Assembly: GCA_943788875.1 (NCBI GenBank)
Contig: CALSSA010000002.1
Coordinates: 62,001 to 126,000, forward strand
DNA from: an uncultured Pseudomonadales bacterium
GTDB lineage: Bacteria > Pseudomonadota > Gammaproteobacteria > Pseudomonadales > Porticoccaceae
Direction of reading: 5' to 3'
Length of the DNA: 64,000 nucleotides
Shown here: positions 1 to 64,000 of the stretch, in pieces
How the letters are laid out: every line of letters starts with the position of its first letter
Position numbering within the stretch: the first letter of the stretch is position 1
The notes under the pieces: generated by a model
The model's database searches: none
The model's input: the letters and a program-made list of their open reading frames with translations, nothing else
Told to the model about the DNA's origin: nothing
Made by a program: the position numbers and the translations under genes

Positions 1-2
1 AG

Positions 3-362
3 CAGGTACGAGAACTAACAGCAGCACTAGTCGAACAGCATGGCGCTGACCGGTTAGGCTGTCATTTTCACGACACCAGAGCCATGGGTTTGGCCAATGT
101 CTTCGCCGCAGTGGAGTCGGGCATTCGCCGCTTTGACAGCTCTATTGCCGGTCTGGGAGGCTGTCCATTTGCGCCTGGTGCATCGGGAAATGTGGCAACT
201 GATGATATTGCTATGATGTTGCAGCAGATGGGGTTTGATACAGGCATAGATTTAACTAAGTTAATGCAGGCCTCTGATTTGGCTCAGGTATTAACAGGTA
301 CAGCCCCCGGAGGGCGATCCAAGCCTTGGCTTCAGGGTTATTTGACCAAGCAGGCGAGCTAG
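3..362 (+). CDS. HMG-CoA lyase-like (HMGL-family) protein, 3' fragment truncated by window start
   Basis: Frame is open to the window edge: QVRELTAALVEQHGADRLGCHFHDTRAMGLANVFAAVESGIRRFDSSIAGLGGCPFAPGASGNVATDD. HFHDTRGMGLAN and GGCPFAPGASGNVATED are HMG-CoA lyase hallmarks. Confidence 0.85.
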   Translation, partial: QVRELTAALVEQHGADRLGCHFHDTRAMGLANVFAAVESGIRRFDSSIAGLGGCPFAPGASGNVATDDIAMMLQQMGFDTGIDLTKLMQASDLAQVLTGTAPGGRSKPWLQGYLTKQAS

Positions 363-423
363 GAGTTTTGCTCTCAGCGCTGGCATAACAATAAATAATA
401 ATAAGTATGGTTCGGAGAAAAAA

Positions 424-2493
424 ATGAGCTACAGACTAGGGGTAGATGTAGGGGGTACATTCACTGACCTTCTGCTGATTAACGAAGATACAGGCGACAC
501 CCACACAGCCAAAGTGCCGTCGACTCCAGAGGATTCTTCCATTGGGGTTCTCAATGGCATTGCTCGTATCTGCGATGAATCCGGTGTTAATCCAGCCGAT
601 GTGAGTCGGGTGATGCATGGGACAACCGTTGCCACCAATGCGGTACTGACGGGCCGGGGAGCAAAGGTAGGACTGGTGACCACTGCTGGTTATGAGGATA
701 CCTTGCAGGTGGCGCGATCGTTCTGTCCCGGTGGATTGGGCGGATGGGTCAGCTTTGTTAAAAAGCCATTGTTGGCACCGCTGGAACTGACTATTGGTGC
801 CCATGAGCGCATTGGTGCCGATGGTGAAATGGTTGCCGAATTAAATGAACAGCAGTTGCGCACTGATCTAAAAGCTCTGCATGCTACCGGCGAAGTCGAA
901 GCGCTAACCATTTGTTTTATCAATGCCTATATTAATGGTGCCCATGAACAGCGCGCCGCCGAGATTGCTGCAGAGATTTTTATCGATACACCAATTTCTA
1001 TCTCCAGCGACGTTGTCCCGGAGATGCAAGAGTATGAGCGCACCGAAACCACGGTAGTGAATTCCTATGTGCGTCCTGAAGTGGCCAGCTATGTGAGTAA
1101 TCTGCAAGCGGCACTGGATGACAAAATGGGCTCTGACACTCAACTGTCTATTCTGCGTTCTGATGGCGGTCTGGCTTCAGCCAGAGCCTCGGCAGAGTCG
1201 CCCGTTAATATGCTGATGTCTGGTCCTGCTGGTGGCGTATCCGGTGCGATCTATTTTTGCAGCCGCGCCGGTTACGACAATATTCTTACCTGCGATATGG
1301 GTGGTACCTCCACCGATGTGGCCTTGATTCAAAACTCCCGCGCCCGGGTTCGGCGCGAAACCATTGTCGCCGACGTAAGAGTGCGCGCCCCTTCGGTGGA
1401 TGTGCGCACAGTCGGTGCTGGTGGTGGTTCTATCGCCTTTGTTCCTGAGCTAACCAAAGCGCTGCGCGTAGGGCCTGAGTCTGCCGGGGCAGTACCCGGT
1501 CCTGCTTGCTACATGAAAGGTGGTGAACAGCCAACGGTCTGCGATGCTAATGTGGTGCTGGGTTATCTGCCCTCCGATGTGCAGCTGGGTGGCAAGATGG
1601 AAATTAATCGTGAGGCCTCCGTGGCGGCAGTGCAATCTGTGGCAGATGCTATGGGCATCGACCTGATGGAAGCCGCCGAGGGTATTATCAAGATTGTTAA
1701 TGAGTCTATGTTTGGCGCGTTGCGCCTGGTGTCGGTTGAGCAGGGCTATGACCCTCGTGACTTTGCTCTGGTTGGCTTTGGGGGTGCGGGTCCATTGCAT
1801 GCCAATGCACTGGGCGTGTTAACTGATGCCTGGCCAGTGATTATTCCCCCTGGTCCTGGTGTGCTGTGCGCCTATGGTGATGCCACCACTCAGGTGCAGG
1901 ATGAAGCAGCGCGTACTTATCTGACCATGGCCAGTGATCTGACAGATGCCAAATTAACCGAGGACTTAAACGAGTTGCGCGGGCGGGCTGGTGAGGCTTT
2001 GCTCACCGATAATATCCCCGCCTCAGAACACGAGATTACCTATCAAGCCGATCTGCGTTATGCCGGGCAGGCTTTCCAGATAACCATCGACTTTACCGAA
2101 GACGAGCTGAAAGAGAAGGGTGTTGCCCTGCTTACTGATCAATTTGATGCAGAGCACGAGCAGCTGTTTACGTTTAAGTTAGACGATGGCCATGAAATTT
2201 TAATGATTCGCGCTGTGGCAAAGGCCAGAGCCAGTGCCATTGCCGAACGTCAGATTGGTCAAACAGGTATGAGTCTGGAGCAGTGCATTATTGCTCCCAG
2301 CCGCTTCTACTACGAGGGGAATTGGTACGACGCTAACATCTATGATCGCAACAAACTCAACACCGGTTTGAAGGTTGTTGGCCCGGCAATTGTCGGCGAG
2401 ATGGACTCGACCTCAGTGGTACTGCCTGGCTTTGTTGCCGAGGTGGATGCTGTGGGTAATCTGCTGATCAATCCAGCCAATGGAGGACAATAA
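424..2493 (+). CDS. hyuA: Hydantoinase/oxoprolinase family protein, subunit A (HyuA-like)
   Basis: N-terminus MSYRLGVDVGGTFTDLLLI, GTTVATNAVL, MSGPAGGVSGA and CDMGGTSTDVAL are characteristic of HyuA/acetone-carboxylase-type subunits. Confidence 0.9.
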   Translation: MSYRLGVDVGGTFTDLLLINEDTGDTHTAKVPSTPEDSSIGVLNGIARICDESGVNPADVSRVMHGTTVATNAVLTGRGAKVGLVTTAGYEDTLQVARSFCPGGLGGWVSFVKKPLLAPLELTIGAHERIGADGEMVAELNEQQLRTDLKALHATGEVEALTICFINAYINGAHEQRAAEIAAEIFIDTPISISSDVVPEMQEYERTETTVVNSYVRPEVASYVSNLQAALDDKMGSDTQLSILRSDGGLASARASAESPVNMLMSGPAGGVSGAIYFCSRAGYDNILTCDMGGTSTDVALIQNSRARVRRETIVADVRVRAPSVDVRTVGAGGGSIAFVPELTKALRVGPESAGAVPGPACYMKGGEQPTVCDANVVLGYLPSDVQLGGKMEINREASVAAVQSVADAMGIDLMEAAEGIIKIVNESMFGALRLVSVEQGYDPRDFALVGFGGAGPLHANALGVLTDAWPVIIPPGPGVLCAYGDATTQVQDEAARTYLTMASDLTDAKLTEDLNELRGRAGEALLTDNIPASEHEITYQADLRYAGQAFQITIDFTEDELKEKGVALLTDQFDAEHEQLFTFKLDDGHEILMIRAVAKARASAIAERQIGQTGMSLEQCIIAPSRFYYEGNWYDANIYDRNKLNTGLKVVGPAIVGEMDSTSVVLPGFVAEVDAVGNLLINPANGGQ

Positions 2494-2494
2494 A

Positions 2495-4378
2495 ATGACT
2501 GCAATATTATTAGAAACCAATAAAGAGCCTCTTGAGAAAGTTGATGTTGATGGCGTGACTGTCGATATTATCGAAAACGCCTTGCGCAATGCGCGGGAAG
2601 AAATGGATGCGGTACTGTTTAGAACCGCCATGTCCCCTGGTATTCGTGAGCAGGGTGACTGCTTCCCGATGATCGCCAACAAAGACGGCAAGATGGTGGT
2701 GGGCCAGTTTGGTTCATTTATCGGGCCTTTTTTAGAAGCCTACAATGATGAGATTGAAGAGGGGGATATTATTCTCACCAACGATCCCTATATGTGTAAT
2801 GCGGCGGTGTCGCATTTGCCTGATTGGGTAGTGTTGGTGCCTGTATTTAAAGATGGCCGTCATATTGCCTGGTCGGCTATGTTCGGCCATATGTCCGATA
2901 ATGGCGGCATGGTGCCGGGCTCGATTCCCATCGAAGCTACCACCATCTTTCAGGAAGGTATTCGTATTCCGCCCACCAAGCTGTACAAAAAAGGCGTACT
3001 ACAGTCCGATCTTCTCGAGCTGATTCTGCACAATGTGCGCACGCCCCAGTGGAACCGCTTTGATCTAAATGCATTGGTGGCAGCCTGTAATACCGCCGCC
3101 AAACGCTGTGTAGAGCTGTCGGTGCGCTTTGGTGACGATGTGCTGTTTTCGACCATGGATATTATGTTGCAGCGCAACTACGATGCTATGAAGCATATTA
3201 TCGGCATGTTTATTCCCGAAGAGCCGCGGGAGTTTGAAGACTATCTGTGCGATGACGGCATGGGTATGGGCCCCTACAAAATTAAATGCACCATGTGGCG
3301 TGAGGGGGACAAGGCAATCTTTGACTTTGCCGGTACCGATCCCCAGGCTCAGAGTTCGGTGAACTTCTTTTTGAACGAAGATATGTTCAAAATGTTTTTT
3401 GGCTCATTCACCATTAATGTGGTGGATCCGCAAATTGTATTTAACGATGGCTTCTATGATCTGGTGGATGTGCGCATTCCTCAGGGCACTTTGTTAAAGC
3501 CAAATTACCCGGCGGCACTGTCGGGCAGAACCCATGCACTGGGTCGTATCTTTGATGTGCTCGGCGCTCTGCTGGGCATGGGCGCCCCTGAGATGATGCT
3601 CAATGCGGCAGGCTTCTCCGATTCACCGCACCTGTTCTTCTCTGGCTATGACAGCAGACCGGGCAAAGGCGGGGAGTGGTTCCAGCTCTTCCAGATTGGC
3701 TTTGGTGGAGTTCCAGGGCGACCTGTGGGCGACGGTCCGGATGGTCACAGCCTGTGGCCTGGATTTACCAATGTGCCCAATGAGTTTATTGAGTCCTATT
3801 TCCCACTGCGTATTGAACGCTATGAAACCATTCCGGATTCCGGTGGCGCTGGTTTGCACCGCGGTGGCAATGGCCTGAGTGTTGCCTACCGCTTCCTCTG
3901 TGATGGAGATATAGGTATTCATGATGAGCGTTGGCTAACTTATCCCTGGGGTGTGCTTGGGGGTGAGACTGGACTGCGTTCGACCAAGCGTCTGGTGCGT
4001 GTGGATGGCTCGGAAGAATGGCTGCCAGCCAAGGCTGAGGGTATTAAGGTTAAGACTGGCGATATGCTCTATTTCAATACCTGGGGTGGTGGTGGCTGGG
4101 GCGATCCATTTGCCCGGGATCCGGAGTTGGTGCGTCAGGATATCAATCGTCGACTGGTGACAGTCGAAGGGGGCAAACGCTACGGTGTAGTTATAACTGC
4201 TGATGGATCTGTGGATATGGCTGCCACTGAGACATTGCGCGCTGAACTAAAAGCCGCCGCTGGCGAACCGGCCCTGTTTAACTTTGGTGGCGATGTTGAA
4301 GATATTCGCAGTCGTTGCGAGGAGGAGACCAATCTGCCCGCACCGGTGAAACCGACCTTTATCGGTGCCTCGCGATAG
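2495..4378 (+). CDS. hyuB: Hydantoinase B/oxoprolinase family protein (HyuB-like)
   Basis: NALRNAREEMDAVLFRTAMSPGIREQGDCFPMI, GDIILTNDPY and GGGGWGDP motifs. Start moved from 2480 to ATG 2495, which is preceded by GGAG. Confidence 0.9.
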   Translation: MTAILLETNKEPLEKVDVDGVTVDIIENALRNAREEMDAVLFRTAMSPGIREQGDCFPMIANKDGKMVVGQFGSFIGPFLEAYNDEIEEGDIILTNDPYMCNAAVSHLPDWVVLVPVFKDGRHIAWSAMFGHMSDNGGMVPGSIPIEATTIFQEGIRIPPTKLYKKGVLQSDLLELILHNVRTPQWNRFDLNALVAACNTAAKRCVELSVRFGDDVLFSTMDIMLQRNYDAMKHIIGMFIPEEPREFEDYLCDDGMGMGPYKIKCTMWREGDKAIFDFAGTDPQAQSSVNFFLNEDMFKMFFGSFTINVVDPQIVFNDGFYDLVDVRIPQGTLLKPNYPAALSGRTHALGRIFDVLGALLGMGAPEMMLNAAGFSDSPHLFFSGYDSRPGKGGEWFQLFQIGFGGVPGRPVGDGPDGHSLWPGFTNVPNEFIESYFPLRIERYETIPDSGGAGLHRGGNGLSVAYRFLCDGDIGIHDERWLTYPWGVLGGETGLRSTKRLVRVDGSEEWLPAKAEGIKVKTGDMLYFNTWGGGGWGDPFARDPELVRQDINRRLVTVEGGKRYGVVITADGSVDMAATETLRAELKAAAGEPALFNFGGDVEDIRSRCEEETNLPAPVKPTFIGASR

Positions 4379-4462
4379 GGCGTCAAAGATATTTTTGACA
4401 GTTAGTTAATAATTAAGTGAGTAAAAGTTAGATAAATAGAAAACATAAACAGGGGAAAAATA

Positions 4463-6982
4463 ATGAAAACTACAAATACTAAGAAGTTTATGGCTTTGGC
4501 CATAGCTGCCACCCTGACATCGGGAGCGGTGGCAGAAGTTACCATCGAAGAGATCGTTGTATCGGCACGGAAACGGGCAGAAAATCTGCAGGAAGTGCCC
4601 ATTGCTGTATCAGTATTTACCGAAGCTCAAATTGAGAGCGCCGGTATTCAGCGTCCGGCTGATTTTATTGGTTTGATGCCAAATGTGACCATGGTTGACT
4701 CCGCCAATGTGGGTGATACCCAAGTCAGTATCCGCGGTATTGTCTCAACCCGTGATGCAGAGTCTACCTTTGCATATGTGGTTGACGGTGTTCTGGTAAC
4801 CAACCCTAACGGCTTTAATGAAGAGCTCATGGATGTCAGCCAGATTGAAGTACTGAAAGGTCCTCAGGGCGCTCTCTATGGCCGTAATGCGGTTGCTGGA
4901 GCAATTCTTGTCACCACTAATCTTCCCGACGAGGAATTCGAAGGCAAGATGAAGGTGGGTGCAGGTAACAATGGTAGTAAAACTGCAAGCTTAACTCTGA
5001 GCGGTGGTTTGGGTGACAATATTCTCGGCCGCTTAAGTGTCAGCCACCGTGAAACCGATGGTCATTACAGCAATGCCTTTACCGGCGCTAACTCAGTTGA
5101 TTTCCTTGAAGATACCACGGTGCGTGGTCGGCTGGTTATGGATATCGATGAGGAGTTATCTCTCGATATTCGTGCAGGTAAGAGTGAAGTGAGTGGTGGA
5201 GCAATTAACTTTAACGCGGTGTTTGCTATTCCTGCGTTTGAAGCTAACTTCAGTCAGCCAGCGTTCTTTAAGGATGTCAATGAGCAAGAGTTTATTTTCT
5301 CTAACAACGTGCCGGGTGAAAATGAGCAGGAAACTTCAGAGTTTTCGATTAAGGCAGATTGGGATCGAGAGGGCGTTGATGTTACAGCGATCTTTAGTTA
5401 CAGCGATCTTGAGGAGTATCTACTCTCTGATGGCACCAGTGCCACATTTTTCGGTTATGAGGGCACACCGGCCTGTCAGGCGGATAAGGTGACATTGAAT
5501 AACCGTCCCTCTGTCTTTGGCGATGGAGGTAGTGATAGAAGCGATCTGTTTGGTGAGTTCTTCGCGCCATTCGGAGTCAACCCTGCGGGAGTGGCTGGCG
5601 ATCAGGTCTATGGTCCCTACACACCCACAGCCTGTGATGGTTATCAGTACCAAGAGCGCAATCAAACAGATACTAGCATTGAAGTTCGCCTGACGTCAGA
5701 CGAAGATGCTGGTCTAAGCTGGATCGCAGGCGCCTATGTTGCCGATATTGAACGTGAATCTGTGGTTGCCTACGGTGCGGACACAGGCAATGGCTTTCTG
5801 CGCCAGCCCTATGTGAGTGCGACGGGCCCAAATCCGACTGATCTGATGTTTAGTGATACATTTGATACTTCAGTGATGGCCGTTTTTGGTCAGGTCGAGT
5901 TTGACATCAGTGATGATATGGAGTTGGCATTTGCTGCACGTTATGACCGTGAGGAGCGTGATGTACAGAATACTGTTCCTGCAGTCGCTGCTTCAGGCTT
6001 GAGCGATAATGCGGGCACTGCTCCGATTAACCCGGCATTTAATGCAAACCTCGATGCGATTCCTAACCGAGATGCCACATTCAGTCAGTTTCAACCTAAG
6101 GTTACCTGGAGTTGGACTGCGGCGGAAGATATTAATGTCTACGCCAGCTGGGGTATTGGCTTCCGTAGTGGTGGGTTCAACTCCATTGGTAGTGAGGCTT
6201 TGATTGATTTTTGGTACAACGATAATGCTGACGGTACTAACCCGGGTAATTTGGTTGACGCCCAGTTGTCGGTAAAAGATGAGTACGATAAAGAAGTCTC
6301 CACCAGCTTTGAGCTAGGCAGTAAAATGGAATTTTTGGACAATCGATTACGCGTCAATATGGCGGTATTCCAGACTGATGTTGAGGATAATCAGTTCTTT
6401 GAATTCTATGCTGGCCCATTTGGATTGATGCGAGTGGTGACAACTATTGATGATGTTGAGATCCAAGGCTTCGAAATGGACTTTAACGCTGTGGTGACCG
6501 AGAATCTGTCGGTCTTTGGCGGAGCAGGCTTCTTGAGCAGTGAGATAATTCGCAACGACCATCGGCCCCTCTCCGAAGGCAATGATGCTCCACAGGCGCC
6601 AGACCGCACTTACAATCTTGGTGCTCAATTTGAAATGGCAGTCTCCAACAGCGTTGAAATGACCGCTCGTTTGGATTGGCAGCATGTCGGTGAGATGGCC
6701 TTCCATACACTACAGGGCGAACTTTCTCCCACGATATGGAACTCTATCTTCGGTGCTCCAGTATTTGATGCAGATATGAGTAAAGCCACGCGCGATGCTT
6801 ATGACACGCTTAATGCGCGAATCTCGTTTGATGCGGAGAATTGGGGCGTGACAATCTGGGGACGTAATATTACCGACGAAAACTATCTGGAAGAGGTGAT
6901 TCCAGCACCTGAGTTCGGCGGATCATTTGTTCACCCAAGTGCGAGGGACTCTTACGGAATTGACTTCAACTATCGCTTTTAA
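4463..6982 (+). CDS. TonB-dependent receptor
   Basis: Signal peptide, then EEIVVSARKRAENLQEVPIAVSVF, plug-domain GPQGALYGRNAVAGAILVTT, and a C-terminal aromatic beta-strand ending FNYRF. Confidence 0.92.
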   Translation: MKTTNTKKFMALAIAATLTSGAVAEVTIEEIVVSARKRAENLQEVPIAVSVFTEAQIESAGIQRPADFIGLMPNVTMVDSANVGDTQVSIRGIVSTRDAESTFAYVVDGVLVTNPNGFNEELMDVSQIEVLKGPQGALYGRNAVAGAILVTTNLPDEEFEGKMKVGAGNNGSKTASLTLSGGLGDNILGRLSVSHRETDGHYSNAFTGANSVDFLEDTTVRGRLVMDIDEELSLDIRAGKSEVSGGAINFNAVFAIPAFEANFSQPAFFKDVNEQEFIFSNNVPGENEQETSEFSIKADWDREGVDVTAIFSYSDLEEYLLSDGTSATFFGYEGTPACQADKVTLNNRPSVFGDGGSDRSDLFGEFFAPFGVNPAGVAGDQVYGPYTPTACDGYQYQERNQTDTSIEVRLTSDEDAGLSWIAGAYVADIERESVVAYGADTGNGFLRQPYVSATGPNPTDLMFSDTFDTSVMAVFGQVEFDISDDMELAFAARYDREERDVQNTVPAVAASGLSDNAGTAPINPAFNANLDAIPNRDATFSQFQPKVTWSWTAAEDINVYASWGIGFRSGGFNSIGSEALIDFWYNDNADGTNPGNLVDAQLSVKDEYDKEVSTSFELGSKMEFLDNRLRVNMAVFQTDVEDNQFFEFYAGPFGLMRVVTTIDDVEIQGFEMDFNAVVTENLSVFGGAGFLSSEIIRNDHRPLSEGNDAPQAPDRTYNLGAQFEMAVSNSVEMTARLDWQHVGEMAFHTLQGELSPTIWNSIFGAPVFDADMSKATRDAYDTLNARISFDAENWGVTIWGRNITDENYLEEVIPAPEFGGSFVHPSARDSYGIDFNYRF

Positions 6983-6997
6983 TTTCAGGTAGTATCC

Positions 6998-7044
6998 AAA
7001 GCGGGCTGTGCTTTTAGTAATAAAAAGTGCAGCCCGCTTTTTTA
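6998..7044 (+). terminator. Rho-independent terminator downstream of TonB receptor
   Basis: Long hairpin AAAGCGGGCTGTGCTTTT...AAAAGTGCAGCCCGCTTT followed by a T-run. Confidence 0.85.
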
Positions 7045-7067
7045 TGGTTGAGAAATGAGAGTGACTT

Positions 7068-7664
7068 ATGGCGTCAAACGATCTTGATCAACATCATCTC
7101 GGTCTGGCAGCTAAGCCAGCATTATTAGTGGTGGATATGATCAATGGCTTTACAGACCCCGAGTGTCCGCTGGGAACTGACTGTCCACAAGTGGTGGCCG
7201 CTAACTGCAAACTGTTGAGCGCTTTCCGGCAACTTGGCCTACCTGTTTTTTTTACTACTGTGGTCTATCAGGATGAACAGCAGGCTTGTGTGTTTCGTTC
7301 GAAAGTGCCGGCACTAAATGTGTTGCAGTCTGGCTCTCATTGGGTTGAACTGGATTCCCGTATGGGCCGATTGGCCACTGAGCCGCTAATCGAAAAACAA
7401 TGGGCCAGTGCCTTTCATCGGACGGATCTGCACCAGCAATTACAAAAGTGTGAAGTGGATTCGCTAGTGGTAACAGGGCTCACTACCAGTGGTTGTGTGC
7501 GTGCCTCTGCGGTAGATGGTTTGCAAAATAATTATCGGGTGGTCGTTGCTCGTGAGGCGGTGGGCGATAGAAACCCCAAAGCCCATGAGGCTAATCTTTT
7601 TGATCTCAATGCCAAATACGCAGATGTGCAAACAGTGGCGGAGATTTTGCCCCAGCTAGGTTAA
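7068..7664 (+). CDS. Isochorismatase-family cysteine hydrolase (N-carbamoylsarcosine amidase-like)
   Basis: ALLVVDMINGFTDPECPLG, EKQWASAFHRTDL and TGLTTSGCVRASAVDGLQ give the Asp-Lys-Cys triad of the family. Confidence 0.85.
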   Translation: MASNDLDQHHLGLAAKPALLVVDMINGFTDPECPLGTDCPQVVAANCKLLSAFRQLGLPVFFTTVVYQDEQQACVFRSKVPALNVLQSGSHWVELDSRMGRLATEPLIEKQWASAFHRTDLHQQLQKCEVDSLVVTGLTTSGCVRASAVDGLQNNYRVVVAREAVGDRNPKAHEANLFDLNAKYADVQTVAEILPQLG

Positions 7665-8140
7665 ATGTCGGCGTAGTTGCCGCGATAAAATATGAGTGGC
7701 CGATGACCTTTATCGGTAAACTCAAGCACGCGACCGACCAGAATAACATGGTCACCACCATCGTACTGATGCTCAATATTGCACTGAAAGCAGCTGCTGT
7801 AATGGGTCAGCAGAGGCACACCTGAAAGCCCTTCACTGGTTTCCAGTCCTGCAAATCGATCCGCACCAGTTTTAGCAAAGCGATTGGAGATATCCATCTG
7901 GTCATTCGCCAGAACATGAATGGCAAATGCATCCGCAGCAATAAAGTCCTCGAAGCAGTTAGTATCTCTACCAATACTCCACAGCACCAGCGCCGGATCC
8001 AGAGACACGGAATTAAAGCTGTTGGCGGTCATACCGACCTTTTGGCCATTGCTGCCCAGAGTGGTAATTACAGTTACGCCCGTGGCGAAACTGCCCAGAG
8101 CATTGCGGAGATCAATTGTGCTGAAGTTGGAATTAGACAT
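7661..8140 (-). CDS. Flavin reductase-domain protein (FMN-binding split barrel)
   Basis: MSNSNFSTIDLRNALGSFATGVTVITT...GMTANSFNSVSLDPALVLWSI...HYDGGDHVILVGRV is typical of the flavin reductase-like family. Start placed at the internal Met (8140), not 8239. Confidence 0.88.
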   Translation of the reverse strand: MSNSNFSTIDLRNALGSFATGVTVITTLGSNGQKVGMTANSFNSVSLDPALVLWSIGRDTNCFEDFIAADAFAIHVLANDQMDISNRFAKTGADRFAGLETSEGLSGVPLLTHYSSCFQCNIEHQYDGGDHVILVGRVLEFTDKGHRPLIFYRGNYADI

Positions 8141-8283
8141 TATTTTTTTGTTCGATATGGTCGGATCATATTGGCCGGCAATGATGGGCGCTGAGCCGCT
8201 AAGTTGCAAGTTCTGTAAGCTAAAAATCCTCAAACCCACCTGATATTTGTATCGCCAATAACAGGCAGGCTGAGTCTTGACTA

Positions 8284-11185
<2,902 letters not shown>

Positions 11186-11290
11186 TATTGATCTCGTTAC
11201 TCGTGCAGGGCTTTTTGTTTTTAAGGCCGAACTAGCGACGCCTTTCGGGTTAGATACGGTTAACTGAGTAAGCCAGATTAAGCTGCTATT

Positions 11291-11303
11291 TTGACACTGT
11301 CAA
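11291..11303. promoter_or_regulatory. Perfect 13-bp palindrome, candidate TetR operator
   Basis: TTGACA-C-TGTCAA in the divergent intergenic region, 23 bp upstream of the tetR-family start codon. Confidence 0.5.
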
Positions 11304-11325
11304 GATCTGTTGATACATTAGGCTA

Positions 11326-11961
11326 ATGAGTCATTCTAATGTTACCGAGATACCCCGCCCCAGCTACCATCATGGTGATTTGCGGCAGGCCCTGTTAAAG
11401 GCGGCCAAAGAGTTGATCGCAGAGGCAGGGATCGAGAACCTGTCACTGCGCAAGCTGGCCGAGCGCGCCGGGGTATCCCGCACCGCGCCCTACCACCATT
11501 TCTCCGACAAGAATGATTTGCTCTGTGCTATTGCTGCAGAGGGTTTCCGGCGCCGACACCAAAGTGCCAAGGCTACCTTTGAGAATCCTCGTTTGACTCA
11601 GGAGCAAAAGTTTGAGGACTTTATCTGTGGCTATGTAAGATTTGCGGCTGACAACCCTGAAGAATATGAGTTGATGTTTGGCCGCAGAATCTGGAAACAA
11701 GCCAACAGTACGCAGGAATTACGGGATGTTGCCTATCCCTGCTTTCAGCATCAGCTGGAAATGATTCGCAGCTGGCAAGAAGCGGGGTTGTTGGCGAGCG
11801 ATGGTGTAACCGGTGACAGCGCTCTGCGAACCTCTCAGGTGATCTGGGGTGCTGTGCATGGCATAGCCAAACTGCTGATTGACGGCATTTATACTGATGC
11901 AGCGCAGATAGAAGAGATTTCCCAGTGCGCAGTTAAATTATTTATTCAAAAACCCACCTAA
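11326..11961 (+). CDS. TetR/AcrR family transcriptional regulator
   Basis: N-terminal HTH SYHHGDLRQALLKAAKELIAEAGIENLSLRKLAERAGVSRTAPYHHFSDKNDLL. Confidence 0.93.
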   Translation: MSHSNVTEIPRPSYHHGDLRQALLKAAKELIAEAGIENLSLRKLAERAGVSRTAPYHHFSDKNDLLCAIAAEGFRRRHQSAKATFENPRLTQEQKFEDFICGYVRFAADNPEEYELMFGRRIWKQANSTQELRDVAYPCFQHQLEMIRSWQEAGLLASDGVTGDSALRTSQVIWGAVHGIAKLLIDGIYTDAAQIEEISQCAVKLFIQKPT

Positions 11962-12052
11962 GTTATTGTTTTCAATTAAGTAAACCTGCCGACAATCTTC
12001 GATGAATTGCCGCATGGGGCATTAAAGCCCCTAAGTCATTGATTCTTTTATT

Positions 12053-12082
12053 AAAATAAATCTAGAAATCTAGTTTTATTTT
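12053..12082. repeat. AT-rich imperfect inverted repeat (14-bp arms, one mismatch)
   Basis: AAAATAAATCTAGA-AA-TCTAGTTTTATTTT, directly adjoining TTGACA at 12083. Confidence 0.5.
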
Positions 12083-12210
12083 TTGACAATATCAAAAATG
12101 AGAACTACGTTTACCTTTACCTGTTAAGTAGTTTAGTTTTGTACAAACAATATGGAAATGGTCGCGTTTTGCATGCGCGTTTAGTTTTAGGAGTTTTTAG
12201 GAGCTTGAAT

Positions 12211-12924
12211 ATGAATAGGAATCTATCAAAATTACTGCAGTCACTTGCAGGTGTTGTAATGTTATCAATGGCCAGTTTGTCTATGGCCGCATCTTATACC
12301 TACGATTTTGACGCTGATGAAGATGAGCGTGGTGGGCAACCATTAAACTTTGGCGATTTGAATGTTTATGGTGGTCACTTAATTGATAATGGTAGTTATG
12401 TCGAACTTGAGAGTGCATATGCGTATCTGGATGCTGGTACCAAGTCTGGTTTGGGTGTCTGTAAAGGATCAGTAGATAATAGTGCTGGCGGCGGAAGCTC
12501 AAGTGCCAACAAATGCTTTACTGCTACTGGTGGCTGGGCTAGCTCAGATGACAATATGCAGGTTAATGAAGTGCTTGGCTTTGTTTTTGACGCAGCGAAG
12601 ATTATTTCCAATGTCGGAATTAATGGCGCTCATGAAGATATGCCCGATGGCACCAAGATCTTGATATGGACTGATACTGGTGGTTTCGATCTGCTGGAAG
12701 TTATAGCCGGTAAAATCTCTCTTGGCTTCGAGCTGACTGAGATGGCGATCTTTGGTCCTCTTGGTGGCTGGTATGCCAGCCAGTGGAAATGGGGGCGAGG
12801 CACCACAGCTGATCAGCTTTATATTGCTGGTATCAACGCTGTGCCAATCCCTGCAGCAGCATGGTTGTTCGGTTCGGCATTACTTGGACTGACTGGCCTG
12901 CGCCGTCGTAAGATGGCTGTATAG
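12211..12924 (+). CDS. VPLPA/PEP-CTERM-type sorted exoprotein
   Basis: Signal peptide (MNRNLSKLLQSLAGVVMLSMASLSMAAS) and C-terminal VPIPAAAWLFGSALLGLTGLRRRKMAV: sorting motif, TM helix, basic tail. Start at internal Met 12211. Confidence 0.85.
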   Translation: MNRNLSKLLQSLAGVVMLSMASLSMAASYTYDFDADEDERGGQPLNFGDLNVYGGHLIDNGSYVELESAYAYLDAGTKSGLGVCKGSVDNSAGGGSSSANKCFTATGGWASSDDNMQVNEVLGFVFDAAKIISNVGINGAHEDMPDGTKILIWTDTGGFDLLEVIAGKISLGFELTEMAIFGPLGGWYASQWKWGRGTTADQLYIAGINAVPIPAAAWLFGSALLGLTGLRRRKMAV

Positions 12925-12941
12925 GTTACCAACCTAAGAAT

Positions 12942-12975
12942 AAAAAAAACCCCAGCGCAGGCTGGGGTTTTTTTA
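12942..12975. terminator. Bidirectional rho-independent terminator between convergent genes
   Basis: AAAAAAAACCCCAGC-GCAG-GCTGGGGTTTTTTT. Confidence 0.9.
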
Positions 12976-12993
12976 TGGGCCAAGTTAACGACT

Positions 12994-13254
12994 TTATTTC
13001 GACATCATGTTATCCAATGCATCGGCTGCGTCATCCAGACTATCTGAGGCATCGTCCATCGCCTCATCTGCCATTTCGTCCATGGCTTCTACTGCGTTAT
13101 CGATTGCTCCCATGGCCTCGTCTTTTTGTGTACTTTCTGGCATGGCTGATGTTGCAGCTGCAGACTCAGCGTCTGATCCCGAGTCGCCGCTGTCGCATGC
13201 GTTGAGTCCGAGGGTGGCAAGAATGGCAAACAGTAACAGGTAACTATGTTTCAT
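12994..13254 (-). CDS. Small acidic Ala/Asp/Met-rich lipoprotein
   Basis: MKHSYLLLFAILATLGLNACDSGDSG has a lipobox (LNAC). Remainder is repetitive, e.g. DEMADEAMDDASDSLDDAADALDNMM. Confidence 0.7.
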   Translation of the reverse strand: MKHSYLLLFAILATLGLNACDSGDSGSDAESAAATSAMPESTQKDEAMGAIDNAVEAMDEMADEAMDDASDSLDDAADALDNMMSK

Positions 13255-13534
13255 AATTTAACTCCTAACCGGATTATTTTAAGGATATGCGTTTGAAGCA
13301 TAGTCAAGTCAGCATGGGCATGCCAGATTCTTTTTGGTCAGTTTCTCGCCAGTTTTTCTGATTGTTTTCGGCTTTGTTGGCTTTGCCTGCAAATAGAGGC
13401 TGAAACATTGTTTAAGTGGTTGCTGATTTTCAGGTGCTGTGGCAAAATTCACGCCCTTTTTGGCTGGGGCTGCAGACTGCGCAATGTAAACGCTGGGTCT
13501 GGCCTGACAAAGCAGTCAAAACAACAAGGTTTAT

Positions 13535-13619
13535 GCGAGTGTGGCGGAATTGGTAGACGCGCTAGATTTAGGTTCTAGTGTCTTAGGATGTGAGAGTTCG
13601 AGTCTCTCCACTCGCACCA
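13535..13619 (+). tRNA. tRNA-Leu, anticodon TAG
   Basis: Acceptor stem GCGAGTG/CACTCGC, D-loop TGGCGGAATTGGTAGACGC, anticodon arm CTAGA-TTTAGGT-TCTAG, long variable arm, T-arm GAGAGTTCGAGTCTCTC, encoded ACCA. Confidence 0.95.
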
Positions 13620-13651
13620 TAATTTATAATGTTTTTAAATGAGGATAACCC

Positions 13652-14962
13652 ATGCAGGTTTCTATTGAGTCGAGCACAGGTCTGGAGCGTCAGCTGAAGA
13701 TTGGTGTACCTGCCGACAAGATTGATCAAGAAGTGACAGATCGTTTGCAGAAGGCCACCAAGACTGTTTCCATTAAGGGCTTCCGCAAAGGAAAAGTACC
13801 GCTGCGGGTTGTCAAACAGCATTATGGTAAAGGCGTTCGCCAGGAAGTGATTGGAGAAATCGTTAACTCCAGCTTCTATGAAGCCATTCAGAAAGAAGAG
13901 CTGCGCCCTGTGGGTCAGCCGCGTATTGACGATATCAAAGATGCTGAGGGTCAGGATCTTGAATACCTGGCAATTTTTGAAGTGTATCCTGAAGTTAAGC
14001 TCGCAGATCTGAGCAAAGTGAAGGTGACCCGCCCGGTTGCTGACGTAAATGCGGAAGATGTAGAGAAGATGATTGGCGTGCTGCGTGATCAGCAGGCGAC
14101 ATTCACAGTGACAGAGAAAGCCGCTGATGATGGCGATCAGGTCAATATAGACTTTGTCGGCACGCACAAGAAAGAAGAGTTTGCTGGCGGCAGTGCTGAA
14201 GCACAGGATCTGGTTTTAGGCTCTAACAGTATGATTCCGGGGTTTGAAGATGGCCTGGTTGGTGTTAGCGCCGGTGACGAAACTGTCTTGAAGCTCAAAT
14301 TCCCCAAAGATTATCATTCCGAGGAACTGAAAGGTAAGGCGGTTCAGTTCGCGGTTAAGGTTAATTCGGTGTCTGCCAAGCAGATGCCTGAAATGGACGA
14401 TGAGTTTTTCAAGCTTTACGGCGTTGATGCTGGTGGCGAAGAGAAATTCCGCGAAGACATTGAAGCCAACATGGAGCGTGAACTGCGCAATGCAATCCGC
14501 ACCAAGGTTAAGAATCGCGTAATGGACCAGCTGTTTAGCCTCAACAAGGTTGATGTCCCAGCGGCCCTGATCAACAACGAAGTTACCCAGCTCAAGCAGC
14601 AGATGGTGCAGCAGTTTGGTGGTGGTCAGCAAATCGATCTGAGCATGCTGCCAGACGAAATGTTTAAAGAGAAAGCCGAACGTCGCGCCGCTCTGGGTGT
14701 AATTGTGTCTGAAGTGGTTAAGGTAGAAGAATTGACCCCAGACGAAGAAAAAGTTCGTGCCCGCGTGGATGAAATTGCCTCAACCTATGAGCAGCCTCAT
14801 GAAGTCGTGGACTATTATTACAGCAAGCCTGAACTACTAAGCTCAGTAGAAGCAGTGGTCCTCGAAGATCAGGTAACTGAGCTGGTACTGTCCAAGGCCA
14901 AGGTTAAAGACGAAACCCAGCCTTACGATGAGGTTGTAAAACCGGACCCTGAGGCAGTATAA
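13652..14962 (+). CDS. tig: Trigger factor
   Basis: MQVSIESSTGLERQLKIGVPADKI...KGFRKGKVPLRVVKQHYG, a PPIase FKBP-like domain, and synteny with clpP-clpX-lon. Confidence 0.97.
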   Translation: MQVSIESSTGLERQLKIGVPADKIDQEVTDRLQKATKTVSIKGFRKGKVPLRVVKQHYGKGVRQEVIGEIVNSSFYEAIQKEELRPVGQPRIDDIKDAEGQDLEYLAIFEVYPEVKLADLSKVKVTRPVADVNAEDVEKMIGVLRDQQATFTVTEKAADDGDQVNIDFVGTHKKEEFAGGSAEAQDLVLGSNSMIPGFEDGLVGVSAGDETVLKLKFPKDYHSEELKGKAVQFAVKVNSVSAKQMPEMDDEFFKLYGVDAGGEEKFREDIEANMERELRNAIRTKVKNRVMDQLFSLNKVDVPAALINNEVTQLKQQMVQQFGGGQQIDLSMLPDEMFKEKAERRAALGVIVSEVVKVEELTPDEEKVRARVDEIASTYEQPHEVVDYYYSKPELLSSVEAVVLEDQVTELVLSKAKVKDETQPYDEVVKPDPEAV

Positions 14963-14978
14963 GCCCCCAGGATAGTTA

Positions 14979-15004
14979 CTGGCCCGGAGATCAATCCGGT
15001 CCAG
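14979..15004 (+). other. Inverted repeat/RNA hairpin between tig and clpP
   Basis: CTGGCCCGGA-GATCAA-TCCGGTCCAG: 10-bp arms, one mismatch, no T-run. Confidence 0.5.
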
Positions 15005-15081
15005 CCTCTGACCGCGTATACAGGCTGTTGTTAAAAGGCTAGCATAGCCTTTCATTTAGAAATTAATTAAGCGAGGATGCA

Positions 15082-15717
15082 ATGAATTTCCAACTCCCAA
15101 CAGGTATAAGCGGCATTCCAGAAACGGAAGCCAGTGGCTTGGTGCCGATGGTTGTTGAGCAAAGCTCAAGAGGTGAGCGAGCCTACGACATCTACTCCAG
15201 GCTTTTGAAAGAAAGAGTTATCTTCCTTGTTGGACAAGTTGAAGATCATATGGCCAACCTTATTGTGGCCCAGATGCTATTCCTTGAATCAGAAAACCCC
15301 GATAAAGATATTCACCTGTATATTAATTCACCCGGTGGTTCAGTGACTGCAGGCCTGTCTATTTATGACACAATGCAGTTTATCAAGCCGGACGTCAGCA
15401 CCATGTGTATTGGTCAGGCGGCGTCCATGGGAGCATTCCTGCTGACCGCTGGTGCTGAAGGCAAGCGTTTCTGTCTGCCCAATTCGCGTACCATGATTCA
15501 CCAGCCAAGTGGCGGTGCTCAGGGTCAGGCTACCGATATCCATATCCAGTCGCAAGAGATCCTTAAGATCAAAGAGCGCCTTAATAATTTGATGGCTAAA
15601 CATACTGGCCAAACTGTCGATAAAGTGACCGAGGATACTGAGCGGGATAACTTTATGAGTGCCGAAGAGTCGAAAGAGTATGGGCTCATTGATGAGGTGC
15701 TGGACAAAAGAGGGTAG
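15082..15717 (+). CDS. clpP: ATP-dependent Clp protease proteolytic subunit
   Basis: [34 protein letters not shown] and [18 protein letters not shown] carry the catalytic Ser/His motifs. Confidence 0.98.
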
Positions 15718-15726
15718 AGTGGGTAG

Positions 15727-15748
15727 TCTTCTAACTAATGGTAGAAGA
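15727..15748 (+). other. Inverted repeat/RNA hairpin between clpP and clpX
   Basis: TCTTCTA-ACTAATGG-TAGAAGA perfect 7-bp stem. Confidence 0.45.
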
Positions 15749-15804
15749 TTGCACCTGTAAGTGTTTGTTTTATATGCCTTTTGCTAGAGTTGCAGGAGAG
15801 AGAA

Positions 15805-17097
15805 ATGAGTGACAATGATACCTTGGGAGATGGCGGGAAACTGCTTTTTTGCTCCTTTTGTGGTAAAAACCAAAATGAAGTCCGTCGCCTGATCGCTGGT
15901 CCCTCAGTGTACATCTGTGACGAATGTGTCGATCTCTGCAACGATATTATCTCCGAAGAAACACAGGTTACCGAGGCTGACAGCAGCCCCGATAGGCTTC
16001 CCGTACCCACAGAAATTAAACATCTCCTCGACGAATATGTAGTCGGCCAAGAGAGAGCTAAACGAATCTTGTCAGTTGCGGTATACAATCATTACAAGCG
16101 GCTACAGGTTAGCGAGCAGACTGGTGCCGACAAATCCGAAGTTGAGTTGGGTAAAAGTAACATTCTGCTGATTGGCCCCACAGGCAGTGGTAAAACATTA
16201 CTGGCTGAAACTCTGGCGCGGATGCTGGATGTGCCATTTACGATTGCCGATGCGACCACCTTAACCGAAGCAGGTTATGTGGGAGAAGATGTTGAAAACA
16301 TCATCCAGAAACTGCTTCAAAAATGCGACTACGATGTCGATAAAGCCCAGCGCGGTATTGTCTATATCGATGAGATCGACAAGATTTCACGCAAGTCAGA
16401 CAATCCATCAATTACCAGAGATGTGTCAGGTGAAGGCGTTCAGCAAGCACTGCTTAAGCTGATTGAAGGAACCGTTGCCTCTGTTCCGCCACAGGGTGGC
16501 CGCAAGCATCCCCAGCAGGAATTCCTGCAGGTAGACACCTCTAATATCCTGTTTGTCTGTGGCGGTGCTTTTGCCGGATTGGAAAAAGTGATCCGCGATC
16601 GCTCGGAAAAGGGCGGCATAGGCTTTAGCGCCGAGGTCAACAGCAAAGACAGCCAGAAGTCTATTGGTGAAACCCTGCTGGATGTTGAACCCAGTGACCT
16701 GATCGGCTACGGCTTGATTCCAGAATTTATTGGTCGTCTGCCAGTGGTGGCAACATTGCAGGAACTGGATCGTGATGCTCTGGTGAATATTCTGGTTGAG
16801 CCAAAGAATGCACTTTACAAGCAATATCAGTCATTGTTTGCCATGGAGTCAGTGGAGCTGGATCTACGCGGGGATGCGCTGGACGCGATTGCCGATAAAG
16901 CTATTGAGCGCAAGACTGGAGCTCGAGGGCTGAGGTCTATCCTTGAAACAGTGCTGCTCGACACCATGTACAAAATACCATCTGAACCAGATGTCATAAA
17001 AGTGGTTGTTGATGGTTCAGTAATCAACGGCGAGAATGAACCGCTGCTGGTTTACGAACATCAAGAGACAAAGAAAGTAGCTTCGGACGAAGGCTAA
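15805..17097 (+). CDS. clpX: ATP-dependent Clp protease ATP-binding subunit ClpX
   Basis: Zinc finger [32 protein letters not shown], Walker [18 protein letters not shown]. Confidence 0.98.
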
Positions 17098-17102
17098 CAA
17101 CA

Positions 17103-17128
17103 AGGCGGCGCAAGCCGCCTTTTTTGTA
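17103..17128 (+). terminator. Rho-independent terminator after clpX
   Basis: AGGCGGC-GCAA-GCCGCCTTTTTTG. Confidence 0.85.
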
Positions 17129-17269
17129 TCTGTCACAATAAATATCCGCAGGCGGAGCAAAATTTGCGTGCCGGAGGTTGTTTTTATCCTGCACGGCCCA
17201 ATATAGAAAGCTAGCTGTTAAATTAAGCGGCACGTATTTAACTTCAAAAATCTGTACAAAGAGGTAAAG

Positions 17270-19684
17270 ATGGGTTCCAAAGATATTGATTCAGACGAGG
17301 CAATCTATCCATTGCTGCCACTCCGTGATGTGGTGGTCTATCCCCATATGGTGGTGCCGTTGTTTGTGGGTAGAGAAAAGTCGATTGTAGCCCTGGAATA
17401 TGTCATGGAGGCCGACAAGCAGATTGTTTTGGTAGCACAGAAAAATGCCACTGAAGACAATCCCGGCCTCGAAGATATTTATGAAGTAGGTACTCTGGCC
17501 ACCATTCTGCAGATGCTTAAACTTCCTGACGGCACTCTCAAAGTACTGGTGGAAGGCGTTAGTCGAGTTAAACTGGTCAATGCCCATGAAGGTGAGGCTT
17601 TCCTGCAGACCTCAAGTGAAGAACTCAGTGGCGAACCGGTGGAAGAGCCTGAAGCTGATGCTCTGAACCGCACCACCATCTCATTGTTTGAGCAGTACGT
17701 TAACCTGAGTAAAAAAATTCCTGCAGAGGTTATTACCACAGTCAGCGGCATAGAAGATGCCGACCGCCTGGCCGATACCATTGCCTCTCATATGACCCTC
17801 AATCTTGAGCAAAAGCAGGATGTGCTCGAGATTGCTGATCTGTCCGAGCGTTTTGAGCATCTGATGAGCCTGATGGAATCCGAGATTGATCTATTCCAGA
17901 TCGAAAAGCGCATTCGCGGGCGAGTCAAAAAGCAGATGGAAAAGAGTCAGCGCGAGTACTACCTGAATGAGCAGATGAAGGCTATTCAGAAAGAACTGGG
18001 AGATATGGACGAATCTGTATCCGAACTCGACCAGCTGGAAAAGAAAATTACAGACGTGGGCATGCCCAAGGCAGCCCTGGAAAAGACCCAGTCAGAAATG
18101 GGCAAGCTAAAGATGATGTCGCCCATGTCAGCGGAAGCCTCAGTGTTACGCAACTACATTGACTGGATGGTGGGCGTGCCGTGGAAAAATCGCAGCAGAG
18201 TAAAGCACAACCTGGTCAATGCGGAGGAATCTCTGAACCAGGATCATCATGGCCTGGAAGAAGTCAAAGAGCGCATTCTCGAATTTCTGGCGGTTCAGCA
18301 GCGAGTTAAAAAACTCAAGGGCCCAGTACTTTGCCTGGTTGGACCCCCAGGTGTGGGCAAGACATCTCTGGGTGAATCCATCGCCAAAGCTACAGGTCGT
18401 AAGTTTGTGCGTATGAGTCTGGGTGGTGTGCGTGATGAATCCGAAATTCGCGGTCACCGCAGAACCTACATAGGTTCATTGCCCGGTAAATTAATCCAGA
18501 AGCTATCCAAAGTGGGCACCAAAAACCCGCTATTCCTGCTCGATGAAATCGATAAGATGGGTATGGATAACCGCGGCGACCCAGCCTCGGCATTGCTGGA
18601 AGTGCTGGATCCAGAGCAGAACCACACCTTCAATGATCATTATCTAGAGGTCGACTACGATCTCTCTGAGGTGATGTTTATCTGCACTGCCAACTCTATG
18701 AATATTCCAGGCCCATTACTGGATCGCATGGAAGTTATTCGTATTCCCGGGTACACCGAGGACGAAAAAGTAAAGATTGCAGAAAAATATCTGGTGCCGA
18801 AGCAGCGCAGTGCTAACGGGCTGAAAGAAGCAGAATTGGGTATTACTGAAGACGCATTGAAAGATACCATCAGATATTACACCAGAGAAGCCGGTGTGCG
18901 TGGCTTAGAGCGCGATATTGCCAAGATCTGCCGTAAGACAGTGACTCGGCATGTGCGCGACGACCAGCGCTCAAATGACGTTGTAGGTCCTTCAGAGCTG
19001 GAAGATATGCTCGGTGTTCGCCGTTTTGATTACGGGCGCGCCGAAGCAGAGAATCAGGTAGGTCAGGTCACAGGTCTGGCCTGGACACAGGTGGGCGGAG
19101 AGCTGCTGACCATCGAGGCATCGGCCATTCCAGGTAAGGGCAGGGTTATTAAGACCGGTTCTCTGGGCGACGTTATGCAGGAATCCATTCAGGCAGCGCT
19201 TACAGTCGTTCGCAGTCGTGCCATGACTTTGGGCGTGCGCAAAGACTTTTATCAGGAAAATGACCTGCATATTCACGTTCCAGAAGGGGCCACTCCGAAA
19301 GATGGGCCATCAGCTGGTGTCGGCATGTGTACCGCACTGGTATCGGTTTTAACCGGCATTCCAGTTAAGGCAGACGTAGCTATGACCGGTGAAATTACAC
19401 TACGTGGGCAAGTTTTAAAGATCGGCGGACTTAAAGAAAAGCTGCTGGCAGCTCATCGTGGAGGCATCACAACCGTGGTCATTCCCCACGACAATGCCAG
19501 TGATTTGAAGGAGATACCGGACAATATTAAAGCGGACCTCGAAATATGTCCGGTGAAGTGGATTGACGAGGTTTTGCAGATTGCATTACAGGATTCGCCC
19601 ACTGCTCTGAGCGAAGAAGAGTTCAATCAAACTGGCGCCGCCGAAAAAAATGCTGATTCGGGCGCTAGGCCAAGTACACACTAG
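17270..19684 (+). CDS. lon: ATP-dependent protease Lon
   Basis: N-terminal LPLLPLRDVVVYPHMVVPLFVGR, Walker A GPPGVGKTSLG, catalytic PKDGPSAGVGM. Confidence 0.98.
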   Translation: MGSKDIDSDEAIYPLLPLRDVVVYPHMVVPLFVGREKSIVALEYVMEADKQIVLVAQKNATEDNPGLEDIYEVGTLATILQMLKLPDGTLKVLVEGVSRVKLVNAHEGEAFLQTSSEELSGEPVEEPEADALNRTTISLFEQYVNLSKKIPAEVITTVSGIEDADRLADTIASHMTLNLEQKQDVLEIADLSERFEHLMSLMESEIDLFQIEKRIRGRVKKQMEKSQREYYLNEQMKAIQKELGDMDESVSELDQLEKKITDVGMPKAALEKTQSEMGKLKMMSPMSAEASVLRNYIDWMVGVPWKNRSRVKHNLVNAEESLNQDHHGLEEVKERILEFLAVQQRVKKLKGPVLCLVGPPGVGKTSLGESIAKATGRKFVRMSLGGVRDESEIRGHRRTYIGSLPGKLIQKLSKVGTKNPLFLLDEIDKMGMDNRGDPASALLEVLDPEQNHTFNDHYLEVDYDLSEVMFICTANSMNIPGPLLDRMEVIRIPGYTEDEKVKIAEKYLVPKQRSANGLKEAELGITEDALKDTIRYYTREAGVRGLERDIAKICRKTVTRHVRDDQRSNDVVGPSELEDMLGVRRFDYGRAEAENQVGQVTGLAWTQVGGELLTIEASAIPGKGRVIKTGSLGDVMQESIQAALTVVRSRAMTLGVRKDFYQENDLHIHVPEGATPKDGPSAGVGMCTALVSVLTGIPVKADVAMTGEITLRGQVLKIGGLKEKLLAAHRGGITTVVIPHDNASDLKEIPDNIKADLEICPVKWIDEVLQIALQDSPTALSEEEFNQTGAAEKNADSGARPSTH

Positions 19685-19854
19685 AGTTAAACTAATTGAT
19701 GAAATTTAAAAAGTAAGCTTGACCGGGCTCTAGGCTGTTGGTATAAAGTTGGTGTAGAAGGCGCTTTTATCTAGGGTTTCCAAGCAATGCAGACCAAATC
19801 AGCGACCTTTTCATCTCAACAGGATCAATCAACTCCATAAGAAAGGGGAATACC

Positions 19855-20127
19855 GTGAACAAATCTGAATTAATCGATGCAATCGCTGATGGCGCAGACA
19901 TCTCTAAAGCTTCTGCTGGCCGTGCTCTGGATTCCGCATTAGATGCGATTACAGGCGCTCTAAAAAATGGTGACCAGGTTTCTCTGGTTGGATTTGGTAC
20001 CTATGCTGTTAAGCACCGCGCAGCTCGCGCTGGTCGCAACCCACAGACTGGTGCAGAAATTCAAATTAAAGCTGCCAACGTGCCAAGCTTCAAAGCAGGT
20101 AAGGCTCTGAAAGACGCAGTAAATTAA
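19855..20127 (+). CDS. hupB: DNA-binding protein HU-beta
   Basis: [53 protein letters not shown] start; downstream of lon. Confidence 0.96.
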
Positions 20128-20172
20128 GTTATTCACTGGGGGATTCTCTTACTGAGTGAAGACCCTGGTTTT

Positions 20173-20203
20173 GAAAGGCGCATCATTGATGCGCCTTTTT
20201 CTT
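20173..20203 (+). terminator. Rho-independent terminator after hupB
   Basis: AAAGGCGCATC-ATT-GATGCGCCTTTTTCTT. Confidence 0.85.
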
Positions 20204-20219
20204 ATTAGGACAAAGACAA

Positions 20220-22073
20220 ATGTTGGATAGTTTTAGAAGTAATATGCGTGGCACCGCCCTAGTGATTGTTGTCATTATTGGCGCCGTATTTGTATTCTCA
20301 GGTACAGGATCTTTATTCCTGTCCGGGCCAGGCTCCGAAGTCGCCGTGGTGATTAATGGTGAAAATGTTAGTACGTTGCGCGTGCAGCAAGTAATGGCCA
20401 CCGAAAAGCAGAGGATTCTTGGTGAGAACCAAGGTTTAGATCCAGCGCTGCTCGATGACGAGCTGTTAAAGCCTGGTGTTATCCAGCGCATCATCGCCAG
20501 CACCGCGCTTGCCCAGTCAGCCGCAGAGCAAGGTTTTGTGATATCCGCCAAGCAGGTTAGCGAACTTCTGATCGCCGCAGAAGGTTTTCAGGTTGATGGT
20601 CGTTTTGATCAGCGGACCTTTGAATATGCCGTTCGCCAGCAGGGCTACACCAGCGCCTCCTTCGTTAACATGGTTAAAAAGGACCTGGTTATCCAGCAAC
20701 TTATTGAGGCGATCAACAGCACAAACTTTGTCACTGAAGCCGAAATTGCCAGCCTAGCTAAATTTACTCAGCAGACCAGAGATTATTACTATCTGACATT
20801 GCCAGTGCAGCCAATCGCAGACACAGTCAGCATCTCTGCGCAGCAGGTTGGTGAATACTACGAACAGAATAAAGCCCAATATCAGACTGAAATTGCAGTA
20901 TCGGTAGAAGCCATAGAGTTGAGTCCTGCCTCACTTGTGGGTTCACAAACTGTGACAGAAGACCAGATCCAGGCTCGCTTTGATCAGGAATCTGAGGGTG
21001 CAGACCTCACAGAACAACTTCAAGCAGCGCATATCTTTCTGTCCGATGCCTCAGATGAAAAGCTTCAGGCAATTCAGGCAAGACTAGATGCCGGCGATGA
21101 TTTTGCCGCCCTAGCAGCAGAGTACTCCGAAGACTTTGTATCCGCAGAGGTCGGTGGTGACCTAGGTTTCACCAATGGAGATACTTTCCCTGAGGCGTTT
21201 GAAGCTGCTCTGGCCAAGCTTGAACAGGGCCAGGTATCAGCGCCAGTGCAGACAGAAACAGGTACCCATTTTATAAAGCTGCTCAACCGGCAGCAGCAGA
21301 CGTTTGAGCTGGCCTCAGAGCGCGGCCGAATTGAGCGGGAACTGCTTAACGAAGCTGCCACAGATCTACTGGTCGAAAAGCTCGAAATGCTTAAAGAATT
21401 AAGCTATAGCTCAAAGACTCTGGCAGCAGTTGCCACTGATCTTGGTCTCGAGCTGCAGATCACCGAGCCATTCTCCCGCCAGGGAGGTGTCGGCATAGCG
21501 GCTTACCCTGCGGTTATCAAAGCGGCATTTAGTGCCCAAGTGATGGAAGAACAGTACGCCAGTGACGTGATGGAGCTGGGTGATGACCGTCATGTCGTGA
21601 TCAAGCTCAAAGAATCCTTCCCAGCGCGTCAGAAAGAGCTTTCCGAAGTCCGTAGCTCAGTGGTTGCCGCTCTTGAAGCAACCACTATTCGTCAGCGTAT
21701 CGCCGAGCAGGGCGCAGCATTGCTGGCTAAGGTTGAAGCCGGGGACTCTGTAGAGTCTGTGGCCAAAGCCAAAGGCCTTGATTGGCAGGTTGCCAATGGC
21801 GTCAAGCGTATTTCAAACACAGTTAACGCAGAGGTTCGAGACAATGTGTTCCAGATGTCAATTCCGGCTGGCAGAGCACAACATACAAGCTTCTATGCCG
21901 CCAATGGCGACTATGTACTGGCTTCCCTGACCAATGTCACCGTGGGCGATATCAGTAATCTGAGTGCAGCTGAGAGAACAAGTCTGGTAGCAGCAGTGCA
22001 GACCGCCAAAGGCCGCCACGATGTGCAGGCCTATCAGCAAAGCTTGCTCGCCAATGCAGATGTTGTTCAGTAA
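20220..22073 (+). CDS. ppiD: Peptidyl-prolyl cis-trans isomerase D (SurA-N/parvulin)
   Basis: MLDSFRSNMRGTALVIVVIIGAVFVFSG N-terminal anchor; parvulin core AAEYSEDFVSAEVGGDLGF; synteny downstream of hupB. Confidence 0.93.
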   Translation: MLDSFRSNMRGTALVIVVIIGAVFVFSGTGSLFLSGPGSEVAVVINGENVSTLRVQQVMATEKQRILGENQGLDPALLDDELLKPGVIQRIIASTALAQSAAEQGFVISAKQVSELLIAAEGFQVDGRFDQRTFEYAVRQQGYTSASFVNMVKKDLVIQQLIEAINSTNFVTEAEIASLAKFTQQTRDYYYLTLPVQPIADTVSISAQQVGEYYEQNKAQYQTEIAVSVEAIELSPASLVGSQTVTEDQIQARFDQESEGADLTEQLQAAHIFLSDASDEKLQAIQARLDAGDDFAALAAEYSEDFVSAEVGGDLGFTNGDTFPEAFEAALAKLEQGQVSAPVQTETGTHFIKLLNRQQQTFELASERGRIERELLNEAATDLLVEKLEMLKELSYSSKTLAAVATDLGLELQITEPFSRQGGVGIAAYPAVIKAAFSAQVMEEQYASDVMELGDDRHVVIKLKESFPARQKELSEVRSSVVAALEATTIRQRIAEQGAALLAKVEAGDSVESVAKAKGLDWQVANGVKRISNTVNAEVRDNVFQMSIPAGRAQHTSFYAANGDYVLASLTNVTVGDISNLSAAERTSLVAAVQTAKGRHDVQAYQQSLLANADVVQ

Positions 22074-22103
22074 AGGGCGCTAGTACACAAACAGCATAGA
22101 TAT

Positions 22104-22132
22104 AAAAAAGGCAGGGTTACCTGCCTTTTTTA
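22104..22132. terminator. Bidirectional terminator between ppiD and mltD
   Basis: AAAAAAGGCAGG-GTTA-CCTGCCTTTTTTA. Confidence 0.85.
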
Positions 22133-22186
22133 TATCCATCAAAAACTTAGCGCTTTAAATAGCCTAGGCTCTAAATACTCAGACCT

Positions 22187-23719
22187 TTAGATACGCAGCG
22201 CATTGATAAATAGCGTCAACCGCTGACCCGGCTGTAGAAACTCATGGCGGCTGATCTTATTCCAGCGGGTGATATCACGAATACTTAGATCAAACTTCTC
22301 AGCGATCAAATATAGCGAATCTCCACGGCGCACAAGGTAAGACAGCCGACGTGTATTATCAGTGCTGGGAATCGCCGTAGAATGCTGCACAACCAGCTTT
22401 TGTCCTATTTGTAACGTATCAGTGGATAGGTTATTTGACTGCTTTAAACTGGCTGTAGAGGTCTTAAAACGCACTGCAATAGTCGACAGCGAATCACCGC
22501 GCTGCACCGCATAGACAGACTTGTGGGTCAGCGCATCAGTGTTGCTCGCCAGAGGGCCCTTGCCCGACTGAGGTATATGCAGCACCTGGCCAATTCGTAG
22601 GCGATCTGAGCGCATATTATTTCGAGCCTTTAACTGCAGGGTCGAAATCTTATAGCGCTGGGCAATTTCCGATAAAGTATCGCCACTGGCCACGGCATAT
22701 TCAGTGTAAGGTACCCAGCTTGAGGGATCAGTGGTCGCCAATAGCTCGCGCAGAGGCTCCGCAGAGCCCAGCGGCAGCAAGATATTATAAGACCCGCGGG
22801 GCGGCGTTATAGAGCGGCGGTAGGCCGGGTTTAGCCGGGTAAAGTCCTCACCTTTAATATCACTGATCGCAACAATCTTATTGAGGTCGATCTGGGATTT
22901 GATTTCAACCATTTCAAAATAGGCACTGTCCTCAATTGCAGGCAGTACAATATTATACTCATCAGGCTTCTCAATCAGCGCCGCCAGAGCCAACAGTTGA
23001 GGAACATAGTTTCTAGTCTCTCTGGGTAGCTTGATAGACCAAAAATCCACCGGCTTGCCGAGCTTGCGATTGCGTGCCATCGACTTACGCACATTGCCTT
23101 CGCCACTATTATAGGCAGCAAGGGCCAATAGCCAGTCATTGTCAAAGCGGCGGTGCAAATAATTGAGGTACTTAATGGCCGCCTGGGTCGACAGCACTAC
23201 ATCACGGCGTCCGTCATACCAGCGATCCCGGTGTAGACCAAAAGAGCGTGCCGTAGAGGGAATAAACTGCCATAGACCCACAGCGTGACTATGGCTGTAT
23301 GCCAGTGGGTCATAAGTACTTTCAACAATTGGCAGCAGCGCCAACTCAAGGGGCAGACCCGCCTTATCAAGCTCATCGGTGACATAGAAAATATACGGTT
23401 TGGCGCGGGCAAAAACCGTCGACAGATACTTTGGATTGCGCTGATACCAGCGGATTTGCTTAGCTACCGACTCATGCATCTGCTCCGGGCTCATATCGTA
23501 GCCAGAGCGGATATGCTGCCATAGATCATCAGCAACAGCAGCCTCTTCGACCACAGACCCAGCAGGCAGAAGACTCTGCCCAGCAGTATCCTGTTCAACA
23601 GCAGGCTCGGTGATCACATCCGCAATGGGCGCAGTCTCACAGCCAGTGAGCAATAAATTAGCTAATAAAAGCGCCAGAGCGGGGGTCAGAGTCCCAGAGG
23701 ACGTTTTTGAGGTAGGCAA
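22187..23719 (-). CDS. mltD: Membrane-bound lytic murein transglycosylase D with three LysM domains
   Basis: Lipobox LLLTGC; LPIVESTYDPLAYSHSHAVGLWQFIPSTARSFGL (SLT family); three C-terminal LysM repeats (YAVASGDTLSEIAQRY, YAVQRGDSLSTIAVRF, YLVRRGDSLYLIAEKF). Confidence 0.94.
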   Translation of the reverse strand: MPTSKTSSGTLTPALALLLANLLLTGCETAPIADVITEPAVEQDTAGQSLLPAGSVVEEAAVADDLWQHIRSGYDMSPEQMHESVAKQIRWYQRNPKYLSTVFARAKPYIFYVTDELDKAGLPLELALLPIVESTYDPLAYSHSHAVGLWQFIPSTARSFGLHRDRWYDGRRDVVLSTQAAIKYLNYLHRRFDNDWLLALAAYNSGEGNVRKSMARNRKLGKPVDFWSIKLPRETRNYVPQLLALAALIEKPDEYNIVLPAIEDSAYFEMVEIKSQIDLNKIVAISDIKGEDFTRLNPAYRRSITPPRGSYNILLPLGSAEPLRELLATTDPSSWVPYTEYAVASGDTLSEIAQRYKISTLQLKARNNMRSDRLRIGQVLHIPQSGKGPLASNTDALTHKSVYAVQRGDSLSTIAVRFKTSTASLKQSNNLSTDTLQIGQKLVVQHSTAIPSTDNTRRLSYLVRRGDSLYLIAEKFDLSIRDITRWNKISRHEFLQPGQRLTLFINALRI

Positions 23720-23927
23720 GAATAATCAACTTATATCTATGGAATTAGTAGCGCGGGATTGTAGCGAGCCGGGTGCCATTAAACAATAAGTCACCATCGG
23801 CTAATGCACAGTTAAGGGGTTTAGCTCCCAGGGTCCCTTTATAGCTTACGGATTACTGGCGTTTAACCAAGCCAGCGAACATAATAACCAAAACCACGCA
23901 CAGACAATCAGGTAGCTGCCAACCCTT

Positions 23928-24761
23928 ATGCCAATAAATTTTGTCCGTCATAGTAGCAGAGCACTTTTCGACCGACTCAGGGTGGCGGACCTAGAGGACT
24001 CTATTGCCGATATAGAAGCTTGGGCTGGGCAGGATTTTGCTCGATATCTGCGGCGTCAGGAGCAACTTTTACTGCAGCGCAAATACGCCCAGATGCCAGG
24101 GTACCGGCTAATGCATCTGGGGCTGGCACCAGACAAGCAAACCCTGTCCGGGTTTGAACAGCTGCACAGCTTTCATCTAGCCCCCGGTTTATCCGTCGCA
24201 CCCGGCACATCGGACACAGCGGCAGTTAGCAACTATGCCGAAATACCGCTGCCCTCCGAAGTTGTCGATGTCGCCATACTGCAACATGCGGTTGAGTACT
24301 CCGCCTCACCCAAAGCCGTGTTGGCCGAAATGTCACGGGTCGTCGCCCCAGGCGGTCATATGCTGCTATTTTTATTTAATCCTTATGGTCCAATGGGACT
24401 GCTTAAATTCCCTATGCAACTGACAACAGGTCGCCCCCATTATCGCTTCCACAATCTGCGTAAAGGGCGAGTAGCGGACTGGCTATCACTGCTCAATTTT
24501 CAGGTGCTGGAAATCGATCATGGCGCCTACAACCTGCCATTGCAGCGACCCCAATGGCTAGAGCAAGACAGTCGCTGGGAACGGCTGGGGCAAAAGATTC
24601 GCTTTCCCTTGGGTAATTTCTATATGATTCATGCAGTCAAACGGGAACCCCGAGGTATTGGCAGACAGGCCCAGTTATGGCGACCCGCGGCCAGCAATGG
24701 CTACAACGCCTCAAACTCAGCACTGAGTAACAGGCCCAGCAAGAAGCAAACCCAGCAATAG
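23928..24761 (+). CDS. SAM-dependent methyltransferase (YafS-like position)
   Basis: Class I methyltransferase core: [53 protein letters not shown]; next to rnhA-dnaQ. Confidence 0.8.
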
Positions 24762-24771
24762 CAGGAATAAT

Positions 24772-25203
24772 ATGAAGTTAGTCGAAATTTTTACCGACGG
24801 CGCCTGCCGTGGTAATCCAGGCCCTGGAGGTTGGGGCGTATTAATGCGTTATGGCAGCGAAGAGCGAAGCTTCTGTGGCGGCGATCCAGACACCACCAAT
24901 AACCGCATGGAACTGACCGCCGTTATCGAAGGTCTGGCAGCGCTTACCCAGCCCTGTGAAGTGGTGCTGAGTTCAGACTCCACCTATGTGCTTAAAGGCA
25001 TTCAGGAATGGATGCCCAGTTGGAAAAAGCGCGGCTGGAAAACCGCCGCAAAAAAACCGGTCAAAAATGTTGATCTATGGCAAAAACTCGATGCCGTTGT
25101 TGGAGAACATAAGATAGACTGGCGCTGGGTAAAAGGGCACAGCGGCCACCGTGAAAATGAGATCGCCGACCAGTTGGCCAATCAGGGCATCGATGAGCTT
25201 TAG
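24772..25203 (+). CDS. rnhA: Ribonuclease HI
   Basis: [59 protein letters not shown]. Confidence 0.97.
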
Positions 25204-25246
25204 ATCGCTAGTAAAAAACAGCCAGTAATAAACGACGAGCCAGCAC

Positions 25247-25960
25247 ATGAGACAGATCGTACTAGATACAGAAACCACCGGACTGGAAACCTCCCAGGAT
25301 CATCGGATTATTGAAATTGGCTGTGTAGAAATGGTCAATCGCAAACTCACAGGTCGTCATTATCACCAGTACATTAACCCCCAGCGCAAAGTCGACGAAG
25401 GCGCCATGGAAGTGCATGGCATCACCGACCAATTTCTCGAAGATAAACCATTGTTTGACGCCATAGCACCAGACTTCTTCGAGTTTGTTGCAGGTGCAGA
25501 CCTGATTATTCACAACGCACCTTTTGACCTTGGTTTTATCAACCATGAAACCGCCAAGCTGCCCGGTAAAACTGCCGCGATTGAAAAAGGCTGCAGAATC
25601 ATCGATACCCTGGCACTGGCCCGACAGAAACACCCGGGTCAGAAAAATAACCTCGACGCCCTGTGCAAACGCTACGGCGTCGACAACTCCCAGCGTGACC
25701 TTCACGGCGCTCTGCTGGATGCCGAGATTCTTGCCGACGTCTACCTGCTAATGACGGGTGGACAGGTCAACCTCAATATCAATGATCAGTCCGCCTCAGA
25801 CTCCGGTGAGATAAATCAGGCCTCAAACATTCGTCGGCTGCCAGGCAGCCGTCCGCCCCTGCGCGTGATCACAGCCAATGACCATGAAGTTGCTCGTCAT
25901 CAGGCCAAGCTTGAATCCATTGCAGCCACTAGCGGCACCTGTGTCTGGCAGGCGGAATAA
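25247..25960 (+). CDS. dnaQ: DNA polymerase III epsilon subunit
   Basis: MRQIVLDTETTGLETSQDHRIIEIGCVEMVNRKLTGRHYHQYINPQR and DLHGALLDAEILADVYLLMTGGQ. Confidence 0.97.
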   Translation: MRQIVLDTETTGLETSQDHRIIEIGCVEMVNRKLTGRHYHQYINPQRKVDEGAMEVHGITDQFLEDKPLFDAIAPDFFEFVAGADLIIHNAPFDLGFINHETAKLPGKTAAIEKGCRIIDTLALARQKHPGQKNNLDALCKRYGVDNSQRDLHGALLDAEILADVYLLMTGGQVNLNINDQSASDSGEINQASNIRRLPGSRPPLRVITANDHEVARHQAKLESIAATSGTCVWQAE

Positions 25961-25963
25961 TCC

Positions 25964-28900
25964 TTGTCCGAGCCATCAGAGAAACCCGAGCCCTCAGCCA
26001 ATAAAGAGCCCTCAGCGGGAAAAGAGCCCTCAGCCAAAAAAGAGCCCTCAGCGGGAAAAGAGCCCTCAGCCAAAAAAGAGCCCTCAGCGGGAAAAGAGCC
26101 CTCAGCCAATAAAGAGCCCTCAGCCAATAAAAAGCAAGCGCCACCCCGCACTGCCAATCAATTCGAGGCGCTAAAAAAGCAGCTCACAGAAACTGTTGCC
26201 AGCAGCGATCTCCATCGCCTCAGCCGACAACTGCAAGATATGCAGCGCCATGCCAAGGGCAACAACGACATCAACCAGAACTGGCAAAAATGGTTGGCGT
26301 CCAAAGACAAGTCGGAACAGCTAGTCAGCGCAAGGCGAGACAGCCTGCCACAGATTAACTACCCAGACCTGCCCGTCAGTGCCAGATCAGAAGAGATCAT
26401 CGAGCTTATCCAAAATAATCAGGTGGTGGTAATCGCTGGCGAAACAGGCTCTGGCAAAACCACCCAGCTGCCCAAGATATGCCTGCAAGCAGGTCGTGGG
26501 GTCAAAGGTATGATTGGCCACACTCAGCCCCGCCGCATAGCCGCCCGCACCGTCGCCAACCGCATCGCCGAAGAACTAAAAACGCCATTGGGCGAAACCG
26601 TCGGCTATCAGGTGCGCTTCTCTGACCAGAGCTCAGGAAATACCAGAATTAAACTGATGACCGACGGCATTTTGCTGGCCGAGATTCAGTACGACCGCTT
26701 TTTAAGCAAATATGACACATTAATTATTGATGAAGCCCACGAGCGCAGCCTCAATATTGATTTCCTAATGGGCTACCTCAAGAACCTGCTTGCCCAACGC
26801 CCAGATCTAAAACTGATTATCACCTCAGCTACCATTGATGTTGACAAGTTCTCCAATCATTTTAATGGCGCACCAGTGGTCGAAGTCTCAGGCAGAACCT
26901 ACCCAGTGGATATTATTTACGCTGGCATAGAGGATCTGGACAGCGACCGAAACCAGATGATTATCGACTGCCTGCGAGATATCGAAGCCAACCAAAAAGC
27001 TGGAGACGTACTGGTGTTTTTAAGTGGCGAGCGTGAGATTCGCGAAGCCAATCTCGCCATCAAACGAGCTCAGTTGCCTCACACCGAAATTGTGCCTCTA
27101 TACGCTAGACTCAGTCTTGCCGAGCAGAGCAAAATATTCTCCGCCCACAAAGGTCGGCGGGTAGTGCTGAGTACCAACGTCGCCGAAACCTCCTTGACGG
27201 TGCCCGGCATTGGCTATGTGATCGACACTGGTCGCGCGCGGTTATCGCGCTATAGTTTTCGCACTAAGGTACAGCGCCTACCCATAGAGCCTATATCCCA
27301 AGCCAGCGCCAACCAGCGGGCCGGGCGATGTGGCCGGGTTAGTAATGGCATTTGCTATCGACTGTACAGCGAAGAAGATTTTAACAACCGTCCTGCCTTT
27401 ACCGACCCGGAAATCGTGCGCACCAATTTAGCCGCGGTCATCTTGCAGATGCTACATCTGCGCATTGGTGATATTCGCAGCTTCCCCTTTGTTGACCCCC
27501 CAGACAACCGCATGATCAGCGACGGCTTTAAGCTGCTCGAAGAACTGCAGGCCGTCAATAGTAGTGGCAAGCTAAGTCCACTGGGTAAAAAGCTGGTTTC
27601 AGTGCCCCTCGACCCAAGATTTGCGCGCATGATTATGCAGGCAGCCCAGACTGGTTCTCTGGCCGAGGTTATGATTATTACTTCAGGGCTGAGCATTCAG
27701 GATCCCCGTGAGCGACCCGCCGACAAGCAGCAGGCAGCCGATCAGGCCCATACCCAGTGGCGCGACCCGGACTCAGACTTTATGTCGCTTTTAAACCTGT
27801 GGCGTCATTTCGAGGCCAAGCGTCAAGAGCTATCTGGCAACCAGTACAGCAAATACTGCCGTTCCAACTACGTGTCATTTCTGCGTATGAAAGAATGGCG
27901 CGACCTGCATCATCAGGTGCACAGTGCCTGTCGTGCGCTCAAGTTTAAAGAGAACCAAAAGCCCGCAGAATATGCCGCTATTCATCAGGCACTACTGTCA
28001 GGCCTACTCGGGCAGGTGGGTATTCGCGAAGACAAATGGGAATTTGCCGGCACCAGAAACCGCAAGTTTTTTATCTTCCCCGGCTCTGGTCTGAGCAAAA
28101 AGCCACCCAAATGGGTGATGGCCGGCTCATTGATGGAAACGGCTAAACAGTACGCCCTCAATGTCGCCAAAATAGACTCAGACTGGCTAGCACCGCTGGC
28201 CGCCCATCTGGTGAAAAAGACCTACAGCGCACCGTTTTACCAAATGAAATCCGGGCAGGTGATTGCCAAAGAGCGGCAGACCTTATTTGGCCTGAGTATT
28301 GTCGAAGGCAAAAATACCGTCTACGGTAATATAGCCCCAGTGGAAGCGCGGCAGATATTTATCCAACAGGCATTAGTCGAAGAGGGCTATCGCGGCAAAG
28401 GCAGCTTCTACCAGAATAATCAGCGTCTGGTCGAAGAGCTTCAGGCCCTGGAGGATCGCTTTCGTCGTCGGGATCTGCTGGCCGAGCAAAAGGTGATTTA
28501 CAGCTTCTATGACGAGCGGCTCCCAGAGGATATTTATAACCTGCCCGCCTTTGAAAAGTGGCGTAAGCAGGCCGAGCAGGGCAATGCCAAACTGCTGCAT
28601 ATCAACAAAGAGTCACTGTTGTTAAGAGGGTTATCCGCCGACGAAGAAGCTCAGTTCCCCCAATCAGTGCAATGTGATGATATGGAATTTCAACTTAGCT
28701 ACTGCTTTCAGCCCGGACACAGCGAAGATGGGGTCAGTGCCATTATCCCATTGCCCTTGTTGCATCAGCTACCGCGTTATTATTTTGACTGGCTGGTGCC
28801 TGGTATGCTGAGAGATAAATGCATCGCCCTAGTCAAGAGCTTGCCCAAGCAGACCAGACGTCACTTTGTGCCAGTGCCAGACTTTGTAGATAAAGTGTTG

Positions 28901-30055
28901 TCGCAAGTTAAAGCTCAGGATCGGCCATTAACTGAAATCCTTGGCCAACAGCTAAAACGCCACACCGGCATCAGCATCGATGAGCAGGACTGGAACGCCC
29001 AGTCCCTTGACCAATGGTACCTGATGAACTTTATCCTGCAGGACGAGGCTGGCAAAACCATCGCCATGGCCCGCAGTCTCGACCAGCTGCAGCGCGACTT
29101 TAAGCAACAGATCAGCGCTGGGTTAGAACAGGCCTCCGACAGCGGTATTGCCAGGCAGGGCATTGTTGAATGGGACTTTGATGAGCTGCCTGAAGAAGTC
29201 GCCCTACAGCGAGGAAAAATAACCATCAAAGCCTGGCCAGCATTAAAAGACTGCGGCGACTCAGTGGCCATAGAAGTAATGGACAATCCATTGACCGCGG
29301 ATAATGTCAGCCGGGCAGGGCAGCTCAGATTAGCGCTGCTCAAAGGCCGCGAGCAGCAGCGATACCTGAGCAAAAATCTACTGCGCGGCAATGATCTGGC
29401 ACTCAAAGCCGCCGCCATTGGCAGCAGGCAGGACCTTGTCGATGCATTAATCAGCGCCAGCTTTCAGGAAGCTATTTTTGCCGATAGCGGACTGGTTCGA
29501 GATCAGCATAGCTTTGACCAAAGCTATGCAGCCGGTATCGGCAATGTGGTTGGCATTGCCCAGCAGCATGCCGATAATATTCTGTCAGTGCTGCCCCAGT
29601 TACACCAGAGTCAGAAGCAGCTGCGGGCATTAGGCCTGTCCGCGGTTTATGCCAAGCCGGATATTGCCAATCAAATTGGCTGGTTATTCTCTCCAGCGAC
29701 GCTCAGGGCAATCTCCGTCAGCCATAGCAGTCAGTACCCAAGGCTGGTGCGGGGCATCATCATTCGCCTGGAAAAACTCGCCTCTCAGGTTGGCAAAGAC
29801 CGCCAGCATATTGCCGATATAGAGGCGCTGGTGCAGCCGATTAATGATATCCAGGAGCAGGCACTGTCTCGACAACCACTTTCCCAAAAGTTGACCGACG
29901 AACTGATTGACTTTCAATGGCTGATACAGGAATACCGCATATCATTGTTTGCCCAGCAACTAAAAACCCGAGTGCCGGTATCCGCCAAGCGTCTGGACAA
30001 AAAATGGCTAGAGATCAGCGACCAGCTTCGGCGGTTCTTGGTCAATAGCCATTAG
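25964..30055 (+). CDS. hrpA: ATP-dependent RNA helicase HrpA (DEAH) with low-complexity N-terminal extension
   Basis: GETGSGKTTQLPKICLQAGRG, DEAHERSLNIDFLMGYLK, SATIDVDKFSNHF, QRAGRCGRVSNGICYRLY. Predicted TTG start; the true start is uncertain. Confidence 0.93.
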   Translation: MSEPSEKPEPSANKEPSAGKEPSAKKEPSAGKEPSAKKEPSAGKEPSANKEPSANKKQAPPRTANQFEALKKQLTETVASSDLHRLSRQLQDMQRHAKGNNDINQNWQKWLASKDKSEQLVSARRDSLPQINYPDLPVSARSEEIIELIQNNQVVVIAGETGSGKTTQLPKICLQAGRGVKGMIGHTQPRRIAARTVANRIAEELKTPLGETVGYQVRFSDQSSGNTRIKLMTDGILLAEIQYDRFLSKYDTLIIDEAHERSLNIDFLMGYLKNLLAQRPDLKLIITSATIDVDKFSNHFNGAPVVEVSGRTYPVDIIYAGIEDLDSDRNQMIIDCLRDIEANQKAGDVLVFLSGEREIREANLAIKRAQLPHTEIVPLYARLSLAEQSKIFSAHKGRRVVLSTNVAETSLTVPGIGYVIDTGRARLSRYSFRTKVQRLPIEPISQASANQRAGRCGRVSNGICYRLYSEEDFNNRPAFTDPEIVRTNLAAVILQMLHLRIGDIRSFPFVDPPDNRMISDGFKLLEELQAVNSSGKLSPLGKKLVSVPLDPRFARMIMQAAQTGSLAEVMIITSGLSIQDPRERPADKQQAADQAHTQWRDPDSDFMSLLNLWRHFEAKRQELSGNQYSKYCRSNYVSFLRMKEWRDLHHQVHSACRALKFKENQKPAEYAAIHQALLSGLLGQVGIREDKWEFAGTRNRKFFIFPGSGLSKKPPKWVMAGSLMETAKQYALNVAKIDSDWLAPLAAHLVKKTYSAPFYQMKSGQVIAKERQTLFGLSIVEGKNTVYGNIAPVEARQIFIQQALVEEGYRGKGSFYQNNQRLVEELQALEDRFRRRDLLAEQKVIYSFYDERLPEDIYNLPAFEKWRKQAEQGNAKLLHINKESLLLRGLSADEEAQFPQSVQCDDMEFQLSYCFQPGHSEDGVSAIIPLPLLHQLPRYYFDWLVPGMLRDKCIALVKSLPKQTRRHFVPVPDFVDKVLSQVKAQDRPLTEILGQQLKRHTGISIDEQDWNAQSLDQWYLMNFILQDEAGKTIAMARSLDQLQRDFKQQISAGLEQASDSGIARQGIVEWDFDELPEEVALQRGKITIKAWPALKDCGDSVAIEVMDNPLTADNVSRAGQLRLALLKGREQQRYLSKNLLRGNDLALKAAAIGSRQDLVDALISASFQEAIFADSGLVRDQHSFDQSYAAGIGNVVGIAQQHADNILSVLPQLHQSQKQLRALGLSAVYAKPDIANQIGWLFSPATLRAISVSHSSQYPRLVRGIIIRLEKLASQVGKDRQHIADIEALVQPINDIQEQALSRQPLSQKLTDELIDFQWLIQEYRISLFAQQLKTRVPVSAKRLDKKWLEISDQLRRFLVNSH
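25988..26131 (+). repeat. 8 x 18-bp tandem repeat within the hrpA 5' end (EPSA[N/G/K]K hexapeptide)
   Basis: GAGCCCTCAGC(CAATAAA/GGGAAAA/CAAAAAA) units read in register, encoding EPSANK-EPSAGK-EPSAKK-EPSAGK-EPSAKK-EPSAGK-EPSANK-EPSANK. Confidence 0.9.
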
Positions 30056-30186
30056 TGACTAACATCTAAAGGAGAGAAAAATATCACAGAATGAAACTTC
30101 CTCAGGCTGCACTAGTCAGAAAAGCATCCTGAAACCAAACTGGCCAGGAAAAATGGAAGAAACTACACTCTCAAGGAGAACATCAA

Positions 30187-30552
30187 ATGTCCAAACAAAT
30201 CATTAAACCATTATCAGCAGCTGTAGGTATTGCCTTTGCAGCCACCATGGCACTGGCTCCAGCAGCCTCAGCAACAGCAAATCCTTTTCAGGCCGACCAA
30301 CTTTCATCTGGGTATAACCTTGCCGATGGCCATGCCGAAGGCAAATGCGGTGAAGGCAAATGTGGCGGTGAAAAGGCCAAAGATGAAGGCAAGTGCGGCG
30401 AAGGAAAATGCGGCGGTGACAAAGCCAAAGATGAAGGCAAATGTGGTGAAGGAAAGTGCGGTGGTGATAAAGCTGCTGGTGAAGGTAAGTGTGGCGGCGA
30501 AAAAGCTGACGATGAAGGCAAATGCGGTGAGGGTAAATGTGGCGGCGCCTAA
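30187..30552 (+). CDS. hvfA: HvfA-like secreted EGKCG-repeat RiPP precursor
   Basis: Sec signal peptide with AxA site, conserved-looking ANPFQADQLSSGYNLAD segment, then nine EGKCG motifs (HAEGKCGEGKCGGEKAKDEGKCGEGKCGG...); next to DUF692 and DUF2063 genes. Confidence 0.88.
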   Translation: MSKQIIKPLSAAVGIAFAATMALAPAASATANPFQADQLSSGYNLADGHAEGKCGEGKCGGEKAKDEGKCGEGKCGGDKAKDEGKCGEGKCGGDKAAGEGKCGGEKADDEGKCGEGKCGGA

Positions 30553-30579
30553 GTCGTTAGCTCACAGTTGTTAAATAAT

Positions 30580-31413
30580 ATGACCAGCAAATACCCGGTT
30601 AGTGGTGCAGGTCTAGGATTGAGGCGGGCTCTTTTGGGCCCGCTTTCTTCATTGTCCACCGAGCATGTCCAGTTTATGGAAGTGGCACCAGAAAACTGGA
30701 TTAATGTCGGTGGTCGCTACGGCAAAGCCTTTCGCGAATACACCGAAAAATTCCCCTTTGTTCTCCATGGTCTGTCCCTATCCATCGGCTCACCAGCGCC
30801 ACTGGACTGGAACCTGCTAAAGCAGATCAAAGGCTTTATGGCGGAGCACTCAATCCGCTTTTACACCGAACATCTCAGTTACTGCAGTGACCATGGTCAT
30901 CTTTACGACCTAATGCCAATACCTTTTACCCCCGAAGCCGTCGACTATGTCGCTGATCGCATCCTGCAGATTCAGGACTTTCTAGGGCAGCGTATCGCCA
31001 TGGAAAATGTCTCCTACTACGCCGCACCCCAGCAAGAGATGTCAGAGATAGAATTTACCAATGCAGTACTGGAAAAAGCCGACTGCGGCCTGCTGCTAGA
31101 CGTCAACAATATCCACGTTAACAGCATCAACCATGGTTACGACGCCGAACAATTTCTCGCCGCGCTGCCAGGCCACAGAGTGGTCTATGGTCATATCGCT
31201 GGCCATTACAACGAAGCAGAAGACCTGCGAGTCGACACCCATGGCGCCGATGTAATAGAGCCAGTTTGGGGCCTGCTGGAGTGCGCCTATCAACAGTTCG
31301 GCGTATTTCCCACATTATTAGAGCGAGACTTTAATATCCCCCCGGTAGATGAGCTGATGCTCGAAGTTGACCGCATCAAAGCCATGCAGACAGCGAAGCA
31401 GGCATATGCCTAA
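30580..31413 (+). CDS. hvfB: DUF692 multinuclear non-heme iron-dependent oxidase (MNIO), HvfB-like
   Basis: [13 protein letters not shown]...[10 protein letters not shown]...[17 protein letters not shown]...YTEHLSYC...[10 protein letters not shown]...[18 protein letters not shown]...VVYGHIAGH...DTHGADV...[10 protein letters not shown] retain the family's His/Asp/Glu/Asn metal-ligand positions. Start ATG 30580. Confidence 0.92.
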
Positions 31414-32185
31414 AAGCAGGCCATCGTTCCAGCAGACTCAGGGCGCCTTTGCCGCCCATATCCGTCATCCACAGCTGCATCAGGCCCCAGAGCATATTGA
31501 AGATCGCCGCCTGGAAATCTACCGCAACCTGTTCTTCAACAATATCGAATCCTTTTTAGCCTCAGGTTTCCCCATCCTTAAATCGCTAATGGTTGGAAAT
31601 AAGGGGGGTGAGGAAAACTGGACCAACATGGTGCGCGACTTTATCCACAGGCACCAGAGCCACAGCCCCTATTTCTTGCAAATCAGCGAAGAATTCCTCG
31701 CCTACCTGCAGCAAGAATATCAGCCCAGGCCCAATGATCCAGGGTTTATGCTAGAGCTAGCCCATTATGAATGGGTCGAATTGGCACTCGATGTATCGAC
31801 TGCAGAAATTCCCACAGATATCCAGCAGCAGGGCAATGTACTGGACGACCATCCCATCCCGTCTCCCACCGCCTGGCGATTTATTTATCAGTACCCAGTG
31901 CATCGCATTGGCTCCGAGTTCCAGCCTCAAGAGCCCGGGCCTGAAGTCACGGCATTAATTGTTTATCGCAGCACAGCGCTGCAGATAGGTTTTATGGAGT
32001 CCAACCCCGTCACCCTGCGTCTACTGGAAATACTTGAAAGCGAGCAGATCAGTGGCAGAGCCGCTATAATTAAATTAGCCACAGAGATTGAGCACCCAGA
32101 GCCCGGTAAGCTATTTGAATTTGGCACAGACCTGCTGTTGGAACTTAAAAACCAAGAGATTATCTGCGGCTTTCGCCGCATTTGA
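31406..32185 (+). CDS. hvfC: DUF2063-family RiPP maturation partner protein, HvfC-like
   Basis: [16 protein letters not shown]...[29 protein letters not shown]...HYEWVELAL. Start ATG 31406 overlaps the stop of the DUF692 gene by 8 nt. Confidence 0.88.
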
Positions 32186-32300
32186 GATAGAAAAAGCACG
32201 GAAAGTGGCGTAAAGACAGTGTACCTAAGGCTAATGTGGCGTTAGAATGCGGCTTGCGGGAGAGTGTAAATCGTCACCGCAAAACATTTGCGAGGGAGAT

Positions 32301-33011
32301 ATGAATAAAATAAACCAACTATTTCTAATACTAGTAGCCAGCATCGGCCTAGGGTCGTTCGCCGTCGCCAGTGAGTCCGACAATATCGACCCCTATGAAA
32401 ATTTCAATCGGGCGACCAATAGCTTTAACGAAGTTCTAGATGACTACTTGGCCCGGCCCGCAGCCAAAATCTATACCAACACTATGCCCGACCCACTGGA
32501 AAAAGGCATTGTTAACCTGTTTCGTAATCTAGGTGAAATTACCAACGTAATCAATGACATACTGCAGGGAAAGTTCGCTCAGGCAGCCAATGATTCTGGT
32601 CGGTTCCTGATTAACTCCACCGTTGGCGTGGGCGGACTTTTCGATGTTGCCCAGCGCGCAGGGTTACCTCGAAATGAGGGTGAAGACTTTGGCCAGACCC
32701 TCGCCGTGTGGGGCGTTTCGGAAGGCCCTTACCTAATGTTGCCCTTTATTGGCCCATCGACATTGAGGGATGCACCCTCCAAATTCGTCGATAATTTTAC
32801 AACGCCGTATTCCCATCTGGAAGATGAATCAGCCCGCAATTCAGTTAGAGGCGTGAGCCTGCTGTCCACCAGAGCCGAATTACTGGACTTGGAGAATGTT
32901 ATCTCTGGCGACAGCTACTTGTTTGTTAGAGATGTGTACTTGCAGCGCAGAGATTACTTGGTAAATGACGGCGCCGTCGAAGATGATTTTGGAGATTTGG
33001 ACGATTACTAA
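32301..33011 (+). CDS. mlaA: MlaA (VacJ)-family phospholipid transport protein
   Basis: DPYENFNRATNSFNEVLDDYLARPAAKIYTNTMPDPLEKGIVNLFRNLGEITNVINDILQGK...GVGGLFDVA...EDFGQTLAVWGVSEGPYLMLPFIGPSTLRDA. Confidence 0.94.
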   Translation: MNKINQLFLILVASIGLGSFAVASESDNIDPYENFNRATNSFNEVLDDYLARPAAKIYTNTMPDPLEKGIVNLFRNLGEITNVINDILQGKFAQAANDSGRFLINSTVGVGGLFDVAQRAGLPRNEGEDFGQTLAVWGVSEGPYLMLPFIGPSTLRDAPSKFVDNFTTPYSHLEDESARNSVRGVSLLSTRAELLDLENVISGDSYLFVRDVYLQRRDYLVNDGAVEDDFGDLDDY

Positions 33012-33085
33012 AGCCGGAGCGCAAGCCAGCTGGCCTGCGCATTTGGTCGTAGACACCAAAGCCCCTGTATTAAAGCCGGAAACTA

Positions 33086-34270
33086 ATGAGTAAACTTGAA
33101 GGTCCAGTTATCCTAGTCGGTGATAACGCGGTTGGGTTAAAGCACTTACAAGCAGACTTCCAAGCAGTTGGAAGTAAGACCCTGACTGCAGCGGATATAG
33201 GGTCCATTGACAGCGCCTGTCACGACCCCCTCAGCCAGCCCGTGGTTCTACTCGCAGAAAACAACCCCATCAACAGTGCAGAAGATATAGCCAAGCTGCG
33301 CCAGCTCTGCGAAGACTACCTGATTATAGTCTGCCTCAAAGATGCCGACAGCAACCAGACTGCTGACTTTTTTCGCCTTGGTGTCGCCGATATACTCACG
33401 CCAGATGGCAGCGCCAAAGCACTAGAACAGACCCTAGAACGGGTCGGGGCCCTGGCAGCGACTCGTCAGCGGGTCAGCGAATATAGTGCCGAACTGGAAA
33501 AAACCAATGTCGAACTACAAGAGAGCCTCCGCCTGCTAAAGCAAGACCAGTTAGCCGGTCTTGAAGTACAAAAGAGTCTAATGCCCGAGAGCCCCTTAGC
33601 CTTTGGCGACTATGAAATATCCCACTCCATCACCCCGTCCCTGTACCTGAGTGGCGACTTTGTCGGCTACAACTTTGTGCTCGACCGCTATTTGCTTTTT
33701 TACTTTGCAGACGTCTCAGGCCATGGTGCCTCATCCGCCTTCGTTACCGTATTGCTGCGCTTTATGATCGGCCGCGTGATTCGCCGCCATATGCTCGAAC
33801 ATGACTATGTGGCTCTGGCCCAGGCACCGGAGGGGCTGGTGGAATATATCAACAATCAGCTTCTGGCCACCGGCCTTGGCAAACATCTGACTATAGTGGC
33901 AGGCTCACTGGATACAGAGACCCGCCAGCTGCGTTATGTAGTTGGTGCTCAGCAACCCCAGCCGATACTGATCAGTGACGGCACGGCGACATTCCTGCCC
34001 GGCAAAGGCAAGCCCGCAGGTATATTTGAAGATGCCAGCTGGGTCGTCGAACAGATCCACCTGCCAGAACGCTTCGCACTGGTACTGCTCTCAGATGGCG
34101 TCTACGACCTGGTGCCGGACAGAGAAATTGCCGACAAAGAGCAGACCCTGCTCAAGTACCTGTCTACCAGCTCCGGCAATATAGACCAGCTTAAAGAAGC
34201 CCTGTTTATCGACTATATCGAAGACCCCCAAGACGATATATCCGTGCTGTTGCTAACGGGGGGCATGTAG
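33086..34270 (+). CDS. Fused (degenerate) receiver / SpoIIE-PP2C phosphatase, RssB/HsbR-like
   Basis: N-terminal receiver-like fold; PP2C motifs SGDFVGYN, YFADVSGHGASSAFVTVLL, LVLLSDGVYDL, DDISVLLL. Confidence 0.85.
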   Translation: MSKLEGPVILVGDNAVGLKHLQADFQAVGSKTLTAADIGSIDSACHDPLSQPVVLLAENNPINSAEDIAKLRQLCEDYLIIVCLKDADSNQTADFFRLGVADILTPDGSAKALEQTLERVGALAATRQRVSEYSAELEKTNVELQESLRLLKQDQLAGLEVQKSLMPESPLAFGDYEISHSITPSLYLSGDFVGYNFVLDRYLLFYFADVSGHGASSAFVTVLLRFMIGRVIRRHMLEHDYVALAQAPEGLVEYINNQLLATGLGKHLTIVAGSLDTETRQLRYVVGAQQPQPILISDGTATFLPGKGKPAGIFEDASWVVEQIHLPERFALVLLSDGVYDLVPDREIADKEQTLLKYLSTSSGNIDQLKEALFIDYIEDPQDDISVLLLTGGM

Positions 34271-34756
34271 TTGAGCGAAGGTAAAATACTGGTCTCGGAT
34301 AAAGACGGCAATTACCTGCTTAAGTTTAGCGGTGACGTGAGGGTCAATCTGTGTGGCTCCCTGAACCATCATATGGACGCCATCTTCGGCAGCACAGACG
34401 TCAAACATGTAGTGATCGATATGCTCGACGCCGAATGTGTCGACAGCACCACCCTAGGCCTGATCGCCAAACTGGCACTGCACTGTCGCAAAGAGTACAG
34501 CATTGATATGCAGCTGTTTTGTCAAAATCCCAGCATATTGCGCACCCTCAACTGTATGAGCTTTGACGAGATTATTGAGATCTGCGAAGAAGTGCCAGAT
34601 ATCGACGCCGAGCTGCATGATATTGAATCGGTTAATTCAGATATCGACGAAGTGCGCCGCCAAGTGCTTGAAGCTCACAAGCTTCTCACCCAGCTAAGCC
34701 CCGATAGTAGTAAGGAATTTACCGACCTTATTCGCGCGCTGGAGTCCGGGCGCTAA
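34271..34756 (+). CDS. STAS-domain anti-sigma factor antagonist
   Basis: VRVNLCGSLNHHMDAIFGSTDVKHVVIDMLDAECVDSTTLGLIAKLALHCRK. TTG start directly abuts the upstream stop codon. Confidence 0.85.
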   Translation: MSEGKILVSDKDGNYLLKFSGDVRVNLCGSLNHHMDAIFGSTDVKHVVIDMLDAECVDSTTLGLIAKLALHCRKEYSIDMQLFCQNPSILRTLNCMSFDEIIEICEEVPDIDAELHDIESVNSDIDEVRRQVLEAHKLLTQLSPDSSKEFTDLIRALESGR

Positions 34757-34864
34757 GATTAGTCATAAAGGTTCCACTCAACAGTCAGCTGTGCCAACTC
34801 ATTGCCAAAAAGGCTGTATGATTGAACCAAGCATCATATGCAGGCAGACCCGAGGAATATTTAA

Positions 34865-35869
34865 ATGGCAGATCAAGGTATCGGCAGCGTATCTGAAAAC
34901 CAAGCAGGCGCGAGGAAGCTTGCGGTTGAGTTTAAAGGTGACGGGCTAGAGTATTTTAAAATCTGGATTGTTAATATAGTCCTGACCATATTGACCCTCG
35001 GTATCTATTCCGCCTGGGCAACCGTTCGCAACAAGCGCTATCTCTATTCAAATACCTATGTCGACGACAGCTCATTTAGCTTTTTGGCCGAGCCTCTGAC
35101 CATCTTAAAAGCCCGCCTGATAGCAGTAGGTATCTTTATTTTGGTCACTGTTGTTGGCGGGATCAGCCCAGCATTTTCAGTTATGTTTGGTCTTGCGCTG
35201 ATCATAGCCATACCATTTTTTATCAACCAGTCCCTAGCCTTTAAAATGCGTAACACCGGCTACAAAAACATTCAGTTTCGTTTTGCTGCCACCTATGGCG
35301 AAGCCTTCAAAGTGATTTATCTGTGGCCGCTACTGGGCATGCTCTCGCTCGGTCTGCTGTATCCGTTGGCGGTCCTCAAAGGCGTTCAGTACCGTGCCAA
35401 CAATACAGCCTATGGCACCACCAAATTTGAGTTTAATGGCACCTTTATGGATTATGCCCTGATTTTGCTGGCAGCTGCTGGATTGGGTTTAGTTGCGGCT
35501 ATCATTGTCGCGGCGGTTGGCCAACCTCTGGGCGCTATCGTCGTATTCCTCGCCTACCTGGCAGTGATAGCCTATGTCATTGTCGCCACCAGCAACATGC
35601 TCTATCTGCGACTGCAGCTAAAAGAGCATGGCTTTGATTCCAATATGACCGTGCTTGGCTATAGCAAGACCACATTGATTAATATTGTCTTGATCGCCCT
35701 AACGTTGGGCCTATATCTGCCAGCAGCCCAGATTCGAATGATCAAATATGTGACCAGCTGCATCACCGTTAATGCCAGCGGTTCACTGGATGACTTTGCA
35801 GCCGCAGAGCAAGAAAATGTCACCGCCTTCGGTGAAGAGTTTGGTCAGGTCATGGACTTCGGAGTCTAG
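34865..35869 (+). CDS. DUF898 (YjgN-family) multi-pass membrane protein
   Basis: FKGDGLEYFKIWIVNIVLTILTLGIYSAWATVRNKRYLYSNTYVDDSSFSFLAEP is the DUF898 signature, followed by multiple TM segments. Confidence 0.88.
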   Translation: MADQGIGSVSENQAGARKLAVEFKGDGLEYFKIWIVNIVLTILTLGIYSAWATVRNKRYLYSNTYVDDSSFSFLAEPLTILKARLIAVGIFILVTVVGGISPAFSVMFGLALIIAIPFFINQSLAFKMRNTGYKNIQFRFAATYGEAFKVIYLWPLLGMLSLGLLYPLAVLKGVQYRANNTAYGTTKFEFNGTFMDYALILLAAAGLGLVAAIIVAAVGQPLGAIVVFLAYLAVIAYVIVATSNMLYLRLQLKEHGFDSNMTVLGYSKTTLINIVLIALTLGLYLPAAQIRMIKYVTSCITVNASGSLDDFAAAEQENVTAFGEEFGQVMDFGV

Positions 35870-35876
35870 ACCGCCC

Positions 35877-36938
35877 GTGATTACAGGCTATTATTCAGAT
35901 GGTAAAACCTCTGGCCGCGTAACAGCGCGGTTGGATGTTGCCTCTCAATCACCAGCAATGCTAGTGCTTCAGGACGTGGATAATAATACAGAGCTCAATC
36001 GCAGTGACCTCGCTGATATTAAAATCAGCTCCCGACTGGGTGACATTCCGCGGGAGTTTATGTTTACCGATGGCGGTCTGTTTGTATCACCACAAAACCA
36101 GCAGATCGACGACATGTTAAAGGTGCTTAAGGGCGATTCCGACCTGTCGTTATTGCACCGCCTGGAAAGTCATCTCGGCTTAATCCTCGGCTCCATTGTA
36201 GTGGCCTTGGTGGTGAGCTGGCTAACCATCTCGCAGGGTATTCCCCGCGCAGCAGATGCCATAGCCAACAATATGCCCGCGGTTGTAGTCGATCAGTTTG
36301 ATACGCAAATGGCAGTGCTTGATCGCACCCTGTTTGATGCCTCCAAGCTGCCAGACGCAGAACAGGAAAGGGTGCGGCAGCTATTCCAGCCATACCTCAA
36401 CCAACACAGCCAACTCAACCCTAAGCTGCATATTCGCTCCGGGATAGGCGTCAATGCCCTGGCATTTCCCGGTGGTGATATTGTGTTTAGCGATGACATT
36501 ATCCAGTTGGTCAAGAATGATGAGCAGCTTGTGTCTGTGCTGTTTCACGAGCTTGGCCATCTGCAATATAGGCACTTTTTGCGCCGCACATTGCAAGACT
36601 CCATGGTGGTCATGCTGCTGCTATTTTTGGTGGGCGATATTGAGACATTGGACTTGGTCGTAGGTATACCAGCGCTGCTCGCCGATCTGTCCTATTCCAG
36701 AGACTTTGAACTTGAGGCGGACCAGTTTGCCCTAGAGCAAATGCACCGCAATGGTCTCGACATCGACGCCTTTGGCGCAATGATGGAGCTTCTCGCAGCT
36801 TCACAACAGGATGAGCAGCAGAACAAGGATCAAGCAAGCGGATATGACTTTGGGGCGCTGGAAGGTTTTCTATCCACCCATCCCAAATCTGAGGACCGCG
36901 CTGCTATGGTGGAGCAGTTTAGGAATGAGCTGCTCTAA
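35877..36938 (+). CDS. M48-family metallopeptidase
   Basis: HEXXH in SVLFHELGHLQYRHFLRRT and downstream ELEADQFALEQM. The GTG at 35877 removes overlap with the DUF898 gene. Confidence 0.88.
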   Translation: MITGYYSDGKTSGRVTARLDVASQSPAMLVLQDVDNNTELNRSDLADIKISSRLGDIPREFMFTDGGLFVSPQNQQIDDMLKVLKGDSDLSLLHRLESHLGLILGSIVVALVVSWLTISQGIPRAADAIANNMPAVVVDQFDTQMAVLDRTLFDASKLPDAEQERVRQLFQPYLNQHSQLNPKLHIRSGIGVNALAFPGGDIVFSDDIIQLVKNDEQLVSVLFHELGHLQYRHFLRRTLQDSMVVMLLLFLVGDIETLDLVVGIPALLADLSYSRDFELEADQFALEQMHRNGLDIDAFGAMMELLAASQQDEQQNKDQASGYDFGALEGFLSTHPKSEDRAAMVEQFRNELL

Positions 36939-37019
36939 TTATTGCCTCAGGCGTCCTATATAGTATGTCGACAGGGAGGCATATTGGGCTGTCGTAATGA
37001 CAGCTTGGCTATATCAGAA

Positions 37020-38036
37020 TTACTGACGCATGCGCTCCCGCCGATACTCAATCGGCGTCTTACCCTCCCATCTTTTAAACGCCCGATAAAAAGTGCTGGG
37101 CTCGGAAAACCCTGTCAGATACACAATCTCACTAATGGCTTCATCAGTCTGCGATAACAATCGTCTTGCCAGCCGATGGCGATAGTCATTGAGCAGGCGC
37201 TGAAAGCTGGTACCTGCCACATCAAGCTGGTGGCGCAGATGTCTGGGGCTTACCCCAATGCGCTGTGCCACATTCTCTAAAGTGGTTGAGCCACTTTCCA
37301 GTAACGACCCAAGCTGACTGCGCACGTCGGCAATCAGGTCTTGCTGCTGCAGAATCGCTAAATGTTGATCTGCCGCCTGTATATGCAAATTAAGTAGCTG
37401 GGGCTCGGCATAAAGTGATCTATAACTAAGCAGTGATTCAGGGAAAAACAGCTGAAATGACTTGGCGTTAAATTCTACTGGGCAGCCAAACACTCTCTCA
37501 TACTCGGCGAGATCGGTATTGGGTGGATGGTTGAACAGGATGCGATCTGCTTTGAAGGTGCCATCGGTGACGGCTTGGAAGGCTTTGATTAGGCCTAGTA
37601 CCATGGCTTCGGCAAGATGGGAGGTGGCATGTTGGTGCTCTAGAAAGTAGCTGGTTAAGCAGGTGCTGGGATCTTCACTTATTTGTCCCTGCAGTGCGTC
37701 GCTAATCAGTCGCTGGTAGCTTAATACTCGCCGCAGGCCGTCGCCAAAGGTCAGGCTGCTGAGGAATAGGTATTCTAATATCTGACCTTTGTAGACGGGC
37801 ATTTGCTCACCCATATGCAGGCCGATGCAGGGGTCACCGGAGAGTTCGACCGCGGCTTTCCAGAATCTGGGCTGGGCGCTGAATTGAGTGCGCAGGTTGG
37901 CTTGGTAGAGCTGGTCTGGGTCGAGACCGGAGCGGCGCAATACTTCGTCTGCATCTACGCCCAGATTGACCAGGCCCTGATAGGCCAGTCGCACTAAAGT
38001 GCCGGAGTCTGTTAGTCCTGTCATACTGTTTACCAC
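37020..38036 (-). CDS. AraC-family transcriptional regulator
   Basis: N-terminal effector domain plus C-terminal LENVAQRIGVSPRHLRHQLDVAGTSFQRLLNDYRHRLARRLL...IVYLTGFSEPSTFYRAFKRWEGKTPIEYR. Confidence 0.93.
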   Translation of the reverse strand: MVNSMTGLTDSGTLVRLAYQGLVNLGVDADEVLRRSGLDPDQLYQANLRTQFSAQPRFWKAAVELSGDPCIGLHMGEQMPVYKGQILEYLFLSSLTFGDGLRRVLSYQRLISDALQGQISEDPSTCLTSYFLEHQHATSHLAEAMVLGLIKAFQAVTDGTFKADRILFNHPPNTDLAEYERVFGCPVEFNAKSFQLFFPESLLSYRSLYAEPQLLNLHIQAADQHLAILQQQDLIADVRSQLGSLLESGSTTLENVAQRIGVSPRHLRHQLDVAGTSFQRLLNDYRHRLARRLLSQTDEAISEIVYLTGFSEPSTFYRAFKRWEGKTPIEYRRERMRQ

Positions 38037-38125
38037 GAATAAGGACGTCCATCATACACAATTGACCGAAATGACAAAATGATGTTTTTTTGTTGCCAAT
38101 GAATAACAGGGAGAAACACCACATT

Positions 38126-39013
38126 ATGAATGCTATGCATAAGTCTACTAATCAGAATACCGCACAAAACACAGCCCCTATCATTATGGAACAGCTTCCT
38201 AGCATGCCTGCGCTGTTAGGTAAGGCTGCGTTTAAGTCTGGCCATTACCAACTGGGTGATTCGTTGCCCGGATTGAATACTAAGATCAGTGCTTTGCACG
38301 TTAATCCTGCACATCTCTACTCTTATCAATCGCTCTGCGGCTTTGAACAGAGCGATAAGCTGCCGGCGACCTATTTGCATATGTTGGCGTTTCCGCTGTT
38401 TCTAAATATTCTGATTCAGCAGGATTTCCCCATGAAGGCGATGGGGCAGGTGCATCTGCGTAATAAGATTGCGGTGCTGGAGAAGTTTGATTTGCGCGAG
38501 GCGATCAGCATGACTGCGGGTATTAGTCGCAGCATTCTGACAGCCAGAGGGTTGGAATGGGATATTGATGTGCATGCCCATGTTGATAACCAGCTGGTGT
38601 GGTCTAGCGAATCTACTTTTTTACATCGCTGCAAAACTGATGTAAAACGCAGCAGAGTGCTGGTAGCGAAGAAGATGGGCAAGGCACAAACTTGGTCTGT
38701 GGGGGCTGATACAGGCCGTCGCTATTCGCGCATTTCTGGTGACTACAACCCGATTCATTTAACCGATATCACGGCTAAGCTATTTGGCTTTAAGCAGGCC
38801 ATCGCCCACGGTATGTGGAGCAAGGCGAGATGCCTTGCGGCGATGGACCGGCTGCTGCCTGTCGCTGGATATTCTGTTGATGTTAATTTTCATCGACCGC
38901 TATTTTTGCCTTCCCAGGTGCAGTTCTACTCTGGAGAGCGCCAGGGGCAGCAGCGGTTTTCACTTTTTAACCAGGAGGGCGATCAAGCTCATCTGGAAGG
39001 TTTCATTTCATAG
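38126..39013 (+). CDS. MaoC-like acyl dehydratase (hot-dog fold)
   Basis: RRYSRISGDYNPIHLTDITAKLFGFKQAIAHGMWSKARCLAAM is the MaoC hydratase motif. Confidence 0.86.
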   Translation: MNAMHKSTNQNTAQNTAPIIMEQLPSMPALLGKAAFKSGHYQLGDSLPGLNTKISALHVNPAHLYSYQSLCGFEQSDKLPATYLHMLAFPLFLNILIQQDFPMKAMGQVHLRNKIAVLEKFDLREAISMTAGISRSILTARGLEWDIDVHAHVDNQLVWSSESTFLHRCKTDVKRSRVLVAKKMGKAQTWSVGADTGRRYSRISGDYNPIHLTDITAKLFGFKQAIAHGMWSKARCLAAMDRLLPVAGYSVDVNFHRPLFLPSQVQFYSGERQGQQRFSLFNQEGDQAHLEGFIS

Positions 39014-39022
39014 GACAATTTT

Positions 39023-40834
39023 ATGCCTGATTTTAAAGTACCACTTAAAGATTACTCGTTTCTGTTTAATGATGTGCTGGATATGCAATCCAAGTATCAG
39101 CATGTTAAAGGTGGCGATCAGGCGACTCCAGATATGCTCGATGCTATTTTCAGCGAAGCGGCCAAGTTTAGTGAGACTGAGCTGGCGCCGCTGTATCAGT
39201 CTGGTGACAAGGGTTGCACTTGGAATGATGGCGTGGTCACAACTCCCGCCGGGTTTAAAGAGGCTTATGCCAAGTTTATTGAGGCTGGCTGGACCTCCTT
39301 GACCGGTGCCCCGGAGATGGGCGGCCAGGGCCTGCCGGCTTCTATTAGCATTGCGATCAATGAAATGCTCACTACTGCCAACTGGGCCTGGGCTATGTAC
39401 CCTGGTTTGAGTGAAGGTGCTGTGGCGACCTTGGAAGATCATGGTACCGATGAGCAAAAGCAGACTTACCTGACCAAGCTGATTAGTGGCGTCTGGAGTG
39501 GCACTATGTGTCTTACTGAGCCCCATTGCGGTACCGATCTTGGTCAGTTAAAGACTAAAGCTGTGCCTAACGATGATAGCAGTTACAAGATTAATGGCAC
39601 CAAGATTTTTATCAGTGCGGGTGAGCATGATTTAACCGAGAATATTGTGCATATCGTGTTGGCCAAGCTGCCGGACGCGCCCAAGGGTACCAAGGGTATC
39701 TCGCTGTTTATTATTCCCAAGTTTTTGCCTGCTGCAGATGGTTCTGTAGGTGAGCGCAATGGCGTTCGCTGTGGGTCGATTGAACATAAGATGGGTATCC
39801 ACGGCAATGGCACTGCCATGCTTAACTTTGATGATGCCACTGGCTACCTGATTGGTGAGCCGCACAATGGCCTCAATGCTATGTTTACCTACATGAATGT
39901 GGCCCGCATTGGTACTGCGAGTCAGGGGTCTGCGGCGGCGGAGCGCTCTTTTCAGGGTGCGTCTAAATATGCTCGTGAACGTCTGGCGATGCGCTCTCTG
40001 TCTGGAGTTAAAAACCCCGATGGCCCGGCTGACCCAATTGTGGCTCACCCGGATGTTCGGCGCATGTTGTTGACTCAGCGTGCTATTGCTGAGGGCGGCC
40101 GTGCCATGGTGACTTATGCCAGCCAGTTCGCGGATCTGTTTTCTGCTGGCAAGACTGAAGAGGCGAAAAGCGCTGCTGAGAGCCGACTGGGGTTTTGTAC
40201 GCCAATTCTTAAAGGCTTTATTACTGAGCAGGGTGTGATTGCTGCTAACCATGGTGTGCAGGTGTTTGGTGGCCATGGCTATATTCAGGAGTGGGGCATG
40301 GAGCAAATTTTACGCGATAGCCGCATTGCCACATTGTATGAGGGTACTACTGGTATACAGGCGCTGGATCTGGTGGGCCGCAAGGTGCTGATGGATCGCT
40401 TTAAGCAGCTGAAGATATTTACCGGCGAGATGCTTAGTTTTGCTGCCGAGTCTCTACCCTGGCGCAAAGGCACCAAGGGCAATCTTAAGCATGCCTGGAC
40501 CATTGCTAAGCTGGCAGTGAAATGGCGTTTGCTGGGTTATCGGCTGGCCATTCAGGGCAAGAGAAACCCTGATGCTGTGGGCGCCGGCTCTGTGGATTTC
40601 CTAATGTTTTCCGGTTACGCCTACATGGCCTTTATGTGGGCTAAGATGAGTGCAGTGGCTCAGGCACAGCTTAACGCTGGCGAGGGCGATGCCAAGTTTT
40701 TACAGGAGAAACTGCACACGGCTGAGTTTTTCTTCGAGCGCATGCTGCCTCAGGCTGACGTTCACGCCAAGACTATTGGCGCGAATGTGGGTTCGGTGAT
40801 GGCGATGCCGGTAGATTATTTCGATGCGTCTTAG
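39023..40834 (+). CDS. Acyl-CoA dehydrogenase family protein (~600 aa, C-terminally extended)
   Basis: MCLTEPHCGTDLGQLKTKA, YKINGTKIFISAGEHDL, QVFGGHGYIQEWGMEQILRDSRIATLYEGTTGIQALDLVGRK. Confidence 0.94.
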   Translation: MPDFKVPLKDYSFLFNDVLDMQSKYQHVKGGDQATPDMLDAIFSEAAKFSETELAPLYQSGDKGCTWNDGVVTTPAGFKEAYAKFIEAGWTSLTGAPEMGGQGLPASISIAINEMLTTANWAWAMYPGLSEGAVATLEDHGTDEQKQTYLTKLISGVWSGTMCLTEPHCGTDLGQLKTKAVPNDDSSYKINGTKIFISAGEHDLTENIVHIVLAKLPDAPKGTKGISLFIIPKFLPAADGSVGERNGVRCGSIEHKMGIHGNGTAMLNFDDATGYLIGEPHNGLNAMFTYMNVARIGTASQGSAAAERSFQGASKYARERLAMRSLSGVKNPDGPADPIVAHPDVRRMLLTQRAIAEGGRAMVTYASQFADLFSAGKTEEAKSAAESRLGFCTPILKGFITEQGVIAANHGVQVFGGHGYIQEWGMEQILRDSRIATLYEGTTGIQALDLVGRKVLMDRFKQLKIFTGEMLSFAAESLPWRKGTKGNLKHAWTIAKLAVKWRLLGYRLAIQGKRNPDAVGAGSVDFLMFSGYAYMAFMWAKMSAVAQAQLNAGEGDAKFLQEKLHTAEFFFERMLPQADVHAKTIGANVGSVMAMPVDYFDAS

Positions 40835-40873
40835 ATTGCAGGAAGGGTAGCGAAAAAGCTTTAACCCCAAGTA

Positions 40874-40903
40874 AGAGGCCCCAGAAGTTTTGGGGCTTTT
40901 TAT
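40874..40903 (+). terminator. Rho-independent terminator after acyl-CoA dehydrogenase
   Basis: AGGCCCCAGAAGTTTTGGGGCTTTTTATT. Confidence 0.75.
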
Positions 40904-40998
40904 TGCCTGCAAACTTTTGATTAGTTTGTTAAGGTCTGCTCACCAATGTATTGAATCTAAGCCGAAAGCACTAATAATAATTATCAGAGAGAGATAGT

Positions 40999-41667
40999 AT
41001 GGAATTTTCAGAAGCAGTTCGCGCACGACATTCCTATCGTGGTTTTTTACCCAAGCAGATTGATGAACAAACCCTGCGTGAGCTTTTTGAGTTAGCTAAC
41101 AAGGCACCGTCCAACTGTAATGTGCAGCCCTGGCATGTGCATGTTTTGTCTGGTGATGCCTGCGACCGTATGCGCGAGAAGATGATGGCTGCTGCTTCGG
41201 CAGAGGCGCCATTTAACCCGGACTTCCCTTGGGAGGGTAAGTTTAGTGGTGACTACAAAGAGCGTCAGATCTGCTCGGCCCTGGGTTTGTGGGAGCATCA
41301 AGGGGTGACTCGGGACAACCCGGAGAAGCGCGCCTGGTCGTGGATGCGCAACTTTCAGTTCTTTGATGCACCGCATATTGCTTTTATCTTTGTGACCGAT
41401 GAATTCCCTGAGTTAGTTAGATTGGCTGGGGATGTGGGTATGTATTCTCAGACCCTGATGTTGGCGATGACCGATGCGGGCATAGGTTCATGCCCCCAGA
41501 CCTCGGTAAGCTGTTACCCCGATCTGGTGCGCGAAGAGCTGGGTGTGGACAGCCATTACAAGTTAATGATGGGTCTGTCGTTTGGTTATATCGATGAGGC
41601 TGACTCGGCGAATAATTTGCGCACTGAGCGAGATCCCCTGGAAGCTACCACCACTTTTTATTCTTGA
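40999..41667 (+). CDS. Nitroreductase family protein
   Basis: MEFSEAVRARHSYRGFLPKQIDEQTLRELFELANKAPSNCNVQPWHVHVLSG. Confidence 0.93.
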   Translation: MEFSEAVRARHSYRGFLPKQIDEQTLRELFELANKAPSNCNVQPWHVHVLSGDACDRMREKMMAAASAEAPFNPDFPWEGKFSGDYKERQICSALGLWEHQGVTRDNPEKRAWSWMRNFQFFDAPHIAFIFVTDEFPELVRLAGDVGMYSQTLMLAMTDAGIGSCPQTSVSCYPDLVREELGVDSHYKLMMGLSFGYIDEADSANNLRTERDPLEATTTFYS

Positions 41668-41695
41668 GCTCTGTGTTGCTGTTAGTCTGTGTGCA

Positions 41696-42919
41696 CTAGG
41701 CAAAAGCTAGCTGGTTGCGGCCTCCGGCTTTTGCCCGATACAGGGCGCGATCGGCTAATTTGATCAGTTGCTCGAAACTTCCTCCCGCTGAACTGTCCAC
41801 CACTCCGACACTGACTGTTAGCCGCAGATTGCTGTGGCGTCTAGATGCGCCTCGGTTTTTCTCACCTTTGGCGCGCTGGGCTGGTCGGGCTTGTTTGTCG
41901 CGAATCACCATATCGTAGTTGGCGATAGCTTGGCGTAGCTGCTCTAGGCAGTCGGCTACTTCAGCCTGATTTTTACCTTTAAACAAGAGGCAGAATTCTT
42001 CGCCTCCATAGCGAAATGCTTTGGCGCCACAGCCGGTTTTGCTAATACAGCTGGCGATCACTCGCAGTGCCTGATCGCCAAGGTCGTGGCCAAAGCGGTC
42101 ATTAATCTTTTTAAAATGGTCGGCATCAATCATCGCCAGACTGTATTGATTACCTGCGGTTTTGGCTGCGGCGAGCAGGGCGCGACGATTGCCTATTTGG
42201 GTTAGTTCGTCATAAAAGCCAATATGAAACAGCCCGCTGGTGATATTGATGGTGAGCAGCAGGCCCAGACCGGTAAACATAATGGCGGAGATATTGGCCA
42301 CATCAATCCAGCCCAAGGTGATGGCCAGTATAATAGCGCAGCCGACGGCGGAGCTGGCATACATCTGTTGCTGCCAGACGGCGGTAAAGAGTGCGCAGGC
42401 AAAGGCTAGGCTGCAGAGCCAGGCGGACAGGGCTGATAGATGAATGCGTCCTATGGCGTCGGCTATATTGGTCTGGCTGGTCTCGGCCATGAGACTGGGA
42501 TTAGCGACCAACAGTTGACCCAGCATAAACAGGCTGAGGGCTGGCAGCAGGGCGATGGCCACTCCCTGGGGGTGGCGCAGGCCATGTTCGGGCAGCCAGA
42601 TTAATATCAGTACAATGATTGGCAGCACAATGCTTAGTAAATAGAAGATCTGTACCGCTGGCACGGTTTGCAGTGGGGCTTGCAGATAGTTGCGAATCAG
42701 CCAATAGGCGCACAGCATTAACAGGCTGGTGGCCAGCTCTTTGCTGTGATTGCTAAATAATGCAATAAGCAGAGCGACGGGCAGCAGTACAAAGGGCAGT
42801 TGCGGCAGCAGGCTGAGCAGGTCAGGGGGCAGTCTGTGCTGTTGCCAGCACAGCATCGTGGCCAGTGCTGCGCAGAGCAATGCGGTTACAATTCGATAGG
42901 CAGCTGGAGATATCGTCAC
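41696..42919 (-). CDS. Membrane-anchored diguanylate cyclase (GGDEF)
   Basis: N-terminal multi-TM region; GFYDELTQIGNRRALLAAAK...SLAMIDADHFKKINDRFGHDLGDQALR...FRYGGEEFCLLF (active GGEEF). Confidence 0.93.
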   Translation of the reverse strand: MTISPAAYRIVTALLCAALATMLCWQQHRLPPDLLSLLPQLPFVLLPVALLIALFSNHSKELATSLLMLCAYWLIRNYLQAPLQTVPAVQIFYLLSIVLPIIVLILIWLPEHGLRHPQGVAIALLPALSLFMLGQLLVANPSLMAETSQTNIADAIGRIHLSALSAWLCSLAFACALFTAVWQQQMYASSAVGCAIILAITLGWIDVANISAIMFTGLGLLLTINITSGLFHIGFYDELTQIGNRRALLAAAKTAGNQYSLAMIDADHFKKINDRFGHDLGDQALRVIASCISKTGCGAKAFRYGGEEFCLLFKGKNQAEVADCLEQLRQAIANYDMVIRDKQARPAQRAKGEKNRGASRRHSNLRLTVSVGVVDSSAGGSFEQLIKLADRALYRAKAGGRNQLAFA

Positions 42920-43044
42920 TGGTCACTAAATCCCTTTGGTCACAATACTTCTGGTCGCAACGCTCTTGGTTACAACATCCTTATAGCATTAGAGTTAAGC
43001 TTAGCAAACTGAGATCAGGCTGCCAGATTAGTTGTGATGTGGGT

Positions 43045-43815
43045 TTAGATCAGTACCTGGCTGAGGCCGACAAAGCTGGTGCCGAGCAGTATCCAGCCGA
43101 GTATTCGGTAAAAGCTGCGGCTGTCGCGCTGCAATAGCTGCTGGTGGAATCTGTGGCCAATCAGGTGGCCCAGTGCGGCAAAGGGTAGTAGCAATAATGC
43201 ATTGAGCAGCTGTATGTCGACGTCGGCAATGACGAAGGCTGTCAGCTTGATACTGACCAGTATCCACCAGACCATAAACAATGTGTTGCGAAATTCATGG
43301 GGTTTGATATGTCTGAGAGCGACGGCGATAACCAGCGGGCCGCCAATCAATGAGGTGCCGCTGATATAGGCGGCTGCGGCGAGAAGAATCACATCCACTA
43401 TGCGACTGTTGCTCTGCATAGGTTTGTCAAAGATATAGGTCAGTGCGTAGCCAGCAATTAATGAGAAGATAATAATATTCATTAAATCGGTGGGCAGCAT
43501 TAATAGCCCAATCACCCCGGCCAGTTTTGGCACAATCATGATCAGTAACGTGTAGCGTACAAAGGGCCAATTGATGGTGGCGCTAGTGCTGTCTTCGGGG
43601 TTCTTGTTGCGCTCGGATTGGACAATGGTCAAGCCGGCAAAAAATAACAGGTGCAATGAGATAATCGGCAGGAAAAACACCGGATCGTTGTGAATCAGCA
43701 GCAAAAACGGCAGAGTAAATAACGCGCCACCAAAACCCAGTCCGGAGCGCACAAAGCCGCTCCAGATAAAGATAAGCCCGATCAGGACTATCTGTGGCCA
43801 GGCCATTTCAATCAT
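43045..43815 (-). CDS. TauE/SafE-family sulfite exporter/permease
   Basis: FIWSGFVRSGLGFGGALFTLPFLLLI and repeated TM segments typical of the family. Confidence 0.85.
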   Translation of the reverse strand: MIEMAWPQIVLIGLIFIWSGFVRSGLGFGGALFTLPFLLLIHNDPVFFLPIISLHLLFFAGLTIVQSERNKNPEDSTSATINWPFVRYTLLIMIVPKLAGVIGLLMLPTDLMNIIIFSLIAGYALTYIFDKPMQSNSRIVDVILLAAAAYISGTSLIGGPLVIAVALRHIKPHEFRNTLFMVWWILVSIKLTAFVIADVDIQLLNALLLLPFAALGHLIGHRFHQQLLQRDSRSFYRILGWILLGTSFVGLSQVLI

Positions 43816-43842
43816 AGGATAGCTCGGTTAAGAAGAGCTCGG

Positions 43843-44343
43843 TTAATGACCACAGCCGCCTGCATCATGAATATGGCCGTGGGAAATTTCGTCGTCTGTG
43901 GCTTTGCGAATGGCGACAATCTCTACGTCAAAATGCAGGTTTTTGCCTGCCAGTGGGTGGTTCATATCGACATCGACATTGAATTTGCCGACTTTGATAA
44001 TGGTGCCCGGTTTGACACCATTTTCGGTGTTGACATGAATGTTTTTGCCCGCCATCAGCTTGCCTTCATGCTTGAGATACTTGCTGGGTATACGCTGGGT
44101 ATTGGTAACATTGCGCAGGCCATAGCCATCGGCAGGCATTACCGAGAATGATAGTTTGTCGCCGACATTGGCTTTGCTGACGGCGTTTTCGAATCCAGCT
44201 ATCATCTGGCGACGGCCGTGAAGGTAAACCAGTGGTTTGTCTTCGTCGTAGGTTGAATCAAGGAGTTCGTTATTGTCATCTCTGAGGTTATAGTGAACGC
44301 TGATAGCGTGGTTCACAGAAACCTGAATGGCTTTATCGTTCAT
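43843..44343 (-). CDS. FKBP-type peptidyl-prolyl isomerase, SlyD-like
   Basis: ISVHYNLRDDNNELLDSTYDEDKPLVYLHGRRQMIAGFENAVSKANVGDKLSFSVMPADGYG...VDMNHPLAGKNLHFDVEI...HIHDAGGCGH. Confidence 0.92.
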   Translation of the reverse strand: MNDKAIQVSVNHAISVHYNLRDDNNELLDSTYDEDKPLVYLHGRRQMIAGFENAVSKANVGDKLSFSVMPADGYGLRNVTNTQRIPSKYLKHEGKLMAGKNIHVNTENGVKPGTIIKVGKFNVDVDMNHPLAGKNLHFDVEIVAIRKATDDEISHGHIHDAGGCGH

Positions 44344-44415
44344 GTTGAGCTCGCTTAAAAGAGGCGCCAAAAAAGAGGCGCAATAGTACAGTAATTTAAT
44401 TTGCAGGGACAAAAA

Positions 44416-45036
44416 ATGTCATCCGATGATGAGATTGAGATGGGCCCCAATGCTGAAGATCAGTTCAGCGCGTTGATGGGCGATGATATTGAGCCTTTAA
44501 CTGGCAAAGGTGCCAGCTATATCGCTCAGCCGGTGGCTGTGACACCTGGGGTGTTGGAGCGGCGTAGGTCGGCTCAGCAGGAGCAGCGCAAGGAGGGTAA
44601 TTTTCTCGACCCTGTGAGTATTATTGAGCAGGTTGACCCCTATGAGTATTTGGAGTTTTGTCGCCCTGGCGTTCAGCATGGGGTGTATAAGAATCTGCGC
44701 ATGGGCAAATATGATATTCAGTCGCGGCTGGATCTGCATCGCCATACGGTAGAGCAGGCCAGGGCGGCTCTGTGGACCTTTGTTGAGGACTGCCAAAAGC
44801 ATGGCGTGCGCTGTGCGCTGGTGACCCATGGCAAGGGCGAGGGCAGAGAGCAGCCCGCCCGGCTCAAGAGTTGTGTCAATCACTGGCTGCGTCAGTTTGA
44901 TCAGGTGCTGGCCTTTCACAGTGCCCAGAAACAGCATGGTGGTGCGGGTTCTACCTACATCCTAATCAAGAAGAACAGCATGGCGCGACTCAGCACCAGT
45001 GAAAAACTGGCTCAGGCGCGCAGGCCTAAATCCTAA
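44416..45036 (+). CDS. Smr-domain protein (SmrB/YfcN-like)
   Basis: SRLDLHRHTVEQARAALWTFVEDCQKHGVRCALVTHGKGEG...LKSCVNHWLRQFDQVLAFHSAQKQHGGAGSTYILIKK. Confidence 0.92.
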   Translation: MSSDDEIEMGPNAEDQFSALMGDDIEPLTGKGASYIAQPVAVTPGVLERRRSAQQEQRKEGNFLDPVSIIEQVDPYEYLEFCRPGVQHGVYKNLRMGKYDIQSRLDLHRHTVEQARAALWTFVEDCQKHGVRCALVTHGKGEGREQPARLKSCVNHWLRQFDQVLAFHSAQKQHGGAGSTYILIKKNSMARLSTSEKLAQARRPKS

Positions 45037-45164
45037 GGTTGATCCTCTGCCTGACTGCTGGCGTATACATTCCATAATAAAAATTCAGGGTAGAAATTGG
45101 GGGTGAGGCTATTTTCACTGACAATATAAATGTACTCGCCGAAGGGGCAATAATCTGGCAACTA

Positions 45165-45953
45165 ATGCTTACCGCACTGCCTGTGGTGCTGCTGATTGCA
45201 GTGGCCAATTGGCTGGTGAGCCTGGTTCTGGATCGAGTCAGCACAGCGAAATACAGCTGGTCGCTTATGCTGCTGGCTGCAACACTGATCTACGCCCAAA
45301 TTACCGGCGTTTCCGGCCCTGTGGAAGTTGCGCTAGTTATGATGGTAATTGTCTGGGCAATGCGGTTGTCGATTTTCTTGCTGGTGCGGGATCGCAACCA
45401 GCCGGAGGATAGACGCTACCGAATGATGCGCAAACGCTATTCCCCCCACTTTGGTTTTAAAAGTTTCTACTTAATTTTCATGCCTCAGGCGGTTCTCGCC
45501 TGGCTACTGAGTTCAATCTTTGCGATAGCCCTTAAAAGCGGTGGCGATGCTCCGTTGCAATGGAATATGTACCATTCCGCTGGACTCGGCCTATGGATTT
45601 TCGGATTTTGCTTTGAGGGCTTGGCTGATCGCCAGTTATACGCTTTTAACCGCCAAGTGATAAAGCACAGTCAGACCATGAGTTCGGGGCTGTGGCGCTA
45701 TTGCCGCCACCCTAACTACTTTGGCGAATGCTGTGTGTGGTGGGCTTGGTTTATCTTTGCGATTCCTACTGGCGATGGGGTGGTATTGCTGGCGCCACTG
45801 TTAATGACTGTTTTAATCTTAAGGGTAACCGGCATAAATCTGATCGAGCAGGATATTATTGGGCGACGCCCGGACTATGCTTTTTATCAGGAATCTACCA
45901 GCACATTAATTCCTATGCCGGCTCCCGAGCCTGTGATTCGAGAACTCTCATGA
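45165..45953 (+). CDS. DUF1295 / steroid 5-alpha-reductase-like membrane protein
   Basis: RDRNQPEDRRYRMMRKRY...GLWRYCRHPNYFGECCVWWAWFIFA. Confidence 0.9.
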   Translation: MLTALPVVLLIAVANWLVSLVLDRVSTAKYSWSLMLLAATLIYAQITGVSGPVEVALVMMVIVWAMRLSIFLLVRDRNQPEDRRYRMMRKRYSPHFGFKSFYLIFMPQAVLAWLLSSIFAIALKSGGDAPLQWNMYHSAGLGLWIFGFCFEGLADRQLYAFNRQVIKHSQTMSSGLWRYCRHPNYFGECCVWWAWFIFAIPTGDGVVLLAPLLMTVLILRVTGINLIEQDIIGRRPDYAFYQESTSTLIPMPAPEPVIRELS

Positions 45954-46513
45954 TCTGCAAAATACTACTTAAAGCCATAACCGCTGGGACTTTACTCTGG
46001 TTAAGTTCGTTGACTCATGCTGCGCCACCGATGGCAACGGTAAACTATGTTGACCTTGAACGCTTTATGGGCGACTGGTTTGTGATTGCGAACATTCCGA
46101 CTGCGCTTGAGAAGGGTGCGCACAACCCGCTGGAGTCATACAAGTTGGACAAAAATGGCACAATAGCCACCACCTTTAGCTTTAATGCCGGGTCTTTTGA
46201 TGGTGAGGAAAAGGTTTATCATCCCAGAGGCTTTATTAAGGATAAGACGACCAATGCCCGTTGGGGCATGCAGTTTATTTGGCCGATCAAGGCTGACTAT
46301 CGGGTGGTCTATCTGGACGAGGATTATCAGTTCACGATTATTGGCCGCAAAGCCCGGGACTATGTGTGGGTGATGGCGCGCAGCTTAGACATCAGTGAGG
46401 AAAAGTATCAGGAACTGATCGACTTTGTGGTGTCGCTGGGATATCCGGCTGACAAAATCGAAAGGGCTCCCCATAATAACGCTGAATTGGCTCCTCACCA
46501 AAGCACAGACTAA
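45950..46513 (+). CDS. Lipocalin family protein (Blc-like)
   Basis: TVNYVDLERFMGDWFVIANIPTALEKGAHNPLESYKL...ARWGMQFIWPIKADYRVVYLDEDYQFTIIGRKARDYVWVMAR. ATGA overlap with the upstream gene. Confidence 0.9.
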   Translation: MICKILLKAITAGTLLWLSSLTHAAPPMATVNYVDLERFMGDWFVIANIPTALEKGAHNPLESYKLDKNGTIATTFSFNAGSFDGEEKVYHPRGFIKDKTTNARWGMQFIWPIKADYRVVYLDEDYQFTIIGRKARDYVWVMARSLDISEEKYQELIDFVVSLGYPADKIERAPHNNAELAPHQSTD

Positions 46514-47817
46514 TCCCTGCCAGCTAAAACAGTATAAATACCCTGCATTAGCCGCTTGATCTCACCGTCTGTGCTGACAAAAGGTGGCATCACATAAACC
46601 AGTTTGCCAAAGGGGCGCACCCAGACGCCTGCGGCAACAAACTCCTTTTGTATCTCTGCAATATTGACCGGCTCGTGCATTTCAATCACACCTATGGCGC
46701 CCAAGGTCCGCACCTGTGCCACTGACTCAAGCTTGGCAAAGGGTTGTAGTTGTGACTTGAGCGCTGTTTCGATGCGCTGAATACTGTGCTGCCAGTTATG
46801 GTTTAACAGCAGGTCAATACTGGCGTTGGCTACGGCACAGGCCAGTGGATTACCCATAAAGGTGGGGCCGTGCATAAAGCAGCCTGCTTCGCCGGTGCAG
46901 ATGCCATGGCTAACGTCCTCGCTGCACAGGGTGGCTGCCAATGTCATATAGCCGCCAGTAATGGCTTTGCCGAGACACATAATATCTGGGCTGATACCGG
47001 CCCATTCGCATGCAAATAATTTGCCGGTGCGGCCAAAACCTGTGGCTATCTCGTCGGCAATCAACAGCACATTGTGCTGGTCGCACAGCTCGCGCACACG
47101 TCTTAGATAATGTGGCGAGTAGAATCTCATACCGCCAGCGCCCTGAACAATAGGCTCCAGAATCACCGCTGCAAGCTGCTGCTGGTTGTCACTTATGATG
47201 CTGGCAAATTCAGCGATATCTTGCTCGTCCCAGTCTTCGTCAAAAGCGATTTGGGGCGCTGGAGCAAAGAAGTTCTTCTGCAACACCTCGCTGAACATAT
47301 GGTGCATGCCGGTCACCGGGTCGCACACAGACATGGCAGCAAAGGTATCGCCATGGTAGCCATTGCGCAGGCTAAGCAATTTGTTTTTCTGCGGCTGACC
47401 TTTGGATATCCAGTATTGGAAGGCCATTTTGATGGCAACTTCGACGCCCACTGAGCCGCTATCGGCTAGAAATACCTTATCCAAACCGGCTGGTGTTATC
47501 TGTACTAGCTTCTCACAAAGATTCACTGCCGGGGCATGGGTAATGCCGCCGAACATCACATGGCTAACCGCATCGATCTGCTGTTTGGCGGCATCATTTA
47601 ATACTGGGTGGTTGTAGCCATGGATGGTGCACCACCAGGAGGACATGCCGTCGATCAGCTTGCTGCCATCTGCCATTTGCAGATAGACACCGGCGGCAGA
47701 TACCACTTCATAGGCCGGAATCGGGTCAGTCAGAGAGGAGTAGGGGTGCCAGACAAACTGCTGATCTTTAATAAGGATCTGTGACTGATTTTGATTGATT
47801 TGGGTGATCGAGTTCAA
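46510..47817 (-). CDS. bioA: Adenosylmethionine-8-amino-7-oxononanoate aminotransferase
   Basis: FVWHPYSSLTDPIPAYEVVSAAGVYL, GMSSWWCTIHGYNHP, LIADEIATGFGRTGKLFACEWAGISPDIMCLGKAITGGYM. Confidence 0.95.
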   Translation of the reverse strand: MNSITQINQNQSQILIKDQQFVWHPYSSLTDPIPAYEVVSAAGVYLQMADGSKLIDGMSSWWCTIHGYNHPVLNDAAKQQIDAVSHVMFGGITHAPAVNLCEKLVQITPAGLDKVFLADSGSVGVEVAIKMAFQYWISKGQPQKNKLLSLRNGYHGDTFAAMSVCDPVTGMHHMFSEVLQKNFFAPAPQIAFDEDWDEQDIAEFASIISDNQQQLAAVILEPIVQGAGGMRFYSPHYLRRVRELCDQHNVLLIADEIATGFGRTGKLFACEWAGISPDIMCLGKAITGGYMTLAATLCSEDVSHGICTGEAGCFMHGPTFMGNPLACAVANASIDLLLNHNWQHSIQRIETALKSQLQPFAKLESVAQVRTLGAIGVIEMHEPVNIAEIQKEFVAAGVWVRPFGKLVYVMPPFVSTDGEIKRLMQGIYTVLAGRD

Positions 47818-47937
47818 ACTATGGGTGACTCCGATGGAATATGGGATGTGCCAATGATATCAAGGCGGTTGAGGGTTACAAGGCTATCTGGTCTTTATCT
47901 CTAAAACCATCAATACAGCATAACAAATGGAGTTTTT

Positions 47938-48774
47938 ATGCCTGTTTTCAAAGTTAGTTTACTACTTTGTACTACTATCCTAATCGCCGTTCTCGGTAGT
48001 GCGTTTGCCGGTGAAGCAATGGCTGGTATCAAGACAAATTATTGGGCCATCTGGGATAAAAGTAACGAGAATAATAGACGCGTTATAGATCATGGTCTCT
48101 TTGACAGTTTGCTGCAACGCTATGTGGTGGTCAATCACCCTTCTGGTATTAACCGTTTTCGCTATGGCGATGTCAGTCGCGATGATAGCAAAAGGTTAAA
48201 TCGGTACCTTGCGCGCATGGCCAAGATTGATCCCCGGGGTTATTCGCGCCGGGAGCAAAAAGCCTATTGGATTAATCTCTACAATGGGTTGGTGATTCAG
48301 AACATATTGCGCCAGTACCCGGATGCAACGCTCAATACTCAGATCAATAAGGGCAAAAAGCTCATTAAGATAGCCGGCGTCAAACTGAGTCTTAAGGATA
48401 TTGAGAATCGAATCTTGCGCCCTATCTGGCAAGATCGCAAAGTGCTGTTTGCCCTCAGTTGCGGTGCGCTGGGCTGCCCCAACATTCAGCGCCAGGCCTA
48501 CACTGCGGCCAATAGTAAAAAGCTGCTTAACCGTTCGGTGCGAGAGTTTATCAATCATCCCCGCGGTGTGGTTGTCGACAGGCACAGTTTGCAGGCGTCG
48601 AAGATGTTTGACTGGTATGCCGAGGACTTTGGGTCGCAAAAGAAACTGATCAAGTTCTTTGCCCAGTATGCAGAGGACAACAAGGCGCTGTATCTGCTGG
48701 GCTTTAAAGGCACCATTGCCTATGGCTATGATTCCCGCATCAATTCACCAGAAGCTCAGTGGCCGAGCTCTTGA
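47938..48774 (+). CDS. DUF547-domain secreted protein
   Basis: Signal peptide; KAYWINLYNGLVIQNILRQYP...RILRPIWQDRKVLFALSCGALGCPNIQRQAYTA. Confidence 0.88.
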   Translation: MPVFKVSLLLCTTILIAVLGSAFAGEAMAGIKTNYWAIWDKSNENNRRVIDHGLFDSLLQRYVVVNHPSGINRFRYGDVSRDDSKRLNRYLARMAKIDPRGYSRREQKAYWINLYNGLVIQNILRQYPDATLNTQINKGKKLIKIAGVKLSLKDIENRILRPIWQDRKVLFALSCGALGCPNIQRQAYTAANSKKLLNRSVREFINHPRGVVVDRHSLQASKMFDWYAEDFGSQKKLIKFFAQYAEDNKALYLLGFKGTIAYGYDSRINSPEAQWPSS

Positions 48775-48899
48775 TAGTGGCAGCTATAGTGGCCCCTATA
48801 GAGGCAAGCTATATTTATTAGGATAAAACTTCTCGGTTCCCTTGGTCAAAGCAGGCCTGTGCAATTACAATAGCCAGCTTTTTACTGGGCGTGCCGGTT

Positions 48900-49775
48900 A
48901 TGTCTATTCATAAAAGTCAGCTTGAGGCCAATCGCAAGACCAAGCTTGAGGCCAATAAGCTGCAGAAACGTCTGCGGCGCAATGTTGGCAGTGCCATCGC
49001 TGATTACAATATGATCGAAGAGGGCGATCGGGTGATGGTGTGTCTGTCCGGTGGCAAGGACTCCTATGCCATGCTGGATATTTTGATGGGTCTGCAGCGC
49101 AATGCGCCGATCAAATTTGATCTGGTGGCCGTCAATCTCGACCAGAAGCAGCCCGGTTTTCCCGAACATGTGTTGCCTGCTTATCTTGATACATTGGATA
49201 TTGAATACCATATCCTGGAAAAAGATACCTACAGCATTGTCACCAGTAAAATTCCCGAAGGTAAAACCTATTGCAGCCTGTGCTCGCGCCTGCGCCGTGG
49301 CACGCTGTATGGATTTGCCGAGCAGATCGGCGCCACCAAAGTGGCTCTGGGCCATCACCGCGACGATATTGTTGAAACATTGTTTCTAAATATGTTCTAT
49401 CAGGGCAAGCTTAAGGCGATGCCGCCCAAGTTGCTGGCCGATGATAAGAAAAACATGCTGATCCGCCCACTGGCCTACTGCCGTGAATCGGACCTGATCG
49501 CTCTGGCTGAACTTAAGCAGTTCCCGATTATTCCCTGCAACCTCTGCGGCTCTCAGGACGGGTTGCAGCGCAATGCTGTAAAAGACATGCTGCTGCAGTG
49601 GGAGCGCCAGTTTCCGGGTCGTATTGATACTATATTTGGCGCGATTAAGAATGTGTCACCGTCGCAGTTAGCGGATACGGCACTGTTTGATTTTGCCGGG
49701 CTTAAGTTGGATCGAGAAGCTATTGAGGTTGATAATGGCGAGCTGGAAACCCATATTCGCGCGATCAACTTATAG
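48900..49775 (+). CDS. ttcA: tRNA 2-thiocytidine biosynthesis protein TtcA
   Basis: PP-loop [48 protein letters not shown]. Confidence 0.96.
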
Positions 49776-49818
49776 GCAGTTTAATAGCGGCAACCGATAA
49801 AAATAATAAGGGGTACCC

Positions 49819-51312
49819 ATGACAGAGCTATCCACATCTACTCTCTCCTCAGCCACCATCGCTGCATTTGTTATCTATGTGGCCATTGTTCTGGCCATTG
49901 GCGTCTTCGCCTATCTGCGTACTAAGAGTGCCACGGATTATTTCCTCGGTGGGCGCAATCTATCACCCACGGTATCGGCGATCAGTGCTGGCGCCTCTGA
50001 TATGAGTGGCTGGGTATTGCTCGGTCTGCCCGGCTATGCCTATGTGGCTGGTCTTGAGGCATTCTGGATTACCCTTGGTTTGACCATTGGCGTGGCGGCT
50101 AACTGGATGCTGATGGCCAAACGGCTGCGCATCTATACCGTGATTCTGGATGATGCAGTGACCATTCCTGCCTACTTGCAGCGCCGCTTTGGCGATACCA
50201 AACCCTGGCTTAAAATGATTGCCTCGGTAAGCATTCTGCTGTTCTTTTTGTTTTATGTGGGCTCTGGCCTGATTGCTGGTGGCAAGCTGTTTAATGCGGT
50301 GTTTGGTCTCGATTATTTGGTTGCTGTGCTCACCGGCGTGGTTCTGATTTTGTTTTATACATTGTTTGGTGGCTTTTTAGCGGTGTCCTGGACTGATGTT
50401 TTTCAGGGGCTGTTGATGCTGGCGGCACTGATTGCTGTGCCTGTGGTGGTGATGTCTGGTGCTGGTGGCATCGGTGGGTTTGGTGATCAGGTGCGGGCTA
50501 TTAACCCGGAGTTATTAAATATCACTACCAATGCCAGTGGTGAGTCACTCAGCACTTTGCAAATTATTAGTCTGTTGGGCTGGGGTTTCGGTTACTTTGG
50601 TCTGCCTCATGTGCTGGCGCGCTTTAAGGCGATTCGCTCTGCGGATGAAGTGGGGGTGGCGACGGTGATTGGCATCAGCTGGTCATTTGTTGGTTATCTG
50701 ATGGCGATTCTGGTGGGTCTCTGCGGTGTGGTGTATCTGGCCAATCCGCTGGCAGATTCCGAGCGCGTATTTATTGAATTGACCAGTGTGATCTTCCACC
50801 CGCTGGTGGCCGGTGTGTTGCTGGCGGCGATTCTGGCGGCGATTATGAGTACCGTGGATTCACAGCTGTTGGTCTGTTCTTCGACTCTGGCCGAGGATAT
50901 CTATCCGATGCTGATCAAGCAGTCCCTCAGTCAGGAGGCGCGACTAAACATAGGCCGTATTGCGGTAGTGGTGTTGGCGCTGCTGGCCACTGTCATGGCC
51001 ATGAAACCCGATAGCAAGGTGCTGGATGTGGTGTCTTATGCCTGGGCTGGGCTGGGTGCTTCTCTGGGGCCATCGATACTGCTGAGCCTTTACTGGCGAT
51101 CTATGACAGCGGCTGGTGCACTGGCTGGCGTTGTCACTGGTGGTGCCACGGTGATTATCTGGGAGCAACTGAGCGGCGGACTGTTTGAGTTGTATAGTCT
51201 GGTACCCGGCTTCCTGCTGTCGCTGGTTGTCATTCTGGTGGTGAGCTCGATCAGTGCTAAACCCTCAGCTGTGGTACATAAACAGTTTGATCAAATGCGC
51301 AGTCAGCTATAG
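49819..51312 (+). CDS. putP: Sodium/proline symporter
   Basis: SATDYFLGGRNLSPTVSAISAGASDMSGWVLLGLPGYAYVAGLEAFWITLGLTIGVAANWMLMAKRLR. Confidence 0.95.
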   Translation: MTELSTSTLSSATIAAFVIYVAIVLAIGVFAYLRTKSATDYFLGGRNLSPTVSAISAGASDMSGWVLLGLPGYAYVAGLEAFWITLGLTIGVAANWMLMAKRLRIYTVILDDAVTIPAYLQRRFGDTKPWLKMIASVSILLFFLFYVGSGLIAGGKLFNAVFGLDYLVAVLTGVVLILFYTLFGGFLAVSWTDVFQGLLMLAALIAVPVVVMSGAGGIGGFGDQVRAINPELLNITTNASGESLSTLQIISLLGWGFGYFGLPHVLARFKAIRSADEVGVATVIGISWSFVGYLMAILVGLCGVVYLANPLADSERVFIELTSVIFHPLVAGVLLAAILAAIMSTVDSQLLVCSSTLAEDIYPMLIKQSLSQEARLNIGRIAVVVLALLATVMAMKPDSKVLDVVSYAWAGLGASLGPSILLSLYWRSMTAAGALAGVVTGGATVIIWEQLSGGLFELYSLVPGFLLSLVVILVVSSISAKPSAVVHKQFDQMRSQL

Positions 51313-51444
51313 AGCGAGCGCCAGCTTTAGCTATCGGCCAACACCATTAGCTGGCCTGTTGGCAGGCAGACTGTGAACCCCGTCAATATCTGAGTAGACA
51401 GAATTTCTTATACTTCGAAAGTCTATTTCGAGGTCTTAAAAACC

Positions 51445-51933
51445 GTGCACCGAGTTAAAATCCACCAGGGCGATATTAACAAGCTATCTGTCGATGCCAT
51501 TGTCAGTGCGAGTGGCTGCGCGTCGCAACTATATGCTCTGCCTGCAACCATGCCTGCGCTCGGCGCTGCACGCCTGAATGAGGCCCAGTGCCCGGTGGGT
51601 GAGGTGGTGATTGGTGCCGCGGACGATCTGCCCGCTGAGATGGTGATTTACACGGTTGGCCCGACTTGGCGGGGCGGTGATTATCAGGAGGAGCAGCAGC
51701 TCGCGTCCTGTTATCACAATGCGATGAACGCGGCTAAAAAACAGAATCTTAAAAGCATTGCTTTCCCGGCCATTAGCTGTGGTGCCTCGGGTTTCCCTAC
51801 CCGGCGCGCGGCGAAAATTGCCATCCATGAAGTCAATCAAGCCCTGCGTCAAAACCCGCTGCTTGAGTCTGTGGTGTTTTGCTGCTTCGACCCGGTGACC
51901 GCGGCGCTGTATCGCAATCAGATGGGCAAGTGA
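51445..51933 (+). CDS. Divergent macrodomain-like protein
   Basis: HRVKIHQGDINKLSVDAIVSAS...VGEVVIGAADDLPAEMVIYTVGPTWRGG...LKSIAFPAISCGASGFPTRRAAKIAI. Macro-domain framework, but the canonical NAAN and GGGVDGAI loops are absent. Confidence 0.8.
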   Translation: MHRVKIHQGDINKLSVDAIVSASGCASQLYALPATMPALGAARLNEAQCPVGEVVIGAADDLPAEMVIYTVGPTWRGGDYQEEQQLASCYHNAMNAAKKQNLKSIAFPAISCGASGFPTRRAAKIAIHEVNQALRQNPLLESVVFCCFDPVTAALYRNQMGK

Positions 51934-53156
51934 TTGCCCTTCCACCAGCGAATGCACAATGGTACCGACAAATTTAGCAGGCATGCGGTAAGCATCAGAC
52001 AGTAAAATGCTTGCAGGGAAATAATCTGATACTGCACATGGGCGATATCCAGCACGACAAAGGCCAGTTCGGCCCGTCCCAGCATCCCCAGACCAATTAA
52101 TAGGCTCGAGGCCTTATCAAAATTGCCGATATATCTGGCCGCCAACCCGGCGGACAGTATCTGACCGATAAATAGTCCGACAAACAGAATCAGGCTCTGA
52201 GGTAATACCTCTAGTGCCAGCTGGGAATCGAATACCAATACTGTGCCGAGACTGACAAAAAATACCGGACCAATCCAGGCAAAGGCGATATTGTTAATCA
52301 TATCCTGGGCCTGACGATAGAAGTCGATATTGTGCTCAGGGTGATAATCAAAGTACTCCCGTTTGATAATCAGGCCGGCGATATAGGCACCAATGGCGGG
52401 GTGAAAGCCAAAGTAATCGGCCAATAAACCTACGGTTACCGCAATTAACAGCAGTGCCAGAATGCTATATTCACCATCGCCCATAGAGAGCATCGAGCGC
52501 AGATTAAAGTGCCGGAACCAGGCGATGGGTGGTTGCAGATTTTCGTTGATGGGGAATAACCAGAGGCCAAGAAAACTGACCAGCAGCACAAAAGTAGTGG
52601 CCTTAGCGATAATCAGTAGCAGGCCAGATGCAGTGATTGAGGCATCGCCGGTGGCTATGGGAATCACTATGGCAATGAGAGTCAGAGAGGCGATATTGTC
52701 CAGCACAGCGGAGGTCATTATGCCGGTGGCCGCGGGGGTTTTGTTTAAGCCTTCGGTTTTTAATGACACCATGCTCAATGAGACGGTTGTAGAAGCCATT
52801 GCCAAGCCGCAGAGGAGGGCTGTATTTTTGTCTTGCCAGAACCAGAATGTGGCGCTGTAGGCTACGGCAAATGGTGTCAGGGCGCCAAACAGAGCTATGC
52901 CCCAGCTGCGCTTGATGCTTTTGATAAAGTTGCTGGTGTCTTCTTCAAAGCCCAGTGCAAACATTATGGTGATAAGGCCCAGTTCGGCAAAGTTATTGAT
53001 AAAGTCTGGCAGCTGCACTGGCAGAACGCCTAGATTAACCATGGCTGAGCCAAGAAACAGGTACCACAGAACCGGGGTCAGGCGGGTGCGGTGAGCGAGA
53101 AAGGACGCGACAAATACGCTGGCCCAGATAATAGCTAGAATTTGAAGATCGTGCAC
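51918..53156 (-). CDS. CPA2-family cation:proton antiporter (KefB-like)
   Basis: LGVLPVQLPDFINNFAELGLITIMFALGFEEDTSNFIKSIKRSW...GIMTSAVLDNIASLTLIAI...GMLGRAELAFVVLDIA. Confidence 0.88.
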   Translation of the reverse strand: MHDLQILAIIWASVFVASFLAHRTRLTPVLWYLFLGSAMVNLGVLPVQLPDFINNFAELGLITIMFALGFEEDTSNFIKSIKRSWGIALFGALTPFAVAYSATFWFWQDKNTALLCGLAMASTTVSLSMVSLKTEGLNKTPAATGIMTSAVLDNIASLTLIAIVIPIATGDASITASGLLLIIAKATTFVLLVSFLGLWLFPINENLQPPIAWFRHFNLRSMLSMGDGEYSILALLLIAVTVGLLADYFGFHPAIGAYIAGLIIKREYFDYHPEHNIDFYRQAQDMINNIAFAWIGPVFFVSLGTVLVFDSQLALEVLPQSLILFVGLFIGQILSAGLAARYIGNFDKASSLLIGLGMLGRAELAFVVLDIAHVQYQIISLQAFYCLMLTACLLNLSVPLCIRWWKGNHLPI

Positions 53157-53218
53157 AGGGACTGTTCCTGTTGTTGTGGACTCTTCTTAAATCTAGCTGA
53201 TGGCGTGGGTTCGTGCCG

Positions 53219-54940
53219 CTACATTTGTTCCATGACTTCAATACCGAGCAGGTCCAGACCCTGGGCGATGGTGCTGGCGCTGAGTGCGCAGAGTTGCAGT
53301 CTGCTGTTCTGAGTATCGCTATCGACACCGTCTTTTAGCACTGGGCACTGCTCGTAGAATGACATAAAGGCGCTAGCCAGTTCGTAGAGATAGGTGCAGA
53401 TGCTATGGGGGTAGCAGTCTTGGGCGACCTGATTAAGCACCTCTTCAAACTGCATTAGTTTAAAGGCCAGTGCTTTTTCCTGGGGCTCGGTTAGCTTGAC
53501 TGGGGCGGTGAAAGCTTCGGCTTCAATCTGTGCCTTGCGGAAGATACTGCATATTCTAGTGTAGGCATATTGCAGATATGGCGATGTGTTGCCCTCAAAT
53601 GACAGCATGGCGTCCCAGTCAAAAATATAATCATTAGTGCGGGTCTTGCTCAGGTCGGCATATTTGATTGCGCCAATGCCTACCTTGCGGGCAATCACAG
53701 CGATCTCCTCAATGCTTAGATCCGGGTTCTTTTCGCTGACCAGCTTCTCGGCGCGCTCGACCGCTTCCACCAGCAGATCAGCCAGCTTGACCGTGCCGCC
53801 GGCACGGGTTTTAAACGGTTTGCCATCTGGGCCCATCATGGTGCCGAAGGCATGGTGCTCAAGGCTCACTTCTGGCTGCACAAAGTTGGCTTTGCGGCCG
53901 GTTATAAACACCTGTTTCATATGCAGAGACTGACGGGCATCAATAAAGTACAGAATGCGGTCGGCCTGCAAGGTGCCGACTCTGTGTCTGAGGCAGGCCA
54001 GATCGCTGGTGGCATAGAGAAAACCGCCGCCGGACTTTTGTACGATCATTGGCGAGGGATCACCATTTTTGTCAGCCAACTCTTCAAGGAACACCACTTT
54101 GGCGCCTTCGGAGTCAACGGCTAAACCTTGCTCAATAAGAGCGGCCAGTACATTGTCTAGGTCATCGTTGTAGGAGCTCTCTGGGGCAATGTGTTCTGCG
54201 CGCAGTCCGACATTGAGCTGCTGATAAATCTCCAGATTGTGGGCCACGGAGACATCGATAAACTTTTGCCACAGATTGCGGCAGTGCTGGTCGCCGGACT
54301 GCAGCTTGACCACGTAGGCGCGGGCTTTGTCGGCAAACTCTGGGTCAGCATCAAAATGTTTCTTTGATTGCTGATAGAATTTTTCCAGGTCATTGAGCGC
54401 CAGGTCGGCTTGCTCACCTTCACCCAGATGCAGTTCCAGCTCTGCGATCAGCATGCCAAACTGGGTGCCCCAGTCGCCCATATGGTTCTGGCGAATCACC
54501 TTGTGGCCCTGATATTCCAGCAGACGCGCCAGACTGTCGCCAATAATGGTGGAGCGCAGATGGCCGACATGCATTTCTTTGGCTAGGTTGGGCGAGGAAT
54601 AATCAACCACTATAGTCTGTGGGTCCGCGCTGCGATGGTCGATATCAGTGCCCAGCTGCTGGGCTAAAAAGTCATTGTTCAAGGTGATATTGATAAACCC
54701 GGGGCCGGCAATTTCCAGCTTGTCGGCAATGCCCTCAAGGTCGAGATTGTCGAGTATCTTTTGTGCCAGTTCTCTGGGATTGGTTTTCAGCTGCTTGGCC
54801 GCGCCCATGGCGCCGTTGGCCTGATAGTCGCCAAACTGGGGTTTGCCACTGAGGGCGAGCATAGGTGAGCATGGGCTGGGAACTCCGGCGGCTTGCATGG
54901 CGTCGGCAATTCGTTGGTTAAGTCGCGCTTTAATGCTCAT
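53219..54940 (-). CDS. argS: Arginyl-tRNA synthetase
   Basis: [36 protein letters not shown]...[11 protein letters not shown]...[17 protein letters not shown]. Confidence 0.97.
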
Positions 54941-55109
54941 TTATGGGTTGCTCTTGTGATTTGGCGAGATTTTGACTGCGGATTGTAGGTTTACCGCCAC
55001 TGAAAGCAAAGTCAAACTTGCAAAAAGTCCCCTTATTGCTATAGTTTTGCCTTTCGGCCTGAACTTGGGGCCCTCTTAAGGCTAACTGCCAACTATATTC
55101 GGAATTTTA

Positions 55110-55346
55110 ATGGACTCAATACTTATCTCGCAGGGACTCGATTTACTCCTTTATGGTATGGGCACAGTGTTTACTTTTCTGACTCTGCTTGTTGGCGTGA
55201 CCAGCGCAATGTCAGCACTTGTTAACCGCGTCGCCCCTGACGAAGTGGAAGCGATGGTCAGTGCCCCGGGACAGGCATCAGCTTTAGAGCCCAGGCTAAC
55301 CCATATTATTCAGGCAGCGATTGATCAGCATCGCGGCAGAAAGTAG
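55110..55346 (+). CDS. oadG: Oxaloacetate decarboxylase gamma subunit
   Basis: Small single-TM protein LLLYGMGTVFTFLTLLVGVTSAMSALVNR directly upstream of oadA/oadB. Confidence 0.9.
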   Translation: MDSILISQGLDLLLYGMGTVFTFLTLLVGVTSAMSALVNRVAPDEVEAMVSAPGQASALEPRLTHIIQAAIDQHRGRK

Positions 55347-55417
55347 CGGTTTTTTAACTACAGTAAATTTAGATTCGCCTTACATTAACTACAGATATTA
55401 CTTAAACGGACATAACT

Positions 55418-57208
55418 ATGCCCTCTAAATCCCCTGCGCTTGGTATAACCGAAGTTGTTCTTCGCGACGCTCATCAATCTCTCTTTGCGACCCGTATGCG
55501 TATCGACGATATGCTACCGATTGCTGAGAAGCTCGATCAGATTGGTTACTGGTCTATGGAGTCCTGGGGCGGGGCTACTTTTGACTCCTGTATTCGCTTT
55601 TTAGGTGAAGACCCCTGGGACCGTATCCGTGAAATTAAAAAGGCCATGCCCAATACGCCGCAGCAGATGCTGTTTCGCGGCCAGAATATTCTCGGCTACC
55701 GCCATTACGCGGATGATGTGGTAGAGAAATTTGTTGAGCGCGCGGCGGTCAATGGTATTGATGTATTCCGAGTGTTTGATGCGATGAATGATATGCGCAA
55801 TCTGGAGACAGCATTGCGTGCAGTAAAGCAGGTGGGCAAACATGCCCAGGGCACTATCTCCTACACGGTGAGCCCGGTGCATACTATTGATGCTTGGGTT
55901 GATCAGGCGCGGCAAATTGAAGATGCCGGTGCCGACAGTATCTGTATAAAAGATATGGCTGGTCTGCTGACTCCCTATGTGGGTTTTGAGCTGGTCAGCA
56001 AGCTTAAAAAGGCAGTGGCGATTCCGATTCAGCTCCATGCACATGCCACTACCGGGCTGTCGACTACCACTATTACCAAATGTGTTGAAGCTGGAATCGA
56101 TAATGTCGATACCGCGATCTCTTCTATGTCTATGACCTATGGCCATTCTGCCACTGAGTCTGTGGTATCAATTTTTCAGGGTCAGGAGCGTGACACTGGC
56201 CTGAATGTTGAGAAGATTGAAGAGGTGGCTGCTTACTTTCGGCAGGTACGCAAGAAGTATGCTGAATTCGAAGGCTCACTGCGTGGTGTTGATTCACGCA
56301 TTCTGGTGGCTCAGGTGCCCGGTGGTATGCTCACCAATATGGAATCCCAGCTGCGTCAGCAGGGCGCTGAAGATCGTTTGGATGAAGTGTTGGCGGAAAT
56401 TCCCAAGGTGCGCGAGGACTTGGGCTTTATTCCGCTGGTGACGCCAACTTCACAGATTGTTGGTACCCAAGCGGTGCTCAATGTACTGACCGGCGAGCGC
56501 TACAAGTCTATCTCTAAGGAAACTGCTGGGGTGTTGCGTGGTGAATACGGCGCGGCCCCTGCGGCAGTTAATGCTGAGCTTCAGGCCCGGGTGCTGGATG
56601 AGGGCGAAGAGGCGATTACCTGCCGCCCAGCGGACAATATTGAGCCTGAACTGGAAGCGCTGACCATGGAGTTGGAGGGTCTCTCGGCAGAACATGGTTT
56701 TCAGCTAACCTCTGGCGAGGGGCAGATTGATGATGTGCTGACCTATGCACTGTTCCCTCAGGTAGGCCTTAAGTTTTTGCAGAACAAAGATAACCCGGCT
56801 GCCTTTGAGCCTGTGCCTACAGGCAAGGCTGCAGCTGTGACCAATGATGCTGGTGAAGAACTGTACACCGTGGAAGTGGAGGGCAAGTCCTACACAGTCA
56901 CTGTGGCCAATGGCGGCGATGTCAGTGCGATTATTCCGGTTGGCCAGGCGGCTCCCGCTGTCAGTGCGGCGTCTCCAGCTGTTGCGGCAACGGGCGGTGC
57001 GCCAGTTAATGCGCCACTGGCCGGTACTGTGGTCAAGGTGCTGGTGCAGCCGGGTCAGGCTGTGGCTGAGGGCGAGAGCATTATTATTCTTGAGGCCATG
57101 AAGATGGAAACATCGGTCAGTGCGCCAGCGGCGGGCAATATTGTCGAGGTGCGAGTGCAGTCTGGCGACAGCTGTGCTGTCGGTGATGTGCTGGTCACTC
57201 TGGCTTAA
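55418..57208 (+). CDS. oadA: Oxaloacetate decarboxylase alpha subunit (biotinylated)
   Basis: [50 protein letters not shown]; biotinyl motif [17 protein letters not shown]. Confidence 0.97.
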
Positions 57209-57221
57209 GGAGCCCTAAATT

Positions 57222-58394
57222 ATGGATAATCTAATCAGTTTATGGGCTAGCTCTGGTCTGGCTCAGATACAATTAGGTCAGCTGGTGATGATGGCTGTGG
57301 GCCTGACGCTGCTGTTTTTGGCGATCAGCAAAGGGTTTGAGCCATTGCTGCTGGTTCCCATTGGCTTTGGTACTATTTTGGCCAATATTCCCGGTGCTGG
57401 TTTTGATGCTGCGCCGGTCTACGATGCCTTTGGGCATATGGAAAGCCCCGGCGGTCTGCTCTATTACATCTACAGCGCTGGTATTGAAACTGGCCTGTTC
57501 CCTCTGGTGATCTTTATGGGGGTGGGAGCGATGACCGATTTTGGTGCGCTGCTGGCTAACCCCAAAACACTATTGCTGGGCGCTGCTGCTCAGGTGGGTA
57601 TCTTTACCACTGTGCTGGGTGCTGTGACCCTGAGCCATTTTGGTATTCTTGATTTTAGTATTCGCGATGCGGCCTCTATAGGTATTATCGGTGGTGCCGA
57701 TGGGCCTACAGCTATCTTTGTTACCAGCAAGCTGTCCCCGGATCTGCTGGGTGCCATTGCGGTCGCGGCCTATTCCTATATGGCGCTGGTACCGATTATT
57801 CAGCCGCCCATTATGCGCGCGCTCACCACGCCTGCTGAGCGTCAAATCAAGATGGAGCAGCTGCGGCCTGTATCCAAAGCTGAACGTATTGTCTTTCCAC
57901 TGACGCTGCTGGTGCTGGTGGCTATGTTGTTGCCCGATGCTGCGCCGCTGTTAGGCATGTTCTGTTTTGGTAATCTGATGAAGGAATGTGGCGTGGTTAA
58001 TCGCTTGAGTGATACCACGCAAAATGCCCTGATCAATATTGTCACCATCTTCCTCGGTCTGGGTGTGGGCTCAAAAATGAGCGCAGAAAAATTCCTCAAC
58101 CCTGAAACTATGGGTATCTTGGCGCTGGGTGCGGTGGCTTTCTGTATCGGTACCGCCTCCGGTGTTTTGATGGCCAAGCTGATGAACTCAATGTCGACCA
58201 ACAAAGTTAACCCACTGATCGGTGCCGCTGGTGTATCCGCTGTGCCTATGGCGGCGCGAGTAGCTAACAAAGTGGGTCTTGAGGCCAATCCGCAGAACTT
58301 CCTGCTGATGCATGCCATGGGCCCCAATGTTGCCGGTGTAATTGGCTCTGCGGTTGCCGCTGGTGTGATGATCAACCTTGTCAGTGGTATGTAA
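57222..58394 (+). CDS. oadB: Na+-pumping oxaloacetate decarboxylase beta subunit
   Basis: [23 protein letters not shown]...[29 protein letters not shown]...[11 protein letters not shown]. Confidence 0.97.
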
Positions 58395-58714
58395 TGGGTC
58401 CTGTAGAGCAGTTGATTAGCGACAAGCTTCAGGCTGAATATCAGCCGGATGTGTTGCAGCTGACCAATGAAAGCTTTATGCACTCTGTGCCTGAGGGTTC
58501 GGAGAGTCATTTTAAACTGGTTATTGTCAGTGACCGGTTTCAAGGTCTGCGTCTGGTGCAGCGTCACCAGAGCATTTACGGCCTGCTTGCAGAGCAGCTG
58601 GCGGGCCCGGTTCACGCGCTGGCGCTGCATACTTACACCGTGGCAGAATGGGCTGAGCAGTCAGCCGGGGCGCCGGATTCCCCCAACTGCTTGGGTGGCA
58701 GTCAGACAAATTAA
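58394..58714 (+). CDS. BolA-family protein
   Basis: LQLTNESFMHSVPEGSESHFKLVIVSDRFQGLRLVQRHQSIYGLLAEQLAGPVHALALHTYTVAEW. TAATG overlap with oadB. Confidence 0.92.
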   Translation: MGPVEQLISDKLQAEYQPDVLQLTNESFMHSVPEGSESHFKLVIVSDRFQGLRLVQRHQSIYGLLAEQLAGPVHALALHTYTVAEWAEQSAGAPDSPNCLGGSQTN

Positions 58715-58961
58715 AAAGTCTTTTTGACTGGACCAACGACCATCCTGAAAATCTACAAACTGTCTCTAAACGACACTTCTTCCTCACACTTGAGTATTTG
58801 TCCTCTTTACCGCATCAAACTCCCAGTTCACCGATTAGCGGTGGAGCTTGATAACTGCTGGTATGACAATGCAGGGTGAAAAATATTTCGTGCGGACTGG
58901 CTTTCGGTTTGACGCGTAAAAAAACAACTAGTTATTTCCATATAGCTTCAAAGGGGGAGTT

Positions 58962-61900
58962 ATGTACTCATCAGTAACAGCCAATGCTGGCAGATCCGTC
59001 AGTATGGGCATCAAAAAGCACCTCGGCGTGATTTCTGCGTTGATATTTTCCTTAGTTTTGTCTGCCTGTGGCGGCGGTGGCGGTGGCGGCGATAACCCTG
59101 GCCCTGCAGTGTCAGGAGCGCCAACGCTTTCAGAGGTTAGCATTTCTTCAGGTGAACTCACCACAGTGACCGTGGGAGACAAGGTGACAGTCACAATCTC
59201 TGCTAGCGAGGCGATTCTTGCGCCGTCAGTGATGATTGGTGGTGTTGCTGTTGATCGCGTCGTGGGTTCTGAGAAAAACTGGACCGCTGATCGCGTAATG
59301 CTCGAAACTGATACTGCCGGTGTGCTTTCTCTAAGCGTCTCATTTAGCGATGTTGGCGGTGAGGCGGGTACGACTGTTACTGATACTACTGACGGTTCGG
59401 CAATTACCCTTGAAATCAACAATGAGGGGGGTGCGGTTGTTGATGGCCCGTTTCAGGCTGCTACAGTTTATGCCGACTACAATGGCAACGGAGTTCACGA
59501 TGAAGGTGAGCCCTCAGACCTGACCGATGCCAATGGCGAATATGATCTGGTTAAGACTACTGATGCTCCTGCAGCCTACAACATTGTTGTTGAGATGACT
59601 GCTGATACTATCGATTCAATCTCTGGTGAGAGCTATGCTGATTCAACGCTGAAGTTGAAGGCGCCCAGTGGTGGTGACGTTGTAACCCCCTTGACTACTG
59701 TTCTGGTCGCAGCACAAGCCGCCGATCCTACCTTTACTGCTGAAGACCTTGCCGTTGCAATGGGCTTGCCTGCAGGAATAGATATTGAGACTTACAACCC
59801 GTTTGCGAGCGGCGTGACCGCCAGCGAAGCCCATGCTGTAGAAAAGGTCTTCCAGCAGGTTATGACGGCGACGCTTATTGTATCTGAGGCTATGGAAGGT
59901 GTTGCTGGTATCACTGGCGCTACCCTTTCTGGGGAAGATGCCAGTGCTGCGGCTCTGCTGGCTGTAACCAACATGATAACGGAATCTACTGTCACGGTAG
60001 ACTTTTCTGAGTCTGATCAGATCGCCGAACTCCAGGAAGCAGCCAAAGACGAATTGCTGGCTCAGGGAATTGTTGATGAGGCATCTGCAGATATCGCTGA
60101 CTATGTACTGGCTAGTGCTGCGGACACCGTAACTCAGCTTTCGGTCGCTATTCAGGCTGTGGCTCTATCTGACTTTGGTGAAGCGGCTTCGTCTTCTGTT
60201 TCGCTGCTCAAGCATGACGCTGCAAGTCAGATGGCAGCGCTGGCAACTGCGGCGGCAGATTTCCTAGAAGCTGGATCCACTGATCTTACTCAGTTGGATA
60301 TCTCTGAAATTCTGACCCTCGCTAGCGCTGATGGTGTTGCTGCGATGGTTGAGGAAAACCAGTCAGAGGTTGAGGCTTATTTGTCAACTCTTGGTGGAAC
60401 AGTATTATCTTGGGGCCTTTTTGGAGGCGTCGAGATCGCTGATGGTGGAGTGTTTAATCACCCGGCTTCTGCTGAATCCTGGGGCGGATTCTACAGCGAG
60501 ACTGATATTTTCCCGCTTGCATTCTCCGTGGGCGGTACTGTCACATTTAATGCTGCGCTTCAGGCCGGTAGTGATCCTGTTAGCCTGGTGTTCCAGTTTG
60601 AAGAAGTCGGAGGTGGAAACGCGTCCTACAACTTCCAGACTGAAGGGGTAGTAGTAGATAGCGAAACCGAGGCGACCTATACCGCCCCGATTCCTGCTCA
60701 GGAGGCCAGCTTAACTTATGAGAGTCTAGTTTTGTTTATCAGTGGGCTAGATTCACCAGTGCAGATCTGTAATGTGCAGGTTTCTACTGGTGATACTGTG
60801 GTTGAAGGTATCCCTTGTGATAGCACTAGCGGCGACTCAGGTACTGGCGACGACTCAGGTACTGGCGACGACTCAGGTACTGGCGACGACTCAGGTACTG
60901 GCGACGACTCAGGTACTGGTGACGACTCGGGTACTGGTGACGCCGATGTTCTTACGCTTACGGTAGTAGCACCAGACGCAACAGCTGTAAGACTAACCGG
61001 GCCATGGTGGAGTTGGGCGTCTGATGGAGGCCCAGCGGCTACCGACAACGCGGATGGTACTTGGACTGTTGTATTCGAGGAAATTCCTACAGAAACTATG
61101 GAATATAAGTGGGTGCTTGATGGTGCTCAGGAAGATCTAGTTGCACCGGCCGCTGCTGGAGAATGTACGGCGCTTGTTGATGCTGGACGCGTAAATACTG
61201 ATTACTCTAGTTGGGGTAACAGATATTGGGTTCTAGACTCAGGCCTTAATTTCACTGACTACGCAGGTGCCTGTGCTCCGACAGAGCTGAGGCTCACTGT
61301 TTCAGCACCTGACGCAACAGCGGTAAGGATGACTGGTCCCTGGTGGTCTTGGGCTGCTGATGGTGGTCCGGAAGCTACTGACAATGAAGACGGTACTTGG
61401 ACGGTAACGATTGATCCGATTCCTACAGAGACAATGGAATATAAGTGGGTCATTGATGGCGAACAAGAAGATCTGGTAACACCGGCAGCGGCTGGAGAAT
61501 GTGGTGATCTCATTGACGCTGGGCGCATAGATACTGATTACTCTGGTTGGGGTAACCGATACTGGATTCTTGATTCGGGCGGCTACTTTCTGGAATATGC
61601 AGGAGCCTGTGCTGAGCCTCCTGAGCCTGCTGATCCCACGCCGACTGTTTTGACGTTTAATGTGTCAGCTCCAGATGCGACAGCGGTAAGGATGACTGGT
61701 CCCTGGTGGTCTTGGGCTGCTGATGGTGGTCCGGAAGCTACTGACAATGAAGACGGTACTTGGACGGTAACGATCGATCCGATTCCTACAGAGACAATGG
61801 AATATAAGTGGGTCATTGATGGCGAACAAGAAGATCTGGTAACACCGGCAGCGGCTGGAGAATGTGGTGATCTCATTGACGCTGGGCGCATAGATACTGA

Positions 61901-62699
61901 TTACTCTGGTTGGGGTAACAGATACTGGGTACTGGATTCGGGTTATAGCTTCACCGATTATGCGGGAGCCTGTGCTGAGCCTGCTGATCCCACGCCGACT
62001 GTTTTGACGTTTAATGTGTCAGCTCCAGATGCGACAGCCGTAAGGATGACTGGTCCCTGGTGGTCTTGGGCTGCTGATGGTGGTCCGGAAGCTACTGACA
62101 ATGAAGACGGTACTTGGACGGTAACGATTGATCCGATTCCTACAGAGACAATGGAATATAAGTGGGTCATTGATGGCGAACAAGAAGATCTGGTAACACC
62201 GGCAGCGGCTGGAGAATGTGGTGATCTCATTGACGCTGGGCGCATAGATACTGATTACTCTGGTTGGGGTAACAGATACTGGGTACTGGATTCGGGTTAT
62301 AGCTTCACTGATTATGCGGGAGCCTGTGCTGAGCCTGCTGATCCCACGCCGACTGTTTTGACGTTTAATGTGTCAGCTCCAGATGCGACAGCGGTAAGGA
62401 TGACTGGTCCCTGGTGGTCTTGGGCTGCTGATGGTGGTCCGGAAGCTACTGACAATGAAGACGGTACTTGGACGGTAACGATTGATCCGATTCCTACAGA
62501 GACAATGGAATATAAGTGGGTCATTGATGGTGAACAAGAAGATCTGGTAACACCGGCAGCGGCTGGAGAATGTGGTGATCTCATTGACGCTGGGCGCATA
62601 GATACTGATTACTCTGGTTGGGGTAACAGATACTGGGTACTGGATTCGGGTTATAGCTTCACTGATTATGCGGGAGCCTGTGCTGACACTGCCCCCTAG
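58962..62699 (+). CDS. Large putative surface lipoprotein with tandem Trp-rich carbohydrate-binding-like repeats
   Basis: Lipobox SLVLSACGGGGGGG; Ig-like N-terminal region; DSGTGD linker; five ~118-aa repeats (GPWWSWAADGGPEATDNEDGTWTVTIDPIPTETMEYKWVIDGEQEDL...). Start could instead be 59004. Confidence 0.85.
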   Translation: MYSSVTANAGRSVSMGIKKHLGVISALIFSLVLSACGGGGGGGDNPGPAVSGAPTLSEVSISSGELTTVTVGDKVTVTISASEAILAPSVMIGGVAVDRVVGSEKNWTADRVMLETDTAGVLSLSVSFSDVGGEAGTTVTDTTDGSAITLEINNEGGAVVDGPFQAATVYADYNGNGVHDEGEPSDLTDANGEYDLVKTTDAPAAYNIVVEMTADTIDSISGESYADSTLKLKAPSGGDVVTPLTTVLVAAQAADPTFTAEDLAVAMGLPAGIDIETYNPFASGVTASEAHAVEKVFQQVMTATLIVSEAMEGVAGITGATLSGEDASAAALLAVTNMITESTVTVDFSESDQIAELQEAAKDELLAQGIVDEASADIADYVLASAADTVTQLSVAIQAVALSDFGEAASSSVSLLKHDAASQMAALATAAADFLEAGSTDLTQLDISEILTLASADGVAAMVEENQSEVEAYLSTLGGTVLSWGLFGGVEIADGGVFNHPASAESWGGFYSETDIFPLAFSVGGTVTFNAALQAGSDPVSLVFQFEEVGGGNASYNFQTEGVVVDSETEATYTAPIPAQEASLTYESLVLFISGLDSPVQICNVQVSTGDTVVEGIPCDSTSGDSGTGDDSGTGDDSGTGDDSGTGDDSGTGDDSGTGDADVLTLTVVAPDATAVRLTGPWWSWASDGGPAATDNADGTWTVVFEEIPTETMEYKWVLDGAQEDLVAPAAAGECTALVDAGRVNTDYSSWGNRYWVLDSGLNFTDYAGACAPTELRLTVSAPDATAVRMTGPWWSWAADGGPEATDNEDGTWTVTIDPIPTETMEYKWVIDGEQEDLVTPAAAGECGDLIDAGRIDTDYSGWGNRYWILDSGGYFLEYAGACAEPPEPADPTPTVLTFNVSAPDATAVRMTGPWWSWAADGGPEATDNEDGTWTVTIDPIPTETMEYKWVIDGEQEDLVTPAAAGECGDLIDAGRIDTDYSGWGNRYWVLDSGYSFTDYAGACAEPADPTPTVLTFNVSAPDATAVRMTGPWWSWAADGGPEATDNEDGTWTVTIDPIPTETMEYKWVIDGEQEDLVTPAAAGECGDLIDAGRIDTDYSGWGNRYWVLDSGYSFTDYAGACAEPADPTPTVLTFNVSAPDATAVRMTGPWWSWAADGGPEATDNEDGTWTVTIDPIPTETMEYKWVIDGEQEDLVTPAAAGECGDLIDAGRIDTDYSGWGNRYWVLDSGYSFTDYAGACADTAP
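60834..60941 (+). repeat. 6 x 18-bp tandem repeat encoding a DSGTGD linker
   Basis: GACTCAGGTACTGGCGAC units in register. Confidence 0.92.
60948..62696 (+). repeat. Five in-frame tandem repeats (unit starts 60948, 61287, 61647, 62001, 62355)
   Basis: The last three start 354 bp apart and units 2-5 are nearly identical at DNA level across the ~250-nt core (GCGGTAAGGATGACTGGTCCCTGGTGGTCTTGG...). Confidence 0.95.
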
Positions 62700-62758
62700 T
62701 AGGGTGTGGTTGCTGTGAAAAGAAATGATGAACTTAAAATTTCGGGGAATAAATAGAC

Positions 62759-64000
62759 ATGTATATCCAATGCAATAATTTTGTGAAAAGTGCAGTATTA
62801 GCAGCGGTGGCGTTCAGCGGAGCTACCCAGTCGCAGGAAGTGGTTCGTGACGATAACGCCATTGATGAGATTGTTGTTACCGCCACCAAGCGGGAAACCT
62901 CATTGATGGAAACAGCTGTCGCTGTTTCCGCCTTTGGTCAGGAGTCACTGGATAACCAGGGCGTTAAAAACCTGCTAGACCTTGACGATATGGTGCCTAA
63001 CCTGCAGATTGGCCTTTCGCCAACTGACTCAGGTGTGCAGGTGGTTGTTCGTGGCTTGACCTCGAATAACTTTACCGAAATTGGTGACCCTACGGTTGCC
63101 ATGCACTTTGACGGGCTGTATTCGCCGCGTCCTCAGGCCGGTATGGCTCTGATGTATGACGTAGAGCGAGTTGAGATCAGTCGTGGTCCTCAGGGTACTT
63201 TGTTTGGCCGTAACTCTACCGCTGGTAGTGTTAACGTGATCAGTGGGCGGCCTAACTTTGATGTCGCCGAGGGCAAGCTTGAGGTTGAACTAGGTAAGTA
63301 CAGCCAGCGAGCGGTCAAGGGCTGGTACAACATGCCGGTCAATGATGAGCTAGCGCTGCGTGCCAGCTTCTTGGTTGATCGTGCTGATACCTGGTACAAC
63401 CAGACTCAGGACTTTTATGATCTTGAGTTTGATGTTAACGGCGATGGCGTTATCTCTGCTGACGATGGTGACATTGAGAAAGATGGCATTCCTAATGTTG
63501 ACCAGCGTCGCAACCGTCCTGTAGACGCAAGCGATGCCTACGGCTCTGTTGATCGTTGGGGCGCGCGAGTGGGTATGCGTTTTGAACCCAACAGCGAAGT
63601 AAGCTGGGACCTGATAGCGGATTACTTCCAAGACCGTTCGCCGGGAGGTTTGAGCCTTAAGGATTGTGAGAAAGCTGAAGGCACATTTTTTGCCTGCGAA
63701 CAGGATCAGTGGGACGTGAGCGTGAATGTTCCCGGTAGTATGGATATGACCATGATGGGTCTGCGTTCTATACTCACTTGGGATCTGACTGATGAGATCG
63801 TTATGGAGCACCGTATCGGTTATTCGCAGCAAGAGCGTTCGCAAACTCACGACGCCTCTACCACATATGCTCACCCTGACCATCCCGGTTACGGCTTTCA
63901 GAGAACCTGGTATTCCGCACAAGCGGCCCCAGCAGGATGTACTGGTGGTGGCGGGTCCATGGTTGTGTGTGATGATCTTGTAAACGATCTCGGGCTGGTG
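62759..64000 (+). CDS. TonB-dependent receptor, truncated by window end
   Basis: Open frame from ATG 62759: MYIQCNNFVKSAVLAAVAFSGATQSQEVVRDDNAIDEIVVTATKRETSLMETAVAVSAFGQESL...VERVEISRGPQGTLFGRNSTAGSVNVIS. Not in the supplied ORF track because there is no stop before the edge. Confidence 0.92.
   Translation, partial: MYIQCNNFVKSAVLAAVAFSGATQSQEVVRDDNAIDEIVVTATKRETSLMETAVAVSAFGQESLDNQGVKNLLDLDDMVPNLQIGLSPTDSGVQVVVRGLTSNNFTEIGDPTVAMHFDGLYSPRPQAGMALMYDVERVEISRGPQGTLFGRNSTAGSVNVISGRPNFDVAEGKLEVELGKYSQRAVKGWYNMPVNDELALRASFLVDRADTWYNQTQDFYDLEFDVNGDGVISADDGDIEKDGIPNVDQRRNRPVDASDAYGSVDRWGARVGMRFEPNSEVSWDLIADYFQDRSPGGLSLKDCEKAEGTFFACEQDQWDVSVNVPGSMDMTMMGLRSILTWDLTDEIVMEHRIGYSQQERSQTHDASTTYAHPDHPGYGFQRTWYSAQAAPAGCTGGGGSMVVCDDLVNDLGLV

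Follow-up and report, generated by a model that had tools for sequence, protein, structure and literature searches.

What does a marine bacterium make from three adjoining genes that encode a secreted EGKCG-repeat precursor, an MNIO (DUF692) enzyme and a DUF2063 partner, what switches these genes on, and do they constitute the whole of the pathway? We analysed such a locus in a 64,000-nucleotide stretch of DNA (the window) from the genome of an uncultured Porticoccaceae bacterium (2.48 Mb, 14 contigs, 95% complete). In fontiphorin (fonABC), oxazolin (hvfABC) and gonophorin, all products of such loci, the EGKCG cysteines bear 5-thiooxazoles; the name 'captophorin' has been proposed, and >24,000 MNIO-PME1 loci with >20,000 captophorin examples have been counted (PMC13097082), an earlier catalogue having held ~2,000 'Buf_EGKCG' precursors (PMC12452194). 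Given these numbers the locus cannot be called an unusual system, as the initial annotation had proposed. Four features described below, an unlinked HvfX, a sigma-E-like promoter, a hairpin nested in hvfB and repeated loss of the locus, make it easier to test what the EGKCG captophorins, a very common class, do in the cell.

An intact hvfABC cluster

The initial annotation had described open reading frames starting at 30187, 30580 and 31406, the last overlapping its neighbour by 8 nt; all three are present, and the overlap between the hvfC ATG and the hvfB stop codon is real (ATGCCTAA). The family searches it had proposed give matches well outside chance expectation and place each product above cut-off in NCBIfam, HvfB against NF003818 (438.2 bits, cut-off 360), HvfC against NF050145 (289.7 bits, cut-off 142) and HvfA against the KCGExKCG repeat domain NF050137 (68.6 bits, cut-off 19.5). 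Pfam matches are PF05114 for HvfB (341 bits), and PF09836 (89 bits) with NGO1945_C (PF22106, 86 bits) for HvfC, and the closest solved structures are the MNIO 3bww (E=7.5e-75) and the PME1 protein 3dee (E=4e-9), respectively. The hvfA product does not reach the narrow full-length equivalog NF050188 (63.7 bits, cut-off 95), which marks the HvfA equivalog and not the EGKCG class, and we therefore call the gene HvfA-like. No other PF05114 gene than hvfB is present in the genome.

Table 1. Coordinates of the locus, its elements and its neighbours in the window
Feature	Position	Strand	Description
hrpA	25964-30055	+	Helicase gene, upstream neighbour outside the pathway; TIGR01967 (1671 bits) and synteny
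hvfA promoter	30093-30120	+	Sigma-E/ECF-type, GAAACTT-N15-GTCAGA; conserved in 14/14 SAR92 genomes
hvfA ribosome-binding site	30173-30179	+	AAGGAGA, by sequence inspection; GGAG kept in the genus alignment
hvfA	30187-30552	+	Precursor, 121 aa; signal peptide (by eye), leader, nine EGKCG; ORF and NF050137
HvfA leader	30280-30324	+	NPFQADQLSSGYNLA, after the signal peptide; near-identical across SAR92
HvfA core	30337-30549	+	Paired EGKCG in units of 16 aa, and one unit with a single motif; 5-thiooxazoles predicted to form at these sites
hvfB	30580-31413	+	MNIO (DUF692) maturase, 277 aa, from ATG; NF003818, PF05114, PDB 3bww
RNA hairpin	30621-30646	+	GGCGGGCTC-TTTT-GGGCCCGCTT, hvfB codons 15-22; conserved
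hvfC	31406-32185	+	MNIO partner (PME type 1), 259 aa; DUF2063 and RRE-like C-terminal domain
mlaA	32247-33011	+	Lipoprotein gene, downstream neighbour, context; PF04333 (243 bits) and synteny; possible later start near 32301

Alignment and motif inspection show the residues that matter in characterised relatives to be kept. Those forming the substrate gate and catalytic site of FonB, Arg15, Arg16, Asp249 and Phe250 (PMC13097082), are R15, R16, D250 and F251 in the window HvfB, and those essential in Haemophilus influenzae HvfB, N175, D242 and H244 (PMC13419390), have their counterparts in N176, D219 and H221. The precursor has nine cysteines (54, 59, 70, 75, 86, 91, 102, 113 and 118), all within EGKCG repeats, and the repetition is seen in the DNA too, with periods of 48 and 33. 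A Sec-type signal peptide is clear by eye and kept in relatives. Across the genus the number of precursor cysteines ranges from 4 to 11 while NPFQAD(Q/E)L(S/R)SGY, the leader, hardly varies, and it can be recognised in other families as NPF..xxL..GY; it is probably the recognition sequence for HvfC. The HMM matches, the residues of the iron site and substrate gate, the gene order of the operon and the relatives found in synteny agree in pointing to an HvfABC-type system that would modify EGKCG cysteines, as first annotated. On its sequence the locus is an intact EGKCG 'captophorin/oxazolin' hvfABC cluster, ordinary in kind.

The window cluster resembles several characterised systems. Microbulbifer mmrABC has the same three-gene order and EGKCG cassettes, with no DoxX protein reported adjacent, and five to eight cysteines compared with nine here; its product bulbicupramide loses four hydrogens per Cys and binds Cu(I) (PMC12538549). 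The fonABC locus of Fontimonas thermophila is likewise minimal, with EGKCG repeats and the Arg15/Arg16/Asp/Phe set of Lys-Cys MNIOs, FonA differing in having seven sites (PMC13097082). Nontypeable H. influenzae hvfABCX shares HvfB and HvfC equivalogs, a signal peptide (judged by eye in the window precursor) and paired EGKCG motifs, but oxazolin has six modifiable cysteines and belongs to a pathogen, not to a free-living marine bacterium (PMC13419390). Bufferins (BufA DUF2282/Buf2) also combine an MNIO and DUF2063 partner with a secreted precursor and thiooxazoles, the last two being predicted for the window locus, whereas the window precursor has no DUF2282 match (indeed no Pfam match) and its MNIO stays below the BufB cut-off (250.5 bits, cut-off 310).

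Methanobactin (mbnABC) is related through the MNIO superfamily and its Cu-binding heterocycles made from Cys, although the heterocycle itself differs and the window locus has no MbnC or MbnA-like precursor. Copper is scarce in the open ocean, which would suit a chalkophore, i.e. a modified peptide released like methanobactin to scavenge copper for uptake, as would the Cu(I)-binding heterocycles of characterised relatives (PMC12538549). Such a role is nevertheless very unlikely here, as the locus includes no protease, exporter or TonB receptor, the best match of the MNIO is HvfB, with only 42 bits against MbnB (TIGR04159, cut-off 325), and the precursor, with its apparent Sec signal and many sites, is unlike MbnA.

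A conserved genomic site and repeated loss

The closest named relatives of the window HvfB, at 93-79% identity, come from Porticoccaceae and HTCC2207-like marine MAGs, HTCC2207 being a member of SAR92, and this bears out the marine origin first proposed. SAR92 genomes have the locus between hrpA and mlaA, and a homologous locus occupies the same site in Microbulbifer sp. NKW57 (L051). The gene upstream is again hrpA in Porticoccus, Pseudomaricurvus, Aestuariicella and Alcanivorax, and mlaA follows directly or after a few genes where the record reaches it. Within the genus a close hvfB is found in 16/36 genomes; in the 16 hvfB-less genomes in which mlaA was found, hrpA adjoins mlaA with no hvfAB between. 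One of these genus members, G029, has directly after the hrpA stop codon the C-terminal part of hvfC, interrupted by stop codons (L115:976-1410), which by its sequence is a deletion scar. On a tree of hrpA and mlaA from the genus, presence of the locus must change 5 times or more, and well-supported branches force at least 3 of these changes. The simplest reading of these sequences is that several SAR92 lineages lost an ancestral locus; the hrpA-mlaA site common to several families and the remnant of hvfC in G029 speak against a recent horizontal gain in SAR92.

Two further observations concern the surroundings. After mlaA the window encodes a SpoIIE-type phosphatase and a STAS-domain protein (33086-34756), perhaps a partner-switch pair, and the phosphatase gene adjoins mlaA even in genomes that have no hvfABC. 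A genus member without hvfABC encodes a distant MNIO, 31% identical, in a 525-aa open frame (G033:C188:7779-8576).

HvfX is encoded elsewhere in the genome

HvfX, a DoxX-family protein, is present in many but not all loci and is hence not strictly defining. In H. influenzae hvfX lies inside the operon (PMC13419390), and the fontiphorin authors themselves raised DoxX as a missing factor (PMC13097082). No hvfX is found beside the window locus, but the same genome encodes, unlinked, a protein well above the HvfX equivalog cut-off (NF050144, 221 bits, cut-off 80; G000:C11:18196-18849), flanked by genes for a MATE-type transporter and a DEAD-box helicase, both named from their translations. The 'compact' locus of the initial annotation is thus incomplete as a description of the system.

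The presence of HvfX follows that of the locus. Within the genus it is above cut-off in 16/16 hvfB-positive and 2/20 hvfB-negative genomes, and among 199 genomes of the order in 86/98 HvfC-positive and 4/101 HvfC-negative ones, an association for which the Fisher test treats genomes as independent, ignoring relatedness. The two hvfB-negative carriers are G029, with its hvfC remnant, and G032, in which the absence of hvfB is possibly an assembly gap, as this genome is 85% complete and mlaA is missing too. Among the 86 genomes of the order with both HvfX and HvfC, the genes are linked within 5 kb in 33 and unlinked in 53, ten of the latter having hvfX on the same contig as hvfC, 0.2-3 Mb away. 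HvfX is not strictly required, since 12 HvfC-positive genomes of the order are without it.

We infer that HvfX encoded at a distance acts in the same pathway as hvfABC. Joint loss in streamlined lineages would produce the same association with no role for HvfX in the pathway, and the independent losses are indeed few: co-loss of hvfABC and HvfX within the genus comprises 3 supported independent pairs, too few for a sign test to reach 0.05, and one clade of small genomes is without both. We regard joint loss as an improbable explanation, however, because the groups do not differ clearly in genome size (median 2.2 vs 2.0 Mb, p=0.23), which is hence unsupported as a cause of the co-loss, because HvfX is close to hvfC in the 33 linked genomes, and because G029, with its hvfC remnant, still has hvfX. 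We found no description of a co-inherited, unlinked HvfX in the cited literature on EGKCG loci. If HvfX does act with hvfABC, many 'minimal' three-gene loci would really be four-gene pathways with HvfX elsewhere, and a component may have been missing when copper assays were run in a heterologous host with ABC alone.

A hairpin nested in the hvfB coding sequence

A terminator scan identified a terminator-like hairpin near the start of hvfB in this genome (Table 1). Among 16 SAR92 genomes synonymous conservation along hvfB is highest in the 10-codon window at the hairpin (excess synonymous identity 0.36; mean of hvfB windows 0.125, sd 0.064), and this window also has the lowest folding energy of the gene compared with synonymous-codon shuffles (mean z -2.37; all windows -0.07, sd 0.44). 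The fold recurs with compensated stems in Porticoccus, Alcanivorax, Thiohalobacter and Wenzhouxiangella. In a covariation set of 46 distinct sequences, chosen from 75 found and with negatives included, 82.8% of stem cells pair vs 71.3% in shuffles, and covariation is 0.300 vs 0.115 in shuffles (0/500), structures slid along the alignment giving at most 0.163. Synonymous positions covary, a Gly codon (GGC/GGT) with an Ala/Thr codon and an Arg codon (CGG/CGA) with a Pro/Ser codon; as the Gly and Arg alternatives are synonymous, the hairpin changes there are not explained by the protein.

The same codons encode the substrate-gating Arg15/Arg16, so protein constraint here is real, and dyad symmetry would suit an operator as well as an RNA. 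This allows a reading in which the palindrome acts as an operator in the DNA, or simply follows from the encoded LRRALLGPL, and is not an RNA element. We think this unlikely in view of the covariation at synonymous positions, the mean z of about -2.4 against shuffles that keep the protein, the occurrence of exactly one copy of the palindrome in the genome and the behaviour of the hvfA-hvfB spacer. Where the nested hairpin is absent, a strong spacer hairpin is found in 13/28 loci at p<=0.05 (mean z -1.62); where it is present, in 3/43 (mean z 0.04), a difference in z of p=7e-5 with loci treated as unrelated. The spacer of Microbulbifer sp. NKW57, for example, has a textbook terminator, AAAAGCCGGGC...GCCCGGCTTTTT, in place of a hairpin nested in hvfB.

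An RNA element, the reading we prefer, could work in more than one way. We reject an intrinsic terminator as the sole function, the T-tract being weak or absent in other families, and because it is not conserved termination, 3'-end protection and processing all remain candidates; the hairpin may cause leaky termination in SAR92 alone and serve to process or stabilise mRNA in other families. Lying between the precursor and enzyme genes, it probably limits hvfBC relative to hvfA, and so predicts how cells hold substrate in excess of enzyme. There is no Rfam family match at the hairpin, and we found no description of it in the cited EGKCG-locus literature. If the reading is correct, Gammaproteobacteria EGKCG loci have a previously undescribed regulatory RNA, laid over the Arg-Arg gate codons of the MNIO gene, and an intergenic hairpin functionally replaces it where it has been lost. 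Codon optimisation of hvfB for expression would remove it. A dispersed operator or REP element was also considered, and is ruled out by the single perfect genome copy.

A sigma-E-like promoter and the role of the product

RpoE-type promoters have the elements GGAACTT and TCTGA or TCAAA. Upstream of hvfA a block G(G/A)AACTT-N15-GTC(A/T)GA stands out in an otherwise diverged intergenic region in all of the 14 SAR92 genomes with readable upstream DNA. The pattern matches once in the window, and a looser version matches 0.6% of shuffled upstream regions. It precedes hvfA also in Porticoccus (L044, L045, L048) and, in similar form, in Microbulbifer sp. NKW57, and was not found before the gene in Alcanivorax, Pseudoalteromonas and others. 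A promoter scan found no sigma-70 promoter, and the genome encodes RpoE (312 bits, cut-off 236) together with other ECF-like factors. Consensus match and conservation make the promoter sigma-E-like, and transcription of hvfA is probably driven by a sigma-E/ECF factor. Control by envelope stress would follow as a testable proposal, and the conserved promoter offers, on SAR92, Porticoccus and Microbulbifer loci, a direct handle on what switches the pathway on.

In SAR92 genomes the region upstream of hvfX (L132 ~8095-8200) has a conserved GGAATTTTTT...GCTCTAA block, which may be an ECF promoter of another kind; a single ECF box common to hvfA and hvfX was not found, hvfX having this box of its own.

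We consider it highly probable that the locus, taken as a whole, is an intact EGKCG captophorin pathway with an exported Cu(I)-binding peptide, a sigma-E/ECF promoter, a hairpin and an unlinked HvfX. In this pathway HvfA would be made with a Sec signal peptide and, before or during export, HvfB and the RRE-bearing HvfC would oxidise its nine EGKCG cysteines to 5-thiooxazoles with the loss of four hydrogens each, the exported polypeptide then binding Cu(I) in the cell envelope; both the thiooxazole chemistry and the binding of Cu(I) are probable by analogy with characterised relatives. A sigma-E/ECF factor that senses envelope or thiol/metal stress would drive transcription, the hairpin at the start of hvfB would keep enzyme expression below that of the precursor, and HvfX, a membrane protein supplied from another locus, would join the same pathway. 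The stress trigger, the physiological role and the functions of hairpin and HvfX are proposals. The chances are about even that all three of its more specific parts hold together, i.e. a nested-hairpin regulatory RNA, four-gene pathways with a distant HvfX, and sigma-E-type control in the SAR92/Porticoccus/Microbulbifer branch. If they do, this branch is under sigma-E-type control and not that of a copper sensor.

The copper-buffering role suggested in the initial annotation is not established. In Microbulbifer proteomes MmrA-C went undetected whether or not copper was added, and the authors hesitated to assign a role in copper protection (PMC12538549), which makes a role in the copper response doubtful and which control by envelope stress would fit. 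With the sigma-E-like promoter, the absence of any copper-related gene seen adjoining the locus and the association of such loci with both oxidative and metal stress (PMC13097082), this lends some weight to a product of the same chemistry that is mainly an envelope thiol/redox protectant or a binder of another soft metal, induced by sigma-E-type envelope stress. We hold this to be possible but the less likely role, as Cu binding is common to the characterised products of the class, with Cu(I) bound by fontiphorin, oxazolin and bulbicupramide, and bulbicupramide shows no appreciable binding of Ni, Zn, Mn or Fe (PMC12538549). An exported Cu(I)-binding peptide, perhaps one that buffers copper, remains our preferred reading.

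Repeats elsewhere

An 18-bp minisatellite with a GAGCCCTCAGCnnnnAAA-like unit is very similar in two unlinked helicase genes (window 25988-26135 and L132:10449-10622 on G000:C11). It encodes low-complexity tails, the hrpA N-terminus with its EPSAxK repeats and the C-terminus of the DEAD-box helicase, and the copy in the latter is read in two frames, EPSANK and then SPQRIK. At 60968-62686 the window has a 354-bp tandem repeat of about 4-5 copies, probably a repeat-domain surface protein, with an 18-bp repeat ahead of it at 60825-60942.
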